From a virus, in the IMG/VR virus record IMGVR_UViG_3300017989_000199, positions 1 through 42,057 of that record: a stretch of 42,057 nucleotides of DNA, one strand, 5' to 3'. A program made the position numbers and the translations under genes. Within the stretch, counting starts at the first letter, position 1; every line of letters begins with the position of its first letter. Below the pieces are notes generated by a model. That model was given only the letters and a program-made list of their open reading frames with translations. It did not search any database and was not told the DNA's origin. Shown in pieces: positions 1 to 42,057 of the stretch.

Positions 1-1872
1 CGTAGAAGATTAGATGTATCTGAACTTGATTTTGATCAAATCAAGTTAAATTTGAAAGATTATTTCAAGGGTCAAGACTACTTCAAGGACTTTGACTTCG
101 AGGGATCTGGTCTAAACATCCTGTTAGATGTCCTCGCATTGAATACCCACTATACGGGATTCTATGCAAACATGTCAATCAATGAGGCATTTATTGATAG
201 TGCAGCGTCGAGACGATCCGTAACCTCCATTGCAAAGCATCTCGGATACACCCCAAGATCTATACAGAGTGCAACGGCACAGGTTAATATTGATTTTGGT
301 GCAACGAGACCGACCATTAATGGAAATAATTTTGACTATCTCCCAACCGGCTCGGCATTCCGTGCCACATTCGAGGGGGATGTTTTCAATTTCATTACGA
401 AGCAGCCATATAAACTGGTCTTTAACGATGAAACATCCAGATGGGAAATCCTTAATGTTGTGATATCCGAAGGTGTTTTGGACGTTCAGAATTACATCTA
501 CGACTCTCAAAAATCCAGTGATCAAAAGTTTGTCCTCAATAGTGCAGATATCGATACATCCAGTCTCGTAGTACGAGTCCAGTCGTCTATTGCTGACGCT
601 ACGGGGTTTGGAGAAGTGTGGCAAAAGAATACATCTTTCTCTTCTATTGGATCAGACTCCAGAGTTTATTTCATAGAGGAAAATAAAGATGGAATATTCC
701 AGATTTATTTTGGGGATGGAATTCTTGGCCGTGGTCTGAGTGGTGGAAATTACATCACTATCCAGTATCTAAAAACACGCGGTGCCGAAGCAAATGGCAT
801 TGGAACCACAGATAGAGATACTTCCAGAACATTCTCTCTTTCTGGGTTCCCTCAATCTACCGTCACAGTGACCTCAGCGGCTTCTGGTGGATCATCACTA
901 GAAACCACGGAGTCAGTGCGGTTCAATGCTCCAAAAGCCTACCAAGCCCAGCAGCGGGCTGTGACATCCAACGATTATGAGACCCTAGTATCTCAAAACT
1001 ATGGAGAGGCAGATTCGATCTATGTTTATGGTGGAGAAGATGCAGACCCACCCCAATATGGTAAGGTGTTTGTTTCCATCAAGCCATCTGAGGGAACATT
1101 CCTCACAGTTCTTGAAAAACTTGACATTGCAAATAATGTCCTGAAGAACCAGAATGTTCTTGGAATTACCCCAGAGGTTATCGACCCAGACTATATCTAC
1201 CTTAAAGTTTCGTCTTCGGTGACTTATGATCCGTCCCAGACAACACTATCAGAGTCGGGTGTTGAATCACTCATTGCTTCTCGTATTAACACATACGCAG
1301 ACACCAGATTGGAAAAATTCGACAAGAATTTCTATATGTCTGGGTTCACTGGATACTTGGACGAGACAAACTCATCGATTCTTGCGAATGAGACAGATAT
1401 CATCCTTCAGAAAAGACTCACCGTAGATCTTGGAAATCAGAAGTCTTACGAGATCAATTTCAACAACGAACTATTCCACCCAGAAGAAGCCTATAAGCCA
1501 ATTCTATCATCTGAGTCTTTCACGATCCGAGATGCTAGTGGTGTTGTCGTTACTGGATACCTCGATGATGATGGTTCTGGGAATGTTCGAGTGTACAAAC
1601 TTGTGAACGACACAAAGGTGATCGTATATGCCAATATTGGAGCAATCAATTACACCACCGGCAAGGTGACTCTCATCAATTTCACTCCAATAACTACGTC
1701 TGCTTCGGATGCGATTATCAAGATTGATGTAGAGCCAAACAACCAGAATATTTCAACCATTCGAAATATGATCCTTCTTATTGATCCTGATGATGTGAGT
1801 GTATCAGCGATCCAGAAGACGGTGATTACTCAGAACTCGCTGTCAGGAAACCCATTCCCATTTAATACATAA
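1..1872 (+). CDS. gp6: Baseplate wedge protein gp6 (5' end outside window)
   Basis: The reading frame is open from the first base, so the true start lies just upstream; 623 residues are visible against about 660 in T4 gp6, so only a short N-terminus is missing. The family is the gp6/baseplate-J type wedge subunit, which forms the ring that holds the baseplate wedges together. Visible hallmarks are an early segment with LNILLDVLALNTHYTGFYAN and NEAFIDSA, then AKHLGYTP, a mid-protein YFGDGILGRGL followed by GN and ANG, and a conserved RAVTSNDYETLV near residue 320. It is followed after 5 bases by another baseplate gene and then by gp8, as expected for a T4-type wedge module. A TTG at base 52 could be mistaken for the start, but coding sequence clearly continues upstream of it. 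Confidence 0.93.
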   Translation, partial: RRRLDVSELDFDQIKLNLKDYFKGQDYFKDFDFEGSGLNILLDVLALNTHYTGFYANMSINEAFIDSAASRRSVTSIAKHLGYTPRSIQSATAQVNIDFGATRPTINGNNFDYLPTGSAFRATFEGDVFNFITKQPYKLVFNDETSRWEILNVVISEGVLDVQNYIYDSQKSSDQKFVLNSADIDTSSLVVRVQSSIADATGFGEVWQKNTSFSSIGSDSRVYFIEENKDGIFQIYFGDGILGRGLSGGNYITIQYLKTRGAEANGIGTTDRDTSRTFSLSGFPQSTVTVTSAASGGSSLETTESVRFNAPKAYQAQQRAVTSNDYETLVSQNYGEADSIYVYGGEDADPPQYGKVFVSIKPSEGTFLTVLEKLDIANNVLKNQNVLGITPEVIDPDYIYLKVSSSVTYDPSQTTLSESGVESLIASRINTYADTRLEKFDKNFYMSGFTGYLDETNSSILANETDIILQKRLTVDLGNQKSYEINFNNELFHPEEAYKPILSSESFTIRDASGVVVTGYLDDDGSGNVRVYKLVNDTKVIVYANIGAINYTTGKVTLINFTPITTSASDAIIKIDVEPNNQNISTIRNMILLIDPDDVSVSAIQKTVITQNSLSGNPFPFNT

Positions 1873-1877
1873 TACAT

Positions 1878-3335
1878 ATGAGCGATCAAAAAATCAAACC
1901 GATTGTATCCCACCAACTTCCCTTCTTTGTGAGGGAAGATAGTCCAATGTTCACTTCCTTTCTGGAAGCGTACTATGACTGGATGGAAAATGAATATGCC
2001 ATTGTTTCGCCCACAAAGGTGGGTGATGTGTATGATGTTGACGAAAGTGTAGAGGCGTTTGTAGAATACTTTACCTCTCAGTATCTGAAGAACTTCCCCC
2101 TTTCTCTTGCAAAAAATGCATCCGGTGGTGATGTCAGTAGAGAAACCTTAATCAAAAACATCAGGGAGTTCTACCAGTCAAAGGGAACAGAGGCATCCTA
2201 TAAATTCCTGTTCAATTTGATTTTCGGGGTGGACGTATCGACATATCTACCCAAGACAGATATCCTCACGGCATCTGGTAGTAAGTATATCCAGCAGAAA
2301 TCAATTAAAACCACTACATCTCTGGGTAGAGATATCTTCAAGGCTACAAACCAGATTATCACACAGATTGATTCCACAAATGGGGTGACAAAGGCCAAAG
2401 CCAGAGTAGAAAGAATCGTCCTCACTCGTCAGGGGACATTCGATGTTGCTGAAATCTTTATTAATGGAATTGAAGGTGCCTTCGAAGTGGGGTTCCCAAT
2501 CAGATTCACTAAAGACGGCGAAACATATGAAGAAATCTACACATATCCAGTCGTTACTGGTATTCAAGTTCAGACGCAGGGAAGTGGATATCAGGTCGGA
2601 GATGTGGTCAACATCACATATACCAACCCAGAAGCAACCGGCGAGGGTGCTCGGGCTGAAGTATCTCGCGTTGGAAACATAGGTGATATCAAGTCTGTCC
2701 GTATGATCGATTTTGGGGTGAATTATAACCCAGAAGTTGGTGTTTCTGTTGGGTTCTCAAGAGAAGACACATCAGATGCATCGTTTATCGATGCGGTGGG
2801 TTCTGGTTCTGTTGGTGTTCTGAATCAGTATGAAGGATTCTATGAAACAGAACAGGGACATATTAGCGTCGATAAGGTTCTTCAGGACAATGTTTACTAT
2901 CAGGCTTATTCGTATGTTCTGAAATCTGAAATCGTTATCTCAAGATATAAAGAGTATATCAAGAACTTAGTCCATCCTGCTGGGTTTGCATTCTTTGGTG
3001 CTATTGAAATTTTCAGATGCTTTGATGCTTTCATAGCGAACGAAAACGAAGTACGAAACTATAGTTTCCCTCGGATCGGAAACTATACTCCATATAAATT
3101 GAGTACGATAAAGGATCTTGATGAGACATACCCAAACGGATATTTCTCCCCAGAGGCTGGAGTGACACGGGCATCTTCTGGGAATCCGCTCGGCGATCCA
3201 TTCTGGCCAATATTCACTCACCCGGATAGTGGGACTAGATTTGGTGATATTGTAATTGGTGATTTCATTAAACAAGATGCCGGATATTTTCATGAGTGTA
3301 CAGATTTGCAACAATCGTCACTTAGCATTATCTAA
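1878..3335 (+). CDS. Baseplate-associated virion protein at the gp7 position
   Basis: This 485-residue protein starts 5 bases after gp6 and has no clear Shine-Dalgarno sequence, so translation is probably coupled to gp6. The N-terminus (HQLPFFVREDSPMFTSFLEA, residues about 12-31) and a motif FYQSKGTEASYKFLFNLIFG (residues about 98-117) resemble a virion protein that is common beside gp6 and gp8 in marine T4-like phages. The middle is predicted to be beta-rich. It is less than half the length of T4 gp7 (1032 residues), and I cannot show real homology to gp7; the assignment rests on gene order between gp6 and gp8. Its stop codon overlaps a CTAAATA late-promoter-like box that serves gp8. Confidence 0.75.
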   Translation: MSDQKIKPIVSHQLPFFVREDSPMFTSFLEAYYDWMENEYAIVSPTKVGDVYDVDESVEAFVEYFTSQYLKNFPLSLAKNASGGDVSRETLIKNIREFYQSKGTEASYKFLFNLIFGVDVSTYLPKTDILTASGSKYIQQKSIKTTTSLGRDIFKATNQIITQIDSTNGVTKAKARVERIVLTRQGTFDVAEIFINGIEGAFEVGFPIRFTKDGETYEEIYTYPVVTGIQVQTQGSGYQVGDVVNITYTNPEATGEGARAEVSRVGNIGDIKSVRMIDFGVNYNPEVGVSVGFSREDTSDASFIDAVGSGSVGVLNQYEGFYETEQGHISVDKVLQDNVYYQAYSYVLKSEIVISRYKEYIKNLVHPAGFAFFGAIEIFRCFDAFIANENEVRNYSFPRIGNYTPYKLSTIKDLDETYPNGYFSPEAGVTRASSGNPLGDPFWPIFTHPDSGTRFGDIVIGDFIKQDAGYFHECTDLQQSSLSII

Positions 3336-3338
3336 ATA
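3332..3338 (+). promoter_or_regulatory. Late-promoter-like box CTAAATA upstream of gp8
   Basis: CTAAATA overlaps the stop codon of the preceding gene, 16 bases before the gp8 ATG, with GGTAGGAG between them as ribosome site. T4 late promoters are just TATAAATA with no -35 element, and marine relatives use NATAAATA; this box differs at one position. The same word recurs before other late genes here, which supports a promoter role, but it is short and AT-rich. Confidence 0.5.
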
Positions 3339-3354
3339 CCGGTAGGAGATATAC

Positions 3355-5289
3355 ATGGCGTGTAGTACCATTCGACAATCATTTAAGACCACACTGATGA
3401 AAAGATTTCTTGAAGAGATTCAAGAAGGAAACGGTGACAGTCTATTTCTAGGTATTTCTAAGACGAGCCCTTGGGATAATGAAACCAATCCACCAACACC
3501 TGTTGATAGTATCCAAGATGAGACAGAGTTTTGGAGAGAATGCATTGCTCTTAAGAAGGTTAAGACCGAAGATATCTCTTTGGTTCTACCCCGCTACGAT
3601 TGGTCAAACGGGACAATTTATGGTCGCTACGATGACGATACTGATCTTTTTGACGATAACGAACCAACACAATTCTTCGTATTGGTCGATGAGAAGAGAA
3701 TCTACAAGGTGATCGACAACAATGGTGGTGTGGCGAGCACAACGAAGCCACAGGAAACCGGTCCAAACATCTTTAAGACTTCAGACGGATACACATGGAA
3801 GTTTATCTACAAGTTGGCCGAGAGTGATGCTAAGTTCTTGACTCCAGCATACATGCCTGTATTTACAGTGAGTGCTATCACAACCAGTAATGATCCCCGG
3901 AAACAGCAATTTGATGTCCAGAATGCTTCTATAGAAGGATCCATAGACTTTATTCAGGTAGACGATGCTGGATCCTCATTCCCATTCACCATTGATGGTG
4001 TTTCGAGTGGAACTCATATCATTTCGAACACAACAGGAATATCACTTCAGTATAAACTGGCTGGAACCGAAGTATCTCTTGTATCTGGAGTATACCTAAA
4101 TTATGCTCTGAAACTAAATGATCCAGACAGTACAAACTACGGCCAAATACGGAACATCATCGCATATGATGGATCTTCTAAGGTAGCAACTCTCGATCAA
4201 GATTTCACCGATCCCTTAGATGTCATTGGATATGACTTCACAATTATCCCGTCAATTGGGATTAGTGGAGACGGAACCGGGGCGGCGGCAGAAGCAAAAA
4301 TGACCGCTGCTAATTTCATCGATACCATTGAGATGATAAGTCGCGGATCCCAATATACTTATGCTGAGGCATCCGCTTTTGGTGGATCGACAAGTGCCGC
4401 TGATGCCGTACTCGACCCGGTTATCTCCCCCAAGGGAGGACATGGATCCAATGCGATAGAAGAACTTGGTGCAGCATCAATTATGATATCTGTAAACCTC
4501 GATCAGACAGAAGATGGGCTGATTCAGGGAAATAGTGACTTCAGACAATTTGCTCTAGTCTCAAACCCAGAAATCGATGGTGTTGTGGTTGGATCAACTG
4601 ATGATGTTATTCACTCATACTTTGTAACATCTACATCCCCAATCACGACATTTGATGGTTTTGCAACAAATGGAAGAGCACTCATTGGACTTGGAAGTGG
4701 TGAAAATGGGCTCTTCTATGACTACACAGCAACTATAGGTAATGCCCTATCGGGTACAGTGAGGATATCCAACCCCACAAACAAATTTGTCTCTGGAGAT
4801 CGTCTAGTTATTACAGATGTTGATTTTACTGATGGAGCACTTTCCAATGTCTACATCGATAGGTTCGTAAGAGAAAATCTAGTTGTGAATAAGGATGTCT
4901 ATCGACAGACGACTAAGATTGATGTGTCCAAGATCTCTACAGATTTCACAGATACTACATTCGAGGAAGATCTTATGGTGGTTGGAAGTTCTTCCGGGGC
5001 GACTGCAATTATATCTTCATGGGATCGTGACTTTATTACTGGAGGGACATATTCAACTGAAGATGGTACTCTAGAGGTTGTCCGAGTTGTTGGGGAATTT
5101 AATCTGGATGATACATTGTCACAAATTTCAGAATCTGGGGTTGAAACTTTCAGTCTTGCTTCAATTACAACACTAAATACACCAGAGATAGACTATCATA
5201 GTGGTGATTTGATCTATCTGGAAAACATTCAAGTCCTAGAACGCGACGACTCCCAGAGAGAAGAAATCAAACTCATACTTTCGATATAA
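3355..5289 (+). CDS. gp8: Baseplate wedge protein gp8
   Basis: This 644-residue protein aligns at both ends with T4 gp8 (334 residues). The N-terminus has FLGISKTSPWDNE and PRYDWSNGT, matching the T4 FGRSEPWSSNE and PRRDWGD, then a TSDGYTWKFIYKL segment matching GDGYVWEYLFEI. The C-terminus, SGDLIYLENIQ ending in REEIKLILSI, matches SGEMIYMENR...EEINILFTF. The extra roughly 300 residues lie in the middle (about 190-560) and are beta-rich, so this is an enlarged gp8 that may decorate the baseplate. The start has a good ribosome site (GGTAGGAG, 7 bases before the ATG). gp8 dimers sit in each wedge between gp6/gp7 and gp10 in T4. Confidence 0.9.
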   Translation: MACSTIRQSFKTTLMKRFLEEIQEGNGDSLFLGISKTSPWDNETNPPTPVDSIQDETEFWRECIALKKVKTEDISLVLPRYDWSNGTIYGRYDDDTDLFDDNEPTQFFVLVDEKRIYKVIDNNGGVASTTKPQETGPNIFKTSDGYTWKFIYKLAESDAKFLTPAYMPVFTVSAITTSNDPRKQQFDVQNASIEGSIDFIQVDDAGSSFPFTIDGVSSGTHIISNTTGISLQYKLAGTEVSLVSGVYLNYALKLNDPDSTNYGQIRNIIAYDGSSKVATLDQDFTDPLDVIGYDFTIIPSIGISGDGTGAAAEAKMTAANFIDTIEMISRGSQYTYAEASAFGGSTSAADAVLDPVISPKGGHGSNAIEELGAASIMISVNLDQTEDGLIQGNSDFRQFALVSNPEIDGVVVGSTDDVIHSYFVTSTSPITTFDGFATNGRALIGLGSGENGLFYDYTATIGNALSGTVRISNPTNKFVSGDRLVITDVDFTDGALSNVYIDRFVRENLVVNKDVYRQTTKIDVSKISTDFTDTTFEEDLMVVGSSSGATAIISSWDRDFITGGTYSTEDGTLEVVRVVGEFNLDDTLSQISESGVETFSLASITTLNTPEIDYHSGDLIYLENIQVLERDDSQREEIKLILSI

Positions 5290-5302
5290 GGAAGAAACAT
5301 AA

Positions 5303-8300
5303 ATGTCATTTGAAAGCAGTGTATATAATTCAAACCCTTATTATGATGACTTTGATCCGTCAAAGAAATATCTTCGTATCCTCTTCCGTCCGGGTTATTC
5401 AGTTCAGGCGAGAGAACTTACACAACTCCAGACCCTACTACACAATCAGATCAAGTCGTTCGGTGAGCATATTTTTGAACCGGGGTCGCTTGTCTCGGGA
5501 GGACAGATCTCTGAATCTGCCTTGAATTATGTCAGAGTTGATCAGACTAACATTTCTAAGTCCACAGATGGTGGAAGCAACTATTCAACTATTACAACAT
5601 CAGCAGATATCACTGCTGCATATACTGCTGCAATTGGTTCTGAATTTGGTATTGGTAATGGATCATATAATAGTGGGGTTGGTAGGGTCGTTCAATCAAT
5701 GGAACAGGACGATGACACTGTAGACACTTACGGTTATCTTTTCTTCAACTATCTTCGTGGTGATTCCACGGTATCGTCTAACAATATTCTCGAACTTGAA
5801 GCAGAAAATGGGGATCGTTATCGGTTCCGTGCTAAGGTTACTGGAGATGATCTTCCAGTTACTGGACGTGGGCGATTGGTCACAACACAGCCGGGATTAT
5901 ATTTTGTCGATGGATCCTTCGTTATCACTACAGAGCAGAAGACTGTTCCATATACACTGTCTACAAGTTCACTGAACACAGACGGTGGTGAAACAGTTGC
6001 AATCGGTGGAAAGATGTTTACCTCACCAACCGCTCGCGTGGGATTCACTGTTACTGATACGATTGTAACATCCGATGATGACTCTACTCTACTGGATCCA
6101 GCAAATGGGTTCTCAAACTTTACCGCCCCCGGTGCAGATAGACTTCAAAAGAACCTAACTCTCTCCAGTCAGTCATTCATCTCGGATACAACTACTAGTA
6201 TCGATAGATATGCATCTAACGGTTTCTTCGAAATTCTTCGTTATGAAGATGGTATTGCGATCCGTAAGGAAGTTCTTCCAGACTACTCTGTACTTGAAGA
6301 TACCCTTGCTCGTAGGACATTTGAAGAGTCAGGAAACTACACCACATCTGATTTTAACCTCCAGACCTTCGAACATCTAAACGATGGTACAAACGAAGGA
6401 ATTTACACCATAGGAAACGGTGGAGATGAAGCCAAGTTGGTTGGTGTTCTTGAGCCCGGAAAGGCATATATTCTCGGGCGTGAGTTTGAAACAATCTCCA
6501 GAACATTCCTTGATATTAACAAGGCCAGAACAACAGACGAAGAAGATGATAAGATCGTAGATGTGAACATTGGTAACTATGTTATCATTGGTGCATCCGC
6601 TGGTGGTGGTGCTGCAAATGGGTTTGGTGCTGGTGTCGGATTCATCGATAGTCAGGATCATCCCCTCATGATCCTAGGAAACAGTCTAGGTATTAGCCTT
6701 GGTACTGCCCGATTCCGTCAACTTGACGTTGAAAACGCTGCAACAGACGAATACCGAATGTATCTCTACGATGTTGAGATGATTTCTGGTGCAGACTTTG
6801 CAAACACAGAAATTCTATTCGCATCAACCGGTGCCACAATGGGGATCATTTCTCCAACGAACGGAGTGGATGCATCAGGAAACACAATCCAGTATGTACC
6901 AACTAATGATAGTCTGGTTATTCCTCTTCCCTTCAATGCCGCAACCCAAACTGTTGATAACATCGATTTCGATGTCCAGTTGTCATTCTCCCAATCCGCT
7001 GCTGGTGGACAAATTCAGGTATCTGTTCCAGCGAAGAGCGGAGATCCAATCACATTCCCCGGAGATGTGAATGCTGTTGTGGCAACATCTCTACTCAATA
7101 ATCGATACTTCCTTATCAATGTCACAGATAATGCTTACATTGAAGACTTTACAGGTATCGTATTCACCACATCCAGCGACAATGAAACACTCACTATTAC
7201 TGGCCTAACAAACGGAAAGACTTACAGAGTCTTGGCAAACTGTGAAGTTAATACTACTGATGTGAGTTTCTTTAATCGTACAAAGGTACTTGCCTCCACG
7301 GAAACTGTAGCCGGTGTGACAATGGGAGTTGATATATTCTCTGGAATCACATTCGGAAATCTAGGAGTTGCTGATATCTATGCTATCGAAAGCATAGTCG
7401 GGGATACTGACGCACCCGGAATCGACTTTACGGATCGATTTGATCTTGATGATGGGCAACGGGACAACTTCTATGACCACGGTAGAATCCTTCTGGCGGC
7501 TGGGGCAACTCCCGGAGACAGTTCATTCACTGTGTCTTACAGGAGATTCACACACTCCGGTGACGGACCTTTTGTTGTAGACTCCTATCCAGTAGGAACC
7601 CAGTACGGTGGAATAACATTTGGATATGAAAACATCCCCTCTTTCACAAGTAACAAGACGGGTACAGTTTACTCATTAAGAGATGTACTTGACTTCAGAC
7701 CTGTAAAAGCCGCAGATGGAACATTATCAAATACTTGGATCCCAGTTGCTAAAGAATCGATGACGGCATCATTCAAATACTATCTCCCAAGAATCGATCG
7801 TGTAGTTATCACGAAAGACAGGGAATTTAAAGTAATTGAGGGCCTTCCTTCGCTTTCTCCAAAGACACCAGACATCCCATCAGACTCACTGAACCTTTAC
7901 ACAATGCGTCTTGGGTCATATACATTTGGACCGTCTGATGTCGAAGTTCAGCATCACGAAACCAAGAGATTTACGATGGAAGACATTGGCCAGATTGAGA
8001 AGAGAGTAGACGACCTCGAATACTTCTCATCCCTAAGTTTCTTGGAGCAGGACGCAAACTCAAGAACATTCGTGACCGATGCCAATGTTATTATCCCCAA
8101 GGTTGGTATCGTTGTTGATAACTTCAACGGCCATGAAATTGGAGATGTAAATAATAAAGATTATAACTGTGCGATGGATTTCGAAAATGGTATGTTGCGT
8201 CCAGCGTTTGATACTCAAATCGTTCCCCTAATCGAAGATGTTCGTGATTTCAATATCTCTCAGAGAGATGGAATCTATACACTGGATTACACTGAACAAT

Positions 8301-10477
8301 TAGCCATTGCAAACCCCCTTGCTGAAACTACCACGAAGGTAAACCCAACCGATCGTGTTGACTGGTATGGCAGTGTAACTCTCAGTGAATACTCAGATTA
8401 CTGGTACTCAGAAGAGAAGCGTGCTGGTGTCCGGTCAAACAAGTACGGTGTTAATGATGCATGGGAATATAGAAACGGATCTAGGTCTGATAGTCCCTAT
8501 GGATTTGGTACTCAATGGGGTGACTGGACATATAACTGGTTCGGGATTCCATCCACAGACTTCGAAATTGCTCCACAGGATCTTAACAGTAACTCCAGAG
8601 TATTTGATACAACATTCTCAGGTCTATCCGATTCCGTAAGAAATAAGAACTTTGACTTTCTTCTGAATAATCAGATTTCTTCAAAGTCAATTTCCAGTTC
8701 GGCTCGAACAAATATTGCAAATAACTCCACTCCAGATTCTATTTTCAATAGAATCCTAAACCGTAGATACAATACTTCAATCCAGCCATACAATAGGCTG
8801 AAGAGTATTACATTCACGGCTGAAGGATTGAAGCCGAGAACGACGATGTATATCTTCGTTGATAATATGTCGGTTGGAAGTGTGACTTCTGATACGAAGG
8901 GCATTGCAACCGGATCCATTAACCTAGATGCTGGAGATATCCGATCCGGAGATCTTCTGATCCGTCTAATTGATGATTCTTCGAACAACATTGCAAATGC
9001 AACGACTGTTGCTGAGACAATCTACAGGATTAGTGGATTTGGCCGAGATAAAGATATCATCTCCACCCGACCATCAATTCCTCGCAGATCTTCGATTAAC
9101 AGCAGCAATGTCTCGTCTAGTGTATTCAGTCGTACTCTCGCTGATGGTTCAAGTGCCAATTCTCTCGATGCAATGGCTCAGAACTTTACTGTTGATAAAG
9201 TTAAGTATAACAAGGGTATGTTTGTTAACTCTCTTGATCTTGTATTTGCTGCCAAGCCGGGGACATCCCAGACAGATATTCCCGTATCGGTAGAAATCAG
9301 ACCAACAGTTTCTGGATATCCTCACCCATCGAAGGTTATTCCCGGAAGTATCGTATATAAGTATGCTTCAGAAATTACCCCAGTAACATCGGATGATTTC
9401 TCTACGGCATCCACAAGTGATTTGACAATCCTAACTCAGAATAATACGAGATTCACTTTCGATCATCCCGTGTATCTTGAGCCGGGAGAATATTCTATCG
9501 TTGTTCGTACAAACAGTGATGAATACACACTCTACACCAGTGTTACTGGAAATTCTTTAACTGGATCAGAAAATGTATCCTCACAGCCATTCGTCGGGAA
9601 TTTCTTCCGTCCACAGAATGCTGGAACATACATTGTCGATAAAACAAGAAGTCTTACATTTGGATTAAACCGTTGTAAGTTTGATTCTTCGGGTACGGTT
9701 GGGTTTAAAAACGGTCCTATCATGATGGACTTTACCTACGATGCATATTACATCCACTCGGGCCAACTTGATTTCGGAAGAAATGGAACGAGTCAGCAAT
9801 TATCATTCACAGTCCAGACAACTGACTCTGGAGGATCCCTTGAGAGTTCTGGATCACCAGTATCTGTCAATCAGACTGTGTTCCCACTGGATTCTAGGGG
9901 TACTCAGGTTGTTAAGTCAATCACTAAATCATTCGTCCTCAATGCTACATTGACAACAGATGATGATGCTGTATCTCCGGTAATAGATCTTCAGAGACTT
10001 GGGGTAGTAGCCATTCAGAATGATGTTAGAGATTCATCATCTACCACATCAAACAGGCAGGATGTTCAATACAATGGTGAACTGGATCCATCCATACTTG
10101 AGAATGTAAGTTCGGCTCTTGTTTCCAAGTCACGATACATCACAAAGAGTATCGTTCTTGAAGAGGGTGTCTCAGCATCTGATATCCGAGTTATCATGGA
10201 TGTAAATCAGCCATCTGTAACAGATATTCAGGTCTTTGTTAAGGCATTGTCGGATACGGATACGGTTGACCTGAACGGTAAGGACTATGTTGAACTGACA
10301 CCCGGCACTTCGGTGGTCTCTAATAATGGAGATGAATACACAGAAGTAGAATACAGCATTGCCGACCCTTCAGTGCTTGGATCATTCGATGTCTTCGTGG
10401 TGAAGATCGTAATGCACACAAGTAACCAGTTTGTAGTTCCGTCTGTCAAGGATATGAGGGTGATTGCACTTGCGTAA
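5303..10477 (+). CDS. Very large virion protein, DUF4815-like N-terminus
   Basis: At 1724 residues this is the largest gene in the window. The N-terminal part (about residues 18-67: KKYLRILFRPGYSVQARELT, then FGEHIFEPGSLVSGG) and a later GKAYILGREFETISR (about residue 394) are typical of the DUF4815 family of phage structural proteins, found at the baseplate or fibre root of myoviruses. The rest is a long, probably beta-rich shaft with no catalytic motif that I can recognise. Position right after gp8 and before the fibre genes suggests a baseplate-periphery or fibre-attachment role, perhaps covering the job of T4 gp10. That functional placement is inference. The ribosome site is GGAAG before the ATG; the gene ends 8 bases into a small downstream gene. 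Confidence 0.8.
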   Translation: MSFESSVYNSNPYYDDFDPSKKYLRILFRPGYSVQARELTQLQTLLHNQIKSFGEHIFEPGSLVSGGQISESALNYVRVDQTNISKSTDGGSNYSTITTSADITAAYTAAIGSEFGIGNGSYNSGVGRVVQSMEQDDDTVDTYGYLFFNYLRGDSTVSSNNILELEAENGDRYRFRAKVTGDDLPVTGRGRLVTTQPGLYFVDGSFVITTEQKTVPYTLSTSSLNTDGGETVAIGGKMFTSPTARVGFTVTDTIVTSDDDSTLLDPANGFSNFTAPGADRLQKNLTLSSQSFISDTTTSIDRYASNGFFEILRYEDGIAIRKEVLPDYSVLEDTLARRTFEESGNYTTSDFNLQTFEHLNDGTNEGIYTIGNGGDEAKLVGVLEPGKAYILGREFETISRTFLDINKARTTDEEDDKIVDVNIGNYVIIGASAGGGAANGFGAGVGFIDSQDHPLMILGNSLGISLGTARFRQLDVENAATDEYRMYLYDVEMISGADFANTEILFASTGATMGIISPTNGVDASGNTIQYVPTNDSLVIPLPFNAATQTVDNIDFDVQLSFSQSAAGGQIQVSVPAKSGDPITFPGDVNAVVATSLLNNRYFLINVTDNAYIEDFTGIVFTTSSDNETLTITGLTNGKTYRVLANCEVNTTDVSFFNRTKVLASTETVAGVTMGVDIFSGITFGNLGVADIYAIESIVGDTDAPGIDFTDRFDLDDGQRDNFYDHGRILLAAGATPGDSSFTVSYRRFTHSGDGPFVVDSYPVGTQYGGITFGYENIPSFTSNKTGTVYSLRDVLDFRPVKAADGTLSNTWIPVAKESMTASFKYYLPRIDRVVITKDREFKVIEGLPSLSPKTPDIPSDSLNLYTMRLGSYTFGPSDVEVQHHETKRFTMEDIGQIEKRVDDLEYFSSLSFLEQDANSRTFVTDANVIIPKVGIVVDNFNGHEIGDVNNKDYNCAMDFENGMLRPAFDTQIVPLIEDVRDFNISQRDGIYTLDYTEQLAIANPLAETTTKVNPTDRVDWYGSVTLSEYSDYWYSEEKRAGVRSNKYGVNDAWEYRNGSRSDSPYGFGTQWGDWTYNWFGIPSTDFEIAPQDLNSNSRVFDTTFSGLSDSVRNKNFDFLLNNQISSKSISSSARTNIANNSTPDSIFNRILNRRYNTSIQPYNRLKSITFTAEGLKPRTTMYIFVDNMSVGSVTSDTKGIATGSINLDAGDIRSGDLLIRLIDDSSNNIANATTVAETIYRISGFGRDKDIISTRPSIPRRSSINSSNVSSSVFSRTLADGSSANSLDAMAQNFTVDKVKYNKGMFVNSLDLVFAAKPGTSQTDIPVSVEIRPTVSGYPHPSKVIPGSIVYKYASEITPVTSDDFSTASTSDLTILTQNNTRFTFDHPVYLEPGEYSIVVRTNSDEYTLYTSVTGNSLTGSENVSSQPFVGNFFRPQNAGTYIVDKTRSLTFGLNRCKFDSSGTVGFKNGPIMMDFTYDAYYIHSGQLDFGRNGTSQQLSFTVQTTDSGGSLESSGSPVSVNQTVFPLDSRGTQVVKSITKSFVLNATLTTDDDAVSPVIDLQRLGVVAIQNDVRDSSSTTSNRQDVQYNGELDPSILENVSSALVSKSRYITKSIVLEEGVSASDIRVIMDVNQPSVTDIQVFVKALSDTDTVDLNGKDYVELTPGTSVVSNNGDEYTEVEYSIADPSVLGSFDVFVVKIVMHTSNQFVVPSVKDMRVIALA

Positions 10478-10670
10478 TACTAATCCAAAAATAAAAGGTA
10501 TGAATGGATTCATCAGGGACAGTCGGACTGGTGCTATTCTTAATACAAACAAAGAAGAAATTCGTAACTTTCAGGCTCTGCGGGCATCAGAAGATAGACT
10601 AAATACTGTGGAAGAGGATATCAAAGAGATCAAATATCTTCTCAGAAAACTCCTTGGAGAAAGTAAATGA
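10470..10670 (+). CDS. Small conserved-looking protein between large virion genes
   Basis: The gene encodes 66 residues from a TTG at 10470. This start is preferred because GAGGG lies 9 bases upstream; another TTG at 10464 and an ATG at 10500 are alternatives. It overlaps the end of the 1724-residue gene by 8 bases and its own stop overlaps the next ATG (ATGA), so it is translationally coupled on both sides. The N-terminal half contains GFIRDSRTGAILNTNKEE; the C-terminal half is a short charged helix likely to form a coiled coil (EDRLNTVEEDIKEIKYLLRK). Small proteins of this kind sit beside fibre genes in related phages. I do not know the function. Confidence 0.72.
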   Translation: MRNTNPKIKGMNGFIRDSRTGAILNTNKEEIRNFQALRASEDRLNTVEEDIKEIKYLLRKLLGESK

Positions 10671-13249
10671 GTGTTTTCAATATAAGCAATATTACTATTG
10701 GTGATACCTTTGATACTTGGTATATCAGGCATAATAATGTTATCGATAGTCTGAACAATATCCTTATCTTAGATGCACAGGCTGACAACACCCGTGGACT
10801 TGAGGAAACATATCGTAATGGTGGTGTTGTTATTCTTGGAGTCAGTGCTGGTGCTGGTCTTGGATTCGATGGCGATGGCAGACTGACTATTGCTTATTCT
10901 GGCGTGACAACGGGTACAAGAACTGGAGTTAATGACATCATTCTTATGGTGCAGGCAGATGGATCCATTAAGGGTGTATCTGGAACGAACATGCTTCCCC
11001 CACAGGTCGATAATGATATCAACTTCACGGGAGATATTGCGTTTAGTGGAGACCTTAGTTTCATCACTAGTGGAACTGTCGTATTTGAGGCAGATACCTC
11101 TTTCCGAGACAAAGAACTAGAACTTGCAGTAAACTTTGATGATGAACTTGAGTTTGCTTCAGCCCCCCTCGGAACACTTGCAACTGATGTGTATTTTGTC
11201 GATACGAATATCATTACTGATTTTGCGTCGTTTAACTCAAACAGTGATCCGTTTATTGGTAGGGGTGTTGTTCAGGCATATTCAGATCCAGTTATCACGG
11301 TAACAGACTTTGTATTTGGAAATACATCTGATGCGTTTACTGAATTCACCATTTCCGGTGCTACAGAAGGCGGTAGATACGCTCTGATCGATGAAAACGG
11401 TGCTACCTTTGGTCGTGGCCTTATTGATCATACGGCAACCATCGCTCCGGCATCTCGGCAGACTCTACCATCAGTCGCTAACGGTGCTGGTCTCATTGTT
11501 AAGACCAGAGATGACGGAGTAATACCAGCCGGTGGATCCGCTGGAGAAAAACTCTTCCTGTGGTTGTGGAATGGAACTTCTGGAGACTCTGCATGGACCT
11601 CATCAGAAAACATCCAGATCAATACAACAAAGTCATTCATTGGATCCAACTTCCAGTCAACTACAGACTACTTTGCAAAGATTGCACAAACATCATTCAT
11701 CTTTGATAAGTATACATACGACATTGCGGCGACAGAAGGATTTGCATCATACTATGATATCAGTGGTGATACATTCTCTATTGGACCATTTACATCTTCA
11801 AATGTTATATCTTCTGCATTTACAATTGCAAGAGATCAGACGATGGTATTTGGTACTACTGGTCTGGCCCAGAACCTAAATGCAGATCTTCTCGACGGGG
11901 CAAATGGTGCAACAGTTGGTGGAACTCCGAACACCATTCCCATCACAGGAACAGATGGCCTCATTGACTCATCATTCCTTCCCGGCAGTGGAAGAATCGA
12001 AGAACTCATCTCTCAGACCTCACACGGTCTCGTCACAGGTGCCTGTGTTCGTCAGAACGCCTCTTCAGACTTCGTTCCCGCTCTTGCAGACACGGAGGGC
12101 ACAGCAGACGCTGTTGGTATCGTCACTCAGATCCTAGATGCAAATACATTTAGACTCACATACTTTGGTGTGGTTGAATCTCCACAAATCGATGGATTTA
12201 GTCTTGGTCTTGGATATGGTGCTGGGGTGGTTGTTGACCTCGATCCCGGTGCAATCTACTATCTCTCAGAGAATATTACCGGTGGCGTTTCGGATAGTAA
12301 GCCAGCAGACTCTGGATCAGTCACAAAACCCATGTTTATCGCACTGGGAAATCAGAAGATTCTCATCACAAACTATAACGGTCGCCCAGCACCAACCGGG
12401 GATACGATCAGTGTATCATCCGTCGTCCCTGTTGGATCGATCAGTTATGTAGGAAGTTCGACCATTGGAGCAAATTCAGACTTCATCTCCTGTGATGGTA
12501 AGGTGTACTCCAGCGTTGAATATCCAGATCTGAAAACAGCCATTCAAGGCCAGTTTTATCTAGACGGTATTGCAACTGGTGGCGAATCAAGTATGATTGT
12601 CTATGGTTCCGCATCTGAGTTAAGAAACTTCGAAATCGGACAGACATTCCAACTTACATATAACGATGATGCTAATACTCTTAACATCACATTGGATTCC
12701 GTAACCGGAATCCCAGAGGGTGTACAAATTGGATTCACTGGTGCCACGCTATCAGGATCTGCATTCTATGATGATGTTGAGATTCGTGGAACAGGTACAT
12801 ACTTCGTTGTACCAGATCTTCGTTCTAGGGGTGTAGTCGGTTCTGGGGATCCAGATGGTGATAGGTCAGAAAATGATCTTGATCATGGGGATATTGTTGA
12901 TACAGGATCATCATTTACATTGGAAACAATTATTCCAGTATCATGGGCGGCTAATTTTGGGCAACCAGCAAGTCAAACATATTACGATGTTGTTCCAAAT
13001 GGTGTATCATACTTAATGACAAGAAAATTTTGGTCTAGAATATCAGGTAATGATAATGAATTTGTCGAAGTTACAAATAGTTCGTCTGAAATAATTACAG
13101 GGGATGGTGTATCAACATATGGAGACTTTATAAGGTCATATGATAATGTATTGCCAAATCCACTTCAACCCCAACTGGGGCGAAGGCCCGATGGAAGTGC
13201 CGGTGGTGGCAGTCTCGTATCAATAGATGCTATGTTCTTTAAACAGTGA
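10667..13249 (+). CDS. Tail fibre protein with phage tail-collar domain
   Basis: This is an 860-residue fibre protein. The N-terminus (NITIGDTFDTWYIRHNNVID, residues about 7-26) is the recurrent virion-attachment segment of T4-like marine fibres. A shaft follows with NADLLDGANGATVGG near residue 404. Residues about 585-720 form a tail-collar domain: VPVGSISYVGS, then FISCDGKVYSSVEYPDL and FVVPDLRSRGVVGSG, as in the receptor-facing region of short-tail-fibre-type proteins such as T4 gp12. The last 140 residues are probably the distal tip. Overlap with the preceding gene (ATGA) implies coupled translation. Base use in the C-terminal 400 bases looks more AT-rich than the shaft, which fits a tip exchanged between phages. 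Confidence 0.87.
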   Translation: MSVFNISNITIGDTFDTWYIRHNNVIDSLNNILILDAQADNTRGLEETYRNGGVVILGVSAGAGLGFDGDGRLTIAYSGVTTGTRTGVNDIILMVQADGSIKGVSGTNMLPPQVDNDINFTGDIAFSGDLSFITSGTVVFEADTSFRDKELELAVNFDDELEFASAPLGTLATDVYFVDTNIITDFASFNSNSDPFIGRGVVQAYSDPVITVTDFVFGNTSDAFTEFTISGATEGGRYALIDENGATFGRGLIDHTATIAPASRQTLPSVANGAGLIVKTRDDGVIPAGGSAGEKLFLWLWNGTSGDSAWTSSENIQINTTKSFIGSNFQSTTDYFAKIAQTSFIFDKYTYDIAATEGFASYYDISGDTFSIGPFTSSNVISSAFTIARDQTMVFGTTGLAQNLNADLLDGANGATVGGTPNTIPITGTDGLIDSSFLPGSGRIEELISQTSHGLVTGACVRQNASSDFVPALADTEGTADAVGIVTQILDANTFRLTYFGVVESPQIDGFSLGLGYGAGVVVDLDPGAIYYLSENITGGVSDSKPADSGSVTKPMFIALGNQKILITNYNGRPAPTGDTISVSSVVPVGSISYVGSSTIGANSDFISCDGKVYSSVEYPDLKTAIQGQFYLDGIATGGESSMIVYGSASELRNFEIGQTFQLTYNDDANTLNITLDSVTGIPEGVQIGFTGATLSGSAFYDDVEIRGTGTYFVVPDLRSRGVVGSGDPDGDRSENDLDHGDIVDTGSSFTLETIIPVSWAANFGQPASQTYYDVVPNGVSYLMTRKFWSRISGNDNEFVEVTNSSSEIITGDGVSTYGDFIRSYDNVLPNPLQPQLGRRPDGSAGGGSLVSIDAMFFKQ

Positions 13250-13289
13250 TAATCTATGATATTCAAAGAACTTAGAGATAGGAAATTAA

Positions 13290-14519
13290 ATGTCAGGTAA
13301 AAATTCATCCAAATCAATCGCTGTTACTCCAGTTATCCGAGCAAAGACATCGGCTGATGCTTTTGTCTCTACTGGACACAATCATGATAATCGATATATT
13401 CGATATGATGATCCACAGGCTGGATTAGATAATACTGAACTTAACCAATTCTTTGATAATATCGAATTTGGTACATCTGCTACATCTCGTACCATCCGTA
13501 CAGATGAGGAACAGGAACTAACCCCAGCAAGAAAAGATCAAGCCCGTCAGAACATTGGTATAATTGATGATACAAACTCTGCTGATGGTAGTGGAGATAT
13601 TCGCACATCCGACTTCGGTAATAGAATCGGTGCGATTGCACCGACAAACAACGACTTATTGGAACACTTCATTCGCTACGATGCTGCCCAGACAGTTAAT
13701 AACGCACAGAGAACTCAGTTTGCGGCGAACGCTGGACTTCTATCTCTGGCAAGTGGTTTAAGTGAGCAAACAGTGCTTTCTTCAGTGCGGTTCAGTGGGA
13801 GTGGATTTATCTTGGGTGGTGGACAGGCTCAACTTAATGCAGGTGCCACGATTAAGGGAACCCCACTAAACGACTCACAGGCCACTATCAGCATCGGTGC
13901 CCCACTTGGCACTGAGACCGCGATTATTAAGATCGTTGCTGGGACGGCGACCACAACCACAGCAATGGATTGTGGAGCAAAGAAGATCGTGAATGCTCAA
14001 GACCCTACGAATAATCAAGATGTTTCTACTAAGAAATATGTGGATGACCAGATTACATCACTCGACCTCGATGGACAATACCTGAAGAGAAATGGTGAAA
14101 ATGGTATGAATGCTACCTTGGATATGAATGGCAACAGGATTTCCAATGTAGCAACTCCAACAGCAAATACAAATGCTGCGAATAAGCAGTATGTGGATAA
14201 TGCTGGTGAGATTATCTCTGGTGGAAATAATAACACAACAGGTGGATTTACCCCAGCATCTACCCCAGCAACCCCGGTGAGAAATGGACTTCATATGGCC
14301 ATTCTTTCTGGTAAAGTAACAACTGGAGTAACTGGAGTTCTTGCTGTAAATATTGTGCAAGATGCGAGCACTATAGCCACTCGTTATATAAATACTGATG
14401 GAAGTGGGCAATGGAGTCTTACGATCCCCGTCTCCCTTTCAAGTACCTCAGATGTCACAGTGACGGGTGCTGCTGGTGTCGTATTTAACCAGTTTGACCT
14501 CGTACAGTTCGGTTACTAA
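13290..14519 (+). CDS. Tail fibre protein
   Basis: This 409-residue protein has fibre signatures: GHNHDNRYIRYDD near residue 29, and further on the tandem pattern NAQDPTNNQDVSTKKYVDDQ (about residues 231-250), LDMNGNRISNVATP and ANKQYVDNAG, which is the common trimeric-fibre repeat linking shaft segments. The C-terminal 100 residues look like a small Ig-like or beta-sandwich tip. It lies 40 bases after the collar-domain fibre, behind a weak ribosome site (ATAGGAAA), and before gp13. It could form a heteromeric fibre with its neighbour or be a second independent fibre; the sequence does not decide this. Confidence 0.85.
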   Translation: MSGKNSSKSIAVTPVIRAKTSADAFVSTGHNHDNRYIRYDDPQAGLDNTELNQFFDNIEFGTSATSRTIRTDEEQELTPARKDQARQNIGIIDDTNSADGSGDIRTSDFGNRIGAIAPTNNDLLEHFIRYDAAQTVNNAQRTQFAANAGLLSLASGLSEQTVLSSVRFSGSGFILGGGQAQLNAGATIKGTPLNDSQATISIGAPLGTETAIIKIVAGTATTTTAMDCGAKKIVNAQDPTNNQDVSTKKYVDDQITSLDLDGQYLKRNGENGMNATLDMNGNRISNVATPTANTNAANKQYVDNAGEIISGGNNNTTGGFTPASTPATPVRNGLHMAILSGKVTTGVTGVLAVNIVQDASTIATRYINTDGSGQWSLTIPVSLSSTSDVTVTGAAGVVFNQFDLVQFGY

Positions 14520-14534
14520 TAAAGGAGAAATGAT

Positions 14535-14678
14535 ATGGTAACAGGTTTTATTGTTGGTTTAGCAACTGGTGTGGTTATCACCGGATTTGTATTCGTTATG
14601 TGGGGACACAAGAATACAGAAAAAATCACAAAGGCACGCGATGCCGTAAATGACAAAATTGAAGAAACTTTTGACTAA
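14535..14678 (+). CDS. Small single-span membrane protein
   Basis: This 47-residue gene was found by reading the gap between the fibre and the next virion gene. It has a near-perfect ribosome site (AAAGGAG, 7 bases before the ATG) and fills the gap exactly, ending 9 bases before the next start. Residues 2-23 (VTGFIVGLATGVVITGFVFV and two more) form one hydrophobic span, followed by a charged helix. A membrane protein within a virion cluster might be a holin-like or envelope-associated protein, but one span and no partner lysin nearby leave the function open. Confidence 0.75.
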   Translation: MVTGFIVGLATGVVITGFVFVMWGHKNTEKITKARDAVNDKIEETFD

Positions 14679-14687
14679 GGAAAACTT

Positions 14688-15038
14688 ATGTCACGCCAGT
14701 ATGTACACGAAGAAAATATAACTATCCCACAGGGAACAGACTTCATAGATACGATCTCTATTTCTCAAAAGAATGGAGATGCGATGGATTTGTCTGGAAT
14801 TTCATCTTTCGTTGGGAAGATGAGGACTTCGCACGCATACTTTACAACAACCGGGACTGATATGACAATATCAGTTAATGATGCAGTAAATGGGGTGGTG
14901 AATGTTGAGTTTACCTCTTCGGCCACTGCATCTTTGAAGCCCGGATTTTATGTGTATGATATCAATGGGTTTACTAGTTCTGGATCCTATTGGAGAATAG
15001 CAGAAGGTAAAATTAATCTAACTGGAAGGGTATATTAA
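14688..15038 (+). CDS. Small beta-rich protein, probable virion component
   Basis: The protein has 116 residues, with no membrane span. It starts with a polar strand-rich stretch (ENITIPQGTDF) followed by a D-L-S-G-I turn and a repeat of short strands, the look of the small Ig-like or BppU-type N-terminal domains of tail accessory proteins. The ribosome site is AAGGAAAA before the ATG, and its stop overlaps the gp13 ATG (TAATG). Its place between fibres and neck genes suggests a virion role, but I do not recognise the family with certainty. Confidence 0.65.
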   Translation: MSRQYVHEENITIPQGTDFIDTISISQKNGDAMDLSGISSFVGKMRTSHAYFTTTGTDMTISVNDAVNGVVNVEFTSSATASLKPGFYVYDINGFTSSGSYWRIAEGKINLTGRVY

Positions 15039-15793
15039 TGGCTAAACCAAACTCTAGACAGGGATTAATTGATTACGCTCTCCGTAGACTCGGCGAGCCG
15101 GTGACAAAAATCAATGTGGATGATTCACAGATCCAAGATCGAGTGGATGATGCGATTCAGTATTTCCAAGAATACCATGATGACGGTATTGATCGTAATA
15201 TTCTGAAGCATCAAGTAACTTCCGATGATGCACAATTTGGTGCAACATCAGGTTACTTAGAATTTGATGTAGATGATAACATTACTGCTGTTATAAATGT
15301 GTTCCCATTTGCTGATGGATTTGCCAACAATTTCTTCGATGCGAAGTACCAATTTGTGCTTAACGACCTATATAACTGGGGAGACTTAGATCTCGTTGGT
15401 TATGATATGAAGCGTCAATATTTTAACCTATTGGATTCAATGCTGAATCAGCCAACGATGTATGAATTCAAGAGAGTGAAGAACAAACTTCGTGTCTACT
15501 TGAATACAAACGGTGTTGCTGAGGGCATGTACATCATTTTTGAAGTATATCAGATCTTGGATCCAAATACATACAGCGAGATCTATAACAGTATTCTCCT
15601 AAAGCAATATGTCACTGCTCTTATTAAGAAGCAGTGGGGAATGAATCTTTCTAAGTTTGATAATGTTCAGATGCCCGGTGGCATTACATTCAATGGACAG
15701 CAGATCTATCAGGATGCAAATGAAGAAGTTGTTCGTATCGAGGAAGAGATTCAGAAGAAATATGAGCTTCCTCCAATGGGGTTCATGGAGTAA
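15038..15793 (+). CDS. gp13: Neck protein gp13
   Basis: This 251-residue protein matches gp13 of T4-like phages. The N-terminus has NSRQGLIDYALRRLGEPVT, then INVDDSQIQDRVDDAIQYFQ, and the C-terminus has a helix LLKQYVTALIKKQWG and MPGGITFNGQQIY, ending KKYELPPMGFME. T4 gp13 has 309 residues and forms, with gp14, the collar that closes the DNA-filled head before the tail binds. Here the gp13 and gp14 genes are separated by two inserted genes (15797 and 16604), whereas in T4 they are adjacent. Confidence 0.92.
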   Translation: MAKPNSRQGLIDYALRRLGEPVTKINVDDSQIQDRVDDAIQYFQEYHDDGIDRNILKHQVTSDDAQFGATSGYLEFDVDDNITAVINVFPFADGFANNFFDAKYQFVLNDLYNWGDLDLVGYDMKRQYFNLLDSMLNQPTMYEFKRVKNKLRVYLNTNGVAEGMYIIFEVYQILDPNTYSEIYNSILLKQYVTALIKKQWGMNLSKFDNVQMPGGITFNGQQIYQDANEEVVRIEEEIQKKYELPPMGFME

Positions 15794-15796
15794 TTT

Positions 15797-16600
15797 ATGA
15801 AATCATTTAAATCCTATATCAAAGAAAACGTAAAGCAAGAGTGTGGAATAAAATATGGTAAGTATTTGTTTGGTGAATTGCTAGGACAGGGTGAGAAAGA
15901 TACTGGAGAAGAGCAAGAACTTCTTAGCCTTCTTGGAAATTATATTCTTGACCCAAAACATAGGTCAAAAAAATTTATACAAGCCCTCAAAAAGTTAAGA
16001 ACCTGTAAGACCTTATTTAACAAAGAACTGACTGCCAAAGGGACATTTGCTTATCGTGGACTATACCTATATGGAAGAGATCACGAATCGTACTCTCCCC
16101 TTTTCTACATATCAGACCTAGTTCCTTTGTATAAATTAAGACCAGAGGGATCTAGATCTGAAGACTATGACGGGCAGGAAATTTCTATCACCGGATTTGA
16201 TTATTACAAGATAATTAATAGTCAAAAATATATTGGATTTGATACAAAATATACACCGATCAATGAAGTTGAATCATGGACGACAACTCTGGAAAACAAT
16301 AGTTTTATTGGGTCATTTGCTGATGTTATCTATCAAATTCCTCTAAAACAAAACGAGTTTATATTTGATGCAGATTTTTTAGATCTTATATCAACAAAAG
16401 TTTTTAAATATACACAAGAACTTGAAGAATATGAAGTTATTCGTGTGGAGAAGAGACCATCTAGGGCGATATGTTATGTAAAATATGAACATGTAATAAA
16501 GTATCTTAATGATGAATGGGAAGGTTCTTTTGATGAAGATGATTTCTTTGGACCAGCGAGATTTGAAGGAAATAAGTTAATAATAAGACCTTTAGTTTAA
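15797..16600 (+). CDS. Putative head-packaged ADP-ribosyltransferase (Alt-like), copy 1
   Basis: The 267-residue protein begins MKSFKSYIKE, which fits the T4 internal-protein targeting sequence (MKTYQEFIAE) cut by the gp21 protease after (I/L)xE; removal would leave a mature start at residue 11. The catalytic signature of arginine-type ADP-ribosyltransferases is visible: Arg87 in AYRGL, Ser160 in ESWTTT, and Glu211-x-Glu213 in EEYEVIRV. These match T4 Alt (LYRSQ, FVSTS, NEMEVILP). A paralogue lies at 20134, with the same first 25 residues apart from a few changes and the same three motifs. The gene sits between gp13 and the next inserted gene, in the same direction, 3 bases after gp13. T4 Alt is injected with DNA and modifies host RNA polymerase; the same role here is inference, and no overall homology to Alt is claimed. 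Confidence 0.62.
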   Translation: MKSFKSYIKENVKQECGIKYGKYLFGELLGQGEKDTGEEQELLSLLGNYILDPKHRSKKFIQALKKLRTCKTLFNKELTAKGTFAYRGLYLYGRDHESYSPLFYISDLVPLYKLRPEGSRSEDYDGQEISITGFDYYKIINSQKYIGFDTKYTPINEVESWTTTLENNSFIGSFADVIYQIPLKQNEFIFDADFLDLISTKVFKYTQELEEYEVIRVEKRPSRAICYVKYEHVIKYLNDEWEGSFDEDDFFGPARFEGNKLIIRPLV

Positions 16601-16603
16601 ATT

Positions 16604-17425
16604 ATGAATAATGCAAAGACAGCAGAGAGATTTGAGAAGAATTGTGCAAAACTTCTCCAGAAATGGGATTCCAAGAGGGATCATCCATTTGTTTCTGGTG
16701 TTCTGAAGCAACTCAAAGAACATAACATCGACAAGAGAAGAATCAAGACTGCTCATTGGTGTGGTAAAAATGGATCTCTTGATAAGATCATAGCACAGGA
16801 TTCTCTTGGAAATCCCAGTGATATCGTATTGGAAATGAAAAATGGAGACTTCTTCGGTATTTCTGTGAAACAGAGGAAGAGTTCTGGATGTATCACATAC
16901 AAAAACCCCGGACTCGGAGCCATCGGAACATATCTGGGATATGACTACACCTTTCTACATGATGAATATGAGAAGATTATTGTGGATCACTTTGGTCTTC
17001 CATCCTGCAAGAAGGATCGTATATCCATTCTGAAGAACAATAAGGATCTCAAGGCGGCGGTGGACATGCAGGGTGATATCATGCTTCATCTGCTTCTGGT
17101 GCATCCTGAGTGGGGTCTGAGGGTGCGGTATGAGCAAATGCCACACAAATCCAATGTCGATCATATCCTTTCGTTCTGGATGAACGCAAAAGATCCAGTC
17201 ATTCCCTATATGATCGTTGTTGAAAAAAACGGTGAATACACATTTACCGATCCGATGCAGTCTAAAAGAAGACAAAAATTGATAAATTCTAGGAAATTAT
17301 ATTGGGGTGTGAATAAAACCTCTCTCACGGTAGACTTGAAAACACTAAATATTATGGCGATGCGGATTAAATATACATCCCATAAATTTGCTAGTTCGAT
17401 CAAGTTTTCCGGAGAATATACCTGA
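16604..17425 (+). CDS. PD-(D/E)XK nuclease-like protein between gp13 and gp14
   Basis: The protein has 273 residues. Around residues 70-90 it reads N-P-S-D-I-V-L, then Glu77, a short turn, and G-I-S-V-K-Q: Asp73 followed about 15 residues later by a strand ending in Lys89, the layout of restriction-endonuclease-like folds in which the middle acidic residue has become Ser. The upstream helix (residues 5-21) could hold the first acidic residue (Glu9 or Glu11). The start lies 3 bases after the preceding cargo gene and the stop overlaps the gp14 start. It has no targeting peptide. It may be a phage nuclease or a homing-type endonuclease that invaded the gp13-gp14 pair; activity is unproven. Confidence 0.55.
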   Translation: MNNAKTAERFEKNCAKLLQKWDSKRDHPFVSGVLKQLKEHNIDKRRIKTAHWCGKNGSLDKIIAQDSLGNPSDIVLEMKNGDFFGISVKQRKSSGCITYKNPGLGAIGTYLGYDYTFLHDEYEKIIVDHFGLPSCKKDRISILKNNKDLKAAVDMQGDIMLHLLLVHPEWGLRVRYEQMPHKSNVDHILSFWMNAKDPVIPYMIVVEKNGEYTFTDPMQSKRRQKLINSRKLYWGVNKTSLTVDLKTLNIMAMRIKYTSHKFASSIKFSGEYT

Positions 17426-18273
17426 TGGGTACAAATCAATACTTCCAACACCAAGATAATCCCGGCGAACAGAACCTGATGGATGAGTTGGTTCGGGAAG
17501 TGATTCAGATTCACGGAATCGATCTATACTACATTCCACGCGAAAGCAATACTGAAGAACTTCTCCGAGATGCCCTTTTCGGGGATGATTTCATTGGTGA
17601 GTTCAATCGTAAGTTCGCCATAGAGATGTATCTTCAGAACGCTGATGGTATGGAGGGTGAAGGAGATCTTCTTGCCAAGTTTGGTGTTATCATTCGAGAC
17701 CAAGCCACATTTGTATGTTCCAGAACAAGATTCGACGAAGCAACCCCAAACTCAGCACCCAAAGAAGGTGACTTAATATGGTATCCACGCACTAAGTCAC
17801 TTTTTGAGATTACTTATGTGAACTTTGACAATCCGTTCTATCAGTTCGGTAAACTCTATACATTTACTATAAATGTCGAACTCTTCCAATTCTCGGAAGA
17901 AACATTCGATGTTGGTATCTTCGAGGTAGACAATATTCCCAAAGAAAGATCATATACTACATTCTTCGACTTGCAGGCTGGTGGAGTTGGAGAATTCGTC
18001 GATGGAGAGAACATCACTATTACTGGATCATCATTCGGTGGTAAGGTATCTGACTTCATTGAAGACGAACTCATCTTGAAAATAATCTATCCATACGGTG
18101 CTGATGCTCCAACTACTGGGTTCATTATTGGCGATACTTCTGGTGCATCATGGGGAATATCCTACGGAGATTCATTCCTGATGAGCAACGAAGGATTTGC
18201 TGATAATAAATACTTTGAAGTTCAAGGCGACAATGTAACTGATGATGATGACTTCATTCTTGGAGAATTTTAA
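17425..18273 (+). CDS. gp14: Neck protein gp14
   Basis: This 282-residue protein matches gp14 of T4-like phages (256 residues in T4). Visible family features are VREVIQIHGIDLYYIPRE near the N-terminus, a GDLIWYPRTKSLFEITYV strand pair near residue 115, then FTINVELFQFSEETFD and VDNIP. gp13 and gp14 together complete the head neck. The start overlaps the stop of the nuclease-like gene and its stop overlaps the gp15 start (TAATG), so this stretch is tightly coupled. Confidence 0.92.
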   Translation: MGTNQYFQHQDNPGEQNLMDELVREVIQIHGIDLYYIPRESNTEELLRDALFGDDFIGEFNRKFAIEMYLQNADGMEGEGDLLAKFGVIIRDQATFVCSRTRFDEATPNSAPKEGDLIWYPRTKSLFEITYVNFDNPFYQFGKLYTFTINVELFQFSEETFDVGIFEVDNIPKERSYTTFFDLQAGGVGEFVDGENITITGSSFGGKVSDFIEDELILKIIYPYGADAPTTGFIIGDTSGASWGISYGDSFLMSNEGFADNKYFEVQGDNVTDDDDFILGEF

Positions 18274-19103
18274 TGTTTAGTGTAGATCCATTTTACCACC
18301 AGACAACAAAGAGGACTATTACCGCGTTTGGTAATCTCTTCAATAATATTCGTGTGGTTCGAGAGAATCGTGCTGGTGAGGAACAAAACCGCATAAAGGT
18401 TCCTCTTGCGTATCAACACAAAAAAGCATGGCACAGAATTCTGAAAGAATACTCAGATAGAAATGAAGATGGGACTACCGTACAGGGATATTTCCCCCGC
18501 ATGAGTTTTAACATTACCGATATGACTCCACTCAAAGAGTCCCAACTGAGTGTTCCAACGTATATTTTTGAGGAAAACGGTGCTGGTGGAATGACCAGAA
18601 CGCTACTCCGTACAAAGTACAGACTCACATTTGAACTCGCTCTTGTGGCTAAGAAGCAAGAAGATCTCTATCAGATGCTGGAACAGATTCTTCCTTACTT
18701 CACCCCACACATTGCTGTTTCATTTAAGTCGTCTCGTCTTATTGGTGATGCTGTTATTGATGATTTGATCTTTACACTTACTGATGTTTCTCCTGATGAT
18801 GAGTTAGAATTCTCATACAGCGAGGCAGCGAATCTGCAACTTGTCACCCGCTTCCTGACATTTACGACTGAAGTAACCTACTACGGTCCTACAGAGAATG
18901 CAAACGGAATTATCAAGACTGTCGATGTCAAATTTATTGACGGGGCTACCGGAAAGCAGATGTCTAAGGTTGTTTTGGATATTGATCCATCTGATGCAGA
19001 AGCATCATCCTTTGGAATTAGTGAGGGTGTCTTCCTACTCGATGATAACTTTGAACTTATTACATCTGCAAGCCTAGGGACAACGAGTGGGCTATTATGC
19101 TAA
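18273..19103 (+). CDS. gp15: Tail sheath stabiliser / tail terminator gp15
   Basis: The 276-residue protein aligns with T4 gp15 (272 residues). The N-terminus FSVDPFYHQTTKR then ITAFGNLFNNIRVVRE mirrors T4 FGYFYNSSFRRYATLMGDLF, the middle has RIKVPLAYQHKK and YFPRMSFNITDM, and YQMLEQILPYFTPHIAVSF mirrors FQIVEQILPYFQPHF. gp15 hexamers cap the tail tube and sheath and join the tail to the neck. The gene ends 7 bases inside the next cargo gene. No gp16 small-terminase gene follows; two cargo genes occupy that place. Confidence 0.93.
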   Translation: MFSVDPFYHQTTKRTITAFGNLFNNIRVVRENRAGEEQNRIKVPLAYQHKKAWHRILKEYSDRNEDGTTVQGYFPRMSFNITDMTPLKESQLSVPTYIFEENGAGGMTRTLLRTKYRLTFELALVAKKQEDLYQMLEQILPYFTPHIAVSFKSSRLIGDAVIDDLIFTLTDVSPDDELEFSYSEAANLQLVTRFLTFTTEVTYYGPTENANGIIKTVDVKFIDGATGKQMSKVVLDIDPSDAEASSFGISEGVFLLDDNFELITSASLGTTSGLLC

Positions 19104-20134
19104 AATTTAAACAACTATCTGAAGCAATGTGGCAGTCTTCCGCTGGAGAGATCATCTTCGGGGACTTTCAGGCTGAGTTTTCCAATAGGAGTTCTTCTTG
19201 GCTGTTTCCATTGTTTCCAGTCACAGAAAAGGTTAAGACTGTTTTAAGTAGAAGAAGCGGAATTGCCTATCATGTTACCGATCTATATGGATTAGAGCGT
19301 CTTATTGGACTCCAGAATGACAGAAATAAGCACATTTCAGCATCTACCGTCATTGAAGAATTGATCACATATAAGGGAGTTTGGAATGCTGGCGTTGGTG
19401 CTCTCGTCCGGGGGGATATGCACTTTGAACAGAGTAATGATTCACAATCTATTCCAGATCAGTCTGGAAAGAGATGGATCGCTCTATCTGGTCAAACAAC
19501 TGATATGGGCGACGATCCAAAGATCAGATCTCTAGTTCAATCGTCACGAAGATCCCTGATTCAAAGATTCTATCCTGCGTTTGTAAAAGATGGCGTTCGT
19601 TTTCTCAGATCTGTTCCAGAAAGTGAACTTGAAGGAGCGAAAGAAAAAATTGAATATCTGTATAAATTTCAATATAAGTATGCTACTTCACCTACTGTAG
19701 ACGGGTTTATAGATTCCATGCGTAAAAATGGAAGGGTGGATCCATTATATCTGAGCGGTCTGATGTATATGGTACTGAAAACCATTCCAAAATCTAAACA
19801 ACTCATTCAAAAATATATTGAAATATATATTACTGCTATGGAGGGTATTATACTTTCTAATAAAGAAACAATCTCTCAGGCGTATATGAAAGATGCTATA
19901 GCATCTGAAACATCGGACTCCATGAATGAAGTCATTATATCAAATTTTGAGATCATCGAATGTGGTATCATCGTAGATGAAGAGTTTATGGGTAAATTAG
20001 ATAATCCGGAACTTGAGTATGCCAAGATCAAAAACCTACTCAGATCCAAGAGAATTCCATATAGGGAACTTCTTGATGATACAGATGTTAATGATTTTGA
20101 GAATGTGGTGCAAAGAATAATAAGGAATCAATGA
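19097..20134 (+). CDS. Putative head-packaged internal protein, family A copy 1
   Basis: The 345-residue protein starts MLKFKQLSEA, fitting the packaged-protein signal with a predicted gp21 cut after LSE (residue 9). Residues about 57-80 contain AYHVTDLYGLERLIGLQND, then HISAST, and later SIPDQSGKRWI (residues about 119-129). The protein encoded at 24714 shares the same plan (FPVTQK, a His, LDALIKNQN, ISTT, TIPDNSGMKWI), so the two are diverged paralogues. The His-Val-Thr ... Ile-Ser-Ala-Ser-Thr pattern recalls ADP-ribosyltransferase-like folds, but I cannot name a catalytic set, so function is unknown. The start overlaps gp15 by 7 bases and the stop overlaps the next gene. Confidence 0.62.
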   Translation: MLKFKQLSEAMWQSSAGEIIFGDFQAEFSNRSSSWLFPLFPVTEKVKTVLSRRSGIAYHVTDLYGLERLIGLQNDRNKHISASTVIEELITYKGVWNAGVGALVRGDMHFEQSNDSQSIPDQSGKRWIALSGQTTDMGDDPKIRSLVQSSRRSLIQRFYPAFVKDGVRFLRSVPESELEGAKEKIEYLYKFQYKYATSPTVDGFIDSMRKNGRVDPLYLSGLMYMVLKTIPKSKQLIQKYIEIYITAMEGIILSNKETISQAYMKDAIASETSDSMNEVIISNFEIIECGIIVDEEFMGKLDNPELEYAKIKNLLRSKRIPYRELLDDTDVNDFENVVQRIIRNQ

Positions 20135-20940
20135 TGCATAGTTTCAAATCATACATCTCAGAATCATCAGATCAGGAATGTGGTATCAAATATGGTAAGA
20201 TTCTTTTCGGGGAACTTCTAAAGAAGCCAGAGAAGGACACGAAGATCGAGCAGGATCTTACAAATCTTCTTTTGAATTATATCAACTATAATGATAAGAA
20301 TCCTAAGTTTGATAAGGCACTTCAGCAACTTATGAAATGTAAGACATATTTCAAGAAAGAACTTACCCCATCAGCGAGTGGGAGTGTATACCGTGGTCTT
20401 GATATTCCCCTATCAAGCATAGATCTTCCGTTTAAAGTGAAGACAATCAAAGAGTATGAAGAATATGAGATAACAGGATTTAAGCATATTGAAACTCGTC
20501 AGCATCGTCAGGGAAGTTCTATGTGGATGGCGTTTCCCGGAACGTATGTCCCAAGAACTATAGTTGAGAGTTGGACTGATAATCCAAATAGTTCATTTTT
20601 TGATAAGACAGAAATGTACTATATTAGTGTAATGTGGGAAGTACCGATTCAGAAAAACGAATTTATGTTTGATAGTGAGTATTTGGAATTGATCCGTGAT
20701 AGTGATCCCCTGAAGAGAATGGGTGATTTTTACATGGGAGAGGATGAGATCATCCGGGTTTCCCCCAAACCAATTCGAGGATTGCAGTGGGTTCGCCTAG
20801 AGAAATATAACAGTTACTGGGACTTTCCACCGGATCTTACTCTCCAAATGGGATTCAAAACTTCTGGTACAGAAGACGCTGGATCGAAAGAATTTACATC
20901 ATACGAACAGGGTGGAAAGTTGATAGTTAGGATTACTTAA
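20134..20940 (+). CDS. Putative head-packaged ADP-ribosyltransferase (Alt-like), copy 2
   Basis: The product is a 268-residue paralogue of the 15797 gene. I chose the ATG at 20134, not the one at 20131, because it gives MHSFKSYISE, aligned without a gap to MKSFKSYIKE of the paralogue; predicted gp21 cleavage follows ISE. Both proteins share QECGIKYGK, LFGELL and the K-C-K-T/R-T-C-K-T region. The transferase signature is Arg87 (VYRGL), Ser146 (ESWT) and Glu203-x-Glu205 (GEDEIIRV). Conservation of exactly these residues between otherwise diverged copies argues that they are catalytic. The gene lies directly before terminase, whose ATG follows its stop by one base. Host target unknown. Confidence 0.62.
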   Translation: MHSFKSYISESSDQECGIKYGKILFGELLKKPEKDTKIEQDLTNLLLNYINYNDKNPKFDKALQQLMKCKTYFKKELTPSASGSVYRGLDIPLSSIDLPFKVKTIKEYEEYEITGFKHIETRQHRQGSSMWMAFPGTYVPRTIVESWTDNPNSSFFDKTEMYYISVMWEVPIQKNEFMFDSEYLELIRDSDPLKRMGDFYMGEDEIIRVSPKPIRGLQWVRLEKYNSYWDFPPDLTLQMGFKTSGTEDAGSKEFTSYEQGGKLIVRIT

Positions 20941-20941
20941 T

Positions 20942-22831
20942 ATGACATTTACTAAAGATGGCTTTCAGGGAAACCCTTTGATTAAGGGTGCTGGAGCCCA
21001 ATTTCAATTTACAGAACAAATGGTCAAGGAATATCATCAGTGTATGATAGATCCCGTCTATTTTTGTAAGAAATATGTTAAGATTGTGCATATTGACCGT
21101 GGTTTAATTCCTTTTGATCTGTATTCATATCAGGAAAAGATGATTCAGACTGCATATGAGAACAGATTTATGATCTGTAAACTACCCCGGCAATGCGGCA
21201 AGAGTCTAAAACTAGATACGCCAATAGCCACACCAGATGGGTGGTCTACCATAGGTGATATACAAATTGGAGATATTATCTATGGTACTGAAGGACAAGA
21301 GATTGAAGTGCTTGGAAAAAGTCCCGTGTGGGATGACCATGATTGTTATAATGTAACATTTGACAATGGTGATACAATTGTAGCAGATGCAGAACATCTA
21401 TGGGAAGTATATTCTTCGCATTGGACTAAAGATGGTGGATGTAAAATCCTCGAAACGCAGCAACTTATCGAATATGTGAATAGGAAGAGAGGAAGTGGTA
21501 GGCCATATATCCAACTTCCAGATCCAGTTCAATATAGCGAGAAAGAATATACAATTCACCCATATATCCTTGGTATGTGGCTTGGGGATGGTAGATCTTC
21601 TGCTGGGCAGATAACATGTCATATAGATGATCTCCGTATCTATGAATCTAAGGTTCAATCCTTAAATGAATCTATCCTGAGCAAAAGTTTTGATAAAAGA
21701 AATGTAAATACATGGAATTTTACAATAAAAGATTTAACCACAAGGCTCAGAGAATTGGGAGTGCAGCATAATAAGCACATACCAATGTCTTATATGCGAG
21801 GATCTATAGAGCAGAGAATGGATCTCGTTCGTGGACTTATGGATACAGATGGTTGGTCCAGACCAAACAACAATGGCTATGAGTTTTACCAAAAATCAAA
21901 AGAGTTTTGTGAACAGTTCAGAGAACTTCTTGCATCCCTAGGAATTAAGAGCAGACTCCGCAAGAAGATTGTAAATGGAGACAAATATCATGTAGTGTCT
22001 TTTGCTACTGACAAAGAAGTATGTTTTCTCCCAAGAAAGAAAAAGATTGGGACCGGAGAGCAGAGACCAGAACAATCAAAACTGTATATCACCAACATCG
22101 AAAAGGTTGATAGTGTACCAGTTCAGTGTATAAGTGTTGATTCTAAAAACTCCCTCTTTCTTGCTGGTAAAGGATATATTCCAACACACAATACTGTATC
22201 GATCGGTGCTGGTGTGGTTCTTCATCATGCTCTCTTTCAGAAGGATAAAAAGGTTGCTATTCTCGCCAACAAGGGTGACATGGCAAAGAAGATCCTCGCA
22301 GATATCAAGAAGTCATTCCAGAACCTACCCAAATGGCTTCAACAGGGCGTGGTAGAATGGAATAAGACATCCGTTGAGTTTGAAAACGGGTCTAAGATCA
22401 TTGTTTCCGCCACTTCCTCTGACGCAGCCCGTGGTGACTCTTACTCACTCATTGTCCTAGACGAATTTGCGTTCATTGGTGAGAATCAAGCCGAAGAGTT
22501 CTTCAAGTCCGTGTATCCTACCATCTCATCCGGTACAGATAGTAAGATGGTTATTGTATCAACTCCAAATGGAATCAATCACTTTTATAGAATGTGGACG
22601 GAAGCGATTGAGAAAAGATCTGAATTTATTCCCATTGAAATCAATTGGTGGGATACTCCGGGCAGAGACGATGCTTGGAAAGAACAACAGATCAGAAATA
22701 CGAGCCAGAGAGACTTTGATCAAGAATTTGGATGTATTCATCCAGAAACAAAAATAACGGTAAGGCACAAAGAAACAGGAAATATAGAAACAATGCGTAT
22801 TATAGATTTTTATGATATTTGTTGTGTGTGA
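20942..22831 (+). CDS. gp17: Large terminase gp17, N-terminal part, with one intein and the N-half of a second
   Basis: The 629-residue polypeptide is terminase ATPase interrupted by protein-splicing elements. Residues 1-87 and 418-597 are terminase; residues 88-417 are a complete intein; residues 598-629 are the N-half of a split intein, after which the frame stops. Splicing of the first intein rebuilds PRQCGK-T, the Walker A motif. Walker B is SLIVLDE (502-508) and the coupling motif is STPNG (540-544). The polypeptide lacks the nuclease domain, which is encoded at 23495. The two extein parts here plus the downstream 291 residues give a spliced terminase of 558 residues, close to T4 gp17 (610). 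The ATPase pumps DNA into the prohead through the gp20 portal. Confidence 0.93.
   Translation: MTFTKDGFQGNPLIKGAGAQFQFTEQMVKEYHQCMIDPVYFCKKYVKIVHIDRGLIPFDLYSYQEKMIQTAYENRFMICKLPRQCGKSLKLDTPIATPDGWSTIGDIQIGDIIYGTEGQEIEVLGKSPVWDDHDCYNVTFDNGDTIVADAEHLWEVYSSHWTKDGGCKILETQQLIEYVNRKRGSGRPYIQLPDPVQYSEKEYTIHPYILGMWLGDGRSSAGQITCHIDDLRIYESKVQSLNESILSKSFDKRNVNTWNFTIKDLTTRLRELGVQHNKHIPMSYMRGSIEQRMDLVRGLMDTDGWSRPNNNGYEFYQKSKEFCEQFRELLASLGIKSRLRKKIVNGDKYHVVSFATDKEVCFLPRKKKIGTGEQRPEQSKLYITNIEKVDSVPVQCISVDSKNSLFLAGKGYIPTHNTVSIGAGVVLHHALFQKDKKVAILANKGDMAKKILADIKKSFQNLPKWLQQGVVEWNKTSVEFENGSKIIVSATSSDAARGDSYSLIVLDEFAFIGENQAEEFFKSVYPTISSGTDSKMVIVSTPNGINHFYRMWTEAIEKRSEFIPIEINWWDTPGRDDAWKEQQIRNTSQRDFDQEFGCIHPETKITVRHKETGNIETMRIIDFYDICCV
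21203..22192 (+). mobile_element. Contiguous LAGLIDADG intein in terminase Walker A
   Basis: The intein has 330 residues. Its first residue is Ser (codon 21203-21205) followed by LKLDTPIATPDGWSTIGDI, the standard N-terminal splicing block; block B is DTIVADAEHLW with the conserved His; the C-terminal block ends GYIPTHN, and the next extein residue is Thr, the required nucleophile. Two LAGLIDADG motifs lie at host-protein residues 209-217 (ILGMWLGDG) and 296-304 (VRGLMDTDG), each with the catalytic Asp, so the homing endonuclease looks intact. Insertion between Gly-Lys and Thr of the P-loop targets the least mutable part of the gene. Confidence 0.93.
22733..22828 (+). mobile_element. N-terminal half of a naturally split intein (AceL-TerL type)
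   Basis: After terminase residue 597 (QEFG) the sequence runs Cys-I-H-P-E-T-K-I-T-V and continues for 32 residues to a TGA stop at 22829. The Cys1 and the P-E-T-K-I-T-V strand fit intein block A. The piece is far too short for a normal N-intein (about 100 residues) but close to the 25-residue N-piece of the atypically split AceL-TerL intein, which is inserted in the same protein family. Its partner is encoded at 23495-23824. Confidence 0.85.
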
Positions 22832-22857
22832 ATTCTTTGGAGTATATACATACTAAT

Positions 22858-23502
22858 ATGAAAGAGTACATAATTTATAAATTAACTAGGGATTCTGATG
22901 GTCTAATTTACATTGGAACTACCAATTCAGACTGCTTTAGTACGCGAATGAGTGGGCATAGGATAAGTGATAGGTTTATAAATGATTCTTTCACCATACA
23001 AATACTTGTAAAATCAACCGATCCGAAAATTCATGATTTAGAAGAAAGTTATATTAAAAAATATGACTCATTCCATAATGGACTGAATGAAAGTATTGAT
23101 GGTAAGGGGAATCACCACGCACCAAATTTGACTACAGAGGGGTATAAATTTTCAAAAGAATCCAGAAAAAGAATGAGTGACGCAAAAAAGAATGGAAATT
23201 TTACTCCTTGGAATAAAGGGAAAAAGAACTGCTTCTCTGAAGAAACCATTAAAAAATTATCAGAAACCAGAAAAGGAAAGCAATGGGGACCAACAAAATT
23301 AACTGAAGATGAAGTTATATCTATAAGGGAAAGATACGAAAGTGGAGAATGTTTAGACGATCCGAATATAGGAAAAAGTTTAAAGAGTGGGTATATACAA
23401 ACGAGATTTAATATTTTTTGTAAAATTGTTTCTGAAGAATATGGATGCACTGAAAATAATATCAAAAGTATAATAAAAAGAAAGACATGGAACCATGTTT
23501 AA
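22858..23502 (+). CDS. GIY-YIG homing endonuclease between split-intein halves
   Basis: This free-standing 214-residue protein sits between the two intein halves. GIY-YIG motifs are YIIYKL (residues 4-9) and LIYIG (16-20), followed by Arg30 and His34. Two NUMOD3-type DNA-binding repeats follow: SKESRKRMSDAKK with G-N-F, and SEETIKKLSETRKGKQWGP. I chose the ATG at 22858 because the GIY motif then begins at residue 4; an in-frame TTG at 22819 would overlap the terminase fragment and adds no recognisable domain. TTGGAG lies about 15 bases upstream, rather far. The 3' end overlaps the C-half gene by 8 bases. It probably spreads the fractured locus by cutting uninterrupted terL. Confidence 0.88.
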   Translation: MKEYIIYKLTRDSDGLIYIGTTNSDCFSTRMSGHRISDRFINDSFTIQILVKSTDPKIHDLEESYIKKYDSFHNGLNESIDGKGNHHAPNLTTEGYKFSKESRKRMSDAKKNGNFTPWNKGKKNCFSEETIKKLSETRKGKQWGPTKLTEDEVISIRERYESGECLDDPNIGKSLKSGYIQTRFNIFCKIVSEEYGCTENNIKSIIKRKTWNHV

Positions 23503-23824
23503 AAGAAACTTAAAATATGAGATATTATCAGAAACCGGATGGAAAAATTTCTATGGTGTTCAGGAAACAAAGCACAAAAAATACTTGGACATAGAATTTT
23601 CCGATAGTTCTAACATAAAATGTTCTTTCGATCATCTTATTATGACTATAGATGGATGGAAAGAAGCAAGTAAATTAGATAAACTAGACTATATCTACAC
23701 AAAAAATAAAACACTGACAACAGTCAAAAAAATAATTGTTATAGATTCTCCGGTGACATTTTTTGATCCTCTGGGTGTAGAAGGTAACAATTCTTATTAT
23801 TCCAATAATTTGATTTCCCATAAC
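23495..23824 (+). mobile_element. C-terminal half of a naturally split intein (AceL-TerL type)
   Basis: There are 110 residues from MFKRNLKYEILSETGW to NNLISHN, followed by extein Cys. Block F is FFDPLGVEGNNSYYSNN and block G is LISHN|C, with the penultimate His and terminal Asn needed for splicing. From memory the AceL-TerL C-piece begins MFRTN, contains FNGIQKVE and ends GVVSHN at about 104 residues; the spacing and several positions agree (MFKRN, FYGVQETK, LISHN). No endonuclease domain remains inside the intein; the GIY-YIG gene upstream takes that place. Confidence 0.88.
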
Positions 23825-24700
23825 TGTGTATTTTATGGGTCTTCAAATACTCTTCTTTCAGGCCCATGTTTGGGTTCACTAGCACATGTGACTCCAATCC
23901 ACCAAAGTGGAGATGGTCTTGATGTATATGAGGATCCACAGGAAGATCATGAATATGTTATGACTGTGGATGTTGCGGCTGGTAATGAAATGGACTATTC
24001 CGCATTCTCCGTTATAGATATATCACAGTATCCATATAAAGTTGTTGCAAAATATAGGAACAATGAACTATCTACACTGGTATTTCCAGAAGTTATATAC
24101 CGTGTTGCAACTAAATATAATAAAGCGTGGGTTCTTATCGAACAGAACCAAGATGGCGGCCAAGTATCGAATGATCTTCATGATGATTTTGACTACGAGA
24201 ATATGATCTATGTTGTCCCGAGAGGGAGAAAGGGTCAGGTGGCTACATTGGAAGGATTTGGGAAGAAGGTTCAACTGGGGGTCAAGACATCCGCCGCAAC
24301 CAAGCGAATTGGATGTTCTATGCTCAAAACTCTGATGGAAGATCATAAACTCATCGTCGAGGATTTCGACACTGTGAGTGAGTTCTCCACTTTTGTTTCG
24401 AAGAGGAAATCTTTCGAAGCCGAAGTGGGTCGTCACGATGACTTGGTAATGACGCTCGTTTTGTTTGGGTGGCTCACATCCCAAGACATTTTTAATGAAT
24501 TACTTGATACAAATGTCAAGGAAGCGGCTCTGAGCGAACGCCGTCAGAAACAAGAAGAATTGATGACACCTATGGGATTCTTCGATGATGGAACCGCAGA
24601 TGACGACGGAGAGGATGACTATGTGGATGAAGAGGGTCAATTCTGGAAAGCAGTAAAACCAGAGGAAGACTTCAACGCTGGTGGGCTATTCCCGTTTTAA
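23495..24700 (+). CDS. gp17: Split-intein C-half fused to terminase gp17 C-terminal (nuclease) part
   Basis: The product has 401 residues. Residues 1-110 are the C-terminal intein half and residues 111-401 are the terminase remainder, beginning CVFYGSSNTLLSG, the conserved segment that follows QEF in T4-like terminases. Nuclease-domain acidic residues are visible as Asp159 (MTVDVAAG), Glu216 (VLIEQNQ) and Asp315/Asp316 (GRHDDLVMTL). It has its own ATG overlapping the endonuclease stop, so it is made as a separate polypeptide and must be joined to the 20942 product by protein trans-splicing to give functional terminase. The C-terminus (GGLFPF) is the usual phage terminase tail. The ribosome site is poor, so expression may depend on coupling. 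Confidence 0.92.
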   Translation: MFKRNLKYEILSETGWKNFYGVQETKHKKYLDIEFSDSSNIKCSFDHLIMTIDGWKEASKLDKLDYIYTKNKTLTTVKKIIVIDSPVTFFDPLGVEGNNSYYSNNLISHNCVFYGSSNTLLSGPCLGSLAHVTPIHQSGDGLDVYEDPQEDHEYVMTVDVAAGNEMDYSAFSVIDISQYPYKVVAKYRNNELSTLVFPEVIYRVATKYNKAWVLIEQNQDGGQVSNDLHDDFDYENMIYVVPRGRKGQVATLEGFGKKVQLGVKTSAATKRIGCSMLKTLMEDHKLIVEDFDTVSEFSTFVSKRKSFEAEVGRHDDLVMTLVLFGWLTSQDIFNELLDTNVKEAALSERRQKQEELMTPMGFFDDGTADDDGEDDYVDEEGQFWKAVKPEEDFNAGGLFPF

Positions 24701-24707
24701 CTAAATA
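24701..24707 (+). promoter_or_regulatory. Late-promoter-like box CTAAATA before the 24714 gene
   Basis: CTAAATA begins directly after the terminase stop codon and ends 6 bases before the ATG. T4 late transcription starts about 6 bases after the box, so the message would begin at or next to the ATG. No ribosome site is present. Confidence 0.45.
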
Positions 24708-24713
24708 TATCTG

Positions 24714-25685
24714 ATGACACATACTTTCCAACAAATTCGAGAAAAATCTGGTCTACTTCATGAGATATCAGTATTGAATCTAATATTCAATCCGGAATAT
24801 GTAAGTGGGAGCAGGAGTACCAGTATTTATTTCCCAGTCACCCAAAAAATGACTGAAATCTATAGTCAGGATACAGTAGCACTCCACTTTCTCCACAAGT
24901 TAAGTAGCCTTGACGCACTGATAAAAAACCAAAACAGGAAAAGGGTGACTATTTCTACGACATCTCATATAGATTATAACTATACTACACAGGAATTGGG
25001 TCGTGTAGAATATGAGGGGAACCTTTTCTTCGGGGTTTATGTGATTCGTGGACAGTCTACGTTTCGTGCCTTTGGAGATCTATATACCATTCCAGATAAC
25101 TCTGGAATGAAGTGGATTGATTACGAGAAATTATTCAGATCATTTCCAGATGAATACATGACCCCAGAGATAGAAAAACTTCATGCCGATGTCACAAGAA
25201 CAATTGTTAAATTTAATGAATTGTTCCATAGTAAGGTTCGAAGAGAGATTCCTGAAGTATATGGACAGGATGATCGTCCATATGGAAGATATCGAAAAAT
25301 TGATGGATTCGGTGATTTCATGGCTGATGTTGGTAAGAAGATTAGATATTTCATCAAAATGTACATTATGGGATGTAATAAGATCGTTGAGAAATATATT
25401 GAAGAACTAAAGCAGTTGAATGCTATTTCTATGCAAACTGCGAGTGGGGCATCTACTGAACCGTTCGCTGAGATTCTTATTGGAAATTACGTCATTGGAA
25501 ATGCTGTGGTATTCACTGGACAAAGAACATGGGTTGGCAGAGCCAGTGAGGTTAATAAGGCTAAAGCCATGATGACTTCCGCTGGTATTAATTATGATAT
25601 AGAAACAGAAAAAGATCCATTCATGCGTAAGGTATATGAATTACAAGACAAGACTATAGAAATCACAAAACGGTTAAACAGATAA
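24714..25685 (+). CDS. Putative head-packaged internal protein, family A copy 2
   Basis: The 323-residue protein starts MTHTFQQIREK, with a predicted gp21 cut after IRE (residue 10). It is a diverged paralogue of the 19097 product: both have (F)PVT-(E/Q)-K near residue 45, a His followed by L-x-x-L-I-x-x-Q-N (LDALIKNQN here), an I-S-T/A motif, and PD-(Q/N)-SG-x-(R/K)-WI. Helical segments fill the C-terminal half, again shared. No ribosome site precedes the ATG, and a CTAAATA box 6 bases upstream suggests a leaderless late message. The biochemical function is unknown; packaging in the capsid is inferred from the N-terminus only. Confidence 0.6.
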   Translation: MTHTFQQIREKSGLLHEISVLNLIFNPEYVSGSRSTSIYFPVTQKMTEIYSQDTVALHFLHKLSSLDALIKNQNRKRVTISTTSHIDYNYTTQELGRVEYEGNLFFGVYVIRGQSTFRAFGDLYTIPDNSGMKWIDYEKLFRSFPDEYMTPEIEKLHADVTRTIVKFNELFHSKVRREIPEVYGQDDRPYGRYRKIDGFGDFMADVGKKIRYFIKMYIMGCNKIVEKYIEELKQLNAISMQTASGASTEPFAEILIGNYVIGNAVVFTGQRTWVGRASEVNKAKAMMTSAGINYDIETEKDPFMRKVYELQDKTIEITKRLNR

Positions 25686-25698
25686 AGGAGCCGACAAG

Positions 25699-26082
25699 AT
25701 GATTAGTAAAAACATCAAAGAAAATAAGTATTCTGAGGCGGAAAATAATATATATTCAAAATTGTACGAAAAGTTGAATATAGCACTAGAACAAAAGAAA
25801 GACGAAATTGCGAGCAGCATCAAACTTGGAGAGGGTGCTGTAAAAGATTTTATCCAGAAGGATATGGAGCGTACTGGTAAGGATCTAAAGAAAGTAGGTC
25901 AGAAAGTATTCAAGCATCGTGCAGATAGTAAGGATGAAATTGAAAAGAAAGCTGCGGCTAGGAAGGCTAAAGCGGAAGTGAAAAAATCTAAAATCGAGTT
26001 GAAGAAGAAGAAACTCGATGCAAAGGCAGCGAAGATCGATTCAAAAACAGCATCGAAAAATAATTCAGCATCATCAGAATAA
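25699..26082 (+). CDS. Small lysine-rich prohead-core-like protein
   Basis: The protein has 127 residues. Residues about 18-45 read NIYSKLYEKLNIALEQKKDE, then I-A-S-S, which resembles the K-L-x-x-A-L-x-x-K-K-x-E-I-A motif of small prohead-core proteins in T4-like marine phages. The C-terminal half (about 70-127) is a continuous Lys/Ala-rich charged helix (KAKAEVKKSKIELKKKKLDA), likely coiled-coil or DNA/core-binding. A good AAAGGAG ribosome site precedes the start. The N-terminus has IKE at residues 6-8, a possible but weaker gp21 site. It could be a core scaffold component or an internal head protein. Confidence 0.55.
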   Translation: MISKNIKENKYSEAENNIYSKLYEKLNIALEQKKDEIASSIKLGEGAVKDFIQKDMERTGKDLKKVGQKVFKHRADSKDEIEKKAAARKAKAEVKKSKIELKKKKLDAKAAKIDSKTASKNNSASSE

Positions 26083-26091
26083 AGATCAAAA

Positions 26092-26505
26092 ATGAAAAAA
26101 TTTAAATTCCTTAGAGAAGAGTTCTTGACCCATATAAAGGGGAGGTCTAATGGAGAAATACATGAAATCCTTATCAATCCATCTCCAAGGGAACTCCAAA
26201 AGTCTAGTATAGGGAAAAATCTTGGTATTACTATAACTCCATCCAAAGATGCTATTGTTTTTAATGGATTTAAGTTAATGCATAAAGAAATTGAGTACAT
26301 CGCAGCAGAGTATGGTGGAAGTGCAGCGGATTTCAGGGCAACTTGGAATAGGGATTTTATACAAACAATTCATTTTTCTGAGGTTCAGAAAAAGCCCGAT
26401 CGGGCAGTTTATTACGCACAGAGATGTCCTTGGCTCAAAAAATATTCTTATATTGAGGCACTTGATATTGATGACCTTACTGATAGCACTTGGATAGATG
26501 ATTAA
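26092..26505 (+). CDS. Putative head-packaged internal protein of unknown function
   Basis: The 137-residue protein starts MKKFKFLREE, fitting the packaging signal with a predicted cut after LRE (residue 9). The mature part has mixed strands and helices with no motif I recognise; WNRDFIQTIHFSEVQ lies near residue 84 and the acidic end reads LDIDDLTDSTWIDD. No ribosome site is visible upstream, and the ATG comes 9 bases after the previous stop, so it may be read through coupling. It is the last cargo gene before the gp18 transcription unit. Confidence 0.58.
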   Translation: MKKFKFLREEFLTHIKGRSNGEIHEILINPSPRELQKSSIGKNLGITITPSKDAIVFNGFKLMHKEIEYIAAEYGGSAADFRATWNRDFIQTIHFSEVQKKPDRAVYYAQRCPWLKKYSYIEALDIDDLTDSTWIDD

Positions 26506-26528
26506 TCCCAAAACCTTTAAATTCACAT

Positions 26529-26552
26529 AAATCCTACATACTTGTAGAATTT
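26529..26552 (+). other. Short hairpin upstream of gp18
   Basis: AAAT-C-CTACA, loop TACT, TGTAG-A-ATTT forms a 9-pair hairpin with one mismatch in the 70-base gap before gp18. It is AT-rich, so it could be a weak terminator for the cargo operon or a leader element. The CCTACATA in its left arm resembles the CCTACTATA seen upstream of gp19, so a promoter role is also possible. Confidence 0.3.
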
Positions 26553-26575
26553 ATTACTCAAATAAGGAGTTAAAA

Positions 26576-28672
26576 ATGGCATTTGAACTATCACCGGGCG
26601 TTGAAATCCAAGAAAAGGATCTTACCCTAATCATTCCAGCCGTTGCAACCACAGCGGGTGGGTTTGTTGGAACCTTTGCTTGGGGTCCAGCAAACGAAAG
26701 AATTCTGGTCACAGACGAAACAAACCTCCGCTCTCTATTCGGAAACCCATCGGAAGACAGTGCTTATGGTGCCTCAACTGGCATCAATGCACCCGCTGTG
26801 GACTTCCTGACAGCATCAGCATTCCTCGGATACGGAAACAACCTTCAGATCGTCCGTGCTCTGGGTGATGGTGCTGTAAACGCGAATGCAGCCGGAACAG
26901 CAACTGGAATTCAGATCATCAACGAAGACGACTACGAAAACACCACGCTAGACAGTACCTACGGAAATTTCGTTGCGAAGTATCCCGGAGATCTGGGAAA
27001 CAGCCTAATGGTATCCATGTGTGATGGTTTTGGTGGAGCAACCGCTGGAAGCCGCGTATACCGCTTCATCGGTGCTACTGGTGCAGTTGGTGATTTCTCG
27101 GACGTTCCCGCTGTAGATCCTCAGACAGCCCTAGCAGGGGCATCTGTTGGTGTTTCCTCACAGATGAACGCAGTAACTGAAGCAAACTCTGGATTCAAAC
27201 TTCTGTCCAAGGCACAGTATTCAGATTCTAAATTCGAATTCTATGTACAGGGAACTGGATCTAGTTTCGATACTGCACTTGATGGACTGTCCACAAGTGG
27301 AAGTATGTACCTCCACTTCTCATCCTCGGCGGTCTTCGAGATCCAGAAGGATGCAGATAACCTATTCGAAGTGTACGAATCTGCAAGCGGTGCTCTTGAC
27401 GAGGGAACATCGTTCGATGTCTGGAAGTACAGAAACGAATTTGAGGAAAATCCATCTACAACCTCATTTGTCTCCACCCTAAACGGTGCGAATGATGAAA
27501 TGCATATCGTTGTTGTAGATCAGGATGGACTTTGGACTGGAACTCCCGGTACTGTACTTGAAAGATTCCCATATGTCTCTAAGGCAAATGGTGCTAAGAA
27601 GTCAGACGGAACTTCGAACTACTGGGTAGATGTTCTCAGAGAAAACTCATCCTACATCTGGGCTGGTGATACTACCTTTGCCTCTGACCTTGGATCTGTT
27701 GAGTTCTCCGTCTCTGGAGATAGCCAAACATTCGGTAAGATCGGTGTTCGTGACTTTGTTCTTTCTGGAGGCGACCTTGGAGCAATGCCTACTGCATCTC
27801 AGATTGTCATTGCACAGAACACATACTTCGGAGACTCCGAAACTGTCGATATCCAACTCCTACTCGGAAACGGTGCTGCAACTGAGGCGAATGCAAAAAC
27901 AATTGCAGATTCACTCATCAGTATTGCTGATGATAGAAAGGATTGTGTTGCATTCATTAGCCCAGCGTTGAATGATGTGACTGGATCAACACCGATGATT
28001 GATGTCATTCAGTTTAGAAACAGACTGACATCGACAAGTTACGCAGTCATTACCAATAACTGGAAGCAGAGAATCGATAGTTATAACGACACCCTAAGAT
28101 GGATCCCACTTACTGGTGATATCGCAGGACTCTGTGTTCGTACAGATCGTCTTGCTGAATCATGGTTCTCCCCTGCTGGATTCAACCGTGGACAGATCAG
28201 AAATGTCGTCAAGTTGGCTTGGCAGGCAAACAAGACTGAGAGAGATCGTCTGTACGCATCTGGTATCAATCCAGTTGTGACCTTCCCCGGAGAGGGAACC
28301 GTCCTTTACGGTGACAAGACTATGCTTTCCCGTCCTTCGGCATTCGATAGAATCAATGTCCGTCGTCTGTTCATCGTTCTTGAGAAGGCCATTGCAACTG
28401 CGAGTAAGTACCTACTCTTCGAACTCAATGATGATATCACTCGTCTTACATTCCGTAACGCAGTTGAGCCATTCCTCAGAGATGTTCAGGCGAGACAGGG
28501 AATCATCGATTTCCGTGTTGTGGCAGACGCTACAAATAACACTGCGAATGTTGTTGATTCAAACCAGTTTGTTGCAGATATCTACATCAAACCAGCACGC
28601 AGTATTAACTTTATCAGCCTTAATTTCATCGCTACTCCGACTGGGGTTTCGTTCGATGAAGTCATCGGATAA
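26576..28672 (+). CDS. gp18: Tail sheath protein gp18
   Basis: The product is a 698-residue contractile sheath subunit (T4 gp18 has 659). The N-terminus MAFELSPGVEIQEKDLT and VGTFAWGPANERILV are classic for T4-like sheaths, as are LGYGNNLQIVRAL, the late WFSPAGFNRGQIRNV and the C-terminal NVRRLFIVLEKAI and RQGIIDFRVV. The ribosome site is AAGGAG 8 bases before the ATG. The gene uses many C-ending codons compared with the surrounding cargo genes, consistent with high expression, and is followed by its own hairpin terminator. The sheath surrounds the gp19 tube and contracts at infection. Confidence 0.95.
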   Translation: MAFELSPGVEIQEKDLTLIIPAVATTAGGFVGTFAWGPANERILVTDETNLRSLFGNPSEDSAYGASTGINAPAVDFLTASAFLGYGNNLQIVRALGDGAVNANAAGTATGIQIINEDDYENTTLDSTYGNFVAKYPGDLGNSLMVSMCDGFGGATAGSRVYRFIGATGAVGDFSDVPAVDPQTALAGASVGVSSQMNAVTEANSGFKLLSKAQYSDSKFEFYVQGTGSSFDTALDGLSTSGSMYLHFSSSAVFEIQKDADNLFEVYESASGALDEGTSFDVWKYRNEFEENPSTTSFVSTLNGANDEMHIVVVDQDGLWTGTPGTVLERFPYVSKANGAKKSDGTSNYWVDVLRENSSYIWAGDTTFASDLGSVEFSVSGDSQTFGKIGVRDFVLSGGDLGAMPTASQIVIAQNTYFGDSETVDIQLLLGNGAATEANAKTIADSLISIADDRKDCVAFISPALNDVTGSTPMIDVIQFRNRLTSTSYAVITNNWKQRIDSYNDTLRWIPLTGDIAGLCVRTDRLAESWFSPAGFNRGQIRNVVKLAWQANKTERDRLYASGINPVVTFPGEGTVLYGDKTMLSRPSAFDRINVRRLFIVLEKAIATASKYLLFELNDDITRLTFRNAVEPFLRDVQARQGIIDFRVVADATNNTANVVDSNQFVADIYIKPARSINFISLNFIATPTGVSFDEVIG

Positions 28673-28685
28673 TAATTAATCTTCG

Positions 28686-28714
28686 ATAAATGCCTCATAT
28701 TTTGGGGCATTTAT
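28686..28714 (+). terminator. Hairpin terminator after gp18
   Basis: A 12-pair stem ATAAATGCCTCA / TGGGGCATTTAT with one G-U pair and a 5-base loop begins 14 bases after the gp18 stop and is followed by a T/A-rich tail (TATTATTAT). It separates the abundant sheath message from the downstream cargo triplet. Confidence 0.82.
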
Positions 28715-28729
28715 TATTATACCATCAAA

Positions 28730-28736
28730 CTAAATA
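28730..28736 (+). promoter_or_regulatory. Late-promoter-like box before the 28742 gene
   Basis: CTAAATA is followed by ATTAC and then the ATG. With T4 late spacing the first transcribed base would be the A of the ATG. The same box-ATTAC-ATG arrangement recurs before the next two paralogues. Confidence 0.5.
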
Positions 28737-28741
28737 ATTAC

Positions 28742-29236
28742 ATGAAGACTTTCAAACAATTAAGAGAAAATTACAGATCGAATGAACCACTTTACCATAT
28801 CATACCAATTGATAATGTATATGGAGTTATCAAAAGTGGTAAACTTATTCCTAGGGGAAGTAATGGGACTGGTAATTTTTCATATGATTCGAATTTAGAT
28901 AGAGAGTCTAGAGGAAGGATTCACTTCACGAACGATCCAGATTATTGGTTGGGTATACTATCAGGCCAAGGTAAAAATTCAGCGATATTGAGAATATCAC
29001 CGGAAAAGATATCAAAATATAAATTTAAACCGACTATTCACGCATCTAATAGGAGAAACAGGTTTACTGATAAAGAATTAAAAGACGCATACGGTGGTTC
29101 ATTTGGTGGTGATCTATTTACAACAAATCCAGTGTCGGTAAACAATCTAGACATTTACGATCCGAGTGAAGATGCATGGGTTCCTCTTAAAAGCGTTAGT
29201 ATACATGATATATTTGATTATATCAATTATGTATAA
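28742..29236 (+). CDS. Putative head-packaged effector, triplet family copy 1
   Basis: The 164-residue protein begins MKTFKQLREN, with a predicted gp21 cut after LRE (residue 9). The first ten residues are identical in the two following genes. It shares the family core: LYHII (where the others have LYHVT), IKSGKLIPRG, GRIHFTNDPDYW, a strand AILRISPEKISKYK, DLFTTNPVSVNNLDIYD. The Y-H ... (I/V)-H-(F/L)-T ... L-(D/E)-I layout recalls ADP-ribosyltransferase-like or RNA 2'-phosphotransferase-like folds, but this copy has diverged at the first motif. No ribosome site; probably leaderless. It is the least conserved of the three. Confidence 0.6.
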   Translation: MKTFKQLRENYRSNEPLYHIIPIDNVYGVIKSGKLIPRGSNGTGNFSYDSNLDRESRGRIHFTNDPDYWLGILSGQGKNSAILRISPEKISKYKFKPTIHASNRRNRFTDKELKDAYGGSFGGDLFTTNPVSVNNLDIYDPSEDAWVPLKSVSIHDIFDYINYV

Positions 29237-29254
29237 ATAGTATCCTACTATATA
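29232..29254 (+). promoter_or_regulatory. Two late-promoter-like boxes before the 29260 gene
   Basis: TATAAATA (29232-29239) is an exact match to the T4 late consensus and overlaps the previous stop codon. CTATATA (29248-29254) follows and has the same ATTAC-ATG spacing as in the sister genes. Either could drive the second paralogue; the first would give a leader of about 15 bases, the second none. Confidence 0.5.
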
Positions 29255-29259
29255 ATTAC

Positions 29260-29808
29260 ATGAAGACTTTCAAACAATTAAGAGAAAATTACAGATCTAA
29301 TGAACCACTATACCATGTGACGACGCTTAAGGGACTTAGTGGAATAATTAAGTCTGGGAAAATTCTCCCTAGAGCGTATAGGGGGGAAAGGTCTGGAGAT
29401 ATGACATTCTTCCCTCGCGGAAATTTTGGTAAAGAACTTGACGGTCATTCCCGTGGAAGAATTCATCTCACTTCAGATATAAAATATTGGGCTAATACAG
29501 TAATGAACGCTTCCGGAAAAAATATCATTGTTTTGAGAATCGCCCCTCAACACATCAGTAAGTACAAAGTAAGATCTTCATATAATGCAATGAGACACAG
29601 AGATAGATATGAACGAGATAATGATACTTTAAGGGTCATGTATGACTACGATCCGAATGAAATTGGAAGAGACCTCTTTGTTACTACCACAATACCTATC
29701 AACCACCTTGAAATTCAGAACAAAATTACTAATTCTTGGGATAAAATTTCATTCGATATCAGCGTGAGGGACTATATTTACACTGATACCGATTTACTTG
29801 GTTATTGA
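29260..29808 (+). CDS. Putative head-packaged effector, triplet family copy 2
   Basis: The 182-residue protein begins MKTFKQLREN with a predicted cut after residue 9. Motifs: LYHVTTLKGLSGIIKSGKIL (residues 17-36, His19), GRIHLTSD (66-73), VLRIAP (91-96), DLFVTTTIP (148-156) and HLEI with Glu161. This Y-H-V-T ... H-L-T ... L-E-I series is the kind of H-x-E layout seen in small ADP-ribosyltransferase-like toxins, so an NAD- or RNA-modifying activity is a reasonable hypothesis, not a demonstrated one. It shares a 77-base identical block (29305-29381) with copy 3, indicating a recent duplication. Confidence 0.62.
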   Translation: MKTFKQLRENYRSNEPLYHVTTLKGLSGIIKSGKILPRAYRGERSGDMTFFPRGNFGKELDGHSRGRIHLTSDIKYWANTVMNASGKNIIVLRIAPQHISKYKVRSSYNAMRHRDRYERDNDTLRVMYDYDPNEIGRDLFVTTTIPINHLEIQNKITNSWDKISFDISVRDYIYTDTDLLGY

Positions 29809-29823
29809 TAAAATAGAATCATA

Positions 29824-29830
29824 CTAAATA
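29824..29830 (+). promoter_or_regulatory. Late-promoter-like box before the 29836 gene
   Basis: CTAAATA-ATTAC-ATG is identical in sequence and spacing to the arrangement before copy 1, and lies in an AT-rich 27-base gap with no ribosome site. Confidence 0.5.
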
Positions 29831-29835
29831 ATTAC

Positions 29836-30375
29836 ATGAAGACTTTCAAACAATTAAGAGAAAATTATAGGCCAAGAGATCCACTATACCATGTGACGAC
29901 GCTTAAGGGACTTAGTGGAATAATTAAGTCTGGGAAAATTCTCCCTAGAGCGTATAGAGAGAGAAAATCTGGAGACACGAAATCACTCCCAAGTGGAAAT
30001 TTTGGTCGTGAACTTAACCAATATTCCCGTGGAAGAATCCATCTTACTTCAGATATAGAACATTGGTCTAATATGGTAATGGACTCTTCTGGAAAAAATA
30101 TCATTTTAAGAATCTCCCCACGACACATTAGTAAGTACAAAGTAAGATCCTCATATCATGCAATGAGACATAGAGATAGATTTCAAGACGATGATGATAC
30201 TTTAAGGGGGATGTATGACTACGATCCGAGTGAAATTGGGAGAGATCTCTTTGTTACTACCCCAATTCCGATTAAACATCTAGATATTTATAATCTACAT
30301 GAAGACGGCTGGGATCCTCTTGATCACAATATCCTACATGATGATAATATATCTGATTATGTAAATTACGCATAA
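29836..30375 (+). CDS. Putative head-packaged effector, triplet family copy 3
   Basis: This 179-residue protein is closest to copy 2. It begins MKTFKQLREN, then has LYHVTTLKGLSGIIKSGKIL, GRIHLTSDIEHW, ILRISPRHISKYKVRSSY, DLFVTTPIPIKHLDIYN; the final motif has Asp where copy 2 has Glu, which may matter if that residue is catalytic. The C-terminus resembles copy 1 (a DP-x-D... D-Y-(I/V)-N-Y ending) more than copy 2, so the copies may have recombined. It is followed by 94 non-coding bases that carry the gp19 leader. Confidence 0.62.
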   Translation: MKTFKQLRENYRPRDPLYHVTTLKGLSGIIKSGKILPRAYRERKSGDTKSLPSGNFGRELNQYSRGRIHLTSDIEHWSNMVMDSSGKNIILRISPRHISKYKVRSSYHAMRHRDRFQDDDDTLRGMYDYDPSEIGRDLFVTTPIPIKHLDIYNLHEDGWDPLDHNILHDDNISDYVNYA

Positions 30376-30428
30376 CCTATATTTTTCTAATTCCTGATTA
30401 CTTGCAATATCGATAAAACAGAATCCTA

Positions 30429-30435
30429 CTATATA
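30429..30435 (+). promoter_or_regulatory. Late-promoter-like box upstream of gp19
   Basis: CTATATA within TCCTACTATATAC lies 34 bases before the gp19 ATG. The same TCCTACTATATA word occurs at 29243-29254 before an effector gene. It is followed by a normal leader with TAAGGAG. Confidence 0.4.
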
Positions 30436-30469
30436 CTTATAAGTTGAAATACTTTTAAGGAGACCATTT

Positions 30470-31084
30470 ATGTCAATCCAAAATTTTAAGAATGCTCTTT
30501 CTGGTGGTGGTGCTAGGGCGAACCTCTTCCGTGTCCGTGGTACATTCCCTAGTGGTGGTGCTGGTGCTCTAGGAACCGCTCTTGGTGCTGCTGCTGGTGC
30601 TCTAGGAGGGGATCTCGGTAATGTTATCGGGGCTGCAAACAACCTTATTGGTGGTGGAGGCCCTTCCCGTCAGGTCGAGTTTCTTTGCAAATCTGCATCA
30701 CTTCCATCGTCCTCACTGGGAACAGTCGAAGTTCCCTATCGTGGCCGTTCAATCAAGTGGGCTGGTGATAGAACCTTCACAGAGTGGACGATCACTATTA
30801 TCAACGATACTGACTTCCAGATTCGTAATGCATTTGAGTCGTGGTCTGACCTGATCAACTCACATGCCGAGAATGTCGGTCCTACATCGAAGAACCTCTA
30901 CACACAGCGTTGGGAAATTGACCAGTTGAGTCGTGACGGTTCTGTTCTCAAAACATACAAATTCGAAGGCTGCTGGCCATCAGAAGTCGGTCAGATCGAT
31001 GTAAGTTTTGATGCAAACGATCAGATTGAAGAGTATACAGTATCATTGCAATATGATTTCTGGGAATCAAATACCACAACATAA
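30470..31084 (+). CDS. gp19: Tail tube protein gp19
   Basis: The 204-residue protein aligns with T4 gp19 (163 residues): ANLFRVRGTF matches PNLFQVEISY, WAGDRTFTEWTITIINDTDF matches AGDRTFDDWTVTVMNDE, and the end VSLQYDFWES matches VTLALDYWE. The extra length is mainly a Gly/Ala-rich insertion of about 38 residues (about 27-64) in the first strand loop. The tube is the DNA channel inside the gp18 sheath. A strong ribosome site (TAAGGAG) precedes the start and a perfect hairpin terminator follows. Confidence 0.94.
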   Translation: MSIQNFKNALSGGGARANLFRVRGTFPSGGAGALGTALGAAAGALGGDLGNVIGAANNLIGGGGPSRQVEFLCKSASLPSSSLGTVEVPYRGRSIKWAGDRTFTEWTITIINDTDFQIRNAFESWSDLINSHAENVGPTSKNLYTQRWEIDQLSRDGSVLKTYKFEGCWPSEVGQIDVSFDANDQIEEYTVSLQYDFWESNTTT

Positions 31085-31120
31085 GATTAAAAACAAAGAA
31101 TACACCATCATTCAAAATAT

Positions 31121-31150
31121 AAACTCCCTATATACTTTTGTAGGGAGTTT
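31121..31150 (+). terminator. gp19 hairpin terminator overlapping the next gene's ribosome site
   Basis: AAACTCCCTA, a 10-base loop and TAGGGAGTTT form a perfect 10-pair stem 36 bases after the gp19 stop, ending in a T-run (GTTTTAAT). The AGGGAG of the right arm is also the only ribosome site for the endonuclease ATG at 31155, so in read-through transcripts the site is paired. Confidence 0.85.
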
Positions 31151-31154
31151 TAAT

Positions 31155-32600
31155 ATGCACAAAGATACAAAACATTTCATAGATCAATGGGATAATGAGT
31201 CGAAACTTCCCGGACCACGCAGTAAAAAGTATCAGGATATATTCAATGATATCCGAGAGCATACAAAGGATCTTCCCGATTCATACACAATGAGTCAGCG
31301 AATATGGTCTATTAAAAACGGGAATCCAAAATGTCCTGTATGCGGAGTCGAGACGAAACTGACGAGAAACATTCCCATCAGGGCAAGGCATTGCTCTCCA
31401 CAGTGTGTTGGTAAAAATGGAAAGCGTCTGGAAAAATCTCAGGCTACATCCCTTGAAAAGTACGGAACAACAAGTCCTATGAAAAACAAAGATGTGGCTG
31501 AGAAAGTAGCATCTCAGTTAAGAGGAACATCTAAGCCTTTTCGCCCACATTATACCAATAAGAAGAATACATATTACTCAAAGGAATGGCTTGAGGATAT
31601 GTATTATAACAAAAAATATTCAGTCGAATATATTTGTAATGAATGTGGTGTAACGAATGCAGCCCTATACAGACAATTTAAGAGATTTGGAATAGAACTC
31701 ATTCGATCAAAGAGATCATATTTCGAAGAGCAAATTGTAGAATTTATTCAAAACTCTGGTATACAAAACATAAAATTCAATCACAGAGATATAGATGGCG
31801 TGTCTGAGGTTGATATATATCTTCCAGATTATAACCTAGCAATCGAGTGTGATGGTCTATATTGGCATAGTTATCCAAAAAAGCCCAAGAATTATCATCA
31901 AGAAAAGAAGATTTCATGCATGAAGAGAGGGATAAATCTGGTCTCATTTTTCGAGCATGAATATATCAACAACAAAGAACTCGTAGAATCCATCATATCA
32001 TATCATCTAGGTATTGGTCAAAAAAAGTTGCGTGCATCATCCCTAGATATTAGAGAGGTTCCCTGTAATGCCGAAAGGGAATTCTTGAACAGGAACCATA
32101 TCCAAGGATACAGCCCATCTAGCGTCTGTATAGGGTTGTTCCTTGGAAATTCTTTGAAGTATTTGATGTCTTTCGGCAAACCCAGATTTGATAAAAACAT
32201 GGAATGGGAACTCATAAGATGCTGCGGGGATGGAGGGACAAAAGTATATGGAGGTGCGTCAAAAATCTGGAAACACTTTATAAATACATATAAGCCTAAA
32301 AATGTCCTTTCCTATTGCAATCTTAGATATGGAAATGGTGGAATGTATGACATCCTCGGATTTGTTAGTGATCGAGTAACCACACCATCTTATTTCTACT
32401 TCAACCCAGCGAAACTTAAGACATCATCAAAAAGGGATAAAATTGAAACTATATCAAGATATCAAGCCCAAAAGAAAAACTTACCAAACCTTCTTAATAA
32501 TTTTGAAAGTAGTGAAACAGAGTACGAAAATATGACAAATAACAAATACCTCAAAATATACGATGCTGGTAATATCCGATATTTGTGGTATACTAAATAA
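31155..32600 (+). CDS. Vsr-like (EDxHD-type) homing endonuclease
   Basis: The product is 481 residues from the ATG at 31155; a longer in-frame start would run back through the gp19 terminator into gp19 and is rejected. The N-terminal part holds a zinc-finger-like C-P-V-C ... H-C-S-P-Q-C. The nuclease core has SYFEEQIVEF, then VSEVDIYLPDYNLAIECDGL with YWHS, and later a long strand leading to LVSFFEHEY: the E / D / W-H-S layout of Vsr-related homing endonucleases such as I-Bth0305I. The C-terminal domain (GLFLGNSLKYLMSFGKPRF, WELIRCC, GGASKIWKHFI) is a common companion in phage free-standing endonucleases. It lies between gp19 and gp20. Confidence 0.85.
   Translation: MHKDTKHFIDQWDNESKLPGPRSKKYQDIFNDIREHTKDLPDSYTMSQRIWSIKNGNPKCPVCGVETKLTRNIPIRARHCSPQCVGKNGKRLEKSQATSLEKYGTTSPMKNKDVAEKVASQLRGTSKPFRPHYTNKKNTYYSKEWLEDMYYNKKYSVEYICNECGVTNAALYRQFKRFGIELIRSKRSYFEEQIVEFIQNSGIQNIKFNHRDIDGVSEVDIYLPDYNLAIECDGLYWHSYPKKPKNYHQEKKISCMKRGINLVSFFEHEYINNKELVESIISYHLGIGQKKLRASSLDIREVPCNAEREFLNRNHIQGYSPSSVCIGLFLGNSLKYLMSFGKPRFDKNMEWELIRCCGDGGTKVYGGASKIWKHFINTYKPKNVLSYCNLRYGNGGMYDILGFVSDRVTTPSYFYFNPAKLKTSSKRDKIETISRYQAQKKNLPNLLNNFESSETEYENMTNNKYLKIYDAGNIRYLWYTK
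32593..32599 (+). promoter_or_regulatory. Late-promoter-like box upstream of gp20
   Basis: CTAAATA overlaps the stop codon of the endonuclease, 21 bases before the gp20 ATG, with TCGGAGA as ribosome site. This would let the portal gene be transcribed independently of the inserted endonuclease. Confidence 0.5.
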
Positions 32601-32620
32601 TTGAAATCGGAGACATATAC

Positions 32621-34162
32621 ATGTACCAGACAAATAGATATTTTGGTTACGAACTAAAGAAGTCAAAATCTGTCGAAAATGATATGAAGCAGAGAAAGTC
32701 GTTCGCCACTCCAGAAGTGAACGACGGTGCTCTTAACATTGAAATTGGTGATGGCGGTGGTATGGGATTCTTTTCCCAGTCATATATCGATATTGACGGT
32801 GCGATGCGTACCGAACAAGATCTCATCAAAAAGTATAGAGAAATCACCCACATTCCAGAAGTAGACGATGCGGTGCAGCAGATCGTAAATGAAGCGATTG
32901 TAGCAAACGAAAACGAACTTCCAGTGAGTATAAATCTAGACAATATTGATAAGACTCTTGCTTCAGAAAAGATCAAAGAAACGATCGTAGAGGAATTTGA
33001 ATTTTTGATCAAGTTGATGGGACTGAAAACAAAAGGCCATGATATCTTCAGAAATTGGTATATTGATGGTAAATTATACTACCACAAGATCATCGATGAT
33101 AAATCCCCCAACAAGGGTATCCGTGAATTAAGACCACTTGATCCCACCAGAACGAAGAAAATTAGAGAAATCCACAAAAAGAAGGATCAAGAAACTGGGG
33201 TTAATGTGGTTGATTCTATCAATGAATACTATATCTTCATGCCGGAATTTGCTTCTACTCTAGATCAGGGATACAGAATCAGCCCAGACTCGATTACTTA
33301 CTGTCCATCTGGTCTTATCTCTGTGGATCGTCAGTACACTCTGGGATATCTCTACAAGGCTCTACGCCCCGCCAACCAACTCAAGATGATGGAAGATGCC
33401 TTGGTTATCTACCGCCTTGCACGGGCTCCTGAGCGGCGTGTGTTCTACATTGATGTTGGTTCTCTACCAAAGGCAAAGGCAGAGCAACATGTAGAGAGCA
33501 TGATGCGTCGATACAAGAATAAACTCGTCTACGAAGCGACAACTGGTGAAGTCAGAAACGACAAAAACCATATGTCCATGCTTGAAGACTATTGGCTCCC
33601 TCGCCGAGAAGGAACAAATACCACTGAGATCGATACTATTGGCGGTGGTGCAAATCTTGGAGAAGTTGACGATATTCTTTTCTTCCAGAAGAAACTTCTC
33701 AAAGCAATGAATGTTCCCATCGGTCGTCTAGAATCAGAGAATAGTTTCAGTCTGGGAAGATCATCTGAAATCACCAGAGATGAACTCAAATTTGACAAAT
33801 TCATCCAGAGGCTTCGCAGTCGGTTCTCTGAAATGTTCTATGATATCCTCGGAACCCATCTTATCCTGAAGAAAATCATCACGAAGGAAGAATGGGAAGC
33901 AATCAAGAAGGATGTCAACTTTGACTTCTTACGAGATTCACACTTCACAGAGATGAAAGAACTGGAACTTCTTTCTGAGAGACTTGATGTTCTTCAGAGA
34001 CTTGAGCCTTGGCTTGGTCGATTCTTCTCGGATGAAAAAGTCAAGAAGAAGTATCTCCATATGGATGATGAAGAAATCAAAGAAGAAAAAGCACTCATGG
34101 ATAAAGAAAGGGCAGAACGCCCAGACGAAGAGGATACCGGCATGGGAGGAAGACGTTTCTAA
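32621..34162 (+). CDS. gp20: Portal protein gp20
   Basis: This 513-residue protein is close in length to T4 gp20 (524). Family features include REITHIPEVDDAVQQIVNEA, RELRPLDPTRTKKIRE, GLISVDRQYTLGYLYKALRP, NQLKMMEDALVIYRLARAPE and RRVFYIDVGSLPK, followed by the wing region and SFSLGRSSEITRDELKF. The C-terminal tail is acidic with short repeats (EEIKEEKALMDKE). Twelve copies form the DNA entry channel, initiate head assembly and dock the terminase. The stop codon overlaps the start of the next gene. Confidence 0.95.
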   Translation: MYQTNRYFGYELKKSKSVENDMKQRKSFATPEVNDGALNIEIGDGGGMGFFSQSYIDIDGAMRTEQDLIKKYREITHIPEVDDAVQQIVNEAIVANENELPVSINLDNIDKTLASEKIKETIVEEFEFLIKLMGLKTKGHDIFRNWYIDGKLYYHKIIDDKSPNKGIRELRPLDPTRTKKIREIHKKKDQETGVNVVDSINEYYIFMPEFASTLDQGYRISPDSITYCPSGLISVDRQYTLGYLYKALRPANQLKMMEDALVIYRLARAPERRVFYIDVGSLPKAKAEQHVESMMRRYKNKLVYEATTGEVRNDKNHMSMLEDYWLPRREGTNTTEIDTIGGGANLGEVDDILFFQKKLLKAMNVPIGRLESENSFSLGRSSEITRDELKFDKFIQRLRSRFSEMFYDILGTHLILKKIITKEEWEAIKKDVNFDFLRDSHFTEMKELELLSERLDVLQRLEPWLGRFFSDEKVKKKYLHMDDEEIKEEKALMDKERAERPDEEDTGMGGRRF

Positions 34163-34803
34163 TGAAATACAACATATCCAACATGGGAAGTAAAGAAGAG
34201 TTTTCTTCTCGAATATCCAATGCCCTTCAAGAAAAACTTGAAGAGAAGACCAACGGATTTGGGATTACATTACAGAAAACTCCAGAGTATTTTGTGGTGG
34301 AGGGGGTATCTCCCTTTCCAAAATCTGGTAGGTTCAAGCATCGTGAAGGATACTTCATAAACATCAAAAACAATGAAATTGTGAAAATGAAGAAGAACTG
34401 GAGTCATAGTAAAGCCATCGTCATGGATGCCACCAGAGGCGGCGAAATATTTGGTGTGAAGCGAAAAGATATCATCAAATACATTAATGACCTTGGATTG
34501 GAAAGTATGATTGATTACTTAAAAAAGGGAGAAGAATTCTACTCTCCTGATATTCTAGCCGCTGCTGGAAGAAAGGGGTGGGTCAGGGTCACGATGGGGA
34601 CCAGAGGACACGCCGATCTTCAGGGAAGGAATTTTGATGATATAGCATCGGCGATGGCAGTTATTATGAAAACTATTCCGATCAATGATGCTATGATCGA
34701 AGACTATACTGGAAAATACTACAATCTAAGAAATAAAAAAGAGGTAAACTATTTCGCTTCTACAGGAACATACAAGAGAATCGAAATAGGCGATTTTATA
34801 TAA
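34162..34803 (+). CDS. Unknown protein between portal and prohead core genes
   Basis: The protein has 213 residues, translationally coupled to gp20 (TAATG). The N-terminal 30 residues form a charged helix (SRISNALQEKLEEKTNG) with LQE and LEE that could be protease sites, though the M-K-x-F-K pattern of the cargo proteins is absent. The middle has paired aromatic strands (GYFINIKNNEIVKMKKNW). I see no catalytic motif. Given its place beside gp20 and gp21 it could be an internal or core protein. Confidence 0.55.
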   Translation: MKYNISNMGSKEEFSSRISNALQEKLEEKTNGFGITLQKTPEYFVVEGVSPFPKSGRFKHREGYFINIKNNEIVKMKKNWSHSKAIVMDATRGGEIFGVKRKDIIKYINDLGLESMIDYLKKGEEFYSPDILAAAGRKGWVRVTMGTRGHADLQGRNFDDIASAMAVIMKTIPINDAMIEDYTGKYYNLRNKKEVNYFASTGTYKRIEIGDFI

Positions 34804-34806
34804 ATG

Positions 34807-34813
34807 CTAAATA
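34807..34813 (+). promoter_or_regulatory. Late-promoter-like box before the small core gene
   Basis: CTAAATA lies 18 bases before the ATG at 34832, with AGGGAG as ribosome site between them. Confidence 0.45.
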
Positions 34814-34831
34814 CTTACAAAGGGAGTTAAA

Positions 34832-34984
34832 ATGAATAACAAAATAACAAACTCAATCAAAAACAAGGACTTTTCTTTTACTGATAAGACCATTAACGCG
34901 AGAATGATGGAAAAACTTTCTGTTGGTCTTGATATAAAGAAAGTAGAAATTACACAAAAATTATCCGATAAAATCAACAAATGA
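34832..34984 (+). CDS. Small prohead-core-like protein (gp67 position)
   Basis: This 50-residue gene has a clear ribosome site (AGGGAG) and late-type box, and its stop overlaps the next ATG (ATGA). The C-terminal half contains MMEKLSVGLDIKKVEITQKL, resembling the E-K-L-x-x-x-L-x-x-K-K-x-E-I motif of small prohead-core proteins and of the 25699 product in this window. In T4 the small core genes 67 and 68 lie between gp20 and gp21, as here. The assignment rests on position and motif. Confidence 0.6.
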   Translation: MNNKITNSIKNKDFSFTDKTINARMMEKLSVGLDIKKVEITQKLSDKINK

Positions 34985-35514
34985 AATCATTTAAAACCAT
35001 CATCTCAGAATTAACAACAAGTGTGGTTCGACCGCCATTCTTTATTCTTTCCCGTCATGGGATGGGATTTGTAATTATAGATGAAATTATTACTGATGAT
35101 CAAGATGTACAGAGGCGAGTTTTTAAGAAATATAAGGATTGCTTTTTACTGCCCGGAAGAGAGGCTGGAAATCTTAAGGTTGGGGACACACTCAACAAAC
35201 GACAGGCCAAGATGTTCAATGCCCTCCCCATTGATTATTTTATGATGGAAGCAACAGAAGAAGAACTCACCGAAGTTGCTGCGAAAAAGAAGGTTCGTGT
35301 TCTTAAGGGTAAAAGAGTGGTTCAGTATAGATGCCCACCCGGACATCATAAACGATCCAAGGGTGGTAGAACTTGCGTTCGAACTACAGGAAAGAGAAAA
35401 TACAAAGTAACTCGCGGTGCCAAGCGTGGTGCTCGCAAGCGTAAAGCAAGAAAAGCAACAATTTCACGCCGTAGAAGCCGTTCAGTACGGAAGAGAAGGA
35501 GTATGGGACTATGA
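34981..35514 (+). CDS. Basic internal head protein with packaging signal (gp68 position)
   Basis: The 177-residue protein begins MKSFKTIISEL, with a predicted gp21 cut after ISE (residue 10). The middle is an alpha/beta region; Cys118 and Cys132 flank P-P-G-H-H-K-R and may bind a metal. Residues 134-175 are almost entirely Arg, Lys, Ala, Gly and Ser (KRGARKRKARKATISRRRSR), a protamine- or histone-like tail. It lies directly before the protease, where T4 has core gene 68. It may be a DNA-condensing internal protein or part of the core. Confidence 0.62.
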   Translation: MKSFKTIISELTTSVVRPPFFILSRHGMGFVIIDEIITDDQDVQRRVFKKYKDCFLLPGREAGNLKVGDTLNKRQAKMFNALPIDYFMMEATEEELTEVAAKKKVRVLKGKRVVQYRCPPGHHKRSKGGRTCVRTTGKRKYKVTRGAKRGARKRKARKATISRRRSRSVRKRRSMGL

Positions 35515-36173
35515 GTTTAAAACTACTCAGAGAAGATATTACAGAGAGTAATAAGATTGAACTTATCTCTGAAGGAAACGGGGATAATAAGACATTTTAT
35601 CTCTCTGGTCCATTCCTTCAGGCTGATGTTCAAAACAAGAACAAACGAATCTATCCAATGAGTGTGATGGAAAACGCAGTTCGTCTGTATACCGAAAATA
35701 ATATTAGTAAGAATATGGCATATGGTGAACTAAACCACCCATCCGGTCCTGAGATCAATCTTGACCGAGTTTCCCACATCATCACAGAATTACGTCGTGA
35801 TGGGTCAACTTTCTTCGGAAAGGCCAAGATTATTGAAGAAACTCCCTGTGGAAAAATCGTCGGGGGACTTCTTCGTGCTGGTGCCGCTTTAGGGGTATCT
35901 TCCCGTGGAATGGGATCTATTCAGGAATCTAACGGTATTTCCTATGTCCAAGACGACTTCAGACTGGCTACAGCCGCTGATGTGGTAGCCGATCCATCCG
36001 CCCCAGATGCCTATGTTCAGGGTCTGATGGAAAGTGCTGAGTGGATCTGGGATGATGGTATCTGGAAAACCAGAGATCTAGAAGAAAGCAAGAAGATTAT
36101 TGAAAAAGCCTCACTTCGTAAGTTACAAGAGGCCAAGATTGAGGCGTTCAGAAGAGCACTTAATAACCTTTAA
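35511..36173 (+). CDS. gp21: Prohead core protease gp21
   Basis: The 220-residue protein matches T4 gp21 (212 residues). Catalytic residues are His76 in GELNHP and Ser130 or Ser131 in GVSSRGMGS, the herpesvirus-like/T4 protease pattern. The start overlaps the previous stop by 4 bases, with GAAGGAG upstream. Its own N-terminus, MSLKLLRED, contains LRE and could be self-cut. gp21 cleaves the capsid, scaffold and internal proteins at (L/I)xE during head maturation, so its specificity underlies the cargo prediction made for this window. Confidence 0.92.
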   Translation: MSLKLLREDITESNKIELISEGNGDNKTFYLSGPFLQADVQNKNKRIYPMSVMENAVRLYTENNISKNMAYGELNHPSGPEINLDRVSHIITELRRDGSTFFGKAKIIEETPCGKIVGGLLRAGAALGVSSRGMGSIQESNGISYVQDDFRLATAADVVADPSAPDAYVQGLMESAEWIWDDGIWKTRDLEESKKIIEKASLRKLQEAKIEAFRRALNNL

Positions 36174-36204
36174 ATATTGAAAATGATATATATTAGTAGA
36201 AACC

Positions 36205-36211
36205 TTAAATA
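36205..36211 (+). promoter_or_regulatory. Late-promoter-like box upstream of gp22
   Basis: TTAAATA lies 23 bases before the gp22 ATG, with TAAGGAG as ribosome site. Confidence 0.35.
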
Positions 36212-36234
36212 CCAAATTGGTAAGGAGAATATAA

Positions 36235-37482
36235 ATGGACGCAGATAAAATTGCAAAGCAAATCGTAGAGGATGTCGAAAGAGATCTTAACGAAGAGTCA
36301 AAAGAAATGCAGAACTCTAATGTTTCGTCTACTCGCAGCAATGCAGAGAAGATGGATGCTGGAGAGGCAGAAGTCATGGATGCCGAAGAGAATTCGGGAA
36401 CCGATTCCAAGAGCCGCCAGAAGTCAGACACCGACAAGTACAAGGCAGATAAGACTGTCTCGGAAGAGAAGGAAGTCGGATCTGATGTCTATGATGATGA
36501 AGATGAGTCAGACAACACTGTTGCCGACACCAAACTTGTAAAGACTGGTGAGAAGGACGAAAACAGTGATAAGAAGGACTCCGACCTTGCCGCAGACACC
36601 GCTCTAGTCAACGAAGAGGACGAGATGGGTGATGAGGAAGAGCCAGAAGACAAGTATGGCGAGGATGCAATCAAGGACAAGATTGAAGAGCACCTTCGTT
36701 CAGAGGCTGCTGGAGAAGCAATCCGCGAGCACCTTGCAATCATGTTCAAGGCTGGTGGTGATGATCAACTCACAGAAGAGTTCACCAGCAAGGCACAGAC
36801 AATCTTCGAGGCTGCTGTCAACGAAAGAGCACGAAGCATCGCTGGTCTGGTTGCTGAAGAAAACACTCGCATCATCCGTGAAATGAAAGAGCGTTTTGAA
36901 TCAAAAGCACAACTTCATGAGGAAAAACTCGAAGCACAAGTTGATGAGTATCTTACCTATGCAGTTGAAGAGTGGATGAAGGAAAATGAACTTCAGGTTG
37001 AGACTGGTCTTCGTACCGAAATCACCGAAGCATTCCTTTCTGATCTCCACGATCTTTTCAACGAGCACAATATCAGTGTTCCCGAAGAGAAGTACGATGT
37101 TCTCGAAGAAATGAGCGATAAGGTTGCTTCACTCGAATCACAGATCAACGAAAGTAAGGAAAAGCAAGCGAGCCTTTCCAAGCAACTCAAAGAAGAAAAG
37201 CGTCAGCGTATCTTTGTTGAGTCAACACAGGATCTGACTCTCAGTGAGCGTGAAAAACTCCAGAACCTTTCCTCACATGTTCTCTTCGAAAATGAAGATT
37301 CATACCTATCTGAAATCAAGGTTTTGAAGGAATCATACTTCAACAACACAAGCGACTCATCAACTGAGACTGCTACAGAGTTGAATGAGGCAAAGAAACA
37401 GGAAAAGAAGCCTGTTGCTAATGACCCCATGATGAACAGCCTTCTTGAAGGTATGCGTAACTTCTCTGAGAAGAGAGAATAA
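36235..37482 (+). CDS. gp22: Prohead scaffold protein gp22
   Basis: The 415-residue protein is larger than T4 gp22 (269). The N-terminal third is very acidic and low in complexity (EEDEMGDEEEPEDK near residue 125), and residues about 145-350 are long charged helices with coiled-coil character, as expected for the internal scaffold core. Position between gp21 and gp23 is that of T4. Many L-x-E sites (for example VLEE) fit its destruction by gp21 during maturation. A good ribosome site (TAAGGAG) precedes the start. Confidence 0.88.
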   Translation: MDADKIAKQIVEDVERDLNEESKEMQNSNVSSTRSNAEKMDAGEAEVMDAEENSGTDSKSRQKSDTDKYKADKTVSEEKEVGSDVYDDEDESDNTVADTKLVKTGEKDENSDKKDSDLAADTALVNEEDEMGDEEEPEDKYGEDAIKDKIEEHLRSEAAGEAIREHLAIMFKAGGDDQLTEEFTSKAQTIFEAAVNERARSIAGLVAEENTRIIREMKERFESKAQLHEEKLEAQVDEYLTYAVEEWMKENELQVETGLRTEITEAFLSDLHDLFNEHNISVPEEKYDVLEEMSDKVASLESQINESKEKQASLSKQLKEEKRQRIFVESTQDLTLSEREKLQNLSSHVLFENEDSYLSEIKVLKESYFNNTSDSSTETATELNEAKKQEKKPVANDPMMNSLLEGMRNFSEKRE

Positions 37483-37503
37483 GAGACCAAAAACTAACTT
37501 TTA

Positions 37504-37516
37504 CTAAATATAAATG
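37504..37516 (+). promoter_or_regulatory. Late-promoter-like box upstream of gp23
   Basis: CTAAATA (37504-37510) runs into TATAAATG (37509-37516), one base from the T4 consensus. It gives a leader of about 30 bases containing AAAGGAG before the gp23 ATG. Confidence 0.55.
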
Positions 37517-37552
37517 TTATCAAAAACCATTAAAGATTAAAGGAGAATCCAA

Positions 37553-38881
37553 ATGGATGAAAGCGTAAAAGAAATTCAGGCTCAAAAGGAGCAACTTGTA
37601 GAGAAGTGGAGTGGTGTCCTTGATGATGCTAACTTCTCTCCGATCAAGTCCTCGTATCGTCGTCAGACAACCGCTGTGCTTCTGGAAAACCAGAGCAAGC
37701 AACTCCGCGAGTCAACCGCTCCCGGAACCGTTTCGGGTAATGTTGACAATTGGGATCCCATCCTGATGTCACTCGTCCGTCGTGCAGCACCTAAGATGAT
37801 CGCTTATGATGTCTGTGGTGTTCAGCCAATGACAGGTCCAAGTGGTCTGATCTTTGCTCTGCGTGCGACCTACGGTCGTAACGGTGGAACCGTCGCTGCT
37901 GCAAATGCAAACGAAGCCCTTGGTATTACTGAGGCTCGTACAGGGTTCTCTGGTACTGGTGGTGCTGGTACAAGTGGTCTTGGTGGTAATGACTACGGTG
38001 TTACTGCTGGTTCGGGTATTGCTGGTATTTCCATCGGTCGTGGTATGGCAACAACTGCTGCTGAAATCCTCGGATCCGATACCGGTAACGACTTCCAAGA
38101 GATGTCAATCAACATCGACTCCACTAGCGTAACTGCTAAGAGCCGTGCGTTGAAGGCTGAGTACAGCCATGAGATCCAGCAAGACATGAAGGCCATCCAC
38201 GGTCTTGATGCCGATAAGGAACTCGCAAACATTCTCACACAGGAAATCCTTGCTGAGATCAACCGCGAAGTTATTCGCACCATCTATGTCACTGCCAAGC
38301 AGGGATCCCAGACTGGTGTTACAACTGCTGGTGTGTTTGACCTTGATACCGACTCGAACGGTCGTTGGTCAGTCGAGCGTTTCCGTGGCCTCATGTTCCA
38401 GTGTGAGCGTGAAGCAAACGTAATCGCTAAGGAAACTCGTCGCGGTAAGGGTAACTTCCTCATCTGCTCGTCTGACGTTGCTTCGGCTCTTCAGGCTGCT
38501 GGTGTTCTGGATTACAACCCCGCACTTCAGGGAAACCTTGAAGTTGACGACACTGGCAACACTTTCGCAGGTGTTCTCTCCAGTGGTATGAAGGTCTTCA
38601 TTGATCCTTACCACTCATCCACTGCTACCAACGACTTCATGTGTGTTGGCTACCGTGGTGAGAGCGTCTACGATGCTGGTCTCTTCTACTGCCCTTATGT
38701 ACCTCTTCAGATGTACCGTGCAGTGGGTGAGGATACCTTCCAGCCGAAGATCGGGTTCAAGACTCGTTACGGTCTGGTAGCAAACCCATTCGTCATGAAT
38801 GGTGCAGCACCTGATGCACAGACTCTGACCGCTGGTATTAACCAATATTATCGTTTCACAGTAATAGATAATTTAACGTGA
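37553..38881 (+). CDS. gp23: Major capsid protein gp23
   Basis: The 442-residue precursor has the T4-like capsid signature ILMSLVRRAAPKMIAYDVCG then VQPMTGPSGLIFALRA (residues about 72-108), corresponding to T4 MVRRAIPNLIAFDICGVQPM. The predicted maturation site is after QLRE, residue 53, leaving a mature start STAPG; in T4 cleavage is after residue 65. Codon use is strongly biased towards C-ending and GGT/CGT codons, as in very highly expressed genes. An AAAGGAG ribosome site precedes it and a UUCG-loop terminator follows. Other matches to the family include FRGLMFQCEREANVIAKETR and YCPYVPLQMYRAV. Confidence 0.97.
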   Translation: MDESVKEIQAQKEQLVEKWSGVLDDANFSPIKSSYRRQTTAVLLENQSKQLRESTAPGTVSGNVDNWDPILMSLVRRAAPKMIAYDVCGVQPMTGPSGLIFALRATYGRNGGTVAAANANEALGITEARTGFSGTGGAGTSGLGGNDYGVTAGSGIAGISIGRGMATTAAEILGSDTGNDFQEMSINIDSTSVTAKSRALKAEYSHEIQQDMKAIHGLDADKELANILTQEILAEINREVIRTIYVTAKQGSQTGVTTAGVFDLDTDSNGRWSVERFRGLMFQCEREANVIAKETRRGKGNFLICSSDVASALQAAGVLDYNPALQGNLEVDDTGNTFAGVLSSGMKVFIDPYHSSTATNDFMCVGYRGESVYDAGLFYCPYVPLQMYRAVGEDTFQPKIGFKTRYGLVANPFVMNGAAPDAQTLTAGINQYYRFTVIDNLT

Positions 38882-38908
38882 TTGGTAATCTGACCTAAAA
38901 TCAGAATC

Positions 38909-38934
38909 ACAAAAGGAAGTTCGCTTCCTTTTGT
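38909..38934 (+). terminator. gp23 terminator with TTCG loop
   Basis: A perfect 11-pair stem ACAAAAGGAAG / CTTCCTTTTGT closes a TTCG tetraloop and is followed by TTT, 27 bases after the gp23 stop. It is the strongest terminator in the window. Confidence 0.93.
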
Positions 38935-39007
38935 TTTAAACATATTTAAGCCAAGTAATACACTACACTAAAGAGTACAACCAATATACTGTATGAAGGA
39001 GAAATAA

Positions 39008-39928
39008 ATGGAAAACAAGCCAGCAAAAATATACCTAATCACCAACAAAGAAAACGGTAAGCAATATATCGGAATCACTGTGACTTCCATCAAAGCCCGA
39101 TGGAATAGACATGTATACGATTCAAAAAATGCAAATGACGGAAATTGCAAGCAAGCATTACACGATGCCATCAGAAAATATGGAAAAGATTGTTTCCTGC
39201 TCGAAGAAGTGTATCAGTCAAATGACCACGAACACATCAAAGAAATGGAAACGCATTTTATTAACCTATACAAAACACATGGCACTCAGGGCGGTTACAA
39301 TATGACTTGGGGTGGAGATGGTTGGCATGGCATGAAGCATTCTGAAGAAGCAAAGAAAAAGATGTCTGAGTCCCATAAAGGAAAGACCCTTTCTGAAGAG
39401 CATAAGAAAAAGATTTCAGAATCCCAAATCGGTAAGAAAATGTCCTACACCAATAAAGAAGAATGGAAGAAAAATCTATCCAACTCAAAGAGAAACAATC
39501 CAACTCAATATTATAAACTTGAAATAACCACACCAGATGGATCTACACACACGATTACAAATCTCAAGAGATACTGTGAAGATTCTAATGATGTACTGAA
39601 TCCACAACCATTCATGAAAGCGATAAAAGAAAATAAACCATATAAGGGATATATTGGAATCATTCTTGAACAGTCTAACATCTCTCATGGTGGAGTAACT
39701 AAACATTCAAAATCAACTAAAAATAAAATTAAAGAATCAAACTATAGATTTGAATACACAATCACACATCCCGAAGGAACTAAAACAGTCACAAAGGATC
39801 TGAAATCATTTTGTTTGGATCATAGTTTATCTAAGGGAAACATGACAGAGGCAGCAAAAAAGAATGAAAAAGAAAAGACCCAAAAGTATGGGTCTAAGGG
39901 TTACGCGATCACTAGAAAGAGTCTTTAA
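39008..39928 (+). CDS. GIY-YIG / NUMOD3 homing endonuclease after gp23
   Basis: The product is a 306-residue free-standing endonuclease. The GIY-YIG core is KIYLITNKENGKQYIGIT (residues 7-24), followed by RWNRH with the conserved Arg and His, and a Glu in EEVYQSND. DNA-binding NUMOD3-type repeats follow: HSEEAKKKMSESHKGKTLSE and EHKKKISESQIGKK. The C-terminal 150 residues contain two related segments that look like further DNA-binding modules (TPDGSTHTITNLKRYCED and HPEGTKTVTKDLKSFCLD). Ribosome site AAGGAG 7 bases upstream. It lies beyond the gp23 terminator, the last plus-strand gene, and is AT-richer than gp23. Confidence 0.9.
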   Translation: MENKPAKIYLITNKENGKQYIGITVTSIKARWNRHVYDSKNANDGNCKQALHDAIRKYGKDCFLLEEVYQSNDHEHIKEMETHFINLYKTHGTQGGYNMTWGGDGWHGMKHSEEAKKKMSESHKGKTLSEEHKKKISESQIGKKMSYTNKEEWKKNLSNSKRNNPTQYYKLEITTPDGSTHTITNLKRYCEDSNDVLNPQPFMKAIKENKPYKGYIGIILEQSNISHGGVTKHSKSTKNKIKESNYRFEYTITHPEGTKTVTKDLKSFCLDHSLSKGNMTEAAKKNEKEKTQKYGSKGYAITRKSL

Positions 39929-40030
39929 TTACGAAGTTTTATTATAAATCATCATATTAATGTGGTAGATAAGAATTATCATTGAAATCCATAGCGGGAT
40001 AGCAAAAATAAAAGAATTAAATGTGATCAC
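39929..40030 (-). CDS. Tiny hydrophobic protein, GTG start
   Basis: The gene encodes 33 residues from a GTG that overlaps the upstream stop (GTGA). Residues 7-27 form one membrane span (FIFAIPLWISMIILIYHINM). The stop directly abuts the stop of the convergent endonuclease gene. There is no independent ribosome site, so it would be made by coupling. It could instead be the second half of a membrane protein split by a frameshift from the 40027-40116 gene. Function unknown. Confidence 0.35.
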   Translation of the reverse strand: MITFNSFIFAIPLWISMIILIYHINMMIYNKTS

Positions 40031-40116
40031 AAAACTGCAAACAAACATGCCAGTGCTAGGTATGCGAACATTCCAGATCTATGCTTATTCCATGCTGGAT
40101 ATTCAAAATCATCCAT
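40027..40116 (-). CDS. Tiny protein with hydrophobic end
   Basis: The gene encodes 29 residues: MDDFEYPAWNKHRSG then MFAYLALACLFAVL. AGGAG lies 6 bases before the ATG, inside the preceding gene, which it overlaps by 8 bases. The hydrophobic end is too short to be a sure membrane span by itself. The overlap with the next GTG suggests translational coupling or a broken longer gene. Confidence 0.42.
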   Translation of the reverse strand: MDDFEYPAWNKHRSGMFAYLALACLFAVL

Positions 40117-40276
40117 AATTATCTCCTAAGAGTTTCGACCGAAGTTCATGGACATCATTATCGAGTCTTTCCAACTCAATTTTTTCTTCCTCGGTGATAG
40201 ATCCGTCAAATTCCTTATCAGTAAGATCTAGTCTTCGCTCATTCATCTCATTGTAGCGTGAATACATTCCAGACAC
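40109..40276 (-). CDS. Small charged coiled-coil-like protein, GTG start
   Basis: The gene encodes 55 residues. The GTG is chosen because AAAGGAG lies 7 bases upstream; an ATG three codons later is too far from it. Residues about 25-50 form one acidic helix with heptad spacing (EEEKIELERLDNDVHELRSK). It comes 21 bases after the hexapeptide-repeat gene in the same operon. Function unknown; the hypothesis of a small early regulator is only by position. Confidence 0.6.
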   Translation of the reverse strand: MSGMYSRYNEMNERRLDLTDKEFDGSITEEEKIELERLDNDVHELRSKLLGDNYG

Positions 40277-40297
40277 TATTATTCTCCTTTTATAATC

Positions 40298-40936
40298 TTA
40301 ACTGCAAACATCTCGACACGTTTTAGTCTTACCAAATACAAAAGTATTGCCATATACCCTAGCATTACCATATACCTCAGCAGTATCATATACCCGAGCA
40401 TTCTCATATACCCAAGCATTACCATATACCAGAGCATTACCAAATACCAGAGTATTTCCATATATCTCACTATCATTAAATGCCCGAGCATCATTAAATA
40501 CCCGAGAATTCTCATATACCTTAGCACGATTAAATACATTGGCATTACCAAACACTAGAGCATTACCATATACCTTAGCATTCCCATATACTACGGCGTT
40601 CTCATATACCCTAGCATTACCAGATACCCAAGCATTATCAGATATCCGAGCATTACCATATACCCGAGCATTCATCCCGACAAATGCTGTTGTTTCTACC
40701 GTGGCTGTCTCGGCAACCAGACCACCACCATTAGGATGTGGGCGATGAATCACCCCATCAATTGTGACCTCAAACTTCATACGTTGGTCAACATCACAAA
40801 CATAATCCATATCCCCCACCCATCGAGAAACATTTGGTTCCAAAATAGGCTCTTCCTTTGTCCCAATAAGATCTGCAATCTCGCTAAGGGTCATGTCGGA
40901 ATTCTTCAACACTTCAATTGCAGTTCTTTCGTCCAT
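40298..40936 (-). CDS. Hexapeptide-repeat (left-handed beta-helix) protein, long copy
   Basis: The product is 212 residues from the ATG at 40936, which has AGGAG 7 bases upstream. A longer frame exists upstream but runs through the previous gene and encodes an implausible Met/Leu-rich tract. Residues 1-30 (TAIEVLKNSDMTLSEIADLI) look like a helix-turn-helix; residues about 68-80 read HRPHPNGGGLVAET. From about residue 79 there are some 21 consecutive hexads of the type A-R-V-Y-G-N, the pattern of left-handed parallel beta-helices, with Val or Ile at every sixth place. No acyltransferase histidine is visible, so I see a structural or binding role, not an enzyme. Confidence 0.78.
   Translation of the reverse strand: MDERTAIEVLKNSDMTLSEIADLIGTKEEPILEPNVSRWVGDMDYVCDVDQRMKFEVTIDGVIHRPHPNGGGLVAETATVETTAFVGMNARVYGNARISDNAWVSGNARVYENAVVYGNAKVYGNALVFGNANVFNRAKVYENSRVFNDARAFNDSEIYGNTLVFGNALVYGNAWVYENARVYDTAEVYGNARVYGNTFVFGKTKTCRDVCS
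40331..40680 (-). repeat. 18-bp tandem repeat encoding the hexapeptide array
   Basis: On the plus strand the unit is close to ATATACCCGAGCATTACC, repeated about 19 times with substitutions but without frame breaks; on the minus strand it encodes (N)-A-R-V-Y-G. Units differ mostly at the first two residues of each hexad. A shorter array with the same unit lies at 40985-41120 in the upstream paralogue. Confidence 0.85.
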
Positions 40937-40937
40937 T

Positions 40938-41384
40938 TTAAATCTCCTTTTTATTGTCCTGAATCGAGTCATCACCACACACCCGAACATCACCACATAC
41001 ATAAGTATTACCGGATACCCGAGCATTATCATATACCCGAGCATTATCACAGACCTGAGCATTATCAAAGATCCGAGCATTACCTAATACCATAGCAGTA
41101 CCATATACCCGAGCATTCACACCAACGAATGCCGTTGGTTCTACCGTGGCCGTTTCAGCAACCAGTCCACCACCATTGGGATGGGGACGGTGAACTACAC
41201 CCTCGATTATAGTCTTACGAGTGAAGAAGTCAGGGTCATTAATTGTATATCCAGTATCACCCGGATACCTAGAAACATTTGATTCCGGAATATCTAATTC
41301 TTCCTGTGTATCAATTAGGGATGCAATTTGGCTCAGAGTGGGGTTAGAATTCTTCAACACTTCAATGGCTGTTTTTTCGTTCAT
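40938..41384 (-). CDS. Hexapeptide-repeat protein, short copy
   Basis: The 148-residue protein is a paralogue of the downstream gene: the first 28 residues (starting MNEKTAIEVLKNS, then TLSQIASLIDTQEE) and VVHRPHPNGGGLVAETATVE are nearly the same. Only about 9-10 hexads follow (ARVYGT, AMVLGN, ARIFDN and so on), after which the frame ends in a charged tail DDSIQDNKKEI. The two ribosome sites (AGGAGATTTAAAATG) are identical, so the genes arose by tandem duplication and differ in array length. The gene is first in the operon behind the sigma-70-type promoter. Confidence 0.78.
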   Translation of the reverse strand: MNEKTAIEVLKNSNPTLSQIASLIDTQEELDIPESNVSRYPGDTGYTINDPDFFTRKTIIEGVVHRPHPNGGGLVAETATVEPTAFVGVNARVYGTAMVLGNARIFDNAQVCDNARVYDNARVSGNTYVCGDVRVCGDDSIQDNKKEI

Positions 41385-41408
41385 TTTAAATCTCCTTTGG
41401 ATGTCCTA

Positions 41409-41437
41409 AGTATAGCACCCATCAGGTTGAAAGTCAA
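41409..41437 (-). promoter_or_regulatory. Sigma-70-type promoter for the minus-strand operon
   Basis: Reading the minus strand: TTGACT, 17 bases, TATACT, then about 24 bases to the ATG of the short hexapeptide gene, with AAAGGAG between. This is one mismatch from consensus in each box with ideal spacing. It lies in the 69-base gap after the helicase gene. Such host-like promoters drive early genes in T4-like phages. Confidence 0.8.
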
Positions 41438-41453
41438 GCAAATATGTTAAATT

Positions 41454-42057
41454 TTAATCGAAATCGACCTGTTTATATTTGTCAGCCGTAGTCTTTGCTT
41501 CAGTCCCATAACCATAACCATTCGAATCATCTACCTGACCCATTGGGTTAGTGTTTAGGTTTGACTGGGCATTATCAGCAACATCATAGAACTTCATCCG
41601 CCCCCTGTCAAGACCCAGAATAAATTTTCTATTTGGGTCTAATGGACCATAGCGATTCTTCAACTGTACTCCAAGAATCTGATTCTTTGCCTCCAATTCC
41701 TCAATAGGAACCAAACCAAAGAAGAAATCTACCGTATGGGGCAGGCCCATAGATTCGGAAGTATTAGACATTGATAGATCTGAAGCACCGATCCCGTCAC
41801 GATTGGTCTGGGTTGCAGTCCAGATAATAAATTCTTCTTCTTGTGCCAGTCCACGCAATTCCTCGGCTGTTGCCTTAACGGTGCTATAACTATTGGCATT
41901 TGCACTATTCGCAAATCTTGCTGAATTCATGAGGTTTAAGTAATCAACAACGATAACATCAGGGATGAAATTCTTCTTCGTCTTCAACTCCTGAAGAAGT
42001 TGCTTGATGTGGTTGACATTTGAACTTGCAGCCGGGTATTCCTTGATAATGAGTTTC
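41454..42057 (-). CDS. gp41: Replicative DNA helicase gp41 (DnaB-like), C-terminal part
   Basis: The frame is open to the right window edge, so the N-terminus is missing; about 200 residues are visible. Walker B is PDVIVVDYLNLM, followed by YSTVKATAEELRGLAQE and the IIWTATQTNRDG strand typical of DnaB/gp41 RecA-like cores, then VQLKNRYGPLDPNRKFILGL with the arginine-finger region. The C-terminal 40 residues are polar. It unwinds DNA ahead of the fork with the gp61 primase in T4. The next gene downstream has its own early-type promoter. Confidence 0.93.
   Translation of the reverse strand, partial: KLIIKEYPAASSNVNHIKQLLQELKTKKNFIPDVIVVDYLNLMNSARFANSANANSYSTVKATAEELRGLAQEEEFIIWTATQTNRDGIGASDLSMSNTSESMGLPHTVDFFFGLVPIEELEAKNQILGVQLKNRYGPLDPNRKFILGLDRGRMKFYDVADNAQSNLNTNPMGQVDDSNGYGYGTEAKTTADKYKQVDFD

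What the first reader, a model, noticed from the sequence alone, without database searches (positions are those of the whole stretch)
20942..24700. Fractured terminase: a complete intein in Walker A plus an AceL-TerL-type split intein with a GIY-YIG gene between its halves
One gp17 coding unit holds two different inteins. The first is contiguous and splits the P-loop (GK|T). The second stops after 32 residues, and its 110-residue C-half resumes 664 bases later after a free GIY-YIG/NUMOD3 endonuclease. The split position is the rare, very N-terminal one known from AceL-TerL. Known fractured-gene loci (Dassa and co-workers) carry an endonuclease gene between split halves, but I recall those as Vsr-like, not GIY-YIG. 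Terminase here would be assembled from three extein segments on two polypeptides by cis- then trans-splicing.
Basis: partly seen in the sequence, partly recalled or inferred. Interest (0 to 1): 0.92.

Follow-up and report, generated by a model that had tools for sequence, protein, structure and literature searches.

The report
Split-intein terminase with homing endonuclease
A virus's DNA-packaging motor gene is cut in two by a selfish DNA element, and the two protein halves are predicted to be glued back together by a split intein; the arrangement is real but recurs in at least 170 viral contigs, and most relatives also carry a short copy of the element's own target beside its start signal, which may act as an off-switch.

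Summary
terL (T4 gp17) is interrupted twice: by a contiguous 330-residue intein in the Walker A motif (GK|T) and by a split intein (32 + 110 residues) flanking a free-standing GIY-YIG/NUMOD3 endonuclease gene. The second intein belongs to the AceL-TerL/Cat family. It is not unique: 171 fractured terL loci (78 sequence clusters) were parsed, and the AceL-TerL-like loci (L127, L009) themselves carry GIY-YIG or HNH genes. Twenty-five loci carry both inteins. New points: (1) Intein 1 is class 3, so TerL needs class-3 cis-splicing plus class-1 trans-splicing. (2) At one terL site, GIY-YIG, HNH and EDxHD (Vsr-like) endonucleases and endonuclease-free split inteins interchange; GIY-YIG and HNH genes share one DNA-binding tail. 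(3) Just before the endonuclease start, most such loci carry a copy of the uninterrupted homing site next to a late-promoter-like box. A scan of all IMG/VR for this combination gave 111 hits, all in fractured terL. This resembles the I-TevI autorepressor operator. Splicing, cleavage and repression are inferred, not shown.

The parts
20942..21202 (+). TerL extein 1 (87 aa), ends in Walker A ...RQCGK
   Evidence: intein-less relatives continue GKT
21203..22192 (+). Intein 1, 330 aa, contiguous, Walker A site (GK|S...THN|T), class 3 (Trp B:12, Cys F:4, Thr G:5), LAGLIDADG domain at about 21818-21979
   Evidence: Pfam LAGLIDADG_3 4e-12; WCT invariant in 19 homologues whose residue 1 is Ala, Ser or Gln; best PDB hit 6bs8 class-3 DnaB intein 6e-23
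22193..22732 (+). TerL extein 2 (180 aa), rest of ATPase domain, ends QEFG
   Evidence: Pfam Terminase_6N
22733..22828 (+). Split intein N-fragment, 32 aa, Cys1; TGA stop 22829-22831
   Evidence: sequence; homologous fragments at the same site in relatives
22824..22841 (+). Copy of the uninterrupted terL homing site (GTG TGTGAATTCTTTGGA, reads C-E-F-F-G out of frame with IntN; supplies the IntN stop)
   Evidence: only match to TGTGARTTYNTNGGA in the window, 0.02 expected; conserved in relatives
22845..22852 (+). TATACATA, late-promoter-like box, 5 nt before the endonuclease ATG
   Evidence: TATAAATA or TATACATA at the same spacing in 38 of 42 clusters; promoter function inferred
22858..23502 (+). 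Free-standing GIY-YIG/NUMOD3 homing endonuclease gene (214 aa)
23495..23824 (+). Split intein C-fragment, 110 aa, ends SHN|C; its ATG overlaps the endonuclease stop by 8 nt
23825..24700 (+). TerL extein 3 (291 aa + stop), nuclease domain, starts CVFYGSS
   Evidence: Pfam Terminase_6C 7e-11; 50% identity to cyanophage TerL

Best explanation
terL of this T4-like virus carries two mobile inteins. Translation gives two precursors. TerL-N holds a class-3 LAGLIDADG intein in its P-loop that must excise itself in cis, and ends in a 32-residue split-intein fragment. TerL-C starts with the 110-residue C-fragment. The fragments associate, the class-1 split intein (Cys1, His, Asn, Cys+1) splices in trans, and a 558-residue terminase results. 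The gene between the halves encodes a GIY-YIG endonuclease that recognises uninterrupted terL at E|C-E-F-L-G and copies IntN-endonuclease-IntC into it. Its DNA-binding tail probably also binds the homing-site copy beside its promoter-like box and limits its own expression, as I-TevI does. Shown here: gene order, intein and endonuclease families, the homing-site copy and its conservation, and incongruent trees that imply mobility. Inferred: splicing, cleavage, homing, repression. The confidence given is for the fractured two-intein terL with a homing endonuclease; the repression step alone is about 0.5.
For: Family and fold assignments. The same arrangement in 171 parsed fractured loci, 78 clusters. 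Catalytic residues of IntC invariant in 14 diverse members. Mobility: on the TerL tree GIY-YIG, HNH, EDxHD and endonuclease-free states need at least 26 changes, and the Ser1 elements are rejected as one TerL clade (AU p 9e-28) although they group in the IntC tree. The window's endonuclease is nearest to L003 and L002, whose TerL is only about 23-25% identical in extein 3; a TerL clade of the three is rejected (p 3e-5). No group I or II intron in the window by Rfam.
Against: No experiment. IntN alone is not found by Pfam. The window's endonuclease scores below Pfam's GIY-YIG cut-off. The homing-site copy in the window matches its own, diverged extein only 12/18 (p 0.18) and fits the family target rather than its own. 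The record is a single metagenome contig.
Confidence: 0.92

Rival explanations
1. The intervening gene lies in a self-splicing RNA intron, so the two TerL parts are joined at the RNA level and the intein-like ends are incidental.
For: The Campylobacter phage IBB_35 terL, interrupted at another site, was described as holding an intron with an endonuclease (PMC3322345).
Against: No Rfam intron match in the window. The endonuclease ORF fills 22858-23502 of the 663 nt between the IntN stop and the IntC start, leaving no room for a ribozyme core. IntC is a clear HINT domain with intact catalytic residues.
Confidence: 0.02
2. The homing-site copy before the endonuclease gene is a neutral relic of how the element entered terL, not an operator (this rival concerns only the regulatory step).
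For: It repeats the extein codons E-C-E-F-L-G in order; L232, whose endonuclease is degraded, still has the core of the copy; cultured-phage loci L030, L031, L035, L037 and L002 lack it.
Against: Present in 19 of 27 unbiased clusters with GIY-YIG/HNH genes versus 2 of 21 without them (Fisher p 2.7e-5), with a promoter-like box 0-3 nt after it in 38 of 42. It is out of frame with IntN in most loci, so protein selection does not keep it. It survives the swap of GIY-YIG for HNH. It resembles the copies in other elements more than the neighbouring extein.
Confidence: 0.35
3. The fracture inactivates TerL; the locus is a dying pseudogene.
For: Extein 3 of the window is diverged (CVFYG instead of CEFLG).
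Against: All exteins and both inteins are open and keep their catalytic motifs; the arrangement persists in many divergent phages, including cultured phages.
Confidence: 0.03

Closest known systems
AceL-TerL, GOS-TerL and Cat split inteins
   Same: TerL host, very short N-fragment (25, 37 and 30 aa; PMC11766414), class 1, Cys+1; IntC homologous to Cat (6dsl). L127 and L009 look like AceL-TerL itself; L155 and L161-L164 have the 37/115 lengths and Ser1 of GOS-TerL.
   Different: Only 32-34% identity in IntC to L127/L009. A class-3 intein sits in the same gene.
Fractured genes of Dassa et al. 2009 (split intein with a free-standing endonuclease gene between the halves)
   Same: Exactly this organisation. 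Known here only through citing papers and memory; the paper itself is not in the library.
   Different: Endonuclease is GIY-YIG/NUMOD3. Whether Dassa et al. listed terL or GIY-YIG cases could not be checked.
I-TevI of T4 (GIY-YIG, autorepressor)
   Same: GIY-YIG catalytic fold; homing-site copy at a late-type promoter in front of the endonuclease gene (PMC2988022).
   Different: Lies in a split intein instead of a group I intron; almost no leader between box and ATG; repression untested.
Pseudomonas phage MIJ3 PolB split intein with an HNH gene (PMC6892783)
   Same: Split intein flanking a free endonuclease gene.
   Different: Other host gene, HNH endonuclease.
Class-3 inteins (Mycobacterium DnaB; phage TerL Walker A inteins)
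   Same: WCT signature, Walker A site, LAGLIDADG; 746 phage records match.
   Different: Residue 1 is Ser here; it shares its gene with a split intein.

Membership tests
AceL-TerL-type class-1 split intein | Homologous IntC with HINT fold | tested here: met
   6dsl top PDB sequence hit; Foldseek hits are inteins
AceL-TerL-type class-1 split intein | Split within the first ~25-40 residues | tested here: met
   IntN 32 aa, IntC 110 aa
AceL-TerL-type class-1 split intein | Cys/Ser1, block B His, block F Asp, His-Asn, Cys+1 | tested here: met
   A1 invariant columns H47, D91, H109, N110; Cys1 and Cys+1 in sequence
AceL-TerL-type class-1 split intein | Trans-splicing activity | not testable with these tools
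   needs co-expression
Fractured gene (Dassa type) | Host gene broken by split intein with a free endonuclease gene between the halves | tested here: met
Class-3 intein (intein 1) | Trp B:12, Cys F:4, Thr G:5; no obligate nucleophile at residue 1 | tested here: met
   19 homologues, residue 1 Ala/Ser/Gln, WCT invariant
GIY-YIG homing endonuclease | GIY-YIG catalytic fold | tested here: met
   IIY...YIG; I-TevI domain top fold match; sequence score below Pfam cut-off
GIY-YIG homing endonuclease | Cleaves intein-less allele | not testable with these tools
   needs assay; incongruent trees support mobility
I-TevI-type autorepressor | Homing-site copy next to own promoter | tested here: met
   (family level; the window's copy fits the family target; promoter function of the box untested)
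I-TevI-type autorepressor | Binding and repression at that site | not testable with these tools
   needs binding and reporter assays
Group I intron | Intron core around the endonuclease gene | tested here: not met
   no Rfam match, no room

The most novel reading that the evidence does not exclude
Endonucleases of fractured-terL split inteins regulate themselves through a built-in copy of their homing site beside a late promoter. Because the copy is read by the shared NUMOD3 tail, the circuit survived replacement of the GIY-YIG nuclease domain by HNH. This would be an I-TevI-type operator evolved in a split-intein element.
Probability: 0.5. Interest if true: 0.75.

Novelty: new member of a known kind. 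Interest (0 to 1): 0.6.

Why it matters
Split inteins are thought to arise when an endonuclease gene breaks an intein, but the stages are rarely seen side by side. Here one terL site shows them all: fractured with GIY-YIG, HNH or EDxHD genes, with degraded genes, bare split (one bare/occupied pair is 95% identical in extein 3), and at a neighbouring terL site even halves on opposite strands about 22 kb apart. The family offers many new split inteins for protein ligation and a testable regulatory circuit for a selfish gene in an essential packaging motor.

Tried and rejected
Intron reading: no Rfam hit and no space. RNA hairpin controlling the endonuclease start: fold no better than shuffles (z -0.4). 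First IntC scan with a single sequence found nothing; an alignment-based scan found at least 364 relatives. The endonuclease alignment was too diverse to scan genomes. Covariation of the +1 codon with the homing-site copy (target Cys: copy TGT in 13/13; target Thr: 0/10; read from the list) looked strong but rests on one independent event on the tree, so it is not used as proof. Per-position identity of the copy is partly by construction because copies were located with a pattern. A cultured-phage search with a relative's endonuclease found no match.

Full report
Observation. The window is a 42,057-base virus record with a T4-like late gene order. terL is read from 20942 to 24700 in three ORFs. 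ORF 1 (20942-22831) encodes extein 1 up to ...RQCGK, a 330-residue intein (21203-22192), extein 2, and a 32-residue tail beginning with Cys (22733-22828). ORF 2 (22858-23502) encodes a 214-residue GIY-YIG/NUMOD3 protein. ORF 3 (23495-24700) encodes a 110-residue stretch ending ISHN, then extein 3. Families: Terminase_6N, LAGLIDADG_3, NUMOD3, weak GIY-YIG, Intein_splicing and Terminase_6C. No RNA family reaches its threshold in the window.

Split intein. The 110-residue fragment's best solved relative is 6dsl, the Cat consensus of AceL-TerL and GOS-TerL (6.5e-9). The AlphaFold model (pLDDT 82) matches inteins at the top, with gp41-1 and Cat first. In 14 diverse relatives the block B His, block F Asp, penultimate His and last Asn are invariant. 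The published lengths are 25+104 for AceL-TerL, 37+115 for GOS-TerL and 30+104 for Cat (PMC11766414); here 32+110. L127 and L009 carry near-identical C-fragments that agree with what I remember of AceL-TerL (memory, not tested); L155 and L161-L164 have GOS-TerL lengths and Ser1.

Intein 1. It is a class-3 intein by signature: His-Leu-Trp in block B, Cys at F:4, Thr-His-Asn at the end. In 19 full-length homologues these are invariant while residue 1 is Ala, Ser or Gln. The best solved relative is the class-3 DnaB intein of Mycobacterium smegmatis (6e-23). Homologues of this intein are common: 746 phage records match, the best ones mostly in terminase genes. Twenty-five of the loci collected here bear a homologue of this intein, nearly all of them with the split one as well; Synechococcus phage B23 (L043) is the exception with intein 1 alone. 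Vibrio phage VP-1 has a different contiguous intein at the P-loop plus a fractured site. The double insertion is therefore not unique.

How common the fracture is. Searching with the endonuclease gave ten contigs with it inside fractured terL. A scan with an IntC alignment returned at least 364 confirmed relatives. I parsed 171 fractured loci in 78 clusters and one contiguous intein at this site. Occupants among 75 tree rows: GIY-YIG (35), HNH (15), a ~370-residue EDxHD-type gene (8, IEFDGxYWH motif, Pfam DUF559/MTES_1575), none (13), other (4). L009 (HNH) and L127 (GIY-YIG) share a 94% identical IntC and an 81% identical endonuclease tail, which is direct evidence that the nuclease domain was exchanged while the DNA-binding tail stayed. 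L199 (no endonuclease) and L206 (with one) are 95% identical in extein 3, so bare split inteins can arise by endonuclease loss.

Mobility. On a TerL tree the occupant types need at least 26 changes; the Ser1 elements are rejected as one TerL clade (AU p 9e-28), though they group in the IntC tree. The window's endonuclease is closest to those of L003 and L002, whose TerLs are very distant; a TerL clade of the three is rejected (p 3e-5). IntC is short and its tree weakly resolved, so this is evidence for transfer but not a history.

Homing-site copy. Between IntN and the endonuclease ATG the window reads GTG TGT GAA TTC TTT GGA gta TATACATA ctaat ATG. TGT GAA TTC TTT GGA is C-E-F-F-G, the start of extein 3 in uninterrupted TerL (CEFLG), but out of frame with IntN and supplying its stop. 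The pattern TGTGARTTYNTNGGA occurs once in 42 kb, where 0.02 are expected. Scanning all IMG/VR for that pattern followed within 6 bases by TATAAATA gave 111 stretches; all 111 lie in fractured terL, at this place. About seven of these are contigs the pattern was drawn from; the rest are new. The TATACATA variant gave five more, all in fractured terL. In loci found without the pattern, the spacer resembles the locus's own empty target in 19 of 27 clusters with GIY-YIG/HNH genes and in 2 of 21 bare or EDxHD clusters (Fisher p 2.7e-5), and a box follows in 17 versus 0. A pattern-based score gives 22/30 versus 5/24 (p 2.8e-4). Exceptions are L002, L203, L204 and the four cultured-phage loci at this site. 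For I-TevI a site with 15/20 identity to the homing site overlaps the late promoter, is bound as tightly as the homing site and is cut about 100-fold less (PMC2988022). I propose the same here (probability about 0.5); a relic is the main rival. Caveats: the box mostly lies 4-31 nt before the ATG, so a transcript from it would have almost no leader; this phage's other late genes seem to use CTAAATA, also 5-6 nt before ATG at 24701, 28730 and 29824.

Translation. In 23 cluster representatives the endonuclease stop overlaps the IntC start by exactly 8 nt (ATGTTTAA type), as in the window. This suggests coupled translation of the endonuclease and TerL-C; inferred.

Verdict. The locus is a new member of a known kind (fractured gene with AceL-TerL-type split intein). 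The homing-site copy with a promoter-like box, kept across a nuclease-domain swap, is the part most worth an experiment. I could not read Dassa 2009 or the AceL-TerL papers, so I do not claim that nobody has noted it.

Noticed in passing
L034 3489-4826 and L242 (Campylobacter phage CPX); L033 and L241 (vB_Cj_QDYZ): terL is split at a second site (near Walker B): the N-half ends in an intein N-fragment (IDE|CVAGDTKITVRNKKTGVIEDITMEELYNRIG) at about 2.7-3.2 kb on the minus strand and the C-half begins with IntC at about 25.3 kb on the plus strand, so the two halves are unlinked and need trans-splicing.
   Followed up: partly
L036, L038, L039, L040; L032: The same second site is fractured in E. 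coli phage G2494, Yersinia phage phiR1-RT (TnsA/endonuclease I-like gene between) and Campylobacter CP21/IBB_35 (HNH MobE), and holds a contiguous intein in Nitratidesulfovibrio phage SRB7757. The IBB_35 paper called its case an intron plus an intein.
   Followed up: partly
L030 3405-4202, L037 1507-2586: In Vibrio phages VP-1 and 1.255.O the GIY-YIG domain is fused in frame behind the split-intein N-fragment, giving one TerL-N-IntN-endonuclease polypeptide.
   Followed up: no
window 3332, 24701, 28730, 29824, 32593, 37504: CTAAATA occurs 11 times, all on the plus strand, several 5-21 nt before gene starts; probably this phage's late promoter box.
   Followed up: partly
L178, L185, L188, L201, L210, L213, L218, L220, L224: A branch of the split intein uses Thr instead of Cys as the +1 residue (SHN|TEFLG), mostly with HNH genes.
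   Followed up: partly
L002 3880-3997: This relative lacks the homing-site copy but has a strong hairpin (TGATAAAATGTGTTT...AAACACATTTTATCA) before its endonuclease gene, which may be another form of control.
   Followed up: no
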